NCBI GenBank assembly: GCA_020432045.1
Contig: JAGQHB010000055.1
Coordinates: 1 to 55,003, forward strand
Direction: 5' to 3'
DNA from: Dehalococcoidia bacterium
GTDB lineage: Bacteria > Chloroflexota > Dehalococcoidia > Tepidiformales > Tepidiformaceae
Length of the DNA: 55,003 bases
Of this stretch, positions 1 to 55,003 are shown one piece after another; position 1 is the first letter of the stretch, and the number at the start of each line of letters is the position of its first letter. Below the pieces are notes generated by a model. That model had not been told where the DNA came from and did not search any database. It saw only the letters and a program-made list of their open reading frames with translations. The position numbers and the translations under genes were made by a program.

Positions 1-99
1 GGCAAGGCCCATGGCGGTGACTTCTGCTTCTGGGACGGGAAGTTTTGGGACGCCGCCGGGGGAGATGTTGAGCTGGAGGATGTGCGCGGTGGGGTCCAT
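1..99 (-). CDS. MOSC domain protein, N-terminal fragment (runs off window)
   Basis: Only the first 33 codons are inside the window; the gene continues past base 1 on the minus strand. The peptide begins MDPTAHILQLNISPGG and continues VPKLPVPEAEVTAMGLA. This matches the usual opening of MOSC (MoCo sulfurase C-terminal-like) proteins: a first beta strand, a SPGG-VPKLPV segment and then VT-x-x-GL. MOSC proteins bind or carry sulfur for molybdenum-cofactor chemistry, and a moaC gene lies at 27.2 kb in the same window. The start is the ATG at 99-97. Upstream lie a palindromic repeat and a duplicated copy of the gene's own 5' end. The family call rests on the N-terminal motif alone. Confidence 0.6.
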   Translation of the reverse strand, partial: MDPTAHILQLNISPGGVPKLPVPEAEVTAMGLA

Positions 100-156
100 C
101 GGTGGCTTCTTCGGAGGGGTATTTGCTGCTACCGGATCTCAGTGGCGGGCCGTGGC

Positions 157-205
157 TCCCCTCACCCCCTGGCCCCCTCTCCCCGTGGCCGGGGCGAGGG
201 GGAAG
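157..205. repeat. GC-rich palindromic intergenic repeat, copy 1
   Basis: A CCCTCACC lead is followed by facing arms (CCCTCTCCCC and GGGGCGAGGG) around a short loop. The same element recurs at about 351, 6168, 14573, 26843, 26962, 27081, 54787 and 54923, always between genes. Confidence 0.75.
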
Positions 206-215
206 AGGCTGGGCT

Positions 216-293
216 TTCCGCCTCGGGGACGGGAAGCCTTGGGACGCCGCCGGGGGAGATGTTGAGCTGGACGATGTGAGCGGTGGGGTCCAT
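216..293 (-). pseudogene. Duplicated 5' fragment of the MOSC gene
   Basis: Reading on the minus strand from the ATG at 293-291, codons 1-26 give MDPTAHIVQLNISPGG then VPRLPVPEAE. This equals the real MOSC start except for two conservative changes (L8V, K19R). The frame then enters the palindromic repeat and becomes non-homologous, so this is a truncated gene start and not a second gene. It could still be translated as a short peptide. Confidence 0.7.
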
Positions 294-350
294 CGGTGGC
301 TCCTTTGGAGAGGTGTTGGCTGTTGCCGAATCGCAGTGGCGGGCAGTGGC

Positions 351-399
351 TCCCCTCACCCCCTGGACCCCTCTCCCCGTGACCGGGGCGAGGGGGAAG
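351..399. repeat. GC-rich palindromic intergenic repeat, copy 2
   Basis: Second copy inside the 194-bp duplication. The arms CCCCTCTCCCC and GGGGCGAGGGGG are nearly identical to those of copy 1. The rest of 100-455 holds no gene. Confidence 0.75.
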
Positions 400-455
400 A
401 GGCTGGGCTATCCGCTCCGGGCGGCGTTCAGAGGACCGCGGTGGACCCGACCTGA

Positions 456-941
456 CTAACCGCCATATTTCACACCGCATTCTTCAAGCGTGAGGATAGG
501 GGCGCCGCTAAGAGTGCCGGCATTGGTGACTTCTCCGATGACGCAGGCGTGATCGCCGATGTCGACGTTGCCGACGACTTTGCCTTCGACCCAGGCGCTG
601 GCATCGCTAAGGACGGGGGCGCCGGTCTCGTACGTCTCGAACGCCGAGCCATTGATCGTGCTGCCTTCGACCGCCGTAGGCTTGAAGTGGGCGAACGCAA
701 GGTCTTTCTGACCTGTAGCGAGGAAGGAGAGCGCGAATTGGCCAGTCTTCTGGAGCACGGCGTAAAGGTGGCTGTCCTTCTTGACGCCCATGGCGACGAG
801 CGGCGGTGCGAACGAGGTCTGGGTTACCCAGTTGATGGCGCCCGAGCCGACCTCGTCGCCATCTTTCGCGGTGAGGACGTAGAGCCCGTAGGGAATCATC
901 CGAAGGGTGGACTTCTTCGCGGCTTCGGCCTGTTCGTTCAT
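456..941 (-). CDS. Flavin reductase family protein (FMN-binding)
   Basis: A 161-residue protein of the flavin reductase-like (split-barrel, DIM6/NTAB) family, which binds FMN and often acts as an NAD(P)H:flavin oxidoreductase partner of monooxygenases. The N-terminal half has the family pattern: Y-G-L-Y-V-L-T near residue 18, then S-G-A-I-N-W-V-T-Q-T-S-F-x-P-P-L-V-A for FMN contact, then KDSHLY and F-x-L-S-F-L. The C-terminal part holds the barrel strands G-H-A-x-x-x-G-E-V. A GGAGG Shine-Dalgarno lies 6 nt before the ATG. It stands alone, divergent from tag. The physiological partner cannot be deduced here. Confidence 0.85.
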   Translation of the reverse strand: MNEQAEAAKKSTLRMIPYGLYVLTAKDGDEVGSGAINWVTQTSFAPPLVAMGVKKDSHLYAVLQKTGQFALSFLATGQKDLAFAHFKPTAVEGSTINGSAFETYETGAPVLSDASAWVEGKVVGNVDIGDHACVIGEVTNAGTLSGAPILTLEECGVKYGG

Positions 942-1001
942 GAGGACCTCCGTGGGTTTACCGGAAGTCTACCCGGCACCGCGAGGCGAAGGGGAGGGAG
1001 A

Positions 1002-1007
1002 TATGCT
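1002..1007 (+). promoter_or_regulatory. Leaderless-type -10 box of tag (TATGCT)
   Basis: TATGCT ends 7 nt before the ATG at 1015, so transcription should begin at or next to the start codon. No clear -35 box. Confidence 0.5.
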
Positions 1008-1014
1008 GGAAGCC

Positions 1015-1590
1015 ATGGCGAAGAAGGTCCTCTTGGAACGGCATCCAACCGTTTGCTGGGGCGACGTTTCCGGACTGATGCTCGCGTACCACGACGAGGA
1101 ATGGGGCAAGCCGGTCCGGGATGGCCGGGCGCTGTGGGAAAAGCTGATGCTCGACGGGTTCCAGGCGGGGCTCTCGTGGGAGATCATTCTGAACAAGCGC
1201 GAGGGGTTCGCGCGGGCATTCGAGGGTTGGCAGCCAGAGCGAATTGCAGTCTATGGAGAAGAGGACGTCGCGCGGCTACTGGCTGACCCTGGGATCGTGC
1301 GGAACCGGTTAAAGGTGCGGGGCGTGATCCGTAACGCGCTCGCCTACCTGCGTCTGCAGGAAGCAGGCAGTCCGTTCTCAGACTATCTCTGGGCATTTAC
1401 GGGCGGGGAACCGATCGACCGGATGCCTTCCGCGCGTGCCGATCTGCCGGCGACCAGCCCGGAGTCTGACGCGATGTCCAGGGCACTGCAGTCGGCCGGG
1501 TTCACGTTCGTGGGCTCGACGATCTGCTATGCGTTCATGCAGGCGGTTGGGATGGTGAATGACCACCTGGCCTCGTGCCCTGTCCGCTAA
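1015..1590 (+). CDS. tag: DNA-3-methyladenine glycosylase I
   Basis: A 191-residue Tag enzyme (helix-hairpin-helix superfamily) that excises 3-methyladenine from alkylated DNA to start base excision repair. The zinc-snap ligands match E. coli Tag in spacing: Cys14, His26, His184 and Cys188 (in NDHLASC). The substrate-pocket motif AYHDEEWG follows Cys14, and LSWEIILNKREGF gives the conserved Trp-Glu. The start is the ATG at 1015, because a TATGCT -10 box ends 7 nt upstream. An in-frame ATG at 1003 behind a GGAGG is the alternative. The 3' end overlaps the convergent SDR gene by 4 nt. Confidence 0.93.
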   Translation: MAKKVLLERHPTVCWGDVSGLMLAYHDEEWGKPVRDGRALWEKLMLDGFQAGLSWEIILNKREGFARAFEGWQPERIAVYGEEDVARLLADPGIVRNRLKVRGVIRNALAYLRLQEAGSPFSDYLWAFTGGEPIDRMPSARADLPATSPESDAMSRALQSAGFTFVGSTICYAFMQAVGMVNDHLASCPVR

Positions 1591-2399
1591 CGAAGGTGGA
1601 TGACGTTGGCCGTGATAAGGCGAGCGGCATCGGTACAAAGGTATGCAATGACCTCCGCGACCTCACCGGGGAGCGCGATATGGATGAGGTCGGAACGCGT
1701 GTCACGGTACCTGGCGACATCTTTGGTGACCCATCCTGTATCCGTGATCGGTGGGTGGACCACGTTGGCGGTGACACCGAGCGGAGCGAGTTCGAAGGCC
1801 GCTGACATCGTGTAGTTCGTGAGGGCGGCTTTGGCGGCGCCGTAGGACACCTCCTCGGGGAAGCCGAGCGGTCCACCTGAGGTGAGGCCCACAATGCGGC
1901 CCCACGAGCCGGTCCTTTCGCGCAGCCGGCGGGCGAACTCCGCGATCATGAGCGCGCTTGCACGGGCATCGATCGAAAAGAGCGCCTCGAACGAGGCCGC
2001 GGTCACGGTCTGGAGGTTTCGGCCAAGGTGGTCGACCCGTGAAGCTTTGAACGAATCCGCTTGCCAGCCCGTGGCGTTGTTCACGAGGATCGAGACGTGC
2101 CCCAGCTCGCGGGCGGCGAGGTCGAAGAGCGTGCTTGGGATCGTCGGGTCGCGGAGATCGGCTTCGAACGCGATGGCGCGGCCGCCGCTGCCGGCAATCT
2201 CTTCGACCACGCTCGAAGCATCGCCCGCGCGGTTCTTGCGGTATGCCTCAGGAATACCCGGATCCACGGCATCCTGAACGCGCAGGTAGGTGACCAGGAC
2301 CGCTGCACCCATCCGGGCGAGGGCGACCGCGGTTGCTGCACCGATGCCGTGGTTCGCCCCGGTGACGATGGCGACTTTGCCCGCAAGTTCGGTGCCCAT
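1587..2399 (-). CDS. SDR family oxidoreductase
   Basis: A 270-residue classical short-chain dehydrogenase/reductase with a Rossmann fold. The NAD(P) motif is TGANHGIG (14-20), the NNA motif is N107-N108-A109, and the catalytic residues are Ser174 and the Y186-x-x-x-K190 pair in SYGAAKAAL. The helix-alpha4 Asn of the usual tetrad appears to be Asp144 (FSIDARAS). An insertion of about 20 residues follows beta2. It resembles FabG-like 3-oxoacyl reductases, but the substrate is unknown. It is monocistronic, converges on tag and has a weak AGAGG Shine-Dalgarno. Confidence 0.85.
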   Translation of the reverse strand: MGTELAGKVAIVTGANHGIGAATAVALARMGAAVLVTYLRVQDAVDPGIPEAYRKNRAGDASSVVEEIAGSGGRAIAFEADLRDPTIPSTLFDLAARELGHVSILVNNATGWQADSFKASRVDHLGRNLQTVTAASFEALFSIDARASALMIAEFARRLRERTGSWGRIVGLTSGGPLGFPEEVSYGAAKAALTNYTMSAAFELAPLGVTANVVHPPITDTGWVTKDVARYRDTRSDLIHIALPGEVAEVIAYLCTDAARLITANVIHLR

Positions 2400-2426
2400 G
2401 TACGCTGGCCTCTGAGCAGCCTCGGG

Positions 2427-3260
2427 TTAGCCGCCGAGGTCGAGGACGGCGAACGGCGGAGCGAAAGCATCGGCGTTGACGGTCGTGCTGACGTCGATCG
2501 CTGTAAGTTCGATGCCTTCGTTCTTGAGGGCGAGGAGGATGCCGTCGCTGGCGTCGAGACAGATCGTGCCGGTGTCGGCGTTCGTGGTGTCGTCGTATTC
2601 GAAGCAGCGGGCAGAGCGCCCGGCGATTGTGCGGCCGGCAACTTCGGTGACGTTCGGAGCATTTTCAACGCCGTCGAAGGTCTCATCGACATCGACCACC
2701 GACGGGACGAGCGAGTCAGAAAGCGAGGAATCCCCTGTCTTGACGCACTGGCCCGGTTCGCTGTCTGTATCGAAGCAGATGATCGAGGACTTGCCGTCAT
2801 CGATGATCCAGAACGTGCCGCCGTCGCTACCATCGATGGCGAATGCGACAAGGCTCTTCGGGGGATCCTGGACTATCCGCCAGGTCCCTGTCCGGGTGGT
2901 GCCGTCATCGACAAGGACGAGGTCGTAGGTCACGGCCTGCGTTTCGGTTGCGCGATCCTTCGTGAGATCACGGAAGACGGAGCTGGCATCGGCTGTGGGC
3001 GTGGCTGATGCCGAAGCGGATGGAGATGCGGCGGGGGACCCTGTCGCTGTGGTTGCCGAACTCGAAGCGGCGGAGGTCGCTGAAGGCGACCGCACAGGTG
3101 AGCCGGAGGCGGTTGTGCCCGAGGCGGAGGCAGAGGCAGAGACGCTGGCACCCGCGGACGCAGTTGTGGTGGACGAATCATCGTCGTCACCGCCGCACGC
3201 GGCGATGAGCACTGCTGCGAGCAGAAGAGACGGGGCTACGAAGCGGCGGGGAAGCTGCAT
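2427..3260 (-). CDS. Putative lipoprotein with Ser/Ala/Thr-rich linker
   Basis: A 277-residue exported protein. Residues 1-21 form a lipoprotein signal peptide ending in a lipobox (LIAAC, Cys at about 22), followed by GGDDDD, so it is expected to be anchored to the outer face of the membrane. Residues about 28-90 are low complexity (Ser, Ala, Thr, Pro), like a flexible cell-wall spacer. The C-terminal domain (about 95-277) is beta-rich, with paired Cys residues (ICFDTDSEPGQC, ARCFEYDD, TICLD) that may form disulfides. I do not recognise the domain; LolA/LppX-like folds are one possibility. A GGAG lies 8 nt before the ATG. Confidence 0.7.
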   Translation of the reverse strand: MQLPRRFVAPSLLLAAVLIAACGGDDDDSSTTTASAGASVSASASASGTTASGSPVRSPSATSAASSSATTATGSPAASPSASASATPTADASSVFRDLTKDRATETQAVTYDLVLVDDGTTRTGTWRIVQDPPKSLVAFAIDGSDGGTFWIIDDGKSSIICFDTDSEPGQCVKTGDSSLSDSLVPSVVDVDETFDGVENAPNVTEVAGRTIAGRSARCFEYDDTTNADTGTICLDASDGILLALKNEGIELTAIDVSTTVNADAFAPPFAVLDLGG

Positions 3261-3323
3261 TTCGGTCTCCGTGGTGAGGTTGTCTCACCACAGTCGGCGA
3301 ACGTCCACGAAAGGGCAAGGAGG

Positions 3324-3644
3324 TCAGGCGTGAGCAGTGGCCACGTTTACCGGGTTGCCACGTTCGACGCGCGCGGCGACTTCGAAGACCTCGATCGTGG
3401 GTGTCCCGAACTTCGTCTTCGCGGCGCTGAAGACCTCCGAGGCAAGGAAGGCATCGAGCGAGGCGCGGTCTTCCCACGTGTAGACGCCGCCGTATTCGGA
3501 GCGTTCGCGGTTGATGATGAAGGACTTATCGCGAAGACCAGGAATATCCCTGTAGAGGGTCTCTGCGCGATCGCGGGCGATCACTTTGAGCTGCTCCCAG
3601 TCGGTAGCGGGCGGCATTTTGAAGCGGATGCAGGCGGTGAGCAT
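3324..3644 (-). CDS. YdhR-like putative monooxygenase / ABM-fold protein
   Basis: A 106-residue protein resembling the YdhR family (ferredoxin-like dimeric alpha/beta barrel). It shows the family pattern P-G-L-x-x-K-x-F-I-x-N, then G-G-V-Y-x-W-E-D-x-A-S-x-x-A-F-L. YdhR proteins are called putative monooxygenases because the fold is shared with ActVA-Orf6, but the activity is rarely demonstrated. The ATG at 3644 has a GAGG 8 nt upstream. A much longer open frame continues upstream but has no family similarity, so it is treated as chance. Confidence 0.65.
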   Translation of the reverse strand: MLTACIRFKMPPATDWEQLKVIARDRAETLYRDIPGLRDKSFIINRERSEYGGVYTWEDRASLDAFLASEVFSAAKTKFGTPTIEVFEVAARVERGNPVNVATAHA

Positions 3645-3713
3645 GTGGTCCTCGATCCTGGAGATGGGGGTATAGTTCGCCGGAAACAACTGATTTGTCG
3701 AGGGGGCACACCA

Positions 3714-4838
3714 GTGGGAATCCAGACGCGAATCGGGGAGATGATCCGCCAACAGGTGGCAGAGGGCCGGCAGATTGGCGTCCAGGTGTGCGTGTATCGC
3801 GAGGGCAAGGCGGTCGTGGACGATGTCGCGGGGCAGATGGGTCCGGACGACACACGACCGGTGCAGGCGGATTCGTTGTTCTGCAGCTTCTCTTCGACGA
3901 AGGGCGTGGCGGCGACGGCGGTACATATCCTGGCAGACCGCGGGCTGTTGGATTATGACGCGCCGGTGGTGAAGTACTGGCCTTCCTTTGGGAAGAACGG
4001 CAAAGAGCAGATCACGGTTGCGCAGGCGTTGAGCCACCAGGGCGGGCTGCACGCGATGCCGGAACCGTTCGCACCGGAGCACATCACGGACTTCGCGGCG
4101 GGTCTGAAGCGGATGGAAGAGGCGACGCCGGCCTATGAACCGGGGACGGCGTGCGGATATCACGCGGTCACCTTCGGCTGGATCGCCGGCGGGATCGTGC
4201 TTGGAGCATCCGGGCGGCACATCAAGGACTTCATCCAGACCGAGATCGCGAACCCGCTCGGCATGGGCGGCGAGCTCTTTGTGGGCATACCTGATGGCGT
4301 GGAAGAGCGGCTCGCAACACTGGAAATTCTCCCGGCGGGAGACGGCCTGCCGATCCCTGACGATGCGGACTTCTACAAGGCGATGCCGAAAGCGATGTGG
4401 CCGTACTTCAATTCGATGCCGTTCCGAAAGGCGTGTCTGCCGTCGGGGAATGGGCATTTCTCGGCGCGGGCGCTGGCGAAGATGTACGCAGCGCTGGCAG
4501 GCGGTGGGAGCGTGGATGGCGTTCGGCTGGTGTCGAAGGAGCGCATCGCAGCGATGCAGCGAATCATGACGAACGACGTGGACCGGGTACTTGGTGCTCC
4601 GGGCAACAAGGGGATTGGGTTCATGCTTGGCGGCGAAACAGCAGGCATCCATGGGCCCATGGGGAGCAACGAGAAGACGTTTGGACACCCCGGGGCGGGC
4701 GGTTCGGTGGGGTTCGCTGACCCGGAGCACGGGCTCGCGGTGGGGCTGACTATCAACAAGATGCAGTACCCGGCCCCGGGGCAGGGGACAACGCTGGAGA
4801 TCTGCGACGCGATCCGCGAGGAGCTGGGGATCGGGTAG
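3714..4838 (+). CDS. Serine hydrolase, class C beta-lactamase/esterase family
   Basis: A 374-residue member of the beta-lactamase-related serine hydrolases (EstB-like esterases and class C penicillin-binding-type folds). The nucleophile motif SxxK is Ser60-Ser-Thr-Lys63 (FSSTKG). A Tyr motif lies in CGYHAVTFGW, and the third active-site element is HPGAGG near the C-terminus. There is no signal peptide, so it is probably a cytoplasmic esterase or amidase rather than a beta-lactamase. The GTG start is chosen because GAGGGGG lies 7 nt upstream. The open frame reaches back to 3330, but that part overlaps the divergent YdhR-like gene. Confidence 0.85.
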   Translation: MGIQTRIGEMIRQQVAEGRQIGVQVCVYREGKAVVDDVAGQMGPDDTRPVQADSLFCSFSSTKGVAATAVHILADRGLLDYDAPVVKYWPSFGKNGKEQITVAQALSHQGGLHAMPEPFAPEHITDFAAGLKRMEEATPAYEPGTACGYHAVTFGWIAGGIVLGASGRHIKDFIQTEIANPLGMGGELFVGIPDGVEERLATLEILPAGDGLPIPDDADFYKAMPKAMWPYFNSMPFRKACLPSGNGHFSARALAKMYAALAGGGSVDGVRLVSKERIAAMQRIMTNDVDRVLGAPGNKGIGFMLGGETAGIHGPMGSNEKTFGHPGAGGSVGFADPEHGLAVGLTINKMQYPAPGQGTTLEICDAIREELGIG

Positions 4839-4926
4839 GCAGGAGCATCCGGTCCAGGCCCGGCCAGGCGTTTGACGTGGTTGGAGGGCACCGGGAGACT
4901 CGACGGATGCGTCGAGGAGCTGCTGC

Positions 4927-6159
4927 ATGACGACGGAGTTGCTGGATCTTGGGATTGACCGCGGGGAGCTGACTGAGCGCCAGGTGACATTGATCGAGCG
5001 GGCGGCGCGATTGAGCGACGACTTTGCCACACGCGCGGCCGAACATGACCGGGAGGGGACGTTCGCAACCGAGAATTTCGCGGCGATGCACGAGGCGGGA
5101 TATATGAAGCAGTGCCTCGACCCCGCGTTTGGGGGCGAGGCGGTGACGCTGGAGGAGCTCTGCCTGACGCAGGAGCGGCTGGCGTGGGGCGATGCGTCGA
5201 CAGCACTGGGCGCGAACATGCACAGCTTCTTCTGCGGCATTACGACGGAGATGTGGCGGGCGGACCCGCAAGAGCAGCGTTGGCCGATGCTGTTCGCGAT
5301 GGTTTCGCAGATGAAGTTGACGCTTGGGGGAGCGATTTCGGAGCCGGGGAGCGCTGATCCACTGAACTTCCCGGCCGGATCCGTCGAGCGCGTGGGCGGT
5401 GGGTTCAAGCTGAACGGGATCAAGGTATTTGGCAGCAACTCGGAGATCACACCGTTCTTCTTCTACAGCGGTGTATTGGAGGAAGACGGGGAGAAGAAGG
5501 TGTTGTCGTTCCAGGTGCCGAAGGGGACGCCGGGTGTGGAGGTGGTGAAGGACTGGGACACGCTGGGGATGCGGGGCACGGGCAGCTACACGATCGTGTT
5601 CAAGGACTGTGTCGTGCCGGAGATGTTCAAGGCGAACGAGACGCCCTACGGGGGATCGTTCGGGGCGGACGGGTTTGCGGCAGCGTTCCTGTGCTGGTTC
5701 GAACCGACGGTGGCTTCGGTCTACGTGGGGATTGCGGCAGCGGCGCGGAACATCGCGGTTGAGGCTGTGAAGGGTCGGGACAGGCTGCCCTTTGGCCCGG
5801 TACAGGACTATCCGGGGACGCAGTACGCCGTGGCGGAGATGTACATCGGGATCGAGGCGGCGCGAGCGTTTATCCGGCGGACGGCGCAGCGGCTGGCGGG
5901 GCCTGAAAGACGTGATGCGCAATCGCTTGCGCTGGCGATATCGACGAAAGTCTTCGCAACGGACCAGGCGGCAAAGGTCGTGGACCTGGCGATGCAGACG
6001 GTTGGAGGCGGGGCGTTCTTCAAGCGGTCGCCGTTGGAGCGGATGTATCGTGATGTGAGGGCAGGGAAGATTCACCCGCCGAGCCATTACGACGCTTTGG
6101 AGATCATCGGGAAGGCGGGGCTGGGGATGACGGAGCGGAAGACGCCGCGGTTCCGGTAG
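4927..6159 (+). CDS. Acyl-CoA dehydrogenase family flavoprotein, atypical active site
   Basis: A 410-residue protein with full acyl-CoA dehydrogenase architecture: alpha domain (about 25-130), beta domain with GGAISEPGSADP (about 135-250) and C-terminal alpha domain with the MQTVGGGAFFK FAD/tetramer segment. Where ordinary ACADs carry the catalytic Glu in an EGT/S motif, this one has HPPSH (383-387), so the usual base is missing. HPP-type members include proteins closer to flavin monooxygenases such as DszC, so dehydrogenation should not be assumed. A GAGGAG lies 8 nt before the ATG. It sits 88 nt after the hydrolase gene and is probably cotranscribed. Confidence 0.8.
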   Translation: MTTELLDLGIDRGELTERQVTLIERAARLSDDFATRAAEHDREGTFATENFAAMHEAGYMKQCLDPAFGGEAVTLEELCLTQERLAWGDASTALGANMHSFFCGITTEMWRADPQEQRWPMLFAMVSQMKLTLGGAISEPGSADPLNFPAGSVERVGGGFKLNGIKVFGSNSEITPFFFYSGVLEEDGEKKVLSFQVPKGTPGVEVVKDWDTLGMRGTGSYTIVFKDCVVPEMFKANETPYGGSFGADGFAAAFLCWFEPTVASVYVGIAAAARNIAVEAVKGRDRLPFGPVQDYPGTQYAVAEMYIGIEAARAFIRRTAQRLAGPERRDAQSLALAISTKVFATDQAAKVVDLAMQTVGGGAFFKRSPLERMYRDVRAGKIHPPSHYDALEIIGKAGLGMTERKTPRFR

Positions 6160-6167
6160 AAGGCGCC

Positions 6168-6212
6168 TTCACCCCCTGGCCCCTCTCCCCCTATCGTGGG
6201 CGAGGGGGAGGA
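6168..6212. repeat. GC-rich palindromic intergenic repeat, copy 3
   Basis: CACCCCCTGG lead, then CCCTCTCCCC and GGGCGAGGGGGAGG. It lies just after the ACAD-like stop codon and might assist termination there, although no T-run follows. Confidence 0.65.
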
Positions 6213-6302
6213 CCGGCCTATCGAAGGAGGCGGCCGGCGCATCGATTGATCCTGGTTTGGTGGAGGTAAGGACGGTGGGCCACCGATTCAACAGAAATGA
6301 CC

Positions 6303-6330
6303 TTCACACGGCATCGGGGCGTGCTATACT
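6303..6330 (+). promoter_or_regulatory. Promoter of the nusA operon
   Basis: TTCACA (6303-6308) and TATACT (6325-6330), separated by 16 nt, form a near-consensus housekeeping sigma promoter. The predicted transcript starts near 6337, leaving a 5' leader of about 57 nt. Confidence 0.75.
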
Positions 6331-6351
6331 TGGGACAGCAACTTCTACCTG

Positions 6352-6376
6352 AAGTGGGCCCGCGGCCCACTTTTTT
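6352..6376 (+). terminator. Terminator-like hairpin in the nusA leader (candidate attenuator)
   Basis: A perfect 9-bp inverted repeat (AAGTGGGCC, loop CGC, GGCCCACTT) runs directly into six T residues, between the promoter and the nusA Shine-Dalgarno. It has the form of an intrinsic terminator inside the leader, so a fraction of transcripts should end before nusA. Because NusA affects hairpin-dependent termination, autoregulation is plausible. That is inference. Confidence 0.7.
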
Positions 6377-6393
6377 GTTGCGGAGGACCCTGG

Positions 6394-7914
6394 ATGAAAA
6401 ACGACTTCCTCCTCGCCATAGGCCAGCTGGCCAATGAGCGCAATCTGCCGCGCGACATTGTGTTCGAGGCAGTGGAGGCCGCCCTGAGCTCGGCGTACCG
6501 GCGAGAGGGCGAGAACCAGCCCAATATTTTCGTGAAGATTGATGGCGACACGGGCGATCTCCGCGTCTACAACCAGATGGCGGTGGTGGAAGAGGTAGAG
6601 GAGCCGAACCTCGAACTCTCCGTCGAGGATGCGCGGCGCTACAAGCAGGACGCACGTCTCGGCGATGTGCTCGATTTTGAGATGAAAGTTCCGGAGAACG
6701 CGGGCCGGATCGCAGCGCAAACGGCGAAACAGGTGATCTTGCAGAAGATCCGCGAGGCCGAACGCGATGCCGTGTACGACGAGTACCGGGACAAAGAGGG
6801 TGAAATCGTCGTCGGGACGATTCAGCGCATGGAGGCCCGGCAGGCAATTGTGGAGATCGGACGAGGCACGGAAGCGAGCCTGCCGATCAGCGAGCAGGTG
6901 CGAAACGAGCACCTGCGGTCGGGGGCGCGGGCAAAGCTCGTGATCCTGCGCGTTGAAAAGGCGACACGTGGCCCACAGGTGGTGGTGAGCCGTGCTCACC
7001 GGCTGCTAATCAGGCGGCTGTTTGAGCTGGAAGTGCCGGAGATCCAGAACGGGACGGTGGAAATCAAGTCCATCGCGCGCGAAGGGGGCCACCGCAGCAA
7101 GGTGGCCGTGCATTCACGAATCGCAAGCATTGACCCGCTGGGCGCCTGTGTGGGGCCGCGCGGAAGCCGGATTCAGAACATTGTGAACGAGCTTGGCGGC
7201 GAGCGGATCGACGTCATCAAGTGGGACCCGGACCCGGCGAAGTTCGTTGCGAATGCACTGAGCCCGGCCGAGGTGCTCGATGTTCAAATCGACATTGACG
7301 AGAAGCGGGCATCGATTGTGGTGCCGGACCGGATGATTTCGCTGGCGATCGGAAAAGAGGGGCAGAATGCCCGCCTCGCAGCGAAGCTGACAGGGTGGCG
7401 AATCGACATCCAGACCCAGGCTGCTTCGGAGCATCCTGACGGGGTGGCAGAAGCGCCGTCCGTATTCGTGCCATTCCAGCCTGGTGAAGAGCCGGACATC
7501 GACGTCATTGCGGAAGCGGAGGAGGTCGCTGCGGCGGCGGAGATTGCCGGGGATGCGGCAGCGACGGAAGAACTCGAGCCGGCGACGGCCGAGGCGTCCC
7601 TCGCCGAGACTCCGCGGTCGGAAGAGGACGAGATCTCGTTTGCACTGGCTGTCGCACAGATGCCGGTGCCGGACCGCGACGAACGCGAGTCGGAGGATTA
7701 CGGCGAGGAAGAGGACGAGGAAGAGTACGAAATCCCGTCCATGATCGACGTCGAGCAGCGGCCGACGGCAATCCGGTTCGCCGAGGACCTGCTGGGACCG
7801 CAACGTGAAACGCCGGCGGCGCCCGCTGCGAAGGGCAAAAAGGCGCGGCGAGCACCGCGGTTCCAGGAAGAGGAAGAAGAAGACGAAATCGACTACACGG
7901 GACGGATCCACTAG
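6394..7914 (+). CDS. nusA: Transcription termination/antitermination factor NusA
   Basis: A 506-residue NusA that binds RNA polymerase and nascent RNA to modulate pausing, termination and antitermination. Order: N-terminal RNAP-binding domain (1-125), S1 domain (about 130-200, GEIVVGTIQRMEARQAIVEIG) and two KH domains (GPRGSRIQNI near 252, IGKEGQNARLA near 317). A non-homologous, strongly acidic tail follows from about 345 to the end, rich in Glu and Asp (EEEEEDE near the C-terminus), making the protein about 130 residues longer than Bacillus NusA. GGAGGA lies 6 nt before the ATG. It opens the ylxR-infB-rbfA-truB operon with no rimP in front. Confidence 0.97.
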   Translation: MKNDFLLAIGQLANERNLPRDIVFEAVEAALSSAYRREGENQPNIFVKIDGDTGDLRVYNQMAVVEEVEEPNLELSVEDARRYKQDARLGDVLDFEMKVPENAGRIAAQTAKQVILQKIREAERDAVYDEYRDKEGEIVVGTIQRMEARQAIVEIGRGTEASLPISEQVRNEHLRSGARAKLVILRVEKATRGPQVVVSRAHRLLIRRLFELEVPEIQNGTVEIKSIAREGGHRSKVAVHSRIASIDPLGACVGPRGSRIQNIVNELGGERIDVIKWDPDPAKFVANALSPAEVLDVQIDIDEKRASIVVPDRMISLAIGKEGQNARLAAKLTGWRIDIQTQAASEHPDGVAEAPSVFVPFQPGEEPDIDVIAEAEEVAAAAEIAGDAAATEELEPATAEASLAETPRSEEDEISFALAVAQMPVPDRDERESEDYGEEEDEEEYEIPSMIDVEQRPTAIRFAEDLLGPQRETPAAPAAKGKKARRAPRFQEEEEEDEIDYTGRIH

Positions 7915-7927
7915 TCGCGGAGGGGAC

Positions 7928-8230
7928 ATGAAGACGGCACAAGCGCTACGGCCACGCCGGGTACCGGTGCGGACGTGTGTTGGATGCCGTGTGTCCGAAG
8001 GCAAGCGAGGGCTGGTGCGGGTGGTGCGGACACCCGACGGGCGAGTCGCTGTCGACCTGAGCGGCAAGGCGAACGGGCGCGGAGCGTACGTACACGAGGA
8101 GCGAACTTGCTGGGAGAATGCCCTGCGAGGGGGTAAGATAGGACGCGCACTGCGTACTACCCCGGCTCTGGAAGATATCGAGGCGTTGCGTGCCTTTGCG
8201 GCAGCGCTTCCCACGGAAGAAGGCGATTAA
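7928..8230 (+). CDS. ylxR: YlxR/RnpM family RNA-binding protein (DUF448)
   Basis: A 100-residue YlxR-family protein in its standard place between nusA and infB. It has the signature RTCVGCR (16-22), then RLVRVVR-like and GRGAYVHEERTCWENAL. The family binds RNA, and in Bacillus the protein (RnpM) has been linked to RNase P. The start is the ATG at 7928, behind a purine-rich GCGGAGGGGA. The gap to nusA is 13 nt and to infB 3 nt, so translation is probably coupled. Confidence 0.93.
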   Translation: MKTAQALRPRRVPVRTCVGCRVSEGKRGLVRVVRTPDGRVAVDLSGKANGRGAYVHEERTCWENALRGGKIGRALRTTPALEDIEALRAFAAALPTEEGD

Positions 8231-8233
8231 TTC

Positions 8234-10006
<1,773 letters not shown>

Positions 10007-10031
10007 CCCTGCCGGAAGGGCGGGAATAGCG

Positions 10032-10397
10032 ATGACGCGGCGCACGGAACGAGTGAACGAACTGCTCCGGGAGGAGCTGAGCGCACTGATCGCGCGCGAG
10101 TTGAAAGACCCGCGGCTGGGAAGTGGCCTCGTGACAGTCACGGAGGTGCAAGTCGCGCCTGACTTGCGCGCGGCGACGGTTTTCGTCTCGCACCTTGGCC
10201 CGGAAAGCGAACGCAAGGAGGTACTGCGCGGCCTGCAGAGTGCCGCTCCATTCCTCCACAACGAACTTGTGCGGCGGCTGGACCTGCGGCGGGTGCCAGA
10301 CTTCCGGTTCCAGTTCGACCCCTCGATAGAACGGGGGGCACGGCTGGCGGAACTGATTCACACGCTCGAAGGCGAGGAGACGAACCGGGAGGCGTGA
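10032..10397 (+). CDS. rbfA: 30S ribosome-binding factor A
   Basis: A 121-residue RbfA, a KH-like cold-shock maturation factor for the 30S subunit (17S to 16S rRNA processing). It opens MTRRTERVNELLREELS and contains DPRL-x-x-G-L-V-T-V-T-E-V-x-V-APDLR-x-A-x-VFVS. The helix-kink-helix region includes FLHNELVRRLDLRRVPDFRFQ. The start is the ATG at 10032, 25 nt after infB. The stop overlaps the truB start (GTGA), a translational-coupling arrangement. Confidence 0.95.
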   Translation: MTRRTERVNELLREELSALIARELKDPRLGSGLVTVTEVQVAPDLRAATVFVSHLGPESERKEVLRGLQSAAPFLHNELVRRLDLRRVPDFRFQFDPSIERGARLAELIHTLEGEETNREA

Positions 10398-11308
10398 AGC
10401 GCAAGGAGCCGGTACTCAACGGGATCCTCCTGGTCGACAAGCCGGCGGGTTGGACGAGCCACGACGTGGTTGCCAGGTGCCGGCGATTCCTCGGTGAGCG
10501 GCGTATTGGGCACACGGGTACGCTCGACCCGGCCGCGACGGGACTGCTGGTGCTGTGCGTTGGCCACGCGACGCGCCTCGTGGAGGAGATGACGGCGCAT
10601 AGCAAGCGGTACATCGGGGAGATCAGGCTGGGCGTCGCCACGGATTCAGACGATGCAACGGGCACGGTGATCAACGAACGTCCGGTCCCGGAGTTCGGAG
10701 ACGAGGTCCTGAGGAAACTCGAGAGACAGTTCAGCGGCGTGATTGAGCAGACACCGCCGGCGTTCAGCGCAATCCAGTCCGGGGGACGGCGGGCGTACGC
10801 AGCAGCGAGGGCGGGAACACCGCTGGAGCTGGCAGCGAGGCGCGTGACGGTACACGAACTGCATCTCCGGCTGACGGGTCCATCCGCGCTATCTGTGAGC
10901 GTCCACTGTGGCCCGGGAACGTACATCCGTAGCCTGGCGCGCGACATCGGGGCGGCGCTGGGATGTGGGGGTCATCTTTCGTCGTTACGGCGAGAGTCAG
11001 TGGGTTCGTTTGCAGTCGCGGATGGATGGCAACTTGCCGAGATCGAGGCGGTCGCGGCGCGACGGATGGCGAGCGACATCCTGCTGCCGATAGACGAGGG
11101 GCTGACGGCCATGAATGCGGCGATCCTGTCGGGAGACCATATCGAGGATGTGCTGCACGGGAGACGCGTGCAGCTCCGGGTGCCTGATGGGAGGGGCGAG
11201 CGAACGCCCGTACGGGTCTATGGTGACGAGGGAGCACTGGTCGCGGTGGGAGCTTTGGAGCCGGATGGAGTGCTGCGGCCGAAGAAGGTGCTTGCCCGTC
11301 CAGATTGA
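10394..11308 (+). CDS. truB: tRNA pseudouridine(55) synthase
   Basis: A 304-residue TruB that makes pseudouridine-55 in the T-loop of tRNAs. It contains motif I GILLVDKPAGWTSHDVV and motif II GHTGTLDPAATGLL with the catalytic Asp45. The C-terminal part resembles a PUA-type extension. The GTG start overlaps the rbfA stop by 4 nt. It is the last gene of the nusA operon, and its stop codon lies inside the -35 box of the next promoter. Confidence 0.96.
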   Translation: MKRKEPVLNGILLVDKPAGWTSHDVVARCRRFLGERRIGHTGTLDPAATGLLVLCVGHATRLVEEMTAHSKRYIGEIRLGVATDSDDATGTVINERPVPEFGDEVLRKLERQFSGVIEQTPPAFSAIQSGGRRAYAAARAGTPLELAARRVTVHELHLRLTGPSALSVSVHCGPGTYIRSLARDIGAALGCGGHLSSLRRESVGSFAVADGWQLAEIEAVAARRMASDILLPIDEGLTAMNAAILSGDHIEDVLHGRRVQLRVPDGRGERTPVRVYGDEGALVAVGALEPDGVLRPKKVLARPD

Positions 11309-11332
11309 CAGCCGGTGGAGTGAACCTATCAT
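11305..11332 (+). promoter_or_regulatory. Promoter of the DUF5679 gene
   Basis: TTGACA (11305-11310, perfect consensus) and TATCAT (11327-11332), separated by 16 nt. The -35 box overlaps the truB stop codon. The leader holds CCCTAA (11342-11347) and TTAGGG (11376-11381), which can pair. Confidence 0.75.
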
Positions 11333-11405
11333 GGGTTAAGACCCTAAAGGCAATACTGCTGATTCAGTTTCGCGGTTAGGGCTTCCAAAAAAGGAGGAAG
11401 AGGCC

Positions 11406-11555
11406 ATGGAAGGCTACTGCCTGAAATGCCGGGAGCGGCGTGAGATGCAAGACGCAACGCCGATCACGATGAAAAACGGAAAGCCCGCGACCGAGGGAAA
11501 GTGCCCGGTTTGTGGGACAAAGATCTTCAAGATCGGCAAAGCTCCGGCTAGCTGA
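11406..11555 (+). CDS. DUF5679 zinc-ribbon mini-protein
   Basis: A 49-residue protein. It opens MEGYCLKC, continues with TMKNGKPATEGKCPVCG and ends TKIFKIGKAPAS. Two CxxC knuckles (Cys5/Cys8 and Cys33/Cys36) form a likely zinc ribbon, as in DUF5679 proteins that are frequent in Chloroflexota. Function unknown. Expression looks strong: a consensus promoter and a very good Shine-Dalgarno (AAAAAAGGAGGAAG) precede the ATG. Its 3' end overlaps the convergent phosphatase gene by 8 nt. A role near DNA or RNA is only a guess from the fold. Confidence 0.85.
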   Translation: MEGYCLKCRERREMQDATPITMKNGKPATEGKCPVCGTKIFKIGKAPAS

Positions 11556-12333
11556 CGGGCGGGTCCGGTCGAAGCAGATTCAAGAGTTCCGCGTGGAGGG
11601 CACCGTTGCTGGCGGCAACGCTGTCGCCAACGACGGGTTGCCCGTCCCACGTGGTGATTGTGCCGCCGGCCTCGCGGATGATTGGGAACAGGGCGGCAGC
11701 GTCCCAGGAGTTCATGACGGGATCAAGCATTGCGTCGGCCCTGCCGCAGGCGACCTGGAGATACCCGTAGCAGTCACCCCAGGTCCGGAGCAGCATGGGC
11801 TGCGGAAGAAACGCATCAAGGCCGTCGCCAAGAGCAATCTGCATTCCCTGGATAGATGTCGTAAGCACGGTGGCTTCGGCGACGGATGTGACCCGTGACA
11901 CGCGGATTGGGCGCCCGTTGAGATGCGCTCCATGGCCCGCGGCGGCCGAGGCTGTCTCGTTGAGCGCGTGGCATGCAATCACGCCGACGACGGGGTCTCC
12001 TGCGCGCTCAAGGGCAATGAGTGTGCCGAAGAGCGGGACGTGGTGGATGAACGATTTCGTGCCATCGATGGGGTCAAGGAGCCAGCGGTACATGCTGGAA
12101 CCAGCAGACTCGCCGTATTCCTCACCGAGAACGGAGTGATCCGGGCATTCGCGCGCGAGAAACTCGCGGATCGCGGCTTCGGCGCGACGATCCGCGTCGG
12201 TGACCGGCGTGCCATCAGACTTGAGCTCGACGCCGACGCCGGATTCGTAGAGCGGCATGATCACGTCACGAGCGATATCTGCCGCGTGGAGCGCAATGGC
12301 TAGCAGGGCACCCAGTTCCGGGTCGGGGGTCAC
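11548..12333 (-). CDS. Inositol monophosphatase-family phosphatase (histidinol-phosphatase-like)
   Basis: A 261-residue Mg-dependent, Li-sensitive-type phosphatase. Metal ligands are visible: VTDADRRAE (Asp46/Asp48), GEE (70-72), LDPIDGTKSF (86-95) and SWDAAA near the C-terminus. Within the family, the spacing and the TKSFIHHVPLFGTL stretch resemble HisN-type histidinol-phosphate phosphatases more than true inositol monophosphatases, but no other his gene is nearby. The GTG start overlaps the stop codon of the upstream aldo/keto reductase (GTGA), so the two are coupled. Confidence 0.8.
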   Translation of the reverse strand: MTPDPELGALLAIALHAADIARDVIMPLYESGVGVELKSDGTPVTDADRRAEAAIREFLARECPDHSVLGEEYGESAGSSMYRWLLDPIDGTKSFIHHVPLFGTLIALERAGDPVVGVIACHALNETASAAAGHGAHLNGRPIRVSRVTSVAEATVLTTSIQGMQIALGDGLDAFLPQPMLLRTWGDCYGYLQVACGRADAMLDPVMNSWDAAALFPIIREAGGTITTWDGQPVVGDSVAASNGALHAELLNLLRPDPPVS

Positions 12334-13322
12334 CGCGGGGAATCGCCGCGACGGTAGTCCGAAGTGATTGTGTCGAGCCGGTCCTTGAGTTCGGCCGGGA
12401 GCGGCCGATCGAGGGCCAGGAGGAGGTCGTCGAGCTGCTCAGGGCGGCTGGCACCGATGATGGGAGCAGTGATGGCCGGATTTGCGAGGACCCAGCTCAC
12501 GGCCATGGTGGCGAGAGGCATTCCAGCTTCGGCGGCGATTGGGCGGAGGACGTCAACCGTCTCGAACATGCCTTCGTGCCAGTAGCGATCCTGGTAGCGG
12601 GAGGCAGCGGAGCCGAGGGTGAAACGTGAGCCCTCTTCAGGGCCGGCTTCGCGGCTGTGCTTGCCCGTGAGAAACCCGCCGGCAATCGGGTTGTAGGGGA
12701 TGACGCCCACGCCTTCTTCCGCGCAGAGGGGAAGAAGCTCGCGCTCAATCTCGCGGAAGAGCAGGTTGTAGCGCGGCTGGACAGAATCGAACCGGACGAC
12801 GCCCATGGTCTCGCTGCGGCCGATGGCGCGGGCTACCTGGTAGGCGAGGAAGTTGGAACAGCCGACGTAGCGAACCTTCCCTGCACGGACGACGTCTTCG
12901 AGCGCGCGGAGGGTTTCGTCGATCGGGGTGCTCGGGTCGGGGCCATGGAGCTGATAAAGGTCGATATAGTCTGTGTTGAGGCGGCGGAGGGAGCCTTCGA
13001 CAGCATCGAGGATGTGCTTGCGGGAGTTGCCCTGGTCCCAGCGCCGGCGAGACATGGCGCCGAAGCACTTGGTGGCGATGACGAAGTCCTGGCGCCGGCC
13101 CTGCATCCAGCGACCGATGATCTCTTCCGTGCGGCCGACGGTCTCGAGGGTGCCACCGAGGGGGTAGACATCGGCGGCATCGATGAAGGTGACGCCCGAG
13201 CCGGTGGCCTTGTCGAGGATGGCCCGGGACGTGGGCTCGTCGCATTGAAAGCCGAACGTCATGGTGCCGAGACAGAAGCGCGAGACCTGGAGGCCGGTCC
13301 GGCCGAGACGGACGTGCTGCAT
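12330..13322 (-). CDS. Aldo/keto reductase
   Basis: A 330-residue (alpha/beta)8 NADPH-dependent aldo/keto reductase. The catalytic tetrad is visible as Asp48, Tyr53, Lys85 (VIATKCFG) and His126 (DLYQLHGPDP). The family ending AITAPIIGASRPEQLDD supplies the cofactor contact. The start is the ATG at 13322, because GGAG lies 7 nt upstream; the frame extends 19 codons further without similarity. It lies 68 nt downstream of aat and overlaps the phosphatase gene by 4 nt, so aat, this gene and the phosphatase may form one unit. Substrate unknown. Confidence 0.87.
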   Translation of the reverse strand: MQHVRLGRTGLQVSRFCLGTMTFGFQCDEPTSRAILDKATGSGVTFIDAADVYPLGGTLETVGRTEEIIGRWMQGRRQDFVIATKCFGAMSRRRWDQGNSRKHILDAVEGSLRRLNTDYIDLYQLHGPDPSTPIDETLRALEDVVRAGKVRYVGCSNFLAYQVARAIGRSETMGVVRFDSVQPRYNLLFREIERELLPLCAEEGVGVIPYNPIAGGFLTGKHSREAGPEEGSRFTLGSAASRYQDRYWHEGMFETVDVLRPIAAEAGMPLATMAVSWVLANPAITAPIIGASRPEQLDDLLLALDRPLPAELKDRLDTITSDYRRGDSPR

Positions 13323-13390
13323 GCGAATCTCCGTGGATAGTGTGGTGCCAGTAAACGCCATCAACGGTGGCCATGGCAAAGTAGGCGGTG

Positions 13391-14098
13391 CTATTGGACG
13401 GCGTCGCGCAGAAGCGAAAGGTACTCGTCGCGGGGGACTTCGACAGCGCCCATCCGGGCGGTGTGGGGCGTGATGACCTGGACATCAACGAGCGTGATGC
13501 CTTCGCGCTCGACCCATTGCATGAGGGCGACCATGGCGACCTTCGACGCATCGGTGACGCGATGAAACATAGATTCGGCGCCGAACATATTTCCGGCACG
13601 GATGCCGTAGAGCCCGCCCACGAGGAGATCGTCCTGCCAGACCTCGATGCTGTGGGCCCAGCCGAGGCGATGGAGCGCGATGTAACCGCCGGTGTAAGCC
13701 GGAGTGATCCAGCTTCCCTCTAGGCGGTCGGCACAGGCGGCGAGGACGTGGCCGAAAGCCGTGTCCAACGTCAGGCGAAACCGGCGCTGGCGGATAGTGC
13801 GGGCAAGACGGCCGGAGACGTGGATGCCTCCCACGGGTATGAGGGCGCGAGGATCCGGCGAGAACCAGAGGTATTCTTCGGCATCGTGCGGCCAGGGAAA
13901 GTAGCCGGCGCGATAGGCCTCAATGATCGTGGCGGGAGCGAAGTCGGCGCCGACGGCGGCCGGGCCTTCACCTTCGGCCAAGTGGGCGTCCGGAAAATAG
14001 TACTCAGAGGGAGCGAGGGCTGTGCGGGGCCGTGGTGCTGATGCAATCGGGATGACGCCGATGGCATGGTCCCAACGGAGAGGTGTGGACTCGGTCAC
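13391..14098 (-). CDS. aat: Leucyl/phenylalanyl-tRNA--protein transferase
   Basis: A 235-residue Aat enzyme, which transfers Leu or Phe from tRNA to N-terminal Arg/Lys of proteins, creating N-degrons for ClpS/ClpAP. Family motifs: AYRAGYFPWP, WFSPDPRALIP, SWITPAYTGGYIALH, GWAHSIEVWQDDLLVGGLYGI and FGAESMFHR. The GTG at 14098 is preferred: it gives a family-typical length, and a -10-like CATACT ends 6 nt upstream. The frame extends 36 codons further with no similarity. Confidence 0.92.
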   Translation of the reverse strand: MTESTPLRWDHAIGVIPIASAPRPRTALAPSEYYFPDAHLAEGEGPAAVGADFAPATIIEAYRAGYFPWPHDAEEYLWFSPDPRALIPVGGIHVSGRLARTIRQRRFRLTLDTAFGHVLAACADRLEGSWITPAYTGGYIALHRLGWAHSIEVWQDDLLVGGLYGIRAGNMFGAESMFHRVTDASKVAMVALMQWVEREGITLVDVQVITPHTARMGAVEVPRDEYLSLLRDAVQ

Positions 14099-14104
14099 AG
14101 CGAC

Positions 14105-14110
14105 AGTATG
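14105..14110 (-). promoter_or_regulatory. Leaderless-type -10 box of aat (CATACT)
   Basis: On the minus strand CATACT ends 6 nt before the GTG at 14098. It is weaker than the other members of this promoter class because the first base is C. Confidence 0.35.
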
Positions 14111-14155
14111 CGTCGCGGAACAGACAGGCGGTGTCACGCGGGAAGAGAGGTTGTA

Positions 14156-14188
14156 GGGGCGCGGCCCCCGGTCGAAGTGCCGCGCCCC
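14156..14188. repeat. Long GC hairpin (10-bp perfect stem)
   Basis: GGGGCGCGGC (14156-14165) and GCCGCGCCCC (14179-14188) are perfect inverted repeats around a 13-nt loop, preceded by TTGTA. It looks like a dispersed intergenic palindrome of a second type. It lies between aat and the DUF2007 gene; no gene is seen in 14111-14348. Confidence 0.6.
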
Positions 14189-14348
14189 CAGCGACGGGGA
14201 GGACAATGTCGCCAGACGCCCCGGTCAGGAGGTCGCCTTCTGATACAGACGGATGCCGCAGGCAGCGGGGCAGCGGGTGGTGAGGGGCGATTCGGTTGCA
14301 ACACGGTAAGCGTGCTTCGGACGTGGTCCGGAGGACGTACCTGGCGGG

Positions 14349-14570
14349 CTACTTGAGGGCCGCGCGGGCACGTTCGCGGTCGGCTTCGCGGACGAGGAGT
14401 TTTGACTGGCCATGCTTGCGGAGGAGACTGAGGATCCCGAGGCCACCCCCATGAGCACCCCAGCCCGCAGATGCAATCCGCATCTCTATCCCCGCCGACT
14501 CCATGGCACGGCCGGCGATAGCGGGGTCTGAGCCCCTCCACACTTCGACCCAGCGTTCCGTGTCAGCCAT
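14349..14570 (-). CDS. DUF2007-like small protein
   Basis: A 73-residue protein beginning MADTERWVEVWRGSDPAIAG and ending LVREADRERARAALK. The pattern (a short W-x-x-V-x-x-G beta strand, an A-G-I-E segment, a Gly-rich turn, then LLVREAD-x-x-x-A) resembles DUF2007 signal-transducing-like domains with a ferredoxin-like fold. Function unknown. A degenerate GC palindrome lies just upstream (14573-14615), separating it from dapA, which reads the same way. Confidence 0.6.
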   Translation of the reverse strand: MADTERWVEVWRGSDPAIAGRAMESAGIEMRIASAGWGAHGGGLGILSLLRKHGQSKLLVREADRERARAALK

Positions 14571-14572
14571 TC

Positions 14573-14615
14573 GCCCCTCTCCCCTGGCCATTCTCCCCTT
14601 CCGGGGCGACGGGGA
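14573..14615. repeat. GC-rich palindromic intergenic repeat, degenerate copy 4
   Basis: CCCCTCTCCCCTGGCC then CCGGGGCGACGGGG. The arms are recognisable but less symmetric than in other copies. It lies between dapA and the DUF2007 gene. Confidence 0.5.
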
Positions 14616-14623
14616 AGTGCACC

Positions 14624-15517
14624 TTAGACGGGCACGGAGACATCGAGCCGATGGCGGTGAACCTCGGCCATGACCATAGTGCCGATGGATTCGCCAGGTT
14701 CGACAACCGGGAGGCGGGGTTCGCCAATCTGGAAGCCTAGCTGGCGGAGGACGTAGCGGATGGTGCTGGGGCTGCCGTTGAGGAAGCACGCGTCGGTCAG
14801 GCGCACAAGGGTGCGATGGATGGCGGCGGCCTCGTTGAGCTGACCGGCGAGGAGGTGCTGGAGCATCTTCTTCTGCTGCCCGGCGACGATGTGGGACGTG
14901 ACGCTGATGGCGCCCCAGCCGCCCATCGTCCAGATGTGGAAGTTGTCGTTGTCGTTGCCACTCCAGATCTTGAAGCCGGGCACCGCTTCCATGACGCGGG
15001 CCGTGAGATCGAGCCTTCCGTTGGCGTCCTTGTTCCCAACGATGTTGGGGATTTCGGCGCAGCGGAGGATAGTTTCAACGCTGGCTTCGGTGCCGACCCG
15101 GCCCGGTACGTTGTAGAGAATGACAGGGAGACTGGTACTCTCGGCGATCGCCCTGAAGTGCTGGTAGATACCTTCCTGGGGCGGCTTCAGGTAGTAGGGG
15201 ACGACAGCGAGGAGTGCGTCAGCACCGGCGCGTTCTGCACGTTTGGCAAGCGCGATGGAGTGGTGCGTGTCATTGGTGCCGGCACCCGCGACGACGGTTG
15301 CCGCGCCGACTTCCTGCTTTATTTCGGCCCAGAGGCCCTCTTTTTCGTCATCAGAGAGGAGTGGGGCCTCGCCGGTGGTGCCTGTGACGACGAGCCCATC
15401 GTTGCCCGCCCGCACAAGGTGGGAAGCGAGCCTGCGTGCGTGCTTGTAATCGACGGCACCGGCGGTGTCGTAGGGCGTGACCATGGCCGTAAGCAGCCGA
15501 CCGAGTTCGGGCATCAT
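14624..15517 (-). CDS. dapA: Dihydrodipicolinate synthase family protein
   Basis: A 297-residue class I aldolase of the DapA/NAL family, most likely 4-hydroxy-tetrahydrodipicolinate synthase (first lysine-branch step: pyruvate plus aspartate semialdehyde). Motifs: GTTGE (46-50), Tyr131 in YNVPGR and the Schiff-base Lys159 in VGNKDANG (usually GIKEA). The start is one of the tandem ATGs at 15517/15514, behind a GGAGAG. A lysA gene at 28.0 kb supports a lysine role, but other DHDPS-like aldolases share these motifs. Confidence 0.85.
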   Translation of the reverse strand: MMPELGRLLTAMVTPYDTAGAVDYKHARRLASHLVRAGNDGLVVTGTTGEAPLLSDDEKEGLWAEIKQEVGAATVVAGAGTNDTHHSIALAKRAERAGADALLAVVPYYLKPPQEGIYQHFRAIAESTSLPVILYNVPGRVGTEASVETILRCAEIPNIVGNKDANGRLDLTARVMEAVPGFKIWSGNDNDNFHIWTMGGWGAISVTSHIVAGQQKKMLQHLLAGQLNEAAAIHRTLVRLTDACFLNGSPSTIRYVLRQLGFQIGEPRLPVVEPGESIGTMVMAEVHRHRLDVSVPV

Positions 15518-15591
15518 CGCTCTCCGCGAGAGGGTGCCGAACAGTGTAACGCTTCCAGCGGGCTGTGGGCCGAATGATGGACCACGCAAAC

Positions 15592-15620
15592 GAGCCCCGG
15601 GATGGCGTTTCCCGGGGCTC
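15592..15620 (-). terminator. Intrinsic-terminator-like hairpin
   Basis: A perfect 11-bp inverted repeat (GAGCCCCGGGA and TCCCGGGGCTC) with a 7-nt loop lies 25 nt after the stop of the secreted repeat protein. Only GTTT follows on the minus strand, so the T-run is weak. Confidence 0.65.
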
Positions 15621-15644
15621 GATGGAAGGGGTTAACGGCGGTGT

Positions 15645-16427
15645 TTAGGGCTGATGGCCTCGCTGGCGGCCTTCATTGACGAAGGTGGTGATGCGCTGTT
15701 CGAGATTGGCCTTCAGCTCTTCGGCCTTAGCCGCATCCAGCTTGCCTTCGGCCACGGCGGCATCGATCTTGGAGGAAGCATCGGCGACGGCGTTATCGAT
15801 TACGAGCTGCGGGGCGACGCCGAGCCCTTCGGCAACGGTGGCGATGGTGGAATCGGGGCCGCGAAGCTCCTGCACGAGCTCCTCAGGGGTAAGGCCGAGC
15901 GTGGTGGCCGACGATTCGATCACGCTGCGGGTGGCACGGAACTTGAGGTGGTTGCCAATATGGCTGCGGATGTTCTCCGGGTCCGGGACACGGTCCATTG
16001 CCTCTGCGATGCGAGCAGGGGCGTTGGCGAGCACCTCGTCCGCCTTTGCCTGGTCGATCTTGCCGTCAGCCACGAGTTGAGTGAGCTTCGTCTGGAGGTT
16101 GGAAAGCAGCGCGGACTGGACAGCAGCGGAATCGACGGCGTTGGCGGCGAGGACCTGGTTGATCGTCTGACCGTCCAGGAAGCCGGTCTTAAAGACTTCG
16201 GCGTCGAGGCCGGAAGCTTCCACGATCCCCTTGAGGCCGAGGAGTTTCGCGGCGTCCTGGCGGACGTGGTCCCGGATACGCTGGCGGAGCGGGCCGACGG
16301 CGCCATGTTCACCCGATGTAGTGCTGCCAGTGCCAGGTCCCTGTGCCATGACAATACCTGTGGCACCGAGCGCGACGATACCGGCGACGCCGACGGTGAG
16401 GAGGCTGTTCTTCCCCGGGAACTTCAT
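15645..16427 (-). CDS. Secreted helical protein with internal duplication
   Basis: A 260-residue exported protein of unknown function. Residues 1-28 form a signal peptide (MKFPGKNS, hydrophobic core, cleavage near VMAQG). The mature part contains two similar helical modules of about 75 residues. One is around 70-145: GLDAEVFKTGF, then TKLTQLVADGKIDQAKADEVLAN. The other is around 175-250: GLTPEELVQEL, then SKIDAAVAEGKLDAAKAEELKAN. Each resembles the Leu/Asp/Gly-rich helix pairs found in many secreted proteins of Actinobacteria and Chloroflexota. GGAG precedes the ATG, and a terminator-like hairpin follows. Confidence 0.75.
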   Translation of the reverse strand: MKFPGKNSLLTVGVAGIVALGATGIVMAQGPGTGSTTSGEHGAVGPLRQRIRDHVRQDAAKLLGLKGIVEASGLDAEVFKTGFLDGQTINQVLAANAVDSAAVQSALLSNLQTKLTQLVADGKIDQAKADEVLANAPARIAEAMDRVPDPENIRSHIGNHLKFRATRSVIESSATTLGLTPEELVQELRGPDSTIATVAEGLGVAPQLVIDNAVADASSKIDAAVAEGKLDAAKAEELKANLEQRITTFVNEGRQRGHQP

Positions 16428-16553
16428 GATGTGGTTCTCCTTGCGGTGGTGGGCTCCCGTGTGGGGCTCTCACCAGCGGAATGGAGCAAGCGGCTGTTTG
16501 GGTGACGGGGCAGTACAGAATGCTTCCCTGGGCTTAACGAGCGCTGACGGTGG

Positions 16554-17186
16554 CTACTGGTGGCGGTCGATGTAGCGGCCCTGGAAGACGAGCAGGTCGC
16601 CACGTTTAACGCTGACGGACGCTGGGCTGGTCGCAACCTCGTTGTGGACGCCGTAGGGGCTGAACGTGAGGGGGTAGTGGTCGAGGTCCCAGCGGAGGCC
16701 GCGAGTCGTGACGCCTTCACAGCGGCCGATGGCGACGAGCGAGACGATCGTTCCGGGCGGCGCGTCGATCGCCTCGCGGCCGTCAACGCCGAACGCGAGG
16801 AATTGGTCATCGACAAGGCGCACCCGGGCTCGGCCCCGGTAGTGGAAGAGGAGCGACAGGTTCGCGAGGGCGTGGTCGGGACGGCCGCCGCCAGCAGCGA
16901 GGACGTCGACAGAGGTGGCGCCACGGGCGATGCAGAGATCTAGGGCTTTTTGAAGATCGGTGCGGTTGGGGTCGCGGTCGACGAAGAGGCGCGCGGGGCC
17001 GAGCGAGTCCCGGACTGCATCCGTGATGGAATCGAGGTCGCCAGTCGCCAGGTGGACGGTGATGCCGGCGCGGCGGGCGACATCGGCGCCACCATCGGCA
17101 CCGACGACGAGCGCGGCAGCGGAGACGCAGCCACGCAGGAGACGATCCGAGGGCGGTTCGCCGTTGGCGATGATGAGCGCCTGCAT
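16554..17186 (-). CDS. thiN: Thiamine diphosphokinase
   Basis: A 210-residue thiamine pyrophosphokinase that converts thiamine plus ATP to thiamine diphosphate, the cofactor needed by the PDH E1 encoded at 22.7-24.7 kb. Motifs: GADGGAD (30-35), GDLDS (49-53), DPNRTDLQKAL (Mg/ATP) and GGRPDHALANL. The C-terminal beta domain ends with VKRGDLLVFQGRYIDRHQ. The start is the ATG at 17186, which has TACCAT 7 nt upstream; the open frame extends 52 codons further but without similarity. Divergent from rimI. Confidence 0.92.
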   Translation of the reverse strand: MQALIIANGEPPSDRLLRGCVSAAALVVGADGGADVARRAGITVHLATGDLDSITDAVRDSLGPARLFVDRDPNRTDLQKALDLCIARGATSVDVLAAGGGRPDHALANLSLLFHYRGRARVRLVDDQFLAFGVDGREAIDAPPGTIVSLVAIGRCEGVTTRGLRWDLDHYPLTFSPYGVHNEVATSPASVSVKRGDLLVFQGRYIDRHQ

Positions 17187-17193
17187 CGTGAAG

Positions 17194-17199
17194 ATGGTA
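17194..17199 (-). promoter_or_regulatory. Leaderless-type -10 box of thiN (TACCAT)
   Basis: On the minus strand TACCAT ends 7 nt before the ATG at 17186. It faces the rimI -10 box across about 34 nt, a compact divergent promoter. Confidence 0.5.
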
Positions 17200-17233
17200 C
17201 GCGCGACGAGAGCATTGGGCTCACCGTGGCTGG

Positions 17234-17239
17234 TACGAT
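17234..17239 (+). promoter_or_regulatory. Leaderless-type extended -10 box of rimI (TGGTACGAT)
   Basis: TACGAT, with a TG one base upstream (17231-17232), ends 6 nt before the ATG at 17246. There is no Shine-Dalgarno. Confidence 0.5.
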
Positions 17240-17245
17240 CGACGG

Positions 17246-17815
17246 ATGAGGATTTGCGTGCGGCGGATGGTGGCGGAGGACCTGGAGGCGGTGCGGGCAC
17301 TGGAGTCGGCATCGTTCGACGCGACGTGGCCGGCAACCGCATTCGAACACGAGCTGACGAAGAACCCGGCGGCTCGCTATGTCGTGGTGGAAGACGGAGG
17401 GCGGACGGTCGCCTTCGGGGGGCTGTGGCTGCAGTTCGACCAGGCGCACATCGTCACCGTCGCGGTGGAACCGGCGCTGCGGCGCGGGGGAATCGGGCGA
17501 CTGGCCGTGCATGCGCTCGTGGTGATTGCGGACGCGTTTGAGATGGGAGATGTGACGCTGGAAGTGCGCGAATCAAACCAGCCGGCTCGCGGACTGTACC
17601 GGGCGTATGGCTTTTACGACGTGGGACGGCGCAAGCGGTACTACGCGGACAATGGCGAGGATGCGGTGATCATGACGACGGAGCCATTGCGGTCGCCGGC
17701 CTACCAGGCCCGGCTACGAGGGCTGCTTGAGGACGTGGAACGGCGGTTCGGGAGCGGCGTCGCGGCACAGCTCGACGGGGAGCGGCTTGGGGCTGGCGAA
17801 ACGGCGACGGGCTAG
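17246..17815 (+). CDS. rimI: GNAT acetyltransferase, ribosomal protein alanine acetyltransferase-like
   Basis: A 189-residue GNAT enzyme resembling RimI, which acetylates the N-terminal Ala of ribosomal protein S18. The RimI pattern is present: a substrate loop ESASFDATWPATAFEHEL, the acetyl-CoA loop VAVEPALRRGGIGRLAV and the C-terminal ESNQPARGLYRAYGFYDVGRRKRYY. An extra 40-residue tail follows the GNAT fold. The last 4 nt overlap the convergent hypothetical gene. tsaB/tsaD, frequent neighbours of rimI, are not in the window. Confidence 0.85.
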   Translation: MRICVRRMVAEDLEAVRALESASFDATWPATAFEHELTKNPAARYVVVEDGGRTVAFGGLWLQFDQAHIVTVAVEPALRRGGIGRLAVHALVVIADAFEMGDVTLEVRESNQPARGLYRAYGFYDVGRRKRYYADNGEDAVIMTTEPLRSPAYQARLRGLLEDVERRFGSGVAAQLDGERLGAGETATG

Positions 17816-18135
17816 ACGAGAGAGGCCGAGAGCTCGCGGAGCACGGTCTCGCCACGATCCAGGCGGGCCCGGATACCCCAGGGGCCGTGGATGTTCAGTG
17901 TCATATTGTCGCCCTGGCCGCGAACGCCGGGAAGGCGGCCGCGCTTACCGGCGGCTTCCTGATAGCGGGAAACCTCGACTGAGTCAGGCCCGAAGATCTC
18001 CGCCAGAAGTTCCTGTGTTCGCTCATCCCAGAGGCCGTACTCGAATGGGTTGGGACCGGTGCCGCGAAGCCAGAGGATTCGGTCGATCTGCTGGTCGAGG
18101 GCTGCTTTTGCGCGCGTTGCGTCCTTCACTGCCAT
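17812..18135 (-). CDS. Hypothetical protein, 107 residues
   Basis: A small soluble protein I do not recognise. The N-terminal half is a charged amphipathic helix (KDATRAKAALDQQIDRILWL), followed by FEYGLWDERTQELLAEIFG. The C-terminal half is beta-like with many Gly and Arg (MTLNIHGPWGIRARLDRG). There is no signal peptide, membrane segment or Cys. The gene looks real: it has the codon bias of its neighbours, a TACAAT -10 box 7 nt before its ATG, and it meets rimI with a 4-nt overlap. Confidence 0.6.
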   Translation of the reverse strand: MAVKDATRAKAALDQQIDRILWLRGTGPNPFEYGLWDERTQELLAEIFGPDSVEVSRYQEAAGKRGRLPGVRGQGDNMTLNIHGPWGIRARLDRGETVLRELSASLV

Positions 18136-18142
18136 GCGGGCG

Positions 18143-18148
18143 ATTGTA
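18143..18148 (-). promoter_or_regulatory. Leaderless-type -10 box (TACAAT)
   Basis: On the minus strand TACAAT ends 7 nt before the ATG at 18135. It is one of the best matches to the -10 consensus in this promoter class. Confidence 0.5.
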
Positions 18149-18271
18149 GTGGCAGGCTGCCGAACGCGTAACTGAGCCAGCGAGCCGACGAAATGCGAGC
18201 GGGCCTACGTCTCTTAAGCCGAAGGGGTGATGTACTCCGCAGCAACTACTGGCGAACGCGAGGGCGATGGA

Positions 18272-18649
18272 GTGCAGGTAACGCGGATGTACAAGGGAAG
18301 CGACGGGATCTCCCACTTCGAAGACGTGAAGGTGCCGGCGAAACTGACCCGGGTCGGGGAGATTTCACGATGGTTCCCGACGGACAGCGTTCTGTTCCGG
18401 GAGGTCCCAGAGGGCCTGTTCCTGGACTGGCACCTGGCGGATAATCGCGTGTTCATCGCGATTCTGCGGGGCAGGATTGAAGTTACACTGGGCGAGGGAG
18501 TGGTGCGGCAGTTCGGGCCGGGGGACATCGTGTTCGCCGAGGACCAGGATGGCCGCGGGCACCAGACTCACGATATCGAAGGGCCCCGGATGAGCCTGAT
18601 GATCAAGGTACCGGATGATTTCAACATCGATGACTGGGAACGCATCTAG
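18272..18649 (+). CDS. Cupin domain protein
   Basis: A single-domain cupin of about 125 residues. The beta-barrel pattern is visible: FLDWHLADNRVFIAILRGRIEVTLGEG (cupin motif 1 region), then FGPGDIVFAEDQDGRGHQTHDI (motif 2, with His residues for a metal site). The usual two His of motif 1 are reduced, so metal binding is uncertain. The start is unclear: GTG 18272 has GAGGG 7 nt upstream and is used here, but in-frame ATG 18230 and GTG 18227 are possible. Substrate unknown; it stands between hypothetical genes. Confidence 0.75.
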   Translation: MQVTRMYKGSDGISHFEDVKVPAKLTRVGEISRWFPTDSVLFREVPEGLFLDWHLADNRVFIAILRGRIEVTLGEGVVRQFGPGDIVFAEDQDGRGHQTHDIEGPRMSLMIKVPDDFNIDDWERI

Positions 18650-18683
18650 CCGGACTTGTGCGCGAAGCGCCGGCGACGGTCGT

Positions 18684-20675
18684 TCAGTCGCTGAAGGTGG
18701 CCGTGATTTCGACATCGGAGGTGACGCAGACACGGCCTTTGGGGTCGATGTCACCTCCCTCGATGTGGATTGATGCCGGGGCGTTGCCGTCCCTGCGGAC
18801 AATGAGATCGAGGCACATGCCGATGGTCCCAGCCTGCTTCTGCATGAGCAGCGTGTAGACCTGTCTTGGGTTGCCGGGTGGCGTGGAGCGCCAGCGGAAG
18901 GTGACCTCTTTCGTCGCATCAGGTTCGACAGGCAGGAGCGTGCCGAACCACTCCGCGGTTTCTTCGTGGCCGGTGTCCTCGATGATGCCCGGTTTCCCGT
19001 CGATTTCGACGGACTCACCGGTCATGCCGAGGGGGCCGAAGACGCGAAGGTAGCCACCATAGAGCCCGCCAAGCATGAGCTTCTTCACGAGGTCCGCATC
19101 TTTATCACGTGACCACTCGGTGAGGGGGTTGCTGTAGTCCAGGCGTAGCTCATGGGTGACGTCTCCGAGTTCAGTGACGTCGATGGTGAGGCTGCCTTCG
19201 GGGTGGATGATGAGGTTCAGCTTCGTCGAGAGCACGCTGGCTTCATTGAAATGCAGGTAGTCGCCGGTGTGCTCAAGGAGACGGCCGTCCCAGCCGGCAT
19301 CGCGTAGGAGCGCCTGCTCAGCGGGATCGAATGAGAGCATCTGGATGTGGCGCTGATCAGCAAGGCTGCGGACGACGCGGACAGCATCGCCCCACTTTCC
19401 CGACGGCAGCTGCTGCATGTCAGCGATGATGAGTTCGGCAAGGTCGCCGATGATCGACTTTCGGTCGTCGCCCTCGGCCACAGGGACGTAGGCGGGGCGG
19501 GTCATGCGCTCGAGTTCGAGGACGGCATTGGCAGCGGTGAAGGTGAAGGGGCCGCGGCCGGGGACATCCATCGTCTTGGGACCGGTGACGGTGAGGAGCT
19601 GTTCAAGCACGACAAGGTCGACGGCAATGATGCCGTCGACGTCCTGCCTGCCAGCTGTGATCTCGTAGAACTCAAGGGCTTGCTGAGCCCAGGTCGGGTA
19701 GTCGGGGTCCCAGTTGCTGACGAGCAGGTTCCACGAGTAGTCGCGGAGAAGGTAGCGCTGCAATGGGCCGGGCGGCTGGATATAGGGCACTCCGAGCGCC
19801 TTCGCCGCGGGGAGCCAGCCGTTGGAGTCGGTGAACCCGATGGCGCCATTCGTGCCGTTGGAGACGGGTACGACGCCGGCCGCTGTGACAAGGCCACCGC
19901 CGGGGAGCAGCTCGCCATTGTTGAGCGCGATCACGAGGTAGCGACGATCTCCGTCAAATCCCATAAAGGCAGGAAGCACATCGTTCGCCTGGGCGAGTTG
20001 ATCGGCACCGTCAACGAGGCTTGGGAGCTCTTCGTCGATACGGTTACGGGCGTTGTCGAGGGGGCGCCAGAGCGGCTTATTCCCCAGTTGGACGCGCTGG
20101 CGAGCGGCGCGATCGGCGAGGTCACGGATCTGGACGGCTTCGTCGCTGGTGTCTCCAAGGAGTTCGACCAGGGACTGAGTCAGCGGCGGGCCTCCCGGCT
20201 GGCGGTTGTCCCGGACTTCGACGGCGGCGAGGCCGGCCTGGGTGGCGACCTGCCCGAGGTCGACAAGCGTGCCAGCGATGTCGATGAGGTTCCCGGCCGC
20301 GTCGACCTGATCGCCGACCCGGGGGACGACACTGGCGATCTTTAGGAGCGGGTCCAGCCGGAAGTGCTGATGTGCACTGTCGATCTTGCCCTCGGCCTTA
20401 TCGAGTCGGCGGCCGGCGGCGGCAAGATCGTTCGCGTTGGCTTCGAAACCGACGCCTTTGAGGCTCTCCTGCGCGGCGATAAGCTCGTCGCGGGCAGCGG
20501 CGAGATCCCGATAGAGCGTGATGTAGTGCCAGGCGGAAATGGCGAGGATGGCGGTGGCCAGCGAGAGCAGGATCATCCAGGTACGGCGACGAGTGCCAGT
20601 GCCGCCACCAGCCGCGGATGGATGCTGGGGCTTCTTCGAAACGAGGACCTTCATGCGGCTTTTACTGGAAGGCAT
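18684..20675 (-). CDS. DUF4012 domain membrane-anchored protein
   Basis: A protein of about 663 residues. After a basic N-terminus there is one transmembrane segment (TWMILLSLATAILAISAW) and then a large extracytoplasmic part. The centre has the DUF4012 signature: ALNNGELLPGGGLVTAAGVV, then GLGVPYIQPPGPL-like and YSWNLLVSNWDPDYPTWAQQALEFYE. DUF4012 proteins occur in Actinobacteria and Chloroflexota near cell-surface polysaccharide genes; their activity is unknown. The start is ambiguous (GTG 20708, ATG 20675 or ATG 20654). It is divergent from a sortase gene only tens of bases away, which suggests a joint cell-envelope role. Confidence 0.8.
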   Translation of the reverse strand: MPSSKSRMKVLVSKKPQHPSAAGGGTGTRRRTWMILLSLATAILAISAWHYITLYRDLAAARDELIAAQESLKGVGFEANANDLAAAGRRLDKAEGKIDSAHQHFRLDPLLKIASVVPRVGDQVDAAGNLIDIAGTLVDLGQVATQAGLAAVEVRDNRQPGGPPLTQSLVELLGDTSDEAVQIRDLADRAARQRVQLGNKPLWRPLDNARNRIDEELPSLVDGADQLAQANDVLPAFMGFDGDRRYLVIALNNGELLPGGGLVTAAGVVPVSNGTNGAIGFTDSNGWLPAAKALGVPYIQPPGPLQRYLLRDYSWNLLVSNWDPDYPTWAQQALEFYEITAGRQDVDGIIAVDLVVLEQLLTVTGPKTMDVPGRGPFTFTAANAVLELERMTRPAYVPVAEGDDRKSIIGDLAELIIADMQQLPSGKWGDAVRVVRSLADQRHIQMLSFDPAEQALLRDAGWDGRLLEHTGDYLHFNEASVLSTKLNLIIHPEGSLTIDVTELGDVTHELRLDYSNPLTEWSRDKDADLVKKLMLGGLYGGYLRVFGPLGMTGESVEIDGKPGIIEDTGHEETAEWFGTLLPVEPDATKEVTFRWRSTPPGNPRQVYTLLMQKQAGTIGMCLDLIVRRDGNAPASIHIEGGDIDPKGRVCVTSDVEITATFSD

Positions 20676-20715
20676 CGGCGGTGGGTCAACGATCGGCCAT
20701 GAAGGCACTAGGGGG

Positions 20716-20721
20716 TAGACT
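20716..20721 (+). promoter_or_regulatory. Leaderless-type -10 box of the sortase gene (TAGACT)
   Basis: TAGACT ends 6 nt before the GTG at 20728. It lies in the short divergent gap with the DUF4012 gene. Confidence 0.45.
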
Positions 20722-20727
20722 CAACCG

Positions 20728-21414
20728 GTGCATCCACGATCGCGCCCCCTGATCTTCGTCCTCGCCGGCGTTGCTGTGCTTGCCCTGATCGTAGGGATGG
20801 TCGTGGCGTTGCTTCCTACCGGATCGAGTTCAGGTTCTGAACAGCTGGCGGATGCTTCGACAAGAACGCCTGCGGCCCGTGCAACAGCCATCCCGACACC
20901 CAGATCCGTCCTCCAGGGTGCACCGACAGCGGCAACACCGCCTGTCTACATCGCGCCGATCGCCTCACTGCGCATTCCGAGCCTGAACGTGGAGGCGAAG
21001 GTGCAGGTGAAGGGAGTCAACGCAGCCACGAACACGATGGAGAATCCCGATGGCCCCGTAGACGTGGCATGGTACGGGTTCACGGCGAAGCCAGGCGTGG
21101 GCGCGGGCAACGCGGTGTTTTCGGGGCACGTGGACTACATCAACTACGGCAAGGCTGTCTTCTGGAGTCTAGGCGACCTGAAGGAAGGTGACCTGATCGA
21201 AGTCGTGCTGGAAGACGGTACGGTAGTCCGTTACGGCGTGACGGCATCCAGGCTGTATGACCTGGATGCGATCCCGATGGAGGAGGTGCTGGCGAGCACC
21301 TCCACGGAATCGGTGACGCTGATTACCTGCGGCGGCCAGTTCAGTGCTGGGGCCTACACGCACCGGCTCGTGGTGAGAGCCGTACAGACCGAGGTCATCC
21401 CGGCGACGCCCTGA
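20728..21414 (+). CDS. Sortase, class E/F-like
   Basis: A 228-residue sortase. An N-terminal membrane anchor (about 8-30) and a Thr/Ala/Pro linker precede the beta-barrel (75-220). The catalytic triad is His134 (FSGHVDY), Cys201 (TLITCGG) and Arg213 (THRLVV). The fold region ASLRIPSLNVEAKVQV matches class F/E sortases of Actinobacteria and Chloroflexota. Sortases join LPxTG-like tails to cell-surface acceptors. No substrate with a sorting signal is seen in the window, and a canonical peptidoglycan target is not certain in this phylum. Confidence 0.88.
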   Translation: MHPRSRPLIFVLAGVAVLALIVGMVVALLPTGSSSGSEQLADASTRTPAARATAIPTPRSVLQGAPTAATPPVYIAPIASLRIPSLNVEAKVQVKGVNAATNTMENPDGPVDVAWYGFTAKPGVGAGNAVFSGHVDYINYGKAVFWSLGDLKEGDLIEVVLEDGTVVRYGVTASRLYDLDAIPMEEVLASTSTESVTLITCGGQFSAGAYTHRLVVRAVQTEVIPATP

Positions 21415-21420
21415 GCCCTG

Positions 21421-22674
21421 CTAGAGGGCGAGGGAGGCCGGGTTTTCGAGCAGCGACTGGATCTCCTTGACGAAGCGCGCGCCTTCTGCGCCATCGGTGA
21501 CGCGGTGGTCGGCGCTGAGCGCTATCTTCATGACCTGGCGGACAACCACCTCCCCATCGACAACGACGGGCTGGGGCATGATGGATCCGACACCGAGGAT
21601 GGCGGATTGCGGCGGGTTGATGATGCCGATGAGGGTCTCGACACCGAAAGCACCGAGGTTGGTGATCGTGAAGGTGCTCGCCGAATACTCCTCCGCTGTG
21701 AGGTTTCCGGAGCGGGCACGGTTGGCGACGTCCCGTGCTTCGCGGGCGATGGCGCCGAGAGACTTGGACCCGACATCGATGATCGCGGGGGCGATGAGAC
21801 CGTCGTCGAGGGCGACGCCAATGGCGAGGTTGATCTGGCGGTAGACACGAATGCCGTCGTCCGTGAATTCGGCATTGAACCGCGGGTGGCGGCCCAGTGC
21901 GATGGCACAGGCCTTCACGACGAGGTCGTTGAAGCTAACTCGCTGGTCTTCCGCCGCCTGGCTGTTGACCTGGGCACGGAAGGCGGATGCGGCGGTCATA
22001 TCAATATCGAGGGTGATGTAGTAGTGGGGCTGTTGCTGCTTGGACTGGGACATGCGGCGTGCAATGGCCTGACGCATGCGCGTGAACGGCACCAACTCGA
22101 ACGGCGCGGCGGCGGGGCCGGTTGAGGGGGCCGGTTGCGGCGCCGGCACGGCCGCTGGAGCTCGCTCCGGGGCCGGGGCCTGTGACGCAATCGCAGCTTC
22201 CACGTCGCGGCGAAGGACGCGGCCATCGGGGCCGGTGCCGGTGATGGCGGACGGTTCGATGCCAGCATCGGCAGCAATCCGGCGGGCAACGGGCGAAATG
22301 CGGACACGGCTGCCTTCGATGGGCGCAGCAGCCCGCCGCGGAGACTGCGGCATGGCGGCGGCAGGGCTTGTTTCTGAGTGACGATCGGCAACGGGAGGGA
22401 GGGGCTTTCGCTCGGGGTCCTCGCCGATGGCTTCTCCGGCATCTCCGAGAATGGCGATAACCTGGCCGACGGGGACGGTTTCGCCTTCGGGAACGACATG
22501 CTTGCGCAGGATGCCTGCTTCGAAGGCTTCGAGCTCGACGGTAGCCTTGTCGGTCTCAATTTCGGCGATGATCTCGCCACGGTTGACCTGGTCGCCGACC
22601 TGTTTGAGCCAGCGAACGAGGGTGCCTTCGGTCATGTCGGCCCCCATCTGGGGCATGATGACGTCAATAGCCAC
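21421..22674 (-). CDS. pdhC: Pyruvate dehydrogenase complex E2, dihydrolipoamide acetyltransferase
   Basis: A 417-residue E2 that carries the acetyl group on lipoate and passes it to CoA. One lipoyl domain (1-76) with Lys43 in ETDKATVE; an Ala/Pro linker; a peripheral-subunit-binding domain (RISPVARRIAADAGI through GPDGRVLRRDVEAAI); and the catalytic acetyltransferase domain ending in the active-site DHRVTDG (389-395). The GTG start has AAGGAGG 6 nt upstream. It is the third gene of the operon, 10 nt after E1 beta. No E3 (lpd) gene is present in the window. Confidence 0.94.
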   Translation of the reverse strand: MAIDVIMPQMGADMTEGTLVRWLKQVGDQVNRGEIIAEIETDKATVELEAFEAGILRKHVVPEGETVPVGQVIAILGDAGEAIGEDPERKPLPPVADRHSETSPAAAMPQSPRRAAAPIEGSRVRISPVARRIAADAGIEPSAITGTGPDGRVLRRDVEAAIASQAPAPERAPAAVPAPQPAPSTGPAAAPFELVPFTRMRQAIARRMSQSKQQQPHYYITLDIDMTAASAFRAQVNSQAAEDQRVSFNDLVVKACAIALGRHPRFNAEFTDDGIRVYRQINLAIGVALDDGLIAPAIIDVGSKSLGAIAREARDVANRARSGNLTAEEYSASTFTITNLGAFGVETLIGIINPPQSAILGVGSIMPQPVVVDGEVVVRQVMKIALSADHRVTDGAEGARFVKEIQSLLENPASLAL

Positions 22675-22684
22675 GGGCGCCTCC

Positions 22685-23662
22685 TTAGAGCATCGCGAGG
22701 ACGGCTTCGACGACGTCCTCTTCGGATGGGAGCGCCGCGAACTCGAGATTGCGGTTGTAGGGCAAGGGTACATCTTTCCCACAAACGCGGGCGACAGGAG
22801 CGTCAAGCCAGTCGAAGGCCTGTTCCATTAGCTGGGCACTGATTTCCCCGGCGAAGCCGCCAAATTGCCAGTCGTCTTCGACAACAACGGCGCGGTTGGT
22901 CTTTTTGACCGATGCGATGACGGTGTCGATATCGAGCGGGCGCAGGCAGCGCAGGTCGATGACTTCGGCGCTAATACCTTCCTGTTCCTCCAGCATGTCG
23001 GCGGCGCGGACAGCCTGCCAGGTGCTGCCGCTGTAGCCGACGATGGTGACGTCGGTGCCTTCGCGGAGGACGTTTGCTTTGCCGAATTCGATGAGGTAGT
23101 CGGGATCATCGGGGACTTCTCCGCGCATGCCGTAGAGGGCGGTGTGCTCGATGAAGATCGTGGTGTTCTCGTCACGGAAGGCACGCTTAAGGAGCCCCTT
23201 GGCGTCGGCTGGCGTGGAAGGGCAAACGACACGAAGGCCCGGGAAGTGGGCGTAGAGGCCTTCGAGGCTGTGGCTGTGGGTGGCGCCGAGCTGACTGCCG
23301 CCGCCGCTGGCCATGCGGATGACGAGGGGGACGTTGATCTGGCCGTTGGACATGTAGTGGAGCTTGGCGGCACTGTTCACGATCTGGTCGAGCGCGAGAA
23401 AACTGAAGTTGATGGTCATGAGTTCGACCATCGGACGCATGCCTGCCATGGCGGCACCGATACCGGCCCCAACGATGCCAGATTCGGCGATTGGCGTGTC
23501 GATAACGCGATCACGGCCGAACTCATCGAGGAGGCCGCGGGTGACGGCGTAGCTGCCGCCATAAGCGCCGATATCCTCGCCCATGAGGAAGACGCGGTCG
23601 TCGCGGATGAGCTCTTCGCGGAGGGCTTCGCGCAGTGCATCCCGGTAGCGCAACTCAGGCAC
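22685..23662 (-). CDS. pdhB: Pyruvate dehydrogenase E1 component, beta subunit
   Basis: A 325-residue transketolase-like E1 beta. N-terminal region RYRDALREALREEL and GEDIGAYGGSYAVTRGL; central DTPIAESGIVGAGIGAAMAGMRPMVELM; the C-terminal transketolase domain contains EVIDLRCLRPLDIDTV. The GTG start overlaps the E1 alpha stop by 8 nt, so translation is probably coupled. With E1 alpha it forms the thiamine-diphosphate-dependent decarboxylase. Branched-chain or acetoin substrates cannot be excluded from sequence alone. Confidence 0.93.
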   Translation of the reverse strand: MPELRYRDALREALREELIRDDRVFLMGEDIGAYGGSYAVTRGLLDEFGRDRVIDTPIAESGIVGAGIGAAMAGMRPMVELMTINFSFLALDQIVNSAAKLHYMSNGQINVPLVIRMASGGGSQLGATHSHSLEGLYAHFPGLRVVCPSTPADAKGLLKRAFRDENTTIFIEHTALYGMRGEVPDDPDYLIEFGKANVLREGTDVTIVGYSGSTWQAVRAADMLEEQEGISAEVIDLRCLRPLDIDTVIASVKKTNRAVVVEDDWQFGGFAGEISAQLMEQAFDWLDAPVARVCGKDVPLPYNRNLEFAALPSEEDVVEAVLAML

Positions 23663-24662
23663 GAACGGACTCCTTAACCACGTGATCGAAGAGTGTGTCG
23701 AGGCCGGGTTCGGGGCTGGCATCGGCAAAGGCGACGACCTCATCCATCTCCTCGTCGACGCGCTGTTGGAGTGCGGCGAAGGAGTCATCGTCGATGAGGC
23801 CGAGTTCCTGCATGTGCGTGCGGAGGCGCGCGATGCAGTCGCGGCGACGGGCGTCTTCGACCTCGTCTTTGAGGCGGTAGAGTTCCGGGTCAGCCATGGA
23901 ATGGCCGCGGTAGCGGTAGGTCATGGCCTCAATGAAGTACGGCCCCTGCCCGGAGCGGCAGTGTTCAACGGCCTTCTGGGTCTCGCGATAGACGTCAAGG
24001 ACGTCCATGCCGTCGATCTTGACGGCGGGCATGTTGTATGCGGCAGCGAGGGTGGTGATTTCCGTCGAGAGCGATTCGGAAATAGGGACGCCCATGCCGT
24101 AGAGGTTGTTCTCGCAGAAGAAAATAACGGGCGTCTTCCAGAGGGCGGCTAGATTGAGCGCCTCGTGGAATTCGCCTTCGGCGACGCTGCCGTCGCCGAA
24201 CACGCAAAAGGCGAGCGAGTTGTCTTTCTTCATGTTCGCAGCCATACCGAGGCCAACAGCGAGCGGCAGGTGGGCAGCAACGATCGCATAGCCTCCGAGG
24301 AAGCCCTTGGAGGTGTCGTAGAGGTGCATGGAGCCACCACGGCCGGAGGAGAGACCATCGACTCGCCCAAAGAGCTCGGCCATGATGCGGTTCGGGTCGA
24401 CTCCGCGGGCGATAGCGTGGCCATGGTCGCGGTAGTGGGTGACGATCTTGTCCTGTTCGCCAAGAGTGGCAAAGGAGCCCACGGCACAGGCTTCCTGGCC
24501 AGTGTAGAGGTGGAGGAAGCCGCGGATTTTGCCGCGTGTGTACATTTCGCCGCACTTTTCTTCGAAGCGGCGTATGAAGAGCATTTGATGGAGGAACGAG
24601 TGCAGCTGGTCAGCGGTGAGGCCATCTTCGACGGGCCGGGCGACCGTTTGTGAGGTTGGCAA
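23655..24662 (-). CDS. pdhA: Pyruvate dehydrogenase E1 component, alpha subunit
   Basis: A 335-residue E1 alpha. The thiamine diphosphate/Mg motif runs from GDGSVAEGEFHEALNLA to ENN (FFCENNLYGMG). The phosphorylation-loop region YRYRGHSMADPELYR is typical of PDH E1 alpha. The start is a rare TTG, chosen because GAAGGAG lies 7 nt upstream on the minus strand and no ATG gives a full-length N-terminus. It heads the pdhA-pdhB-pdhC operon. A 15-bp perfect inverted repeat sits 48 nt upstream and may be an operator. Confidence 0.93.
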   Translation of the reverse strand: MPTSQTVARPVEDGLTADQLHSFLHQMLFIRRFEEKCGEMYTRGKIRGFLHLYTGQEACAVGSFATLGEQDKIVTHYRDHGHAIARGVDPNRIMAELFGRVDGLSSGRGGSMHLYDTSKGFLGGYAIVAAHLPLAVGLGMAANMKKDNSLAFCVFGDGSVAEGEFHEALNLAALWKTPVIFFCENNLYGMGVPISESLSTEITTLAAAYNMPAVKIDGMDVLDVYRETQKAVEHCRSGQGPYFIEAMTYRYRGHSMADPELYRLKDEVEDARRRDCIARLRTHMQELGLIDDDSFAALQQRVDEEMDEVVAFADASPEPGLDTLFDHVVKESVRA

Positions 24663-24710
24663 TTGCTACTCCTTCGGCGTTGTGCGGGAGACAAGCTATA
24701 GCGTGAGCCT

Positions 24711-24725
24711 AGACTACCATAGTCT
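24711..24725. promoter_or_regulatory. Perfect inverted repeat upstream of pdhA (candidate operator)
   Basis: AGACTA-CCA-TAGTCT is a 6-3-6 palindrome in the 69-nt gap between the PDH operon and a methyltransferase gene. It lies upstream of the pdhA start, overlapping possible -10/-35 sequences, so a dimeric repressor site is plausible. Confidence 0.4.
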
Positions 24726-24731
24726 TAGCAG

Positions 24732-25412
24732 CTAGTTGGTTACGGAGCGGTTGACATCCGTCTCACCGGGGGGCAGGGCGGGGCGACGAATTACGTAGAG
24801 GGTGTGGGTCCGGAGAAGGGGCAGCACAGTCAGCGGCCCGTAGAGCCACGGCGCCCAACGCCCAACGTGCCGGGCAATGGGCGGAGCGAGGGTGCAGGTG
24901 TGGGCGCGAACCGGACAGGACGGGAACCAGCGGCGGATGTCGTCTGCGTCGATGGGATGGACGGCAGGGTTTCGCGGGTTTCGCCGGCGCATGTCGTGTA
25001 CGAGGATGAGCCCGCCTGGGCGAGTAATGCGGAAGAGCTCGCTGGCGATACGAGCAGAAATCTGTTCGCCGGGGACGCTGCTGAACAGCGTGAAGGCGAG
25101 TGAAAGGTCGAATGCGGCGCTCGATTCGGGGATTGAGTCGGCGCTGCCGTGATGGATGCGCATGCCCGGGCTGTGTGCGCGCGCGTAGCTAACGGCATCC
25201 GGATCAAGGTCTATGCCGGCCTGGCATTCAGGTTCGGCACCCCACTGGACCATGAGGCGGAGGTGGTAGCCAGTGGAACAGCCGGCCTCAAATGTCTTGA
25301 GCCCGGCAAGCGAGCGGATGTTGTTTCGCCGAAAGATGGCCGAGAGCAGCCTCTCCCTTTCCTGCACCATAAGGAGGTTCCCCATCTGCAGGATCGAATG
25401 CTGTTCCACCAC
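24732..25412 (-). CDS. Class I SAM-dependent methyltransferase
   Basis: A 226-residue methyltransferase. Motif I is TFEAGCSTGYHLRLM, followed by an acidic strand end (GIDLDPDAV) that holds the SAM ribose. A motif-II-like AFDLSLAFTLFSSV and post-motif RPGGLILVHDMRRRNP complete the Rossmann core. Proteins of this kind often sit in surface-polysaccharide clusters, but nothing here shows the substrate. The annotated start is GTG 25412; the ATG 9 codons downstream is an alternative. Divergent from the aminotransferase gene. Confidence 0.82.
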   Translation of the reverse strand: MVEQHSILQMGNLLMVQERERLLSAIFRRNNIRSLAGLKTFEAGCSTGYHLRLMVQWGAEPECQAGIDLDPDAVSYARAHSPGMRIHHGSADSIPESSAAFDLSLAFTLFSSVPGEQISARIASELFRITRPGGLILVHDMRRRNPRNPAVHPIDADDIRRWFPSCPVRAHTCTLAPPIARHVGRWAPWLYGPLTVLPLLRTHTLYVIRRPALPPGETDVNRSVTN

Positions 25413-25456
25413 GCCATTTTAGGGAGGCATTGGGCTTCCAGCGCCCCGCGCGCGGG

Positions 25457-25462
25457 TATGAT
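25457..25462 (+). promoter_or_regulatory. Leaderless-type -10 box of the HemL-like gene (TATGAT)
   Basis: TATGAT ends 7 nt before the ATG at 25470 and contains the upstream in-frame ATG 25458, which argues for 25470 as the start. Confidence 0.5.
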
Positions 25463-25469
25463 TCGGACA

Positions 25470-26816
25470 ATGGCCATCGAACAGGACTATATCGACACAC
25501 ACCCCGGGTCGGCACGCCTCGCAGCGCGGGCCGGTGCGGTCCTCCCCAACGGCGTCACGCACGACAGCCGGTACCTGCGTCCGTTCCAGATCGCGGTTGA
25601 GCGGGCGGCTGGTTCACACAAGTGGGATGTTGATGGAAACGATTATGTGGACTACGTCATGGGCCATGGATCGTTGTTGCTCGGGCATAACCACCCGGCG
25701 GTGATCGAGGCGGCCTCGGCGCAGCTGGCGCGAGGCACACATTTTGGGGCGAGCCATGAGATGGAGGTGCGGTGGGCGGAGGAGGTCGTGAGGCTGGTGC
25801 CTTCGGCCGAAATGGTCCGGTTCACGAGTTCGGGAACGGAAGCGACACTGATGGCGCTCCGGCTCGCACGGACGTTTACGGGAAAGCCGGGGCTGTTGAA
25901 ATTCACGCGGCATTTCCACGGATGGCACGACTACGTGATCTCCGGGTCGTCGTATGCAGGTGGGGCGGTCCCGCCGGGCGTGCCGGACGCCACACTCGGC
26001 AGCGTCGCGGTTGTGCCGCCGACGATGGACGCGGTGCGCGCGACGTTCGACACGAGGGACGACATCGGCTGCATCATCCTTGAGCCGGCTGGGGCGAGCA
26101 GCGGTACGGTACCGATTCCGGCGAATTTCCTGCAGGACCTCCGGGCATTCACGAGGGAGCGCGGCGTCGTCCTGATCATGGACGAGGTAGTGACGGGCTT
26201 CCGCTGGTCGCCCGGCGGGGTCCAGGGGGTCGAGGGCGTGACGCCGGACCTGACGACGCTAGCCAAGATCCTGGCGGGTGGGTTCCCGGGCGGCGCGGTG
26301 GCAGGACGCAAGGAGATCATGGACCACCTGGCGTTCGCGGCGGACGGCGGCAGCCGGGCGAAAGTGGGGCATCCGGGAACATTCAACGCCAATCCGCTTT
26401 CGGCAGCGGCTGGAGTGGCATGCCTGGGGGTGGTGACGAACCCGGACGTGCAGTCGCAAGCGGCAGTGACAGCAACGCAGCTAAGAGCGGGAATGAACAG
26501 TGTGCTTTGCGGGATGGGCATCCCCGGCGTTGTATACGGGCAGGCGAGTGACCTGCACGTGATCGTGGGCACGGGAACTGTGCCGGAGGCGGCTGACTAC
26601 CACCCTCGATCGCTGTCGCTGGATGTGCTGGAAAAGGGGAACGACAGCAACACGTTGCGGATGCTGCAGTTGGCGATGCTGAGCCGGGGCGTGCACCTGT
26701 TCGGGGCATCGGGGTTTGTTTCGGCGGTGCATACGGAAGCGGACATCGCGCACACGCTGGAGGCGTGGGAGGCGTCGCTGGTGGCAATGAGGAGCGAAGG
26801 AGTGTTGGCAGGGTAG
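25470..26816 (+). CDS. Class III aminotransferase, HemL-like (glutamate-1-semialdehyde aminomutase family)
   Basis: A 448-residue PLP enzyme. The fold and motifs follow HemL: YLRPFQIAVERAAGSHKWDVDG, MGHGSLLLGHNHP, FTSSGTEATLMALRLAR, HFHGWHD, LIMDEVVTGFR and the Schiff-base Lys266 in TTLAKILAGGFPGGA. True HemL normally has GAPT-x-x-E in place of FGASHEMEV here, so this may be a paralogue acting on another amino substrate. No other heme gene is adjacent. The 119-bp tandem repeat array follows its stop codon. Confidence 0.82.
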   Translation: MAIEQDYIDTHPGSARLAARAGAVLPNGVTHDSRYLRPFQIAVERAAGSHKWDVDGNDYVDYVMGHGSLLLGHNHPAVIEAASAQLARGTHFGASHEMEVRWAEEVVRLVPSAEMVRFTSSGTEATLMALRLARTFTGKPGLLKFTRHFHGWHDYVISGSSYAGGAVPPGVPDATLGSVAVVPPTMDAVRATFDTRDDIGCIILEPAGASSGTVPIPANFLQDLRAFTRERGVVLIMDEVVTGFRWSPGGVQGVEGVTPDLTTLAKILAGGFPGGAVAGRKEIMDHLAFAADGGSRAKVGHPGTFNANPLSAAAGVACLGVVTNPDVQSQAAVTATQLRAGMNSVLCGMGIPGVVYGQASDLHVIVGTGTVPEAADYHPRSLSLDVLEKGNDSNTLRMLQLAMLSRGVHLFGASGFVSAVHTEADIAHTLEAWEASLVAMRSEGVLAG

Positions 26817-26842
26817 CAGGCGGAGTGCCGGGAGTTAGCCGG

Positions 26843-27180
26843 GCACCCTCACCCTGCCCTCTCCCGCTGTCGCGGGCGAGGGTTCCTGGGGGTCGCGGGT
26901 TTGGCCAGGGCTGGTTCGGGGGCCTGCAGCCAAGGGTAAGCCGGGCATTTCCCGGGCTGTGGCACCCTCACCCTGCCCTCTCCCGCTGTCGCGGGCGAGG
27001 GTTCCTGGGGGTCGCGGGTTTGGCGTGGGCTGGTGCGGGGGCCTGCGGCCAGGGGTGCCCGCCGCGTTTCCCGGGCTGTGGCACCCTCACCCTGCCCTCT
27101 CCCGCCGTCGCGGGCGAGGGTTCCTGGGGGTCGCGGGTTTGGCGTGCGGGTTTGGTTAAAGGGCTGTGAGCCCATGGTGA
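26843..27180. repeat. Array of three 119-bp direct repeats, each with a GC palindrome
   Basis: Copies begin at 26843, 26962 and 27081, exactly 119 bp apart; the third is incomplete. Each starts GCACCCTCACCCTGCC, followed by the palindrome CCCTCTCCCGC-loop-GCGGGCGAGGG, then GTTCCTGGGGGTCGCGGGTT. The palindrome half is almost invariant, while the remainder of each unit varies more. No protein-coding frame is conserved. This array fills the 385-bp gap between the HemL-like gene and moaC. Confidence 0.9.
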
Positions 27181-27201
27181 GTGGCTGCGGGAGAAAGATC
27201 C

Positions 27202-27687
27202 TCAGGCTGGCGCAGTGTAGGTGCCGGACTTGCCGCCGGACTTTGCGAGGAGGCGCACGCTTTCGATGCGCATCGCGCGGTCGACGGCTTTGCACATGTC
27301 GTAGACGGTGAGGGCGGCGACGGAGACGGCGGTGAGCGCTTCCATTTCGACACCGGTCTTGCCGGTCGTTTTCACAGTAGCTGTGATGTGCAGGGTGGTT
27401 TCGGTAGTTGAAGCAAGATCTACCGTGACGCCGGTGATGGGGAGCGGGTGGCACATGGGGATGAGCGTGCTGGTCTGTTTGGCTGCCATAATCCCAGCGA
27501 CGCGGGCAACAGCGATGACGTCGCCCTTTGGGATGCCGCCCTGCTGGATAAGTGCGAGCGTGGCCGCTTCCATGTGGACATAGCCCTCGGCCGTGGCTTC
27601 GCGGGTGGTGTCGGCCTTGGCGGAGACATCGACCATGCGAGCGGCGCCGTGTTCGTCCAGATGGGAGAGGGGTGATGACTCAGCCAT
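27202..27687 (-). CDS. moaC: Cyclic pyranopterin monophosphate synthase
   Basis: A 161-residue MoaC, which with MoaA converts GTP to cyclic pyranopterin monophosphate, the first molybdenum-cofactor intermediate. Motifs: MVDVSAK near the N-terminus, [20 protein letters not shown] (active site), then [23 protein letters not shown] with the catalytic Lys/Asp region. The start is the ATG at 27687, which overlaps the stop of the upstream small membrane-protein gene by 8 nt. No other moa/moe gene is present, but a MOSC gene lies at the left edge. Confidence 0.95.
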
Positions 27688-27898
27688 TGTGTTTCCGCCA
27701 CATGAGGGTTTCGTAGCCAAAGACGAGGAGGTAGGCGACACCGCCCACGGCGAGGCCGCCGGGCACGCCAAGCCAGGGCGAGACCCACGTATCTGCGGCG
27801 ATGATGCCGATGCCCGTCCCGGCCAGGAACGAGAAGAAGGCCGAGCGTTTGCGCTCGGTTTCGAACTGCTGGCGCAGGGGCGAGGTGGGGCGTGCCAC
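27680..27898 (-). CDS. Small two-TM membrane protein
   Basis: A 72-residue protein of unknown function. After a basic N-terminus ([19 protein letters not shown]) there are two hydrophobic segments ([18 protein letters not shown] and [17 protein letters not shown]) and a basic end (LMWRKHNG). The GTG at 27898 is preferred because TACACT ends 7 nt upstream; a GTG two codons earlier is only 1 nt from that box. The 8-nt overlap with moaC suggests cotranscription. Confidence 0.6.
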
Positions 27899-27905
27899 GG
27901 CCACC

Positions 27906-27911
27906 AGTGTA
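27906..27911 (-). promoter_or_regulatory. Leaderless-type -10 box of the small membrane protein/moaC unit (TACACT)
   Basis: On the minus strand TACACT ends 7 nt before the GTG at 27898. Confidence 0.4.
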
Positions 27912-27959
27912 CGTTCAGTGCAGCGGTGGGGAAGGCTGCCGCCTTCGCGGACACGACCC

Positions 27960-27965
27960 TATGAT
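27960..27965 (+). promoter_or_regulatory. Leaderless-type -10 box of lysA (TATGAT)
   Basis: TATGAT ends 6 nt before the ATG at 27972. There is no Shine-Dalgarno. Confidence 0.5.
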
Positions 27966-27971
27966 CGTGAG

Positions 27972-29246
27972 ATGGACCTCTCCCGACTGCCGCTCGATGA
28001 AATTGCCGCGAAAACTGGCACGCCGTTCTTTCTCTACGACGGGACCGAACTCGACCTGCGGATGGCAGAGATAGCGCGGCTGACGGCGGGCACGGGACTC
28101 CAGGCGCGGTATGCGTTGAAGGCGAACCCGGCTGCGAAAGTGCTGGAGAGGGCTCGCGCGGCGGGCCTCTGGATCGATGCGGTGAGCGGAAACGAGGTAT
28201 TGCGGGCGAAGCGAGCGGGGTTCGCGATGGGCCACGAGCCGCCGGTGGTGATGCTGACGTGTGACGTGTTCCGCGATAACGGCCGGGATGTCGTGGTTGA
28301 GGAAGGGGTGCTGCCCAACATTGGCTCGCCGGGGCAGATCCGGGACCTGGCCGAGGCCGGGTATCGGGGGCCGATCGCGCTGAGGGTGAACCCGGGGTTC
28401 GGTCACGGGCACGTGCAGGCCTGCGACACGGGGGGACCGTCTTCGAAGCACGGGATATGGCACGAGGACCTGGCGCCGGTGATCGGTGCGGCGGGCGACG
28501 CAGGGCTGGAGATCGTGGGGCTGCATGCGCACGTGGGCACAGGCCCGCAAATTGGCGAATTCGAAGCCAACATGCGGCAGTTGGGGGACGTGTTCGGGGC
28601 GTTGCTGCCACAGTTCCCGAGGGTCCAGGGAGTCAACTTCGGCGGAGGCATCCCGCATCCGTACCGCCCGGGGGCTCCGCGGATCGACCTTGGGCCGTAC
28701 GCGGGGTTCCTGGGGGATGCTCAGCGGATGCTATCGGAGACGGCCGGCCGGCAGATCCGGGTGGAGGTCGAACCGGGGCGCTATCCGGTGGCGGGCATGG
28801 CCCTGCTCGTGGCGCGAGTGACGGATGTGAAGACCACGCGGTCGAACAGCAAGGGCCCGGGGCACACATTCGTGATGGTGGATGCGGGATTCAATGACCT
28901 CATCCGGCCGGCGATGTACGGGTCGTATCACCACATTTCGATCGTGGGGAAGGGGGCGGGGCGAGAGCCGGAGCCGTTGGTGGTGGCGGGGCCGCTGTGC
29001 GAGAGCGGCGACGTGTTCACGCGCGATGACCAAGAGTTGCTGGACCCGAGACCGTTGCCGCGACCGGAGCCGGGCGATCTGCTGGTGCTGCACGATGCGG
29101 GCGCGTATGGGGCCGCGATGGGATCGAACTACGTCTCGCTGGGGCGGGCCGCGCAGGTGTTCTGGGAGAACGGGCAGGCGACGCTGATTTCGCGGCCGGA
29201 GACGTTCGAGGACATCGTCCGGTTGGAATGCGAAGAGCGGCTGTAG
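27972..29246 (+). CDS. lysA: Diaminopimelate decarboxylase
   Basis: A 424-residue fold-III PLP decarboxylase, last step of lysine synthesis. PLP Lys50 lies in [16 protein letters not shown] supplies the substrate-side His and Gly residues, EPGRYPV the phosphate-binding region, and CESGD near residue 343 the catalytic Cys of the dimer partner. The open frame extends 57 codons further upstream, but only from 27972 does it match the family, and a TATGAT box sits 6 nt before that ATG. dapA at 14.6 kb belongs to the same pathway. Confidence 0.92.
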
Positions 29247-29250
29247 GGTA

Positions 29251-29769
29251 CTAGCCCTCGTCCGGCACCTGGATTGGCATGGTGAGAGGGGCTCCTTCGC
29301 GGTCGAAGCCCCAGGCGCGCCAGTGGATGGCCTGGGCGGCGAGGCCGGTGGGATCGAAGCGGTATACCGGAACGCGGGCGGGATCGGTGGGGACCGCAAG
29401 GCTTCCAGCTGATTCAACGACGGCAAGGGCGGCCGACGCCGCGCGGCAGATTTCATCGACGTTTATGCCGAGTGTTCTTTCGGACCGGTAGGGTTCAAGG
29501 TAACTGGCACCGGTGCCGAGGAGGCGGCGGGCACCGCGGTCGTTACCCCGGGTGATGTGGACAAATGCGGCGGCTATCTGGATGAGGCCTTTATAGAGGT
29601 CGCGAACGTCGCCTTCTTCTTCCTGCCAGATCTCTTCGAGGGTCTCGTGGCATTCGTAATACCTGCGGCTGTTGAACTCGCGGCAGGCCTGGGCAAGGTT
29701 CGCTGGGACGGTGATGTGCTTCGTCACCCAGCCACGGCGTGGGCGTTCGGTGGGTTGGGGCTGGCTCAC
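29251..29769 (-). CDS. DUF309 domain protein
   Basis: A 172-residue protein with the DUF309 signature FNSRRYYECHETLEEIW (His and Glu residues suggest a metal or structural site), followed by the helical YKGLIQIAAAFVHI and a third helix GARRLLGTGASYLEPY. Function unknown; the fold is an all-helical bundle. A C-terminal extension of about 60 residues is less typical. It converges on lysA with a 4-nt gap. The GTG start has TAGGCT 6 nt upstream. Confidence 0.85.
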   Translation of the reverse strand: MSQPQPTERPRRGWVTKHITVPANLAQACREFNSRRYYECHETLEEIWQEEEGDVRDLYKGLIQIAAAFVHITRGNDRGARRLLGTGASYLEPYRSERTLGINVDEICRAASAALAVVESAGSLAVPTDPARVPVYRFDPTGLAAQAIHWRAWGFDREGAPLTMPIQVPDEG

Positions 29770-29775
29770 GCATTC

Positions 29776-29781
29776 AGCCTA
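29776..29781 (-). promoter_or_regulatory. Leaderless-type -10 box of the DUF309 gene (TAGGCT)
   Basis: On the minus strand TAGGCT ends 6 nt before the GTG at 29769. Confidence 0.45.
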
Positions 29782-29860
29782 GCAGAGCAGCGGGAGGCGA
29801 AAGCGAGCGTGCGCGAAGTGATGGGAGCAGACAGAATGTGCGACGAGGAGACACGGCACC

Positions 29861-30010
29861 ATGGCAGATTCAACGAACCCGAACGACCCGCCGATGCATC
29901 ACGACATCGTGGGGCGGTTTGCACCGGTGCATGTCTGGCTGGCGGGATTCCTTGGCGTGGGGGCGACGGTGGCGGGGATTGTGCTGGGATTGGTGCTCAT
30001 AAACGACTGA
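29861..30010 (+). CDS. Single-TM small protein, 49 residues
   Basis: A short gene encoding a hydrophilic N-terminus (MADSTNPNDPPMHHDIVGRF) and one transmembrane helix (VHVWLAGFLGVGATVAGIV, then LGLVLIND). GAGGAG lies 10 nt before the ATG, and codon choice matches neighbouring genes. Function unknown; size and topology resemble accessory subunits of membrane complexes, but there is no such complex nearby. It stands alone between DUF309 and DUF402 genes. Confidence 0.6.
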   Translation: MADSTNPNDPPMHHDIVGRFAPVHVWLAGFLGVGATVAGIVLGLVLIND

Positions 30011-30087
30011 GCGTCGGCAGGAAAAGCACAAGGGGTCATTTCTCATAGACTTCACGTAAGGTCCGGCCGCTAAGTCATTGCGGCGGG

Positions 30088-30093
30088 TATCAT
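30088..30093 (+). promoter_or_regulatory. Leaderless-type -10 box of the DUF402 gene (TATCAT)
   Basis: TATCAT ends 6 nt before the ATG at 30100; the intervening CCGGAG is too close to serve as a Shine-Dalgarno. Confidence 0.45.
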
Positions 30094-30099
30094 CCGGAG

Positions 30100-30600
30100 A
30101 TGGAGCAGGACACCATTGCTCATGCCGGAGAACGTGTGCTGCTGCGTGCGACGAAGTACGACGGGGCGGCCCACTGGATTCAGCCGTTCCGCGTCGTTTC
30201 AGACGATGGCACGCTCCTGGTGACGGAATACCGGGCGCGAACACCGATCTATACGAGCCGCGGGGAGTTTCGCTCGCCATACAACAGCCGGGTCTATTTC
30301 TGGCGCGACCGCTGGTACAACGTGTTCCGGTTGTGGAAGCCGGGATGTTCGGTGGCGCTCTGGTACTGCAACGTGACAACGCCACCGACGTTCGACGGGA
30401 ATCAGATCAACTACGTCGACCTCGACCTGGACGTTGCGGTGCGGCCCGACGGCTGCATCGAGCTGCTGGACGCGGACGAGTTCGCGGCGCACCGGCGTCG
30501 GTACGGATACCCGGCAGACGTGATAGGCAGCGCGGAGCGGGCGGCAGGCGAGGTGGCGGAACTTGCGCGGGTTCAGGGGTTCCCGTTCAGCGAGGGATAG
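30100..30600 (+). CDS. DUF402 domain protein
   Basis: A 166-residue protein of the DUF402/FomD-like family (beta-barrel; some members are nucleoside diphosphate phosphatases). Typical stretches: YFWRDRWYNVFRLWKPG, WYCNVTTPPTFDGNQINYVDLDLDVAVRPDG (acidic metal-binding cluster) and LDADEFAAHRRRYGYP. The Asp/Asn/Tyr cluster supports a divalent-metal-dependent phosphatase, but the substrate is not known. It converges on a methyltransferase gene 3 nt away. Confidence 0.8.
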   Translation: MEQDTIAHAGERVLLRATKYDGAAHWIQPFRVVSDDGTLLVTEYRARTPIYTSRGEFRSPYNSRVYFWRDRWYNVFRLWKPGCSVALWYCNVTTPPTFDGNQINYVDLDLDVAVRPDGCIELLDADEFAAHRRRYGYPADVIGSAERAAGEVAELARVQGFPFSEG

Positions 30601-30603
30601 GGT

Positions 30604-31335
30604 TCAGGCGTCGCGACGGGCGGCGATAAGGAGAAACATCGGCCGGTCACGTTCCCTGGCCCAGTCCGGATTGTGCTGGATTTGGGTTTCACCTGGACCC
30701 CATTCGTCGATGGCGAGCAGCGTGAATCCCGCTTCGCGCAGCAGCCGGACGTAGGTCCCGATGGTGCGGTGCTGTTTGACGACGCCATCGGCCAGCCAAT
30801 TCGTAGTCCGGACGCCCTCCTGCAGGTAGCGATCGAGCGGCCAGACTTCGCGGCCGTCGACTATTGCCCATCCAGGCGCACGCGGGGCCGTATATATCGG
30901 GTGCTCGACAGAGAACACGAAGCTCGCGCCGGGCGTCAGCCAGGCAGCAGCGCGCCGGAAGAGGCCCTGCAGGTCCTCGACGTAGTGGAACGCCAGGGAG
31001 CTGTAGACGAGGTCTACGGAAGCGTCGCGAAGGCCGAAGGATTCGAGGTCGGCCTGTACGTACGTGATCCCCGGTTCGGGGGTCATGTCCCGGGCGCGGT
31101 CCAGCATTCGGGCGGACAGGTCGACACCGGTGACTTCAGTGGCGCCGGATGCCAACGCCCAGCGGCAGAACCAGCCGTAGCCGCAGCCGAGGTCGAGCAC
31201 GCGCAGTCCGTTGAGGGCCGGCAGCAAGGCACGGAGGGATGGCCACTCGGGAGCGGCATCGAGGCCGCCTTTGGAACGCGGGAGGCGGCTGTATGCCTGG
31301 AAGAAGGCTGGATCGTCGTAGATGTTCTGAGCCAT
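30604..31335 (-). CDS. Class I SAM-dependent methyltransferase
   Basis: A 243-residue methyltransferase with motif I VLDLGCGYGWFCRWA, acidic strand end TGVDLSARML, motif II DLVYSSLAFHYVEDL and post-I segment RAAAWLTPGASFVFSVEHP. It resembles the UbiE/Coq5-like broad group; the natural substrate is not deducible. The start is the ATG at 31335 (MAQNIYDDPAFFQAYSR), where family similarity begins; the frame extends 34 codons upstream into the argS promoter region. Divergent from argS. Confidence 0.83.
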   Translation of the reverse strand: MAQNIYDDPAFFQAYSRLPRSKGGLDAAPEWPSLRALLPALNGLRVLDLGCGYGWFCRWALASGATEVTGVDLSARMLDRARDMTPEPGITYVQADLESFGLRDASVDLVYSSLAFHYVEDLQGLFRRAAAWLTPGASFVFSVEHPIYTAPRAPGWAIVDGREVWPLDRYLQEGVRTTNWLADGVVKQHRTIGTYVRLLREAGFTLLAIDEWGPGETQIQHNPDWARERDRPMFLLIAARRDA

Positions 31336-31392
31336 CGGAGAAGGAAGGAGACCATTCGGCCCGCCTTGCTTCAATGATGCCGGGATTACGGC

Positions 31393-31398
31393 TAGAGT
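31393..31398 (+). promoter_or_regulatory. Leaderless-type -10 box of argS (TAGAGT)
   Basis: TAGAGT ends 9 nt before the ATG at 31408. A poor -35 candidate (TTCAAT, 31370-31375) lies 17 nt upstream. Confidence 0.4.
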
Positions 31399-31407
31399 TG
31401 GCGGTCT

Positions 31408-33108
31408 ATGGTTGAGATTCGCGATATCCGTACGCATCTTTCGAACCTGGTGGCCGAGGCGGTGGAGGAAGCCGTGCGTACGGGTGATCTGCCGGACGTG
31501 GCCATCCCGGGGCCAGGGATTGAGCGGCCCAAGGACGTTTCGAACGGGGACTACGCGAGCACGCTCCCGCTACGGCTGGCTCGGGCGGCGCTGATGCCGC
31601 CGCTGGATGTAGCGCGGGCAATCGTGAAGCACCTGCCGGCGGACGGGACATTGGACCCGGTGGAGATCGCACCACCAGGGTTCTTAAACTTCCGGCTCGC
31701 GGCTTCGTACCTGCAGGCACAGGTAGACGCGGTGGTGAGCCGCGGCGGGTCGTATGCGGACCTGACGCTTGGCACGGGGAAGAAAGCGCAGGTGGAGTTT
31801 GTATCGGCGAACCCGACGGGCCCGCTGCATGTCGGCAATGGGCGCGGCGCGGCGATCGGGGATTCGCTGGCTTCGGCGCTGGCTGCTGCCGGGTATGAGG
31901 TGGAGCGGGAGTATTACGTCAATGATGCGGGGACGCAGACGGATACGTTTGGCGACACGCTGTATGCGCGATACCAGCAGATCTTCGGACGCGAGGCGCC
32001 TATCCCGGACGATGGTTACCCGGGTGAATACATGGCCGAGCTGGCCGAGGAGATCGCGCGGCTTCATGGCGAGGACTATCTGCGACCCGAAGGCGAGGCC
32101 GCGCCGGCCGACATGAGTGCGCTGGGCATCGAGCTGATGGTCAAGAAAATCGGCGAGACAGCGGAGCGTTTCGGCGTCCACTACGACGAGTGGTTCAGTG
32201 AGCGGTCGCTGTATGAAGGTGAGAAGCCGTACGAGACGGCAATGGGCATCCTTCGGGCAAACGGGCAGCTGGCGGAGAGGGAAGGCGCTCTCTGGTTCTC
32301 ATCGAGCGAACTGGGTGAGGCGAAGGACAACGTCGTCGTGCGTTCAGATGGGCGGCCGACATACTACGCGAGCGATATCGCCTACCACTACGACAAGTTT
32401 GTGCGGCGCGGGTTCGGGCTCGTGATCGACGTCTGGGGGGCGGACCATCACGGCCACGTCTCACGCGTGAAGACGGCGACACGGGCGGTTGGCGGCGATG
32501 CGGACAACCTGCACATCCTGCTGTACCAGCTGGTGACGCTGAAGCGCGGCGGCGAAATCGTGCGGCTTTCGAAGCGCAGCGGCGATTTCATCACGCTGGA
32601 TGAATTAATCGATGAGGTGGGGAAGGACGCGGCACGGATGTTCTTCCTGTTGCGGAGCCCGGGATCGCAGATGGAATTCGACATCGACCTGGCCGTGAAG
32701 CAGTCGAGCGAGAATCCGGTGTTCTACGTGCAGTACGCGCACGCCCGGCTGGCGAGCATCCTGCAACGAGCGTCAGAGCAGGGAGTGACGCCCGAGGGCG
32801 GCGATGTAGGGCGGCTGACAGCACCACACGAACTGGCGTTAATCCGGGAGATGTTGCGTCTGCCGGAAGCGATCGAGCAGGTCGCGACGACATTCGAGCC
32901 ACAGCATCTGCCGCACTACGCGATGACGCTCGCAACGGCCTTTCATGTTTTCAACGACGCGTTCAAACAGGCCGGGGACTCGTCGATGAAGGTGATTACG
33001 GAAGATGCGGAGCTGACGCGGGCACGGCTCCGACTTGTACAGGCGGCGAAGATCGCGCTGGCACGGGTGCTTGAGCTTATGGGGGTGGACGCTCCGGAGC
33101 GGATGTAG
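31408..33108 (+). CDS. argS: Arginyl-tRNA synthetase
   Basis: A 566-residue class I aminoacyl-tRNA synthetase. An N-terminal additional domain (1-110) recognises the tRNA D-loop. The HIGH motif appears as HVGNGRG within EFVSANPTGPLHVGNGRG, and the KMSKS equivalent is RLSKRSGDFITL. The DALR anticodon-binding domain ends the protein (HYAMTLATAFHVFNDAF through LVQAAKIALARVLELMGV). Length and domain order are normal. Confidence 0.96.
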   Translation: MVEIRDIRTHLSNLVAEAVEEAVRTGDLPDVAIPGPGIERPKDVSNGDYASTLPLRLARAALMPPLDVARAIVKHLPADGTLDPVEIAPPGFLNFRLAASYLQAQVDAVVSRGGSYADLTLGTGKKAQVEFVSANPTGPLHVGNGRGAAIGDSLASALAAAGYEVEREYYVNDAGTQTDTFGDTLYARYQQIFGREAPIPDDGYPGEYMAELAEEIARLHGEDYLRPEGEAAPADMSALGIELMVKKIGETAERFGVHYDEWFSERSLYEGEKPYETAMGILRANGQLAEREGALWFSSSELGEAKDNVVVRSDGRPTYYASDIAYHYDKFVRRGFGLVIDVWGADHHGHVSRVKTATRAVGGDADNLHILLYQLVTLKRGGEIVRLSKRSGDFITLDELIDEVGKDAARMFFLLRSPGSQMEFDIDLAVKQSSENPVFYVQYAHARLASILQRASEQGVTPEGGDVGRLTAPHELALIREMLRLPEAIEQVATTFEPQHLPHYAMTLATAFHVFNDAFKQAGDSSMKVITEDAELTRARLRLVQAAKIALARVLELMGVDAPERM

Positions 33109-33203
33109 GACCGGAAGATATTCTATTGACGTGTCCTATTCGGCCCATCGATTATACCCAATATCACGTGGTGCATCCTGGCGCCAGATGGAGGATGTCG
33201 ATG

Positions 33204-33299
33204 ATGGCTGAGGAGTTCGCGCTGATAGCGTTTTTCGCCGTGGTCTCAGTCGTAGGTGTCACAAGCCTGTTCCTGGTGACGACAAAGCTGCGTCTGTAG
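33204..33299 (+). CDS. 31-residue membrane mini-protein A (paralogue of the next)
   Basis: A tiny gene: N-terminus MAEEFALIAF, a hydrophobic core of about 20 residues and a basic C-terminus (TKLRL), consistent with a single membrane helix. GGAGG lies 9 nt before the ATG; an ATG one codon earlier is also possible. The next small gene has the same length, 14 of 31 identical residues without gaps and the same Shine-Dalgarno spacing, which strongly supports both being translated. I do not recognise the family; roles as a complex subunit or toxin-like peptide are only possibilities. Confidence 0.65.
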   Translation: MAEEFALIAFFAVVSVVGVTSLFLVTTKLRL

Positions 33300-33411
33300 T
33301 CTCCTGCATTACGAGTTGGGATCCCGCCTTCGCGTTAACGGGGGCCATTGCTAGGCTACTTGAAGGTGGTAACTGGCAGCCGGGAGCTGCCGTACCCGGA
33401 GGATGGCCTGC

Positions 33412-33507
33412 ATGGCAGAGGAATACGCCCTCATCGCGGTAATGGCGAGTGCACTTGTCATCGGGACGCCGATTCTGATCTGGGCAGTGTCGAAGTTAAA
33501 GATCTAA
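33412..33507 (+). CDS. 31-residue membrane mini-protein B (paralogue of the previous)
   Basis: Same layout as mini-protein A: N-terminus MAEEYALIAV, a hydrophobic helix containing Pro20 and Trp24, and a basic end SKLKI. GGAGGATG precedes the start by the same spacing as in gene A, so upstream signal and reading frame are conserved together. Just upstream, GGCAGC-CGGGA-GCTGCC (about 33374-33390) can form a small hairpin. The remaining bases, 33109-33200 and 33508-33690, contain no other gene that I can support. Confidence 0.65.
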   Translation: MAEEYALIAVMASALVIGTPILIWAVSKLKI

Positions 33508-33690
33508 GCGGCGCACATGGGAGCGGACGCGGACGGTTAACGCGCCAGCTTCGCTTTTCGTGAGCCCCTAACGTGAGTATCGTGCTGCACGGCTGCCAGC
33601 CGATCTGGAAAGCGATCGCCAGGTTCAACATCCGGCGGCACGATGCGTCCGGGCCCAGCCACAGACGGTCACTCACGAGGTAAGCCACTC

Positions 33691-34473
33691 ATGCGAGAGA
33701 ACAGCGCGAAGGCGAAGTGGAGGGCCGGCGAAGTCACGCACGGTGCGTGGTTGTCGGTACCGAGCAGCTTTTCAGCGGAGATCATGGCGCACCAGGGGTT
33801 CGACTGGATAACAGTCGACATGCAGCACGGGTTGCTTGACTACCAGGTGGCCGTGCAGATGCTGCAGGCGATCAGCCAAACGGCCACGGTGCCATTCGTA
33901 CGAGTGCCATGGAACGAGCCGGGGATTATCGGAAAGATGCTGGATGCAGGCGCGTATGGCGTGATCATCCCGATGGTGAACAGCCCGGAAGAAGCGCAGG
34001 CGGCGGTGGCGGCATGCCGCTACTTTCCCGACGGGGCCCGGAGTTTCGGGCCAGCGCGGGCGAGCTATTACGGCGGGGCCGATTACTTTGGCGGCGCGAA
34101 CCGCGAGATCGCAGTGATCCCGATGGTCGAAACAAAGCAGGCCGTGGCGCGGCTGGACGAGATCCTCTCGGTGCCGGGAATCGACGCGGTGTACGTCGGG
34201 CCGGCGGACCTCAGCATCACCCTCGGGCTGCCGCCGGGCATGGACAACGGCGGAGCGTTCGAGGAAGCGCGCAAAGCTATCGCCGCGGCCTGTAAGCGGC
34301 ACGGGGTGACGGCCGGTATCCACGCGAGTGCTGCGCTCGCCGCAAAGCATGCCGCGGCTGGCTACCAGATGATCACGATCAGCAGCGATTCGGGATCAAT
34401 CGCCGCGGGAGCGGCGCGGGATTTGAAGACGGCGCGGGACCAGGCGCCCCAGGGGCAACCCGTCTATCAGTAA
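33691..34473 (+). CDS. HpcH/HpaI aldolase family protein
   Basis: A 260-residue class II (metal-dependent) pyruvate aldolase of the HpcH/HpaI/citrate-lyase-beta superfamily. Motifs: HGAWLSVPSSFSAEIMAHQG, WITVDMQHGLLDY (catalytic His), VRVPWNEPGIIGKMLDAGAYGVIIPMV, VIPMVETKQAV (metal Glu) and VYVGPADLSITLG (metal Asp). The family cleaves 4-hydroxy-2-oxo acids to pyruvate and an aldehyde; the precise substrate is unknown. The ATG at 33691 has GAGG 10 nt upstream. Confidence 0.87.
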   Translation: MRENSAKAKWRAGEVTHGAWLSVPSSFSAEIMAHQGFDWITVDMQHGLLDYQVAVQMLQAISQTATVPFVRVPWNEPGIIGKMLDAGAYGVIIPMVNSPEEAQAAVAACRYFPDGARSFGPARASYYGGADYFGGANREIAVIPMVETKQAVARLDEILSVPGIDAVYVGPADLSITLGLPPGMDNGGAFEEARKAIAAACKRHGVTAGIHASAALAAKHAAAGYQMITISSDSGSIAAGAARDLKTARDQAPQGQPVYQ

Positions 34474-34561
34474 GACAAAGCGCGCAGGAAAGCCGAAGCG
34501 CGGCGCCCGGGCGAATGCGGCGGCGGCGAGTACGGCGACACGTGTTCCGCCCGGAAGCGCG

Positions 34562-35365
34562 GTGCGGGGCTTTTTGCGGCTCGTCCACCCGTTTCCTTCG
34601 CTGCTGGTGACAGCGACGACGGTGGCGATGGCCTTCGTGGCCGACCGGAGCCCCGACACGGGCGTGTTGCTACAGCTGGGGCTGGGGATGCTGCTCTACC
34701 AGTTCACGATCGGGGCCGCGAACGACATCATGGATGTCGCAGAGGATGCGTCCATCAAGCCGTGGAAACCGCTCGTACGTGGCGACCTGACGATGGAACA
34801 GGCGACGCGATTTACGGTGGTGCTTGCACTGCTGGGACTGGCTCTCACGTACTCGTTGCCGCTCGTGCCGTGGCTGATCGGCGTGGGAGGGCTGCTGTGC
34901 GGTCTGTCGTACGACTTCTGGTTGAAGCGGACGCGACTGAGCTGGCTGCCGCTGTCGGTGGCGCTCCCACTCGTGCCGGCGTGGGTGTTCACGTCGCTCG
35001 GGGCATGGGATTCGGTGCTGTGGTGGTTGTTCCCGGCAGGAATTCTTGCGGGGATCGCGGTGCACCTGGCGAACGAACTTCCGGACGCAGAAGCAGGAGC
35101 GCAGCACGGTGGCGCTGTCCAGAGGATGGGGGTGCGCCGGGCCTACGGCGCTGCAATGACAGCACTCGGGGCGAGTGTCTCCGTCTGCGTGATAGCGCTG
35201 GCGTTCACGGCACCGTTCCAGGCGGGGGTCGCGGCGATCGTGGGGGCAGCCGCCTTCATCAGCGCACCACGGGCGACGAAAGTCCTTGGCCGCAATGGGC
35301 TGTTCGGCGTCGTCACGATGACGACGGCGATGCTGGGCGTCGTCTTCGTGTCGGCTGCAAGCTGA
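34562..35365 (+). CDS. UbiA-family prenyltransferase
   Basis: A 267-residue polytopic membrane protein with 7-8 hydrophobic segments. The first Asp-rich motif is NDIMDVAED (54-62), and the second region carries NELPDAEAGAQHGG; both bind Mg-prenyl diphosphate in UbiA enzymes. YDFWLKRTRLSWLPLS follows the fourth helix as usual. Candidate products are a quinone, heme O or an archaeal-type lipid; no pathway neighbours help. The GTG at 34562 begins right at the family N-terminus, with only a weak GGAAG upstream. Confidence 0.82.
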   Translation: MRGFLRLVHPFPSLLVTATTVAMAFVADRSPDTGVLLQLGLGMLLYQFTIGAANDIMDVAEDASIKPWKPLVRGDLTMEQATRFTVVLALLGLALTYSLPLVPWLIGVGGLLCGLSYDFWLKRTRLSWLPLSVALPLVPAWVFTSLGAWDSVLWWLFPAGILAGIAVHLANELPDAEAGAQHGGAVQRMGVRRAYGAAMTALGASVSVCVIALAFTAPFQAGVAAIVGAAAFISAPRATKVLGRNGLFGVVTMTTAMLGVVFVSAAS

Positions 35366-35501
35366 GGCCGTGGCCCGGCTGTCGAGCGGGGTGTTGAGAA
35401 CACAGGCCGCGATCCCGGCTGAACTCGACAGGTTCAGTGATCACCCATCGTGATGCGTCCGTGTCGAACCCGGCGAATATCAGTGCTGTCGCGGCACCCT
35501 G

Positions 35502-35963
35502 CTAGTGAACGTTTGACGGCAGCTTGCGATGGTCCCAGGAGTAGGTGCTTTCGGGGACGATGCGGATAATGACGCGCTTCGGCGAGAGGCGGCCGCCACC
35601 GGAGCCGCCACCGTAGCGGGGGCCCATTCCTTTTGACAGTTGGGCTTCCAGTGCTTCGCGACCGGGGTGAGCGGCATCGATGATCTCGGCCTTGCCTTTC
35701 ATCGCGAGTCCGCGGAGCTCGTTGTAGGCGGTCCCGAGCTCAACCATCGCGGTGACACGTGGGTCGCGCTGGAGATTGACCACTTTCTGGCTGGCACCGT
35801 AGGTGGAAAAGCAAATGGCACCATCGATCACCGCGTACCACATGGCCACCACGTGGGGAAAGCCATCGGGGCCGTTGGATGCGATCTGGATCGTCCTGCC
35901 TTCATCGAGCAGGACGGCTTGCTCATCAGGCGTGAGTTCGATCTGCGAGCGTCGCTTGGGCAT
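35502..35963 (-). CDS. PPOX-class (pyridoxamine 5'-phosphate oxidase-like) flavin/F420-binding protein
   Basis: A 153-residue split-barrel protein. Family pattern: LLDEGRTIQIASNGPDGFPHVVAMWYAVIDGAICFSTYGASQ, then KVVNLQRDPRVTAMVELG. The arrangement (P-H-V-V-A-M-W, then S-x-K-V-x-N-L) is that of the F420/FMN-binding PPOX group rather than true PdxH. The substrate is unknown. GGAGG precedes the ATG. It is convergent with the prenyltransferase gene, with 136 nt between and no clear terminator. Confidence 0.83.
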   Translation of the reverse strand: MPKRRSQIELTPDEQAVLLDEGRTIQIASNGPDGFPHVVAMWYAVIDGAICFSTYGASQKVVNLQRDPRVTAMVELGTAYNELRGLAMKGKAEIIDAAHPGREALEAQLSKGMGPRYGGGSGGGRLSPKRVIIRIVPESTYSWDHRKLPSNVH

Positions 35964-36008
35964 GGGATACCTCCGGAACAGGAATTGTAACGTGACAGGA
36001 GCGCCGAA

Positions 36009-36233
36009 CTAATCGTCGCCGGAACCGAGCCGGGCTTCGATGCGGCGAAGGCGGCGGTCGATGGTGCGGAGAGCGCGGCGCATGAGTGCCATGGTCAAGA
36101 ACACATCGAGCCAGAGCAGGAGGAGGCCGACCGAGAGGAAGACGGCACGGATGATCTCCTGATTGACGACGACGCCGACGACGACGAAGGCGACGCCTAT
36201 CGCGGAGATGATGGACGGAAGGACGATTAACAT
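36009..36233 (-). CDS. Small two-TM membrane protein
   Basis: A 74-residue protein with two hydrophobic helices (VLPSIISAIGVAFVVVGVVV and AVFLSVGLLLLWLDVFLTMA) and an Arg-rich amphipathic tail (RRALRTIDRRLRRIEARLGS) that may form a short coiled coil or lie on the membrane. Function unknown. It lies 39 nt downstream of the IMPase-family gene in the same direction, perhaps the same unit. Confidence 0.6.
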   Translation of the reverse strand: MLIVLPSIISAIGVAFVVVGVVVNQEIIRAVFLSVGLLLLWLDVFLTMALMRRALRTIDRRLRRIEARLGSGDD

Positions 36234-36272
36234 GTCCGGTTTGCCCCGACCCGCCAGGGGGTCGCGTTTCGA

Positions 36273-37076
36273 TTATGCACGTGCTGCGCGTGCCTGCACG
36301 ATCGAGACAAGTTCGCGCTGAACAGCGGGCGCCCCGGCGACCGAGTGCCGGGTGTGGAGATTGGCCGGTGACCCATCCATCGCCGAGATAAGGCCACCTG
36401 CCTCCGTAACGAGGATAAGTCCGGCGGCGATATCCCAGGGGCAAAGGTCGGCGTGAGAGTAGGCGTCCCAAAGACCGGCAGCAACATAGGCAAAGCCGAG
36501 CGTGGCGGAACCGGTAATTCGGACGGACTGGACGTTGGGCCAGATGGAAGCGGCAAGTGCGAGCTGGGCAGTACCAGCATCGGAATCGTAGCCAAGGTCG
36601 AACGAGAGGACGGAGTCGCGAATGGATTGGCGTGAGGAGACGCTCGTTGGTTCGCCGTTAAACGTGCATCCCTGCCCTTGAACGGCGAGCACTTCCCAGC
36701 CGAGGAGGGGGTGGACGGTGAGCCCGAGGACCGCTTTGCCTGCAAAGCAGAGCGCGATGCTAAATCCGAAGTGAGGGATACCCTGGGAGAAGTTCTTGGT
36801 GCCGTCGATCGGGTCGCAAACCCACATCCAGTCATCGGACCAGGAGCCGGAGGCCTCTTCTTCGGAGAGGACGACGTGGGACGGGAATTCCTCGCGGAGA
36901 ATGGCCGTGACAAGCCGTTCGACTGCCACATCGGCCTCCGTAACGACGTTCTTGTCGCCCTTGGCGGTAACGGTGACCCTGCGAAACGAGGCACGGATCT
37001 GTTCGACCGCACGTTCGGCGCAGGCACGGGCAATGGTGACGGCGTCGCGGCCGGATGAGCCAACGGGAAGTTCCAT
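36273..37076 (-). CDS. Inositol monophosphatase family protein
   Basis: A 267-residue Mg-dependent phosphatase. Metal ligands: VVTEADVAVE (44-53), SEEEASG (71-77), CDPIDGTKNF (87-96) and CPWDIAAG near the C-terminus. FSQGIPHFGFSIAL matches inositol monophosphatase/SuhB-like enzymes better than the second family member at 11.5 kb. Substrate could be inositol phosphate or 3'-phosphoadenosine phosphate. Start: the ATG at 37076, where similarity begins; the frame extends 31 codons further. Divergent from the DUF429 gene. Confidence 0.85.
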   Translation of the reverse strand: MELPVGSSGRDAVTIARACAERAVEQIRASFRRVTVTAKGDKNVVTEADVAVERLVTAILREEFPSHVVLSEEEASGSWSDDWMWVCDPIDGTKNFSQGIPHFGFSIALCFAGKAVLGLTVHPLLGWEVLAVQGQGCTFNGEPTSVSSRQSIRDSVLSFDLGYDSDAGTAQLALAASIWPNVQSVRITGSATLGFAYVAAGLWDAYSHADLCPWDIAAGLILVTEAGGLISAMDGSPANLHTRHSVAGAPAVQRELVSIVQARAARA

Positions 37077-37125
37077 CCCCGCAAGATGGCAGGGAGTGCG
37101 TGATCGTGCCAGCGGCCCAGGCGCA

Positions 37126-37131
37126 TAGACT
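37126..37131 (+). promoter_or_regulatory. Leaderless-type -10 box of the DUF429 gene (TAGACT)
   Basis: TAGACT ends 7 nt before the ATG at 37139, in the short divergent gap with the IMPase gene. Confidence 0.45.
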
Positions 37132-37138
37132 GGCGGCG

Positions 37139-37924
37139 ATGACGGCATTCGCAGGCCTCGACCTCGCATGGACGACGACTCACCCTTCGGGCGTTTGTGT
37201 GCTTGAGACGATCGGAGGAACGGCGCGTCTGGTCGAGATTGCTTCGCAGATCACGCCTGTGGAAGTGCTGGCGGCAGACATGCGGGACCTCGGACCAGAT
37301 TCGATCGTGGCTGTGGACGCACCGCTGATACGGCGTGACGGCTGCATGGCGGAACGGGAGCTGGGGCGCGTGTTCGGGAGGTTTCACGCATCGGCATACA
37401 TGGCGAGCATGGCGTTTCTGGAGAGCCGGAAGCCGCCGCTAGATGCGGGGCCGCGGCTCGGGGACGCGCTGAGTGGGGTGGGCTTCACGCTGGACCCGCT
37501 ACTGGTGCTAGCCGGCGGGGGCGGGCGGCGGGCGTTCGAGATGTACCCGCACGCGTTCCATGTGGCGGCGTTTGGGCTGGACGAACGCATCCTCTATAAG
37601 AAGGGCCGCCGAGCGACGCGGCTGGCCGGGATGGCACGGTACCAGGCGCTCCTCGGAGCGTTGCTGGACGATTGGGCGCCGGAGGTAGCGGCTGACGCGA
37701 GGGTGCGGGAACTGCTGGCGCCGGATGCGCTGAAAGCGAAAGGGAAGGCGCTGAAAGCAGTCGAGGATCAGCTCGACGCGATTAGCTGCGCGGTCGCGGC
37801 GTTGATGGCGGGGAGGGACGGAATCTGCCGGGGCGAAGTATTTGGGGACCCGGCGACAGGTTCAATCGCCGTGCCGGGTATGCGGCGGGACTCTCGATTC
37901 ATAGCCCCAACTGCTAGCTGCTGA
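37139..37924 (+). CDS. DUF429 domain protein
   Basis: A 261-residue protein of the DUF429 family, which has a ribonuclease-H-like fold of unknown role. Typical features: an N-terminal FAGLDLAWTTTHPSGVCVL (first acidic residue of an RNase-H-like core), SIVAVDAPL, a MAERELGRVFGRFHASAYM stretch, AFEMYPHA and a C-terminal DQLDAISCAVAALM. These acidic positions could bind metal. Start chosen at ATG 37139, 7 nt after a TAGACT box. A terminator-like hairpin follows the gene. Confidence 0.82.
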   Translation: MTAFAGLDLAWTTTHPSGVCVLETIGGTARLVEIASQITPVEVLAADMRDLGPDSIVAVDAPLIRRDGCMAERELGRVFGRFHASAYMASMAFLESRKPPLDAGPRLGDALSGVGFTLDPLLVLAGGGGRRAFEMYPHAFHVAAFGLDERILYKKGRRATRLAGMARYQALLGALLDDWAPEVAADARVRELLAPDALKAKGKALKAVEDQLDAISCAVAALMAGRDGICRGEVFGDPATGSIAVPGMRRDSRFIAPTASC

Positions 37925-37960
37925 TAGGATTGCCACGGTTCGTACGGCGTTGAGAACGAT

Positions 37961-37987
37961 CCCGGCACGCACGAGTGGCCGGGTTTT
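37961..37987 (+). terminator. Terminator-like hairpin after the DUF429 gene
   Basis: CCCGGC (37961-37966) pairs with GCCGGG (37978-37983), and TTTT follows directly. It separates the DUF429 gene from the carboxyltransferase gene. Confidence 0.5.
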
Positions 37988-38030
37988 CTGCGCGAAGACC
38001 AGATGAAGCATTCAAGGACGGAGAGCCAAG

Positions 38031-39572
38031 ATGGCCGAGCAACTGACCGCTGAACAGAAGCTCAAGCAGCTGGAGGAGCTAAAGGCGCAAGTGGCCCTGG
38101 GCGGTGGGCAGAAGCGCGTTGATGCCCAACACGCACGCGGAAAGCTGACGGCCCGTGAGCGGATCGAGCTACTGCTGGATCCAGGCACATTCGACGAGAT
38201 CGATGCGTTGCTGCGCCCGCGGGGGAGCGACATCCCCGGCGAGTCGGTGGTGACGGGCTGGGGGAAGGTCGATGGGAGGCCAATCTATGTCTTCTCCTAC
38301 GACTTCACGGTTGTGGGCGGCTCCCTGAGCGAGACAGCCAGCGAGAAGATCGTAAAGGTGATGGACCTGGCAATGATGACCGGCGCGCCGGTGATCGGGA
38401 TCCAGGACACCGGTGGCGCACGCATCCAGGACGGGCCGGTGAGTCTCAAGGGCTTCGGTGAGATCTTCGCGCGGAACACACTTGCAAGCGGCGTGGTACC
38501 TCAGATCACGGTGACCATGGGGCCGGCTGCGGGGGGCGGAGCGTATAGCCCGGCGTTGACCGACTTCACTTTTGCAACCGAGGGTTCGGGACAGATGTAT
38601 ATCACGGGCCCGGACGTAATCCGGGCCGTGACGGGCGAGGAGATCTCGCACGAAGAACTGGGCGGCGCACATTCGCTTGCCTCCCGCTCCGGGGTCGCGC
38701 ACTTCGCGATCGCGGGCGAAGAAGAAACGCTGATGGAAGTACGGCGGCTTCTTTCGTTCCTGCCATCGAACAATGCGGAAGATCCGCCAATCATCCAGAC
38801 AGGCGATGACCCGCGACGGGCCGACGACGATCTGCTCGATATCGTGCCGGCGGAATCAAACCGGCCGTACGACATCCGGGACGTGATCACGCGGATCGTG
38901 GACGATGGCGACTTCATGGAAGTCCACGAACTGTTCGCCGCCAACATGGTGGTGGGATTCGCGCGGATGGGCGGCAGGCCGGTGGGATTCGTCGCGAACC
39001 AGCCGAACGTGCTGGCTGGATCGATCGATATCAACGCGAGCCGCAAGGCAGCCAGATTCGTGCGGTTCTGCGACTGCTTCAACATCCCGATCCTGACGCT
39101 CGTCGACACCTCGGGATTCCTGCCGGGGACGACACAGGAGTATGGCGGGATCATCCTGCACGGGGCCAAGCTGCTGTTTGCGTACAGCGAGGCAACGGTG
39201 CCGAAGATCTCGATCATCCTGCGAAAGGCGTACGGCGGGGCCTATGTGGTCATGGGATCGAAGAGTCTGCGTGGCGACGTGAACATCGCCTGGCCGACGG
39301 CCGAGGTGGCGGTGATGGGCCCGGACGGCGCGGTGAACATCGTGTACCGGGATGAGCTTTCGAAGGCAGCAGACCCGGATGCACGGCGGCGGGAGCTGAT
39401 CGCGGAGTATTCCGCGCAGTTCGCGAACCCGTACATCATCGCGGGACGTGGCTACATCGACGATGTAATCGACCCGCGGCAGACCCGCGCGAAGGTAATC
39501 CGCTCGCTGGAAATGCTACAGAACAAGGCAGACAGGAATCCACCGAAGAAGCACGGGAACATCCCGCTCTAG
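38031..39572 (+). CDS. Acyl-CoA carboxylase, carboxyltransferase (beta) subunit
   Basis: A 513-residue biotin-dependent carboxyltransferase of the propionyl-/acetyl-CoA carboxylase beta (PccB/AccD5) type. It contains ERIELLLDPGTFDEID, GAR-I-Q-D-G, GPAAGGGAYSPALTDF (first oxyanion region) and, in the second half, DTSGFLPGTTQEYGGI and RKAYGGAYVVMGSK. Together these transfer CO2 from carboxybiotin to acyl-CoA. The biotin carboxylase/BCCP partner is not in the window. GGAG precedes the ATG. The hydrolase gene overlaps its stop by 1 nt. Confidence 0.93.
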   Translation: MAEQLTAEQKLKQLEELKAQVALGGGQKRVDAQHARGKLTARERIELLLDPGTFDEIDALLRPRGSDIPGESVVTGWGKVDGRPIYVFSYDFTVVGGSLSETASEKIVKVMDLAMMTGAPVIGIQDTGGARIQDGPVSLKGFGEIFARNTLASGVVPQITVTMGPAAGGGAYSPALTDFTFATEGSGQMYITGPDVIRAVTGEEISHEELGGAHSLASRSGVAHFAIAGEEETLMEVRRLLSFLPSNNAEDPPIIQTGDDPRRADDDLLDIVPAESNRPYDIRDVITRIVDDGDFMEVHELFAANMVVGFARMGGRPVGFVANQPNVLAGSIDINASRKAARFVRFCDCFNIPILTLVDTSGFLPGTTQEYGGIILHGAKLLFAYSEATVPKISIILRKAYGGAYVVMGSKSLRGDVNIAWPTAEVAVMGPDGAVNIVYRDELSKAADPDARRRELIAEYSAQFANPYIIAGRGYIDDVIDPRQTRAKVIRSLEMLQNKADRNPPKKHGNIPL

Positions 39573-40234
39573 TGGTGGAACCGGCCCATAAGGGTGACCC
39601 TTATGTCGCGGAGCCCGACGGGCGGCCGCGGGCGACGGTCGCGGTGTTGCACGCGTGGTGGGGTGTGACTCCGGTCATCAGGCGGGTGTGCGACGACCTC
39701 GCGGGGCTCGGGTATGTTGCCGTGGCTCCGGATTTGTTCGGCGGCGAGATCGCGACGACTGCAGCAGAAGCAATGGTGCTTCGCGGGCGACGGCGATCTC
39801 GACCAATGTGGCGAGAGATCGTGGAGTCGATTGGCACTGCCCAACGACTGCATGGCGCGAAGGCGCTGGGCCAAGTCGGATTCTCGATGGGCGGTCACTG
39901 GGCATTGTGGCTGGCGAAGCAGTCTCAGCCGGAGATCCCGCCGATCTCAGCCACGTCTGTGTTCTACGCGGTGCGTGGCGGGGACTACTCCCAGAGCACG
40001 ACTGCTTTCCAGTTCCACCTGGCTGAGACGGACCCATTCGTCAGCGAGAAGTCTGCAGGCCGGCTGGAGCGGGACCTGGTGGCCGGGGGCCGCCAAGCGG
40101 AGTTCTTCCGGTATTCGGGGACCGGTCACTGGTTTTTCGAGTGGGACCGACCGGAGGCGTATGTGAGCGATGCAGCCGCGTTGGCGTGGAGCCGTACGGT
40201 GAGCTTCCTGGATCGGCACCTTCCGGGCCGATAA
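39572..40234 (+). CDS. Dienelactone hydrolase family protein with Ser nucleophile
   Basis: A 220-residue alpha/beta hydrolase. The triad is visible: Ser105 in GFSMGGHWA, Asp154 in AETDPFV and His186 in GTGHWFFE. Dienelactone hydrolases normally carry Cys as nucleophile; Ser here suggests an esterase. AVLHAWWGVTPVIRRVCDDLAGLGYVAVAPDLFGG is the typical family opening. The GTG start overlaps the carboxyltransferase stop codon by 1 nt, so the two are coupled. Confidence 0.87.
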   Translation: MVEPAHKGDPYVAEPDGRPRATVAVLHAWWGVTPVIRRVCDDLAGLGYVAVAPDLFGGEIATTAAEAMVLRGRRRSRPMWREIVESIGTAQRLHGAKALGQVGFSMGGHWALWLAKQSQPEIPPISATSVFYAVRGGDYSQSTTAFQFHLAETDPFVSEKSAGRLERDLVAGGRQAEFFRYSGTGHWFFEWDRPEAYVSDAAALAWSRTVSFLDRHLPGR

Positions 40235-40246
40235 AAGCCCGGCGAT

Positions 40247-40750
40247 CTATTGCGCTGGCGGCTCTACGGCCAGCCCTTCCACGAATTCGAGCCCGGGGAT
40301 CTTGTTAAGTTCCGCGGGCGGGATGATGACTTTGGAACTGCGGTTGCCGCCCCCGACGATCACGCGGTCGCGGCCAAGCACGCGGCTGTCAACCCAGATG
40401 GGCATGTCCAGGGGAAGGCCGAAGATCGTGACTCCGCCGATGAGCATGCCGGTAAGCCCTACGGTGTCGCCGGCGGAAGCGAAGGAGGCTTTGCGGGCGC
40501 CGAGTCGCTGGCGGACGGCGCGGTTCACGTCGAGACGGGTGTGGGCGAGTACGAGGCAGGCGGCGTAATCCGGCGGGTTTGCCCTGGATGCGACGAGGAT
40601 GGTGTTAGCGGAATCCTCGACGGGGATGCCGTAAGCCTGGCAAAAGGCGGCCGTGTCCGCGAGATCGGGATCGCAGGCCATTGGTTCGAACGCGATGCCG
40701 TGGGCTTCGAGGGCGGCGAGGACGGCTGGGTGGAGTTCGATTCCGGTCAT
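40247..40750 (-). CDS. YbaK/EbsC-type aminoacyl-tRNA deacylase
   Basis: A 167-residue protein of the YbaK/prolyl-tRNA-editing domain family, which hydrolyses mischarged tRNA. It contains ANTILVASRANPPDYAACLVLAHTRLD, then LGARKASFASAGDTVGLTGMLIGGVTIFGLP and a conserved DSRVLGRDRVIVGGGNRSSKVII ending. The catalytic-Lys position of YbaK lies in KASFAS. Divergent from cysS: YbaK enzymes correct Cys-tRNAPro, so the neighbour is suggestive. TACGCT ends 7 nt before its ATG. Confidence 0.85.
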   Translation of the reverse strand: MTGIELHPAVLAALEAHGIAFEPMACDPDLADTAAFCQAYGIPVEDSANTILVASRANPPDYAACLVLAHTRLDVNRAVRQRLGARKASFASAGDTVGLTGMLIGGVTIFGLPLDMPIWVDSRVLGRDRVIVGGGNRSSKVIIPPAELNKIPGLEFVEGLAVEPPAQ

Positions 40751-40757
40751 GGGGAGC

Positions 40758-40763
40758 AGCGTA
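40758..40763 (-). promoter_or_regulatory. Leaderless-type -10 box of the YbaK-like gene (TACGCT)
   Basis: On the minus strand TACGCT ends 7 nt before the ATG at 40750. Confidence 0.4.
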
Positions 40764-40795
40764 GCGGCTCCAGTATCGTTGCGGGATCTGGCGGT

Positions 40796-40955
40796 TGGTA
40801 TACTTGGACCATGGGCTTCCGCTTCGGGACGAGGCCGGCATGCCGGTGTATGCAGCGCCGATAGCGGCGCATTTTGCTCGTTGGGCTGTCCCCTTCACGG
40901 GGACTGGATTGATACTGACGGACCGCGGTAACACGCGGCCGCTATGAGGTGCGCT
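40796..40955 (+). promoter_or_regulatory. cysS promoter and structured 5' leader
   Basis: An extended -10 (TG-G-TATACT, 40796-40804) starts a transcript with about 145 nt of leader before the cysS ATG. The leader contains a palindrome CCGGCATGCCGG, a hairpin GCGCCG-AUAG-CGGCGC (40855-40870), a hairpin GTCCCC-UUCAC-GGGGAC (about 40887-40903), and near its end ACCGCGG and CGCGG arms just before the Shine-Dalgarno. ACCGCGG recalls the T-box core of aminoacyl-tRNA synthetase leaders, but the TGGN bulge and flanking helix are not convincing. Confidence 0.4.
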
Positions 40956-42323
40956 ATGTCCGTTCGATTGCTCGATACATTGACGGGTACCTTGCAGGAG
41001 CTGCCACCTGCGCCGTACGAAGTGAAACTCTACGTGTGCGGGATTACGCCGTATTCATCAAGTCACATCGGCCACGCGGTGCCGATTATCGTGTTCGACG
41101 CGCTCGTGAGGTACCTGCGGTATCGCGGGTACGCGGTGCGGCACGTCACGAACTTCACGGACATTGACGACAAGCTGATCGCGGCAGCGGAAGCGCAGAA
41201 CACGACGGTGAAGGCGCTGGCGGACAAGTTCAGCGACCAGTACCTCGGCAGCCTGAAGCGGCTGAACGCGCGCCCGGCGGACGTGTACCCGCGGGCGACG
41301 GAAGAGATCTCGCGGATCGTGGAGATTACGCAGGGGCTGATAGAGCGGGGGTACGCGTACGAATCCGAAGGGGACGTGTATTACAGGGTCCGCAAGAAGG
41401 ACGACTACGGCAAGCTTTCGCACCGGAAGATCGACGACCTGAAGAGCGGGGCACGCATCGACCCGACGGAGCGGAAGGAAGATCCCCTCGATTTCGCCCT
41501 ATGGAAGGGCGCCAAGCCGGGCGAACCCTCATGGGATTCGCCTTTTGGGCCGGGAAGGCCGGGCTGGCACATCGAGTGCTCGGCGATGTCGTACGGGCAC
41601 CTGGGCGAACAGATCGACATCCACGGCGGCGGTGCGGACCTGATTTTCCCCCACCACGAGAACGAAATCGCGCAGACGGAGGGATTCACCGGGAAGGCAC
41701 CATTCGCAAAGGTGTGGATGCACAACGCGCTGCTGCAGATGGACAGCGACAAGATGTCGAAGTCAACAGGGAACGTGGTCGACCTGGATGCGGTAATCGA
41801 CCGCTGGGGGGCGGACGCGATCCGGCTTTTCATCCTGAGCAGCCACTACCGTAGCCCGCTGACATATTCCGAAGAGGCGCTGCAAGCGGCAGGGCGCGGA
41901 GCTGAACGGATGCGGGCAGCGGCGTTTGCAACGCCTTCGGGGACGATTCCTGGCCCGGATGTCTCGGGACTGCGCGAGCAGTTCGAAGGCCACATGGACG
42001 ACGACCTTGGCACCGCAGAGGCGATCGCGGTGCTGTTCGACCTTGTGCGGCTGATCAACCGGGAACGGGACGCGGGGCACGACACGCGCGCGATGCAGGA
42101 GCTGTTGCGCGAGCTGGCAGGTGTCCTCGGGTTCGGGCTGGAGGCGGCGCATGGAGGTTCGCGCGATGCGGACCCGTTCATTGATTTGCTGGTCCAGGTG
42201 CGGACTGAAATGCGGGCGGCGAAACAGTGGGCGTTCAGTGACCAGATCCGGGATGGGTTGAAGGAGCTGGGCGTTGAGCTGAAGGACAGTGCCGAGGGGA
42301 CCATCTGGATCGTCAGTCCGTAG
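40956..42323 (+). CDS. cysS: Cysteinyl-tRNA synthetase
   Basis: A 455-residue class I synthetase. Zn ligand Cys28 in LYVCGITPY; HIGH motif HIGHA at 37-41; zinc motif GWHIECSAM and HHENEIAQ; KMSKS motif DKMSKSTGN. A DALR-like C-terminal domain is shortened. GAGG lies 6 nt before the ATG at 40956 (an earlier ATG at 40944 overlaps this Shine-Dalgarno). A long structured leader precedes it. It converges on the giant kinase gene, overlapping its 3' end by 11 nt. Confidence 0.96.
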   Translation: MSVRLLDTLTGTLQELPPAPYEVKLYVCGITPYSSSHIGHAVPIIVFDALVRYLRYRGYAVRHVTNFTDIDDKLIAAAEAQNTTVKALADKFSDQYLGSLKRLNARPADVYPRATEEISRIVEITQGLIERGYAYESEGDVYYRVRKKDDYGKLSHRKIDDLKSGARIDPTERKEDPLDFALWKGAKPGEPSWDSPFGPGRPGWHIECSAMSYGHLGEQIDIHGGGADLIFPHHENEIAQTEGFTGKAPFAKVWMHNALLQMDSDKMSKSTGNVVDLDAVIDRWGADAIRLFILSSHYRSPLTYSEEALQAAGRGAERMRAAAFATPSGTIPGPDVSGLREQFEGHMDDDLGTAEAIAVLFDLVRLINRERDAGHDTRAMQELLRELAGVLGFGLEAAHGGSRDADPFIDLLVQVRTEMRAAKQWAFSDQIRDGLKELGVELKDSAEGTIWIVSP

Positions 42324-45300
42324 AGTCGCCTGGTTCAACCGGGATCTCGACGCGCAGGTGGGCACCGTGGCCACGCTCGCTTTCGATGGTGATGACACCA
42401 CCGACGCGTGTGACACGTTCACGCATGGACTTGAGCCCGAGGTGTCCGGGGAAGTCTCCGCCTGGATCGAAGCCCTGACCATCGTCTCGCAGGTCAAGGA
42501 TGACAGCTGCATCAGTCGAGCCGAGATAGATATCGACGTGCGTGGCGCGCGCATGTTTGACGACGTTATGGAGAGCTTCCTGGGCGACGCGGTAGAGTGT
42601 TTCCTTGATTGGGAGCGGAACGCCGGGCTCGCCTTCGAGTGTGGCATCGACGGCGACGCCATAGCGGGCACGGGTGGAGGCGACTTGCTTTTCGATGGCC
42701 GCGAGCAGGCCCTCCTGGGCCAGGGATTCGGGGCGTAGCTCGAAGATGAGGGCGCGCATTTCGGCCAGTCCGGCTTCCGCGAGCGAAAGGACGTAATCGA
42801 CGGGTTCTTTGGCTTTCTCGGGGTCACGGTCCAGGAGCGTTCTAGCGGTCCGGGAACCGAGTGCGACGCCATAGAGTGCCTGGGAAACGGAATCGTGGAG
42901 TTCGCGGGCGAGGCGTTGGCGCTCTTCGATGGCTGCGAGGGACTGAGCCCGCTCGTAGAGGCGGGCATTCTCGACGGCGACTTCGGCGCGGCGGACCAGT
43001 GCGGCGAAGAGGCGCTGTTCCTCGGCCGAGAACTGCCTGGGGCGGAAGGAGACGCCACCGACGTAGGCGTAGCCATCATCGTGGGCGCGGAGCGAAAACT
43101 GGACGAGGCCACCGACGCGCAGCTGGAGCAGGCTTTCACGTTCTTCGGCGGGGAGACCTTCGCCGGCGATGACGACGTCCACGTTGTCGCGGGCGAGGTA
43201 TTCGAGGAATCCCTGGCGGCCTGCTCGCACCAGGGCATCGATGACGAGGGCGACGTGTTCTTCGGCGACGGGACGGGCAAGGCGAAGCGTGGGTCTCGGC
43301 ATGTCCGGGTCCCAGGTGATGAGCACGGCGGTATCGAGGTGGAGCGAGTCGGTAATCGAATGGAGCAAGGCGTCGAATACGTCTTCGAGCACGAGGGAAC
43401 GGTGGAGGTCTTCGTCGGCGCGATAGAGGGCTGCAAGCTGTTCGGTGCGGGCCCGGGCACTTTCGTACAGGCGGGCGTTCTCGATCGCCAGGGAGGCACG
43501 GCGGGCGACGGCTTCAAAGATTCGGCGATCACTGTCGCTAAAGGCGTGAGGTTGGAACTGGTAACCGGCGAGCAAACCGAAGACGTCGTCGCCGACGAGG
43601 ATGCCGGTTTCGATGATCGAACGAATGCCGACAGCGCGGGTCCGTTCCTGGGAAGCGAGAGGGTTGCCGGTGGTCTCTGCGAGGGCGATGAGTGCCTCTG
43701 CGCGGCGGCGGGCGCGGTCTTCGAAACGTGCGCGACCTTCAGCGGTGATATTGGCGACGACGGCGGCCTTTGCCCAGTCCTCTGAGGCGCCGGCAGTAAG
43801 AAGGCGGGGCCGGGAGGTATCGGGCTCCCAGAGCTGGAGGGCGGCACCGTCCACGCCGAGAAGATCTACGGCAACTTCCAGGAGCGCATTGAGCACATCG
43901 TCGAGGACGAGCGAACGGTGGAGGATCTCGTCGGCACGGTAGAGGGCCGTGATCTCACTGGTGCGGGCCTGGACCTCCTCGAAGAGGCGGGCGTTATCGA
44001 GGACGATCGCGGTGCGTTCGGCGAGCGCCTTGAAGAAGGCCATTTCATCGGCCGAGGGGGCCGCGTCGCCTTCGAGAAACAGGACGATGTTGGCGCGGGT
44101 GCGGTCGCGATATGCGGACGGCACACGGACCATACAGTCTGACTTTAGCCGTCCGACGAACGGGCGTAGCGGGGCGAGTGCAGCATCGCTGGCAACCCAC
44201 TCGGCGAGACCGGTGACGACGTGTGGCTCGTCGAAGCGTTCGAAGTGGTTCCAGAACTCCGGCGAAGCGATGCGGGCATCCTGCACGGCGGCGAGGAAGC
44301 CATCGGGAAGGCCAAACGCGCCGCGTGGCCCTCCCGCCGCCGAATTGTCGATGAGCCGGACGATGGCCCCGGAGGCGCCAGTCTGCGAGGCGATCGTGGC
44401 GGCAAGGACATCAAGCGCTTCACCGAGCGGACGCCCATAGGAGAACGCGGCGGAGACGGCAGCGAGCGCCTCTTGTTCGCGGGCACGCCGGGTGACTTCG
44501 GAAAGGAGGCGGGCACTTTCGATAGCGACGGCAGCCTGGTCCGCGATGGCGCGGAGGAGGTTGAGGTCGGATTCGGAGGGCGTTTTCCCCTCCGGGAAGT
44601 AGCCGGTGAGGGCGCCAAGCACCAGATGTTCGTAGCGGATGGGAACGAGGACGACGGCATCGAATGCCGCGGCGCGGACATGATCCCAGATGGGCCGGTA
44701 GCGCCTGGAGGCGAGTAGGCCGGCGCGGCTGCGGATGAAGTAAGGGTGATCTGTGGCGTCCCTATAGAGGTACTCAGGATCTTCGTAGAGAGTGGGATCG
44801 CCGAAGATCTCGCGGATACCATCGAGGTACCCGTCGGGGAGGCCATACCCGGTAGCAAAGGCGACGGCGCTGCGTTCGGCCCGGCTGGAGATGGTGACGG
44901 CGCAGGCCACGAGTTCGGTGGCTTCGGTGACGCGACGGGCGAGATCCTGAAGCGTGCTTTCGATGGGGCGGACGGTGGTGAAGCTTTCGGCAACGGCTGA
45001 GAGGGTTTCGAATTCGGCGACGCGGCGGTTGGTCTCGGCGAAAAGGCGGGCGTTTTCGAGGGCGGCGTTGACCTGCGCCCCGAAGGCAAGAGCGAGGTCT
45101 GCCTGCCGTTCGTCGAATCGGCCGGGAGCAGGATCCGAGAAGAAAAGCGCGCCGACGGCCCGGGCCTGGGACATGAGCGGGACGGCCATCCAGGAGCGGG
45201 CACCTTCGAAGGCATTGGATTCCGCGCCAGCGAGACTCTGACGGAAGGCACGGCTGCCTTCAGAGTCTTCCTGGAGGTCTGCGATGATGATGGGCTGACC

Positions 45301-48300
45301 GGCGTGGAGGAGGCGGCCAACGCCAGTGCCCTCGCCGTGGCGGAGGGTGATGCCGAGATCCGAAAAGAAATCGTGGCCAGCATCGTGACCCACGATCGCG
45401 ACGGACCCATCCGGCTCGAATGTGGCGAGGGAGATCCCGGCACAGGGGATCGCTTTTCTGAGGCGCGCGAGCAGGGTGGCAATGAGGCGGTCGAGATCGA
45501 GCGTGGAGCCTGCTTCGCGAGCCGCATCGAGCAGGATGGCCAGTTCGTTGGTACGGCTGGCGGTTTGCTGGAAGAGGCTGACGTTTTGGATCGCGACGGC
45601 AGCCTGATCGGCAACAGCGGCGAGGAGCGCCCGCTCTTCAGCTGAGGGCACATCGCCATCGAAGTATGTGACGTACAGGGCACCGACCGCTGCGCCACGA
45701 TAAAGGACCGGCACGACGAGGACGTGATCCCACTGCACTTTTTCGATCTCGTGGTTGACGCCAGCGAAGACCGGATTGCGCAGCATTTTCGTGCGGGCGT
45801 CGTCGACGAGTATCTGCTCGCCGGTGGCGAAGGCTTCACGGGTGAAGGCAGCAGTCGCGGGAAGATTGGCTTCGATAGCTTCGAGAAGTTGGGGCGCCAG
45901 GTTGGCGCCACCGGCCATGGTGACGCGGTCGCTCTTCATGTCGACGAGGAAGAGTGCTGCCCCGGCCGCGGAGGTGACAGAGACGACGTTCCTGGTGATC
46001 ACGTCGAGGGTTTCGCGCATGGGCTGATCGAGGACGACGGCTCGCGCAATCTCGGCGAGGGCGGCACCTTCACGCGCCCGCCGTTCAGCGCGAAGGAAGA
46101 GGCGGGCATTTTCGATAGCGACGGAGAGCTGGTCGGAGATGGCGGAAAGCAGCCGCCACTCGGGAGGGGATGGCTCACAGTCGCCTTCGTAGCCGACCTG
46201 GAGGGCGCCGATGGCCCGGCCACCGAAACTAACGGGGAGCGCAACGACGGTGTCCCAACGAGCTTCGCGGATGGCATCGTGAATTGAGGCGAAAGCGTCG
46301 TCAGCGAGCAGGCCGGTCCGGACACCGTGGCGCACGCCTGGACGCCCCGTGGAAACTGCTTCGTTGCGTTGGCTTCCAGGGCGTTCAGCGAATGCCTGTG
46401 CGAGTTCTACGAACGTTTCAGGCAGGCCGGCACTGCCAACCATCGTCATGCGGCCAGACATCGGATCTGCGATGGAGATAGTGCAGCTCACAGCGGTGGT
46501 CGCGGCGACGACGCTGGTGGCGACGGTATCGAGCGTGGTACGGAGGGGTTGCCCGAGGGTGATGTTGGCGGCGATGGCGGCGAGGGCCGCACTTTCGCGA
46601 GCAGACTGACCGGTGACGGCGAAGAGGCGCATGTTGTCGACAGCGGCACTGACCTGGTTCGCGAGTGCCGAAAGGAAGCGCTGTTCGCCGGAGCCGGGAG
46701 CACGGCCGCCGGCATAGAGCACAGCCATGATCCCCAGGGGCCGGCCGCGAGCGATGAGCGGCAGGAAAGCTGCCGCGTTGGCGCCCATTCCCTGGAGCAT
46801 GGGGACGAGGGGAGAGGCATCGGGGAGCCTGGCGGCGATGGCGGTCAGGTCCCCAATAACGACGGGACGGCCATCGGCGAAGAGGAGGCGGCGGCCGGCA
46901 AGGCGCAGGACAGGCAAGCGGGCGACGGCGTCGAAGTAGCCCGGGGGCACGCCATGGCCTGCACCGGTCTCGAGTCGGCCCGAATCGTCGTCCAGCAGCG
47001 ATATCGAGGCGGCCAAGGCACCGGTCCCGCGGCAGATGGTTTCTGCAATGCTGGTTAGGGTGTCCTCGATAGGGCGATCCAGGGTTAGGTCCGACGCGAC
47101 ACCGGCGAGGGTCGCGTACTCGCGGGCAGAGCGCTGGACGTCTTCGAATAAGCGGAGGTTCTGGGTCCCGACGGCCGCCTGGTCGGCGACGGCGCGAAGG
47201 AAGGCCATGGTCTCTTCGGGGAACTGCTGGCCTTCTGGGAAGAAGAGGTTGATGGCGCCGACGGCGTCGCCGCGACAGGTCATCGGGAGAGTGACCAGGA
47301 CATCCCAGGGCGCGTGCTCGAAGTAGGCGGCGAGGGGTTGCCATTCGGGCAATGAAAGGATGAGACGGCGGGCACCCCGAAAGGTGGATGGCCTGCCGCT
47401 ACTGATGGCGGCGAAGATGGGTGTGGCGCCGCCTGCCTCGACGATTTCTGACGATGCGGACATGAACCCGGGAGGATGACCGAACGAGCCGAGGGCGTGA
47501 GTGTGAAGGTTGCCGGAGGCTGCATCCTCAGGGATGACGATGTTGGCAGCCAGGGCGCCGGTGGCACGGGCGAGGTCTTCGCAGACCATGTCGAGCGTGG
47601 CAGCGATATCGCCGGCGACGGCGAATCGGGCGGCAACACCGGCGAGTGTCTCGCTCTGGAGGGCTTTGCGCTCGAGCTGACCAAAGAGCTGGGCGTTGGC
47701 ATAAGCAACGGAGGCCTGTGCGGCAAATGCCCGGACGAGGGCTGCATGGTCGGGCCGGAAGTAGCCGGGTTCACTACGCGAAACGGTGAGAATACCGATG
47801 GACTGCCCGGAGGCGATGAGGGGTACGGCAAGCAGAGAGCGTACGTGGGCGAGTGCATCGAATGGCGTGTAGGTCAGGCCGAGTTCGAGTGATTCCACTC
47901 CACCATCCACCCCATAGATATCGGGGATCAGGACGTGTTCACCGGCGAGGAGCTTCTGCCAGGCGCCGGCGGTGGGGTCGAGGCGAAGGCTGGGGGCACG
48001 GGATGGGGAGGCGGCGAGGCGAGTGCCTCCCACATAGCGCCGGCTTTCGACGACGCGGAGGCTTCCGGGGTCGCCGGGATCGAAGAGGAGGAGTGACGCC
48101 CCCTCATAATCGATGACGTTGTGCAGATGCTCGAGGATGGAGCCGAGGAGTCCTTCGAGGGCGAGGGTGGCGCCAACTTCGCGGCTGACATCGAGGAGTG
48201 TGGCGATTTCGCGGGTCCGCTGTTCGACGCGGTGTTCGAGGTCCCGCTCGGTGGCGACCTGGGCGGAAATGTCACGGAGGATGGCGAGGACATGGACGCG

Positions 48301-48681
48301 GCCGCGAAAGCGGACGGTGGTACCGGTGATCTCGACTGTGAGCGTTGTGCCGTCCTGGCGGCGGGTCACTGCACGTTGGCGGTACGTCTCCCCAGCGAGG
48401 GTGGCCGGGACGATGGCGGCGAGGGACGAGCGATAGTCAGGGTGGACGAAATGGCCAGCAGCGACCCCGATCATCTGGTCGCGGGTGACACCGTGCATCT
48501 GGCAGGCTGCCAGGTTGGCCTCAACGATGACGCTCGTCTCGGGATCGGCGATCACCATGCCATCGGAGGCGGCTTCGAAGATGGCGCGGAATTCTGCTTC
48601 TCCGGCAACAGCATCGGTCGCCGCGTCAGCCGTACCGGGGGGCGATGCTTCCGGGCTGGGCCGGCTCCGGGACACAGCCAC
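42313..48681 (-). CDS. Giant PAS/10xGAF sensor histidine kinase (NarL/DegS type)
   Basis: A 2122-residue cytoplasmic kinase with no transmembrane segment. A PAS domain (about 25-150, AEFRAIFEAASDGMVIADP) is followed by ten GAF modules of about 174 residues, each introduced by a coiled linker such as LFEDVQRSAREYATLAGVAS, LFLRAERRAREGAALAEIAR or LYESARARTEQLAALYRADE. Modules 9 and 10 are close paralogues. The transmitter is HisKA_3 with His1929 in RLARELHDSVSQ, then HATPase_c (EALHNVVKHA; DDGQGFD; GHLGLKSMRERV). The GTG start lies 7 nt after the response-regulator gene. Individual GAF ligands are unknown; no bilin-type Cys was identified. Confidence 0.93.
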   Translation of the reverse strand: MAVSRSRPSPEASPPGTADAATDAVAGEAEFRAIFEAASDGMVIADPETSVIVEANLAACQMHGVTRDQMIGVAAGHFVHPDYRSSLAAIVPATLAGETYRQRAVTRRQDGTTLTVEITGTTVRFRGRVHVLAILRDISAQVATERDLEHRVEQRTREIATLLDVSREVGATLALEGLLGSILEHLHNVIDYEGASLLLFDPGDPGSLRVVESRRYVGGTRLAASPSRAPSLRLDPTAGAWQKLLAGEHVLIPDIYGVDGGVESLELGLTYTPFDALAHVRSLLAVPLIASGQSIGILTVSRSEPGYFRPDHAALVRAFAAQASVAYANAQLFGQLERKALQSETLAGVAARFAVAGDIAATLDMVCEDLARATGALAANIVIPEDAASGNLHTHALGSFGHPPGFMSASSEIVEAGGATPIFAAISSGRPSTFRGARRLILSLPEWQPLAAYFEHAPWDVLVTLPMTCRGDAVGAINLFFPEGQQFPEETMAFLRAVADQAAVGTQNLRLFEDVQRSAREYATLAGVASDLTLDRPIEDTLTSIAETICRGTGALAASISLLDDDSGRLETGAGHGVPPGYFDAVARLPVLRLAGRRLLFADGRPVVIGDLTAIAARLPDASPLVPMLQGMGANAAAFLPLIARGRPLGIMAVLYAGGRAPGSGEQRFLSALANQVSAAVDNMRLFAVTGQSARESAALAAIAANITLGQPLRTTLDTVATSVVAATTAVSCTISIADPMSGRMTMVGSAGLPETFVELAQAFAERPGSQRNEAVSTGRPGVRHGVRTGLLADDAFASIHDAIREARWDTVVALPVSFGGRAIGALQVGYEGDCEPSPPEWRLLSAISDQLSVAIENARLFLRAERRAREGAALAEIARAVVLDQPMRETLDVITRNVVSVTSAAGAALFLVDMKSDRVTMAGGANLAPQLLEAIEANLPATAAFTREAFATGEQILVDDARTKMLRNPVFAGVNHEIEKVQWDHVLVVPVLYRGAAVGALYVTYFDGDVPSAEERALLAAVADQAAVAIQNVSLFQQTASRTNELAILLDAAREAGSTLDLDRLIATLLARLRKAIPCAGISLATFEPDGSVAIVGHDAGHDFFSDLGITLRHGEGTGVGRLLHAGQPIIIADLQEDSEGSRAFRQSLAGAESNAFEGARSWMAVPLMSQARAVGALFFSDPAPGRFDERQADLALAFGAQVNAALENARLFAETNRRVAEFETLSAVAESFTTVRPIESTLQDLARRVTEATELVACAVTISSRAERSAVAFATGYGLPDGYLDGIREIFGDPTLYEDPEYLYRDATDHPYFIRSRAGLLASRRYRPIWDHVRAAAFDAVVLVPIRYEHLVLGALTGYFPEGKTPSESDLNLLRAIADQAAVAIESARLLSEVTRRAREQEALAAVSAAFSYGRPLGEALDVLAATIASQTGASGAIVRLIDNSAAGGPRGAFGLPDGFLAAVQDARIASPEFWNHFERFDEPHVVTGLAEWVASDAALAPLRPFVGRLKSDCMVRVPSAYRDRTRANIVLFLEGDAAPSADEMAFFKALAERTAIVLDNARLFEEVQARTSEITALYRADEILHRSLVLDDVLNALLEVAVDLLGVDGAALQLWEPDTSRPRLLTAGASEDWAKAAVVANITAEGRARFEDRARRRAEALIALAETTGNPLASQERTRAVGIRSIIETGILVGDDVFGLLAGYQFQPHAFSDSDRRIFEAVARRASLAIENARLYESARARTEQLAALYRADEDLHRSLVLEDVFDALLHSITDSLHLDTAVLITWDPDMPRPTLRLARPVAEEHVALVIDALVRAGRQGFLEYLARDNVDVVIAGEGLPAEERESLLQLRVGGLVQFSLRAHDDGYAYVGGVSFRPRQFSAEEQRLFAALVRRAEVAVENARLYERAQSLAAIEERQRLARELHDSVSQALYGVALGSRTARTLLDRDPEKAKEPVDYVLSLAEAGLAEMRALIFELRPESLAQEGLLAAIEKQVASTRARYGVAVDATLEGEPGVPLPIKETLYRVAQEALHNVVKHARATHVDIYLGSTDAAVILDLRDDGQGFDPGGDFPGHLGLKSMRERVTRVGGVITIESERGHGAHLRVEIPVEPGDSTD

Positions 48682-48688
48682 GACAGTG

Positions 48689-49336
48689 CTAGCTCCGGGC
48701 CAGGTCGGCCGCGGGCACGAGGCCGGTGCGGACGGCGTGGAGGGCAGCCTGGGTGCGGCTTTGGACGCCGAGCTTGCTGAGGACGTTGCTGACGTGGGTC
48801 TTCACGGTCTTCTCGCCGATCTGGAGGTCACGAGCGATCTCTTTGTTGGCGCGGCCACGTGCGATGAGGGCGAGCACTTCGGTTTCGCGTTCGGTGAGGG
48901 CGTCGGGGTTTTCAGGCTGACGCATTTCGCGCATGAGGCGGCTGGCAGCTTCGGGGCTGAGCTGGACCTGGCCCTCGGCGGCTGCCCTGATGGCATTGCA
49001 GAGGGCGTCGGATTCGGTGTTCTTGAGGAGGTAGCCGATGGCGCCTGCGCGGACTGCAGCGACGACGGACGCATCTTCGAGGACGCTGGTGAGCGCGATC
49101 ACTTCGATCTCGGGGAGCTCCTTGCGGAGGTGGCCGATGGCAGTGATGCCGTCCATTACAGGCATGAGGAGGTCCATCAAGACCACGTCTGGCGACAGTT
49201 CGCGGGCGCGGTCGATAGCTTCAGCGCCGTTAGCGGCTTCACCAACGATTTCGAGGCCAGCGTCGAGGCCGAGGAACATGCGGAGGCCCTGACGGACGAC
49301 GCTGTGGTCATCGACGATGAGCACCCGGATTGGCAT
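48689..49336 (-). CDS. NarL/FixJ family response regulator
   Basis: A 215-residue two-domain regulator. The receiver has the acidic pocket Asp9/Asp10, phospho-acceptor Asp55 (VVLMDLLMP), switch Thr/Ser (ALTSVLED) and Lys (YLLKNTESD). The LuxR-type helix-turn-helix is LTERETEVLALIARGRANKEIARDLQIGEKTVKTHV. The gene stops 7 nt before the giant kinase, so this is almost certainly its partner. The ATG at 49336 has GGGGAG 6 nt upstream. Confidence 0.95.
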   Translation of the reverse strand: MPIRVLIVDDHSVVRQGLRMFLGLDAGLEIVGEAANGAEAIDRARELSPDVVLMDLLMPVMDGITAIGHLRKELPEIEVIALTSVLEDASVVAAVRAGAIGYLLKNTESDALCNAIRAAAEGQVQLSPEAASRLMREMRQPENPDALTERETEVLALIARGRANKEIARDLQIGEKTVKTHVSNVLSKLGVQSRTQAALHAVRTGLVPAADLARS

Positions 49337-49461
49337 TTCCAACTCCCCCGGCAGAAGCCTGAGGCGATGAAGTGTATCAAGTTGACGCGGCCCTGTTGTT
49401 CCGCCGAAAGGCTGAGAGGAGGGCTCCCCGATAGCCGACGACGGGACGCGCTGCCGGGGGG

Positions 49462-49467
49462 TGTACT
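49462..49467 (+). promoter_or_regulatory. Leaderless-type -10 box of the stand-alone receiver (TGTACT)
   Basis: TGTACT ends 6 nt before the GTG at 49474. The GGGAG next to it could instead act as a Shine-Dalgarno. Confidence 0.35.
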
Positions 49468-49473
49468 GGGAGC

Positions 49474-49866
49474 GTGATGGATGCACGGGTACGGGTATTG
49501 GTTGCGGACGACGAAGCGTCGGTACGTCGCGGGCTGCGAATGCAGCTTCAGACGGAAGCTGACATCGAGGTGGTCGGCGAGGCGTGGGACCGTGATTCCG
49601 CGGTAGCCCTCACGGCGACGTTGCTGCCAGACGTGGTGGTGCTGGACGTGCGGATGCCTCGGGGAATCGAAGGCATCGAGGCAGCGGAGATCCTTCGCGA
49701 ACGGTACCCGGGGACGCAGGTCGTCGTGCTTTCGATGCACGATGATGCGAGGACGCGGGCGCAGTCGGTGGAGGCGGGGGCAGCGTCGTTTGTCGCGAAA
49801 AGTGAACCCTGCGAACGGCTGGTGGATGCGATCTTGCTAGCAGCGGGTCGCGGCGGCAGGGAATAA
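49474..49866 (+). CDS. Stand-alone receiver-domain response regulator
   Basis: A 130-residue receiver with no output domain. It has Asp12/Asp13 (ADDE), phospho-Asp58 (VVVLDVRMP), switch Ser in VVLSMHDD and Lys in FVAKSEP. The opening VRVLVADDEASVRRGLRMQLQ closely resembles the NarL regulator encoded divergently. It could tune signal flow from the giant kinase or act as a phosphate sink. The start is GTG 49474 or ATG 49477. Confidence 0.88.
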   Translation: MMDARVRVLVADDEASVRRGLRMQLQTEADIEVVGEAWDRDSAVALTATLLPDVVVLDVRMPRGIEGIEAAEILRERYPGTQVVVLSMHDDARTRAQSVEAGAASFVAKSEPCERLVDAILLAAGRGGRE

Positions 49867-50295
49867 CAGCACGGACCTGCAATTCATGGGATGCGTGTGC
49901 GAATGGCGGGTGACCGGTTCACCTGGATGTCACCGATCTGCTCCGGCGAGGCCTGCCGGGTGGACGGAGAATGGTGCTCTCACCGGTGACAGGCCGGGGG
50001 ATGCACGGGAGAGAGTCAGATGCGGACGCGAATGCGAGCGATACGGGATGGACGGCACGGCGTTGGGCAAGCCGGCCGGGGCCGCACGGACAAGGAGCCC
50101 GGGCCACATGCCGAAGCCCGGGGCGAACGGACACGCAGCGATGGAGGCTCTCCAAGGTCCACGGCGGCCGCTGGTGTTCGCGTACTACGAACGCACCGGG
50201 TGACCTGGCTCGATAGCTGACCGGCTGGCTCAGCCGGCGTAGGAGCTACGCGGAACGACCGCCAGATACGCTCAAATGTTCTATACTCCGACACG
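49867..50295. other. 429-bp intergenic region before recQ
   Basis: No family-level gene is recognised. A plus-strand frame from ATG 50053 to stop 50203 would encode 51 residues ending RPLVFAYYERTG with GC-rich third positions, but it has no clear Shine-Dalgarno. Several short inverted repeats occur. The recQ -10 box is at the right end. Confidence 0.5.
50282..50287 (+). promoter_or_regulatory. Leaderless-type -10 box of recQ (TATACT)
   Basis: TATACT ends 8 nt before the ATG at 50296, and there is no Shine-Dalgarno in between. Confidence 0.5.
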
Positions 50296-52407
<2,112 letters not shown>

Positions 52408-52427
52408 CCTATCGATCACGCGCGCCA

Positions 52428-52433
52428 TACCCT
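52428..52433 (+). promoter_or_regulatory. Possible leaderless-type -10 box (TACCCT)
   Basis: TACCCT ends 6 nt before the ATG at 52440. It is a weak match. The gene could also be read from recQ transcripts. Confidence 0.3.
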
Positions 52434-52439
52434 GTAGGA

Positions 52440-53159
52440 ATGGTGGAAGCACCGATCCCCGGGCACGTGTTTACAAAACGCCGCGATGGCAGGCGGGAGA
52501 TCCTGCTGCACCGTTCGGTGGCGGTCGTTGGCGAGCGAAAGGTCGAAATCAAGGCTGCGCGGTCGGCCGTGTTTCTGCCACTTGGCCTGCTGTTGCTGTG
52601 CGCTGGGCTATTGGCGTGGGTTGCAACAACAAGTTCGGCGCCGCTCTGGGCGTTGATTACGATCCTGTTGTTTTCGCTCATGGCAGTACCGGTATCGGTG
52701 ATGGGGCTCGTGGGCGGGATCGTCGGCGCTGACGTAGTAGTGGATGCGGAGAAGGGTTCGGCCACCTGGCAGCAGGGGTACCTCGGGATGGGCATCGGGA
52801 CGAAAGAGCTGGTGCCGTTCGGGAAGATTGACTACCTGCAGGTGAGCGTGGAAGGCGAAGAGGCGGACCGCTGGCGGGACAACCGCGACGACGTCCGCCA
52901 GTTCACGCTTTCACTGGTGAAGGTGAGCGGGAAACGGTTGACGCTGGCGCAGATCCCGGTGCCAGCTCACGCGCAGGAAGACGGGATGGACCGGGCGCTG
53001 GCGGTCGGCCACGCAGTTGCGGCGCTGACTGGCGCGGAAGTACGGATCCCCGATGGCTGGGAGCTGATGGAAGTGGACAGCGAGACGCTCGAACCGGTCG
53101 CCGCGCCTCCGCGGCCGAAAGCCGACCGGGCGACGCCGAGGCCGCGCCGCCGGAAATGA
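52440..53159 (+). CDS. Membrane protein with PH-like cytoplasmic part
   Basis: A 239-residue protein of unknown function. The N-terminal 40 residues look like a beta-strand region, followed by two hydrophobic helices (LGLLLLCAGLLAWVA and LITILLFSLMAVPVSVMGLV). The rest is soluble (DAEKGSATWQQGYLGMGIG, DYLQVSVEGEEADRWRDNRDD, VKVSGKRLTLAQIP), reminiscent of PH-like sensor domains, and ends in a basic tail. It begins 32 nt after recQ, and its last codons overlap the RNA methyltransferase start (ATGA), so the two are cotranslated. Confidence 0.6.
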   Translation: MVEAPIPGHVFTKRRDGRREILLHRSVAVVGERKVEIKAARSAVFLPLGLLLLCAGLLAWVATTSSAPLWALITILLFSLMAVPVSVMGLVGGIVGADVVVDAEKGSATWQQGYLGMGIGTKELVPFGKIDYLQVSVEGEEADRWRDNRDDVRQFTLSLVKVSGKRLTLAQIPVPAHAQEDGMDRALAVGHAVAALTGAEVRIPDGWELMEVDSETLEPVAAPPRPKADRATPRPRRRK

Positions 53160-53944
53160 TCCTCGCGAGCCTTCAGAATCCACGGGTGAAGGCCGCCGTG
53201 CGGCTGCGGGAGCGGCGCCACCGCGACGCCGAGGGTCTGATGCTGGTGGAAGGCCACGACGAGCTGACGCTGGGCATCGAAGCAGGGCTGGCGCCGGTGA
53301 CGCTGTTCGTGACGGCAGCGCATATTGAAACGCCGTTGACACGACAGTGTGCGAGCCTCGGCGCGGACGTGTTCGAGACGACCAAGGATGTGTTTGCGAA
53401 GCTGGCGTACCGAGAGCACCCGGATGGATGGCTGGCGGTCGCGAGGACGCCGGAAACGGGGCTCGAAAGGCTCCAGCTGCCAGCAGAGGCGCTTGTGCTC
53501 GTGATCGATGGCGTGGAGAAACCGGGAAATCTAGGGGCGATGCTGCGAACGGCCGACGCGGCGGGCGTGCACGGCGTGATCCTGAGCGATGCGGGCACGG
53601 ATCCGTTTAATCCGAACGTCGTGCGGGCCAGTAAAGGGACCGTATTCAGCGTGCCGTTGGCGGTAGCGGGGCCAGACGAGGGGATCGGCTGGCTGCACGA
53701 ACGCGGGGTCACGGTCGCGACGGCCACACCGGAGAGCCGGGTTGTGTACACGAAGGCGTCGCTGCCGGGTAGCCTGGCGCTGGTCGTCGGCGCTGAAGAT
53801 GCGGGGGTTTCGACGGCATGGCGCGGGGCGGCGGCGTTTTCGGTAAAGATCCCCATGGCCGGCAGGGTAAATTCGCTGAATGTGGCGACTGCCGCGGCAT
53901 TGCTGCTGTACGAGGTTGTGCGGCAGCGAGCCCAGAAGGGTTAG
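53156..53944 (+). CDS. TrmH/SpoU family RNA 2'-O-methyltransferase
   Basis: A 262-residue SPOUT-class enzyme. Motif 1 is EKPGNLGAMLRTADAAGVHG, motif 2 is LVVGAEDAGVS, motif 3 is IPMAGRVNSLNVATAAALLLYE, forming the trefoil knot that binds S-adenosyl methionine. An N-terminal substrate-binding domain (LQNPRVKAAVRLRERRHR, LMLVEGHDELTLGIEAGL) matches rRNA methyltransferases such as RlmB/TsnR. Target nucleotide unknown. Start ATG overlaps the preceding stop codon. Confidence 0.9.
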   Translation: MILASLQNPRVKAAVRLRERRHRDAEGLMLVEGHDELTLGIEAGLAPVTLFVTAAHIETPLTRQCASLGADVFETTKDVFAKLAYREHPDGWLAVARTPETGLERLQLPAEALVLVIDGVEKPGNLGAMLRTADAAGVHGVILSDAGTDPFNPNVVRASKGTVFSVPLAVAGPDEGIGWLHERGVTVATATPESRVVYTKASLPGSLALVVGAEDAGVSTAWRGAAAFSVKIPMAGRVNSLNVATAAALLLYEVVRQRAQKG

Positions 53945-53990
53945 GATCAACGGGGGCAACGCGCCGAGGTGCGTTGCCAGGGAGGTTGAA

Positions 53991-54389
53991 ATGGACGACG
54001 CGCTGCTGGCACTGCGGGATGCGAAGACTATCGCCGTGGTGGGGCTTGATACACGGAAGGAACGTACGGCGTACCAGATCGCGAGCTATTTACAGGGCGC
54101 GGGCTACCGGATCATCCCGGTTTGGTTCCAGCAGGAGGCGGACGAGGTGCTCGGCGAGCGGGCGTACGCTCGGGTGCAGGACATCCCGGAAAAGGTCGAC
54201 TTCGTGGACGTCTTTGTGCGATCGGAACAGACCGACGCAGTGATCGATGATGCGATCGCAGCACGCGTGGGCACCGTCTGGCTGCAGCAAGGGATCGTCA
54301 ACGAGGCGGGCCTGGAGCGGGCACGGGCGGCGGGACTGGTGGCAACGCAGGATCGTTGCACGAAGGTAGAGCACCGGGACTTTTTGTAG
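53991..54389 (+). CDS. CoA-binding domain protein (YccU-like)
   Basis: A 132-residue Rossmann-like CoA-binding protein. IAVVGLDTRKERTAYQIASYLQGAGYRIIPV is the nucleotide-binding beta-alpha-beta, and the end [23 protein letters not shown] then QDRCTKVEHRDF matches small CoA-binding proteins related to succinyl-CoA synthetase alpha. It may sense acyl-CoA, but the role is unknown. GGAGG lies 6 nt before the ATG at 53991; the frame extends upstream over the methyltransferase gene and is not used. Confidence 0.87.
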   Translation: MDDALLALRDAKTIAVVGLDTRKERTAYQIASYLQGAGYRIIPVWFQQEADEVLGERAYARVQDIPEKVDFVDVFVRSEQTDAVIDDAIAARVGTVWLQQGIVNEAGLERARAAGLVATQDRCTKVEHRDFL

Positions 54390-54493
54390 GCGAACACGGA
54401 AAGGCGGCGGCCGCTGATTCGCGCGGAGCGGCGAGCCGGGTGTAGCGTATAGACACGCTTCGACCCCATGGGTTCGAGGTGTGGAGTAGTTCG

Positions 54494-54769
54494 ATGAGTA
54501 CAACCACAGACGAGCACGGGAATCCGCCAGGCGAACGCGACGCTGATCTTAGCTCGCTGATCCGATGCACGCGGTGCAAGCTCTCATATGCGCCGGCAAA
54601 ATCAACGAGCGCGCTGAAGCTCACGTATTGCAGTTTCCTCTGCGAGCTGGGGGACCTGGGATTCAGCATCCAGGGTCTCGAGCACATGCAGCTGGTGAAG
54701 AAGGGCGAAGAAGGCGAGGCTGAGGCATCGGACGAGGAGCCAGAGCCGCAGCCGATCGGGATCGTTTAA
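54494..54769 (+). CDS. Small Cys-containing protein with acidic tail
   Basis: A 91-residue protein of unknown function. The centre has SLIRCTRCKLSYAPAKST and LTYCSFLCELGDLGF: two CxxC/CxxxC pairs that could hold zinc. The C-terminus is very acidic (KKGEEGEAEASDEEPEP). GGAG lies 7 nt before the ATG at 54494. A palindromic repeat with a T-run follows the stop codon and probably terminates it. Zinc binding is inference from Cys spacing. Confidence 0.65.
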   Translation: MSTTTDEHGNPPGERDADLSSLIRCTRCKLSYAPAKSTSALKLTYCSFLCELGDLGFSIQGLEHMQLVKKGEEGEAEASDEEPEPQPIGIV

Positions 54770-54786
54770 GGGGCCAAACAGTCTTG

Positions 54787-54831
54787 GCCCCTCACCCTGC
54801 CCTCTCCCCCTGCCGGGGGCGAGGGTTTTTT
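54787..54831 (+). terminator. Palindromic repeat acting as likely terminator
   Basis: The repeat-family palindrome (CCCTC...CCCCCTGCCGGGGG...GAGGG) is followed here by six T residues, 18 nt after a stop codon, so it fits an intrinsic terminator as well as being a member of the dispersed repeat. Confidence 0.6.
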
Positions 54832-55003
54832 GGTCGTACTGAGGATCGCGGCGTGAGCTGGAAATGGATGCGGCGGAGACTCCGAAGTGGACTGGATGGC
54901 GTTGAGGATCGGGTTCTCGAGCGCCCCTCACCCTGCCCTCTCCCCCTGCCGGGGGCGAGGGTTTTTGGTCGTCCTGGGGATCATGGCGTGAGCGGGAAAT
55001 AGA
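54788..55003. repeat. 136-bp direct repeat (two copies, second cut by window end)
   Basis: CTCACCCTGCCCTCTCCCCC recurs at 54791 and 54927. Both copies continue GTTTTT-GGTCGT and then a G-A-T-C-rich stretch and GGCGTGAGC. The second copy runs past base 55003. No gene is seen here. Confidence 0.75.

Follow-up and report, generated by a model that had tools for sequence, protein, structure and literature searches.

A conserved terminator-like hairpin in the nusA leader of Dehalococcoidia, a class in which RimP was not found

In the parts of Naville & Gautheret 2010 drawn on here (PMC2965389), rimP is ranked first among genes with predicted attenuators. The rimP-leader described there is very widespread and is characterized by a motif and an operon, with rimP as the usual first gene: a terminator with a conserved GGGc...gCCC stem and a T stretch lies ahead of the nusA-infB operon. 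RimP and NusA were both weighed as effectors and NusA was favoured, the authors citing a repression of the operon by NusA. The authors saw no antiterminator in the general form, and in several Gammaproteobacteria they place one in a second, upstream terminator. Two other systems are close. According to a statement in a 2025 review that cites Mondal 2016 (PMC12288461), NusA of B. subtilis controls its own expression by stimulating termination in the 5' leader of its gene. In the relevant passage of an RNA-seq study of S. agalactiae, transcription of rimP-nusA-IF2 stops at a predicted intrinsic terminator 31 nt downstream of the start (PMC4448216). NusA autoregulation by leader termination has thus already been proposed, and is not a new idea.

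We analysed a 55,003-nt stretch of DNA from a Dehalococcoidia bacterium (contig JAGQHB010000055.1; hereafter the window), in which nusA follows directly behind a promoter and a leader at 6303-6393 and heads a nusA-ylxR-infB gene order (Table 1). This arrangement, and with it the missing rimP ahead of nusA, had been proposed in an earlier note made from the sequence and is confirmed by the Pfam domains and by the order of the genes. The leader length of about 57 nt given there also holds, taking the predicted start near 6337 and the ATG at 6394. The same note had called the promoter strong. An extended -10 is conserved: the -10 is kept in 132 of the 137 upstream regions of the class (Dehalococcoidia) that carry GTGGG, with the TG extension in 115 of these 132. 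The -35 is poorly kept (a match of at least 4/6 in only 66), so that any strength rests on the -10. Among named genome contigs, the best NusA matches were to Dehalococcoidia and other Chloroflexi MAGs and to Tepidiforma, and our assignment of the window to the class rests on them. The upstream neighbour is an unrelated, co-directional acyl-CoA dehydrogenase gene that ends at 6159. Between this gene and the nusA promoter lies a CCCTGGCCCCTCTCCC-like segment (6174-6189) that can pair with GAGGGGGAGG just downstream; other such segments in the window are at 168, 362, 14568, 14582, 47285, 54782, 54795 and 54931, giving 9 matches with at most 3 mismatches vs 2.09 expected. We take these segments to be possibly a REP-like repeat.

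Table 1. Features of the nusA locus in the window.
Feature	Detail	Positions	Strand	Basis
Promoter	TTCACA 6303-6308, 16-nt spacer, TATACT 6325-6330	6303..6330	+	sequence
Extended -10	TGC-TATACT	6322-6330	+	sequence, TGC preceding TATACT
Untranslated leader		6337..6393	+	start predicted from -10 spacing, candidate only
Candidate competing hairpin	ACTTC/GAAGT, 6341-6345 with 6351-6355	6341..6355	+	suggestive only
Leader terminator	stem 6352-6360/6364-6372, loop 6361-6363, T run 6371-6376, then G	6352..6376	+	
Likely ribosome-binding site	GGAGG	6382..6386	+	sequence
nusA		6394..7914	+	Pfam NusA_N, S1, KH_5, KH_1
ylxR	ATG at 7928 picked by us; open frame starts at 7805	7928..8230	+	Pfam PF04296
infB		8234..10006	+	Pfam

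The leader of the window carries the hairpin AAGTGGGCC-CGC-GGCCCACTT (6352-6372), with nine perfect pairs followed by TTTTGTT. The stem, GTGGGCC...GGCCCAC, contains the conserved GGGc...gCCC of the rimP-leader. Its base is formed by two A-U pairs, which together with TTTTTTGTT give weak terminal pairs and a distal interruption of the U tract. The hairpin had been described as a 9-bp stem plus T6: the nine pairs stand, the T6 does not, as two T were counted twice (T6 goes with a 7-bp stem, T4 with the 9-bp stem). Taken alone, the fold of the 60-nt leader is only a modest improvement on shuffled sequences (z -1.84; 9 of 200 as good). It is the comparative evidence, not the fold of a single leader, that decides that the hairpin is beyond chance. 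The minimum-energy fold adds an outer stem, GCAAC/GUUGC, adjoining GGAGG; as a functional part this stem was set aside, being absent from many members of the family.

We located nusA in 143 of the 148 genomes of the class and read 142 upstream regions. With a sequence-blind hairpin rule, a terminator-like hairpin was found within 220 nt upstream of nusA in 132 of the 142, vs 4 of 710 control sequences obtained by shuffling 2-mers; the check for the same hairpin in relatives that the earlier note had proposed thus came out positive. In 127 of these 132 structure-only hairpins the 5' arm contains GTGGG, and in 121 the 3' arm also contains CCCAC. Searched as a motif, GTGGG..CCCAC with a T tract lies within 220 nt of nusA in 121 of the 142 genomes; of the other 21, seven belong to one family (f21) and most of the rest have variants, such as GCGGG/CCCGC (G038), GTCGG/CCGGC (G016) or a C-rich tail behind the motif (G069, G136). 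In three of the 132 (G010, G013, G110) the rule picked as best a different hairpin or one with another sequence; G010 and G013 have the GTGGG motif besides. The rule gave no hairpin in 10 of the 142 genomes (G004, G015, G147 and the seven of f21); the element is therefore dispensable. All together, the leader hairpin is real and well conserved, and no accident.

The seven f21 genomes without a GTGGG terminator (G020, G054, G073, G088, G103, G117 and G128; loci L237, L239, L218, L217, L233, L230 and L231) have another conserved GC-rich leader, in most of them around GTCGGGTGGGGGTCGGGC, behind a TATAGT -10; G140, also an f21 genome, carries the usual GTGGG motif.

The GTGGG..CCCAC-NTTTT pattern has a single match in the genome of the window, at the leader site. 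Searched genome-wide, this stricter pattern was found in 105 of the 148 class genomes: in 96 it stands in front of nusA on the same strand, and elsewhere there are 30 matches in 24 genomes. Since a backward control pattern gives 31 matches (our own count from the table), those away from nusA are near chance level. A further conserved site in some class genomes (GTGGGCTCTTACCCCAC, in family f34 and G078; GTGGGCTCTTACCCCACCTTTT) was considered as a second target and rejected: in both loci fetched (L324, 1400-1781; L325, 1387-1771) it falls inside an RNase P RNA (RF00010) encoded on the other strand.

The pairs below the core covary. Covariation was read from 130 rows found by the core pattern, which itself fixes three core pairs, and the shuffles ignore relatedness, so that the numbers are not probabilities. 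The first pair below the core is paired in 126 of the 130 rows (shuffled mean 104.2, maximum 113), as A-T in 95, G-T in 13, G-C in 10 and C-G in 8; the next is also paired in 126 (mean of the shuffles 118.6, maximum 123). For the third and the fourth pair the count does not exceed the highest value of the shuffles (109 vs 113; 89 vs 89). An apparent invariance of core pairs 1, 4 and 5 was dropped as a finding, the search pattern fixing these letters, and the structure-only count was used instead. Structure and sequence both matter. Terminal A-U and G-U pairs dominate in the class hairpins. Behind CCCAC the T run most often has six letters (81 of 123), and the next base is usually G or A; in 93 of 123 rows the run is interrupted by one non-T and resumes with TT, and TTNTTT is present in 101 of 123, the T richness being partly by construction because rows were picked for at least 5 T in 11. 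In the part of the literature consulted (PMC8060035), terminators that depend on NusG and NusA are described as having a weakly paired stem base and a U tract with an interruption; judged from their sequence, the class hairpins resemble such factor-dependent terminators.

The earlier note had treated the lack of rimP as local to this operon and had proposed to search for the gene elsewhere in the genome. The lack was borne out: RimP_N (PF02576) had no match in the window's own genome (96.9% complete). That it is local was not, since RimP_N was found in none of the 148 class genomes, the window's own included; the RimP C-terminal domain (PF17384) was found in 0/148 as well. Of these genomes, 102 have at least 90% completeness and at most 5% contamination, and of 14 named genomes that served as positive controls, 10 gave a match in each of the two RimP searches, with 10 and 8 of them above the cut-off. 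In a draw from the phylum, class members included, RimP_N was found in 23 of 201 genomes; these 23 have 24 RimP loci, with a NusA match just downstream of rimP (weak in L134). The absence of rimP is thus the rule in the class and usual in the sampled phylum, and no oddity of the window.

The motif itself extends beyond the class. Among RimP-negative genomes outside it (about one per family), 42 of 47 have the motif within 250 nt of nusA. At 61 further NusA loci, some of them cut short upstream, GTGGG..CCCAC was found within 1200 nt upstream of nusA in 14: in 13 it lies at -514 to -933, far enough away for a rimP gene to fit between, and in one, an Anaerolineae MAG (L069), at -89. No convincing motif was found ahead of rimP in the 24 RimP-bearing Chloroflexota loci, with one loose match that has a poor T tail (L120). 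Of five RimP-bearing Chloroflexota loci of one family (f86, L115-L119), four (L116-L119) have a GGGGCC-type hairpin with a T tract, located 70-79 nt ahead of the RimP_N match; this hairpin is possibly a variant of the leader.

In the window's family the leader may hold a second structure. In the window, an ACTTC/GAAGT hairpin can arise while the terminator is still open, and it occupies the 5' bases of the four lowest terminator pairs; in stepwise folding it coexists with the upper part of the terminator stem up to the completion of the 3' arm. It is much weaker than the terminator. Other examples in the family are ACCTG/CAGGT in G033 and CATTTC-TTCG-GAAGTG in G107. At least four of the eight arm bases are paired in 20 of the 20 scored family leaders vs 58 of 116 others; taken one by one, only 3 of the 20 family leaders reach p < 0.05, and 11 of the 116 others, and the competing hairpin was therefore rejected as a class-wide feature. 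The fold energy of native combinations is lower than that of swapped ones (-6.4 vs -5.7 kcal/mol, p = 0.025, 18 unique leaders). In both tests the leaders are related and kinship is uncorrected, and at the family level we regard the competing hairpin as suggestive.

We file the window element as a member of the rimP-leader with a departure, not as a full match. Like the rimP-leader (PMC2965389), in the features given above, it has a terminator-like hairpin and a T stretch in the 5' UTR of the nusA-infB operon, with the conserved stem; unlike it, nusA stands directly behind the leader, and a candidate competing hairpin is present where the described general form shows no antiterminator. As the review states it for B. 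subtilis (PMC12288461), intrinsic termination would act in the 5' leader of the NusA gene; that organism has a NusA depletion strain, whereas the evidence here is comparative. With S. agalactiae (PMC4448216) it shares a very short leader with a terminator; there, in the passage cited, rimP is in the operon and termination was observed by RNA-seq. No Rfam 15 model reached the gathering threshold, either in the window or in 12 loci that included Bacillota; the other matches were far below it and at chance level. Rfam presumably has a rimP entry. RF01770 is named in passages of PMC5955585 and PMC5471319.

We consider it probable, on comparative sequence grounds, that the element works as a rimP-leader-type transcription attenuator of nusA-ylxR-infB, through which NusA feeds back on its own synthesis and on that of IF2. 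RNA polymerase would start about 20 nt upstream of the hairpin core; once the hairpin is completed, with the interrupted U tract in the hybrid, part of the polymerases would stop at about +40. NusA, perhaps with NusG, would help the weak-based hairpin to complete and prolong the pause, and abundant NusA would thus lead to less NusA and IF2 being made. In the window's family, the upstream segment able to pair with the lowest part of the terminator arm may leave the terminator leaky as long as NusA has not acted. In Tepidiforma relatives the attenuator could then be a two-state switch in which NusA tips the competition at about +40, right after promoter escape, although we hold this extension to be doubtful. 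We infer the transcription start, the occurrence of termination, its partiality and NusA as its effector. Autoregulation, suggested earlier from the terminator alone, is favoured by the comparative data and probably right, and the S. agalactiae RNA-seq result fits such a feedback.

Other readings were weighed against NusA feedback. The leader terminator might be read by another factor, YlxR, IF2 or an unnamed protein binding GUGGG/CCCAC, and the GTGGG in 127 of 132 structure-only hairpins is more sequence constraint than a stem needs; we hold this to be unlikely, given that Naville & Gautheret cite repression of the operon by NusA, in the part referred to above (PMC2965389), and that NusA autoregulation is stated for B. 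subtilis (PMC12288461, same statement). RimP itself is disfavoured as effector because it was not found in the class, which leaves NusA as the leading candidate and YlxR, IF2 or another protein as alternatives. It is improbable, too, that the hairpin is a factor-independent element, either a constitutive terminator of transcription from the co-directional acyl-CoA dehydrogenase gene that ends upstream or a fixed damper: it lies downstream of the operon's own conserved -10, and since the core starts 17-27 nt from the predicted transcription start in 110 of 136 leaders, it would stop the operon's own transcripts too. An effect on translation or mRNA stability, in which the hairpin with GCAAC/GUUGC occludes or positions the ribosome-binding site, would agree with the minimum-energy fold, which puts this outer stem beside GGAGG. 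However, the stem is missing from many family members and across the class the distance from the core start to the nusA match varies between 31 and 190 nt, and we think this reading very improbable.

Beside the feedback already proposed by others, two points are fresh here: rimP is naturally absent, and in the window's family the leader may have two states. A class in which RimP was not found and which still keeps the leader at nusA is a natural experiment, and speaks against RimP and for NusA or another product of the operon; most sampled genomes of the phylum are alike in that RimP was not found and the leader stays at nusA. With its very short, promoter-proximal leader, the locus may serve as a test case for NusA-stimulated termination, for which a relative with a completely sequenced genome, Tepidiforma flava, exists.

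Follow-up and report, generated by a model that had tools for sequence, protein, structure and literature searches.

How one histidine kinase comes to carry ten tandem GAF domains, and what so long an array does, is the question raised by the reading frame at positions 42313–48681 of the window, the whole stretch of 55,003 nucleotides analysed here (contig JAGQHB010000055.1 from a Dehalococcoidia bacterium). The first-pass annotation had described a soluble kinase of 2122 residues with one PAS domain, ten GAF repeats, a recurring linker and a DegS-type transmitter, and had proposed that the array grew by successive duplication. The description was upheld in nearly all points; the proposed history was not. 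The matter is of wider interest, as the passage of signals through long tandem sensor arrays and the number of inputs that one kinase integrates form an open field.

Domain anatomy of the kinase

The kinase gene (42313..48681, reverse strand) starts with GTG and encodes 2122 amino acids in the order PAS-A-B-B-B-B-A-B-B-C-C-HisKA_3-HATPase, the single letters denoting classes of GAF modules. GC content by codon position is even over the whole gene. Searches with Pfam placed the PAS domain at residues 30–138, followed by GAF/GAF_2 repeats, HisKA_3 at 1920–1987 (72 bits) and HATPase_c at 2027–2116 (42.6 bits); with the family profile taken into account, the PAS domain extends over residues 28–159 (48205..48600, reverse strand). 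The transmitter (42340..42948, reverse strand) retains the phospho-acceptor His1929 as well as the N, G1 and G2 boxes and thus belongs to the HisKA_3 (DesK/DegS) type. Its nearest solved kinase is DesK, with 29–32% identity. With the MadRS models of NCBIfam, the kinase scored 193 bits and its regulator 184 bits, below the equivalog cut-offs of 500 and 300 bits respectively. No transmembrane segment was detected in the kinase, as the highest 19-residue Kyte–Doolittle mean was 1.69 compared with 2.6–3.0 in relatives with a membrane sensor, which agrees with the annotated solubility.

Cutting the GAF run at a recurring C-terminal helix, 'NARLF', yielded ten modules of 170–179 amino acids each, all encoded on the reverse strand. 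Pairwise scores and a tree divided them into three classes, with support of 0.995 for the B clade and 0.985 for the C clade. Class A comprises M1 (47683..48222; 49.7 bits with Pfam) and M6 (45037..45555; 57.9 bits). Class B includes M2 (47143..47673; 40.5 bits), M3 (46618..47136; 52.2 bits), M4 (46096..46608; 35.6 bits), M5 (45565..46086; 51.3 bits), M7 (44500..45030; 33.8 bits) and M8 (43975..44490; 15.1 bits), the class signature being partly lost in M3 and M8. Class C consists of M9 (43462..43965; 48.3 bits with GAF_3) and M10 (42949..43449; 15.4 bits). Hence, the grouping of modules 9 and 10 by linker style, as annotated before, was recovered as class C, while a separate group of modules 3–5 was not, these being part of a larger class B.

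In single-module scans, eight of the ten modules exceeded a Pfam GAF cut-off, and M8 and M10 gave sub-threshold GAF matches. With family profiles the latter two reached 169 and 171 bits, values that are supportive only since the profiles contain the window's own modules. Both adopt the GAF fold in AlphaFold models. The kinase therefore carries ten GAF copies, eight identified by Pfam cut-off and two by family profiles together with the predicted fold. The usual order of modules in relatives is PAS-A(n)-B(n)-C(0–2)-kinase, from which the window kinase departs once, in that the A-type M6 is located within the B run.

Ten GAFs were considered as an exceptional size and this idea was dropped: other kinases of the phylum exceed ten, with 13 modules at three loci (L167, L168 and L169) and 12 at two (L170 and L177), so that the earlier figure of one to three such domains for most GAF kinases is a poor guide here. 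A PF13185 search at E 1e-30 scores single domains and is no measure of array size. A literature search yielded no paper on a kinase with ten tandem GAFs, which is weak evidence of absence. Multi-GAF HisKA_3 kinases are already known as a kind; what is new is the combination of a conserved output half with zero to ten modules of three classes and a coupler of invariant length.

Conserved output half and variable sensor half

The cognate NarL/LuxR-type response regulator (48689..49336, reverse strand) adjoins the kinase gene on the same strand and stops 7 bp before the kinase start. It consists of Response_reg and GerE domains (Pfam) with Asp55 in the receiver, and its start is probably the ATG at 49336 rather than the GTG at 49486 that opens the ORF. 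Beyond the regulator, in opposite orientation, lies the gene of a single-domain receiver of 130 amino acids (49474..49866, forward strand; Pfam Response_reg). Both the pairing of regulator and kinase and the position of the receiver gene are conserved in relatives. Across the phylum, at about 50 loci, the transmitter shows 52–82% identity; a same-strand adjoining regulator is usual (mostly 61–81%), and the divergent receiver (38–59%) is found at many related loci. Among other neighbours, clusters were mostly shadow frames of these three genes, and a frame for an ABC-transporter ATPase recurred near some related loci. Plasmid records gave matches to generic GAF proteins only, at about 25%, and a contig scan for named relatives returned just two loci, both distant. 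Taken together, the locus encodes a real, intact and conserved two-component system whose sensor half is unusually elastic.

This elasticity was evident from the GAF number. Kinases with clearly related output halves carry 0 (ten loci), 1, 2, 3, 5, 7 or 10 GAFs, and more distant kinases (<50% identity) three to seven by the same profiles. In the tree of kinase and regulator, the window kinase (ABBBBABBCC) clusters with L039 (AAAABBC), L046 (AABBBBBBBC) and L038 (ABBBBCC) with a support of 0.998; close to this cluster are L040 (AABBC) and L041–L044 (ABC). Arrays may be missed or split in draft assemblies, and at L046 a frame break occurs near the PAS domain and the contig stops inside the kinase. 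Fitch parsimony on the same tree (56 tips) gave at least 23 changes in GAF number compared with 36 on average when labels were shuffled, showing that array size is heritable yet changes often. An array of one fixed size in all relatives, which the first-pass annotation had named as evidence against its view, was not seen. Additionally, several relatives (e.g. L038, L045 and L127–L130) have an N-terminal dCache-HAMP membrane sensor ahead of the PAS domain, which the window kinase lacks.

A candidate operator of the NarL-type regulator, TCCGCCGAAAGGCTGA (49400..49415, forward strand), is located in the divergent regulator/receiver promoter. Of 43 upstream regions of regulator genes, 8 matched the motif TCCGCCnAAAGGCnGA at 12 or more of its 13 core positions, compared with 0.07 expected from dinucleotide shuffles, although these loci are related and not fully independent. 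The motif was taken from a gapped palindrome in the k-mer output and tested afterwards, so that the support is post hoc; the unbiased k-mer operator search itself was negative against shuffles. Six genomes contained 30 sites that matched exactly or with one mismatch, compared with nine for the reversed pattern. In genome G015, such a receiver gene lies elsewhere, and a one-mismatch site is found 72 bp before it (L201). Further sites precede genes for an FAD oxidase (G000, G592) and an MMPL transporter (G000, G401).

Coupler length and age of the array

To measure couplers, one anchor was set at the Asn of 'NARLF' and another, placed independently, at the residue that opens the conserved helix of the following module. 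The anchor spacing was 17 in all 82 GAF–GAF junctions of the family and 15 in all 40 GAF–kinase junctions, while the stretch between couplers ranges from 145 to 184 residues and thus varies by up to 39. The recurring linker noted before is therefore real and of invariant length. Long GAF arrays in unrelated kinases of the phylum also showed a spacing of 17 at 55 of 86 couplers; the remaining ones were mostly 21, 24, 27 or 42, i.e. longer by 4, 7, 10 or 25, which is near multiples of 3.5, and a few values of 13, 14 and 34 seem to stem from misplaced anchors. Since 17 is the commonest spacing in these arrays as well, the value may in part be due to shared ancestry or to the fold.

AlphaFold models of PAS-M1-M2 (pLDDT 82.8) and M8-M9-M10-kinase (pLDDT 82.2) predict the couplers as continuous helices: the inter-GAF coupler forms one helix of 43–44 residues, and a helix of 67 residues runs into the kinase. 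With a pTM of about 0.5, the relative placement of modules in these models is unreliable. For LOV kinases it is known from experiments that signalling depends on coupler length in a heptad fashion, and PAS/GAF tandems of regular spacing have been suggested to follow a heptad rule as well (PMC6798134); in prokaryotic CyaB2 the inter-GAF helices are antiparallel (PMC1592074). We infer a helical spine whose register has to be preserved, which would make the modules interchangeable.

The proposed growth by successive recent duplication was not borne out. M9–M10 (41% identity) and M4–M5 (38%) are indeed the closest pairs within the protein, and to this extent the earlier hint of duplication stands; all other pairs share 14–35%. 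The raw score of M4–M5, however, was 295 compared with 289 for M5 and its counterpart in L046, and that of M9–M10 was 287 compared with 304 for M9 and L039. Most modules match modules of other genera as closely as they match their neighbours in the protein, and recent duplication was rejected as the main account on these grounds. Moreover, the B run of the window (within M2–M8) is collinear with the L046 array from another genus (permutation p = 0.0076). By these sequence comparisons, cross-genus similarity and collinearity indicate that much of the array had formed before these genera diverged and that single modules were gained or lost afterwards. In family f17, collinearity of the A array was not significant and A modules have expanded. 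All domains were under purifying selection in close genome pairs (dN/dS 0.03–0.32; GAFs 0.04–0.32), with synonymous changes near saturation in some comparisons.

Proposed signal transmission in the array and known systems

We slightly favour the view that the protein is a cytoplasmic, dimeric multi-input kinase in which couplers of fixed register allow modules to come and go without uncoupling the kinase. The PAS and GAF modules would be attached to a continuous helical spine of identical-length couplers, and a ligand-induced change in any functional module would cause a rotation or register change along this spine towards the HisKA_3 domain. The kinase would then phosphorylate the adjoining NarL-type regulator, whose probable targets are TCCGCCnAAAGGCnGA operators, including the one in its own promoter. 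Because all couplers are equal in length, insertion, deletion or exchange of a module would leave the helical phase at the kinase unchanged, and evolution could tune the number of sensors between zero and ten with the output half fixed. The anatomy, the operon, the conservation of the output half, the turnover in copy number and the constant coupler length are observed; the helical form of the couplers is predicted; and that the spine is dimeric, that some modules sense ligands, that signals travel along the spine and that the regulator binds the operator is inferred. The best fold matches, tandem GAF dimers such as Cph2, PDE5 and PDE6, favour this view, while the loss of class-consensus core residues in M3, M8, M9 and M10 and the antiparallel inter-GAF helices of CyaB2 speak against it. 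A more ambitious version, in which most of the zero to ten modules on a register-locked, extendable spine with an isometric coupler bind different small ligands and one regulator integrates these metabolic inputs, is tentative and in our opinion rather doubtful.

GAF folds without a known ligand are common, and the array may be mostly a structural rod, in which sensing is confined to one or two modules and the others, as GAF folds without ligand, lengthen the dimeric spine for reach, spacing or damping. We regard this as unlikely, although the state of the module cores lends it some weight: couplers are mostly kept where cores have decayed, namely in M3, M8, M9 and M10, which have lost more of their class-consensus residues, and B and C cores retain less consensus in long than in short arrays (0.68 compared with 0.79 and 0.62 compared with 0.76, respectively) with no such drop in the couplers. 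On the other hand, class signatures are largely retained in M2, M4, M5, M6 and M7, the trend is reversed for class A (0.74 in long and 0.65 in short arrays), and relatives with zero to three modules have the same output, arguing that a fixed length is not required. An array that combines sensing modules with spacers is plausible from the sequences; as the trends differ by class, this reading is suggestive only. The same degenerate modules would also be expected if modules simply duplicate and erode with hardly any effect on function, the fixed coupler rendering insertions harmless. The frequent changes in GAF number, the very different module composition of sister lineages and near-recent array growth elsewhere fit this neutral course. 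Such a process is nevertheless quite improbable, given the collinearity of M2–M8 with the L046 array across genera, the purifying selection that acts on all GAFs in close pairs and the maintenance of an intact 6.4-kb gene.

Least probable, and very unlikely, is that the GAFs bind bilin, heme or a cyclic nucleotide in the manner of phytochromes, DevS/DosS or PDE/CyaB2. The best structural matches are generic tandem GAFs, among them dimers such as Cph2, PDE5 and PDE6, and phytochromes, and the class A profile reaches the GAFs of DevS and of phytochromes by sequence. However, the kinase contains only nine Cys residues, the first at residue 60 and none ahead of the PAS domain, and no Cys-His dipeptide for bilin attachment; a pattern scan of the kinase found no NKFDE-like motif; and the class A and B cores hold no conserved Cys or His. 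No column with His in at least 65% of class A or B modules exists, but the profile match to DevS begins only at about the heme-ligand site, so that single modules may still carry such a His. In profile alignments with phytochrome chains, two stretches match, and the phytochromes have additional residues between them that are missing from class A. Therefore, a class-wide bilin, heme or cyclic-nucleotide signature is absent from classes A and B.

The family is a natural series of 0, 1, 2, 3, 5, 7 and 10 GAFs on one type of transmitter and regulator, connected by couplers of identical length. Register, module order and rules of integration thereby become testable by deleting or swapping modules, and the candidate operator would supply a read-out. 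For the engineering of multi-input kinases, the family suggests rules of design as well.

Among known systems, DesK/DegS-type pairs share the HisKA_3 and HATPase_c transmitter (29–32% to DesK) and the adjoining NarL/LuxR regulator, but the input of DesK is a membrane domain and not a soluble PAS domain with ten GAFs. The mycobacterial DevS/DosS-DosT and DevR/DosR systems likewise couple tandem GAFs to a HisKA_3 kinase and a NarL-type regulator, DevR/DosR binding to palindromic boxes, and both the class A and the class B profile match the GAF-A domain of DevS. DevS has two GAFs and the heme ligand His149 (PMC4082495), whereas the array of the window kinase is variable in its family, comprises ten modules and is devoid of a class-wide His. 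Cyanobacteriochromes and phytochromes (Cph2, GAF-PHY) are similar in that long helices connect a series of GAF folds (Z 22.6 over 304 residues for Cph2), but the window kinase has neither the bilin Cys-His nor the chromophore segment. The tandem GAFs of PDE5, PDE6 and CyaB2 also show two domains with a long connecting helix (Z 17.8–20.2); they differ from the window protein, which lacks an NKFDE-like motif and has a kinase output and ten modules. Other kinases of the phylum with giant GAF arrays (e.g. L167–L170) resemble it in their 12–13 tandem GAFs and a 17-residue coupler at most junctions, but they have other modules and outputs, variable coupler lengths, and stand outside this regulator–kinase pair. 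Finally, the engineered LOV/PAS kinases YF1 and YHF carry serial sensor modules on coiled coils and show heptad dependence (PMC6798134); they are an engineered PAS/LOV pair, whereas the window family is a natural array with up to ten GAFs.

Regulator/receiver promoter

The divergent promoter between the NarL/LuxR-type regulator and the receiver gene contains the sequence TCCGCCnAAAGGCnGA (window positions 49400-49415), which we regard as a candidate operator. Among the loci L181-L210, the motif is also located 5′ of genes for an FAD oxidase and an MMPL transporter. In one genome (G015), the candidate operator precedes a receiver gene located apart from the regulator-kinase pair. In many genomes this pair is joined by the divergent single-domain receiver (49474-49866 in the window; also L038, L045, L047, L048, L127, L129 and L201), which may serve as a phosphate sink or shuttle.

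GAF arrays in other kinases of the phylum

Larger arrays, with 12-13 tandem GAFs in frames of 2644-2904 residues, were found in other kinases of the phylum (loci L167, 5377-14088, minus strand; L168, 5645-14104, minus strand; L169, 1202-9502, plus strand; L170; L177); L167 and L168 carry the same array. In arrays unrelated to the window family (L167-L178), the GAF-GAF couplers cluster at lengths of 17, 21, 24, 27 and 42 residues. This series follows 17 + ~3.5n, as a helical register rule would predict. Genome G000 encodes a second GAF-array kinase of 1744 residues (contig C89; L051, 5873-11104, minus strand) in which no fewer than six GAFs are combined with HisKA and HATPase domains, a pair of receivers and an Hpt domain.

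The array of L178 (G172:C77, 3-4958, minus strand; about ten GAFs in frame, with a contig end nearby, so that the full array may differ in size) has grown recently: its GAFs share up to 70% identity with one another and exact 20-base DNA repeats recur at spacings of about 1.06 and 3.2 kb.

N-terminal variation among relatives

In the second ten-GAF kinase of the family (L046, G009:C10; 8975-9550 and 9184 onward), the PAS region differs in frame from the remainder of the kinase, reflecting either an assembly error or a true frameshift; its kinase domain is cut by the contig end. Several relatives (L038, L039, L045, L047, L048, L127-L130 and L134) carry a dCache-HAMP membrane sensor N-terminal to the PAS domain, whereas the window kinase lacks this sensor.
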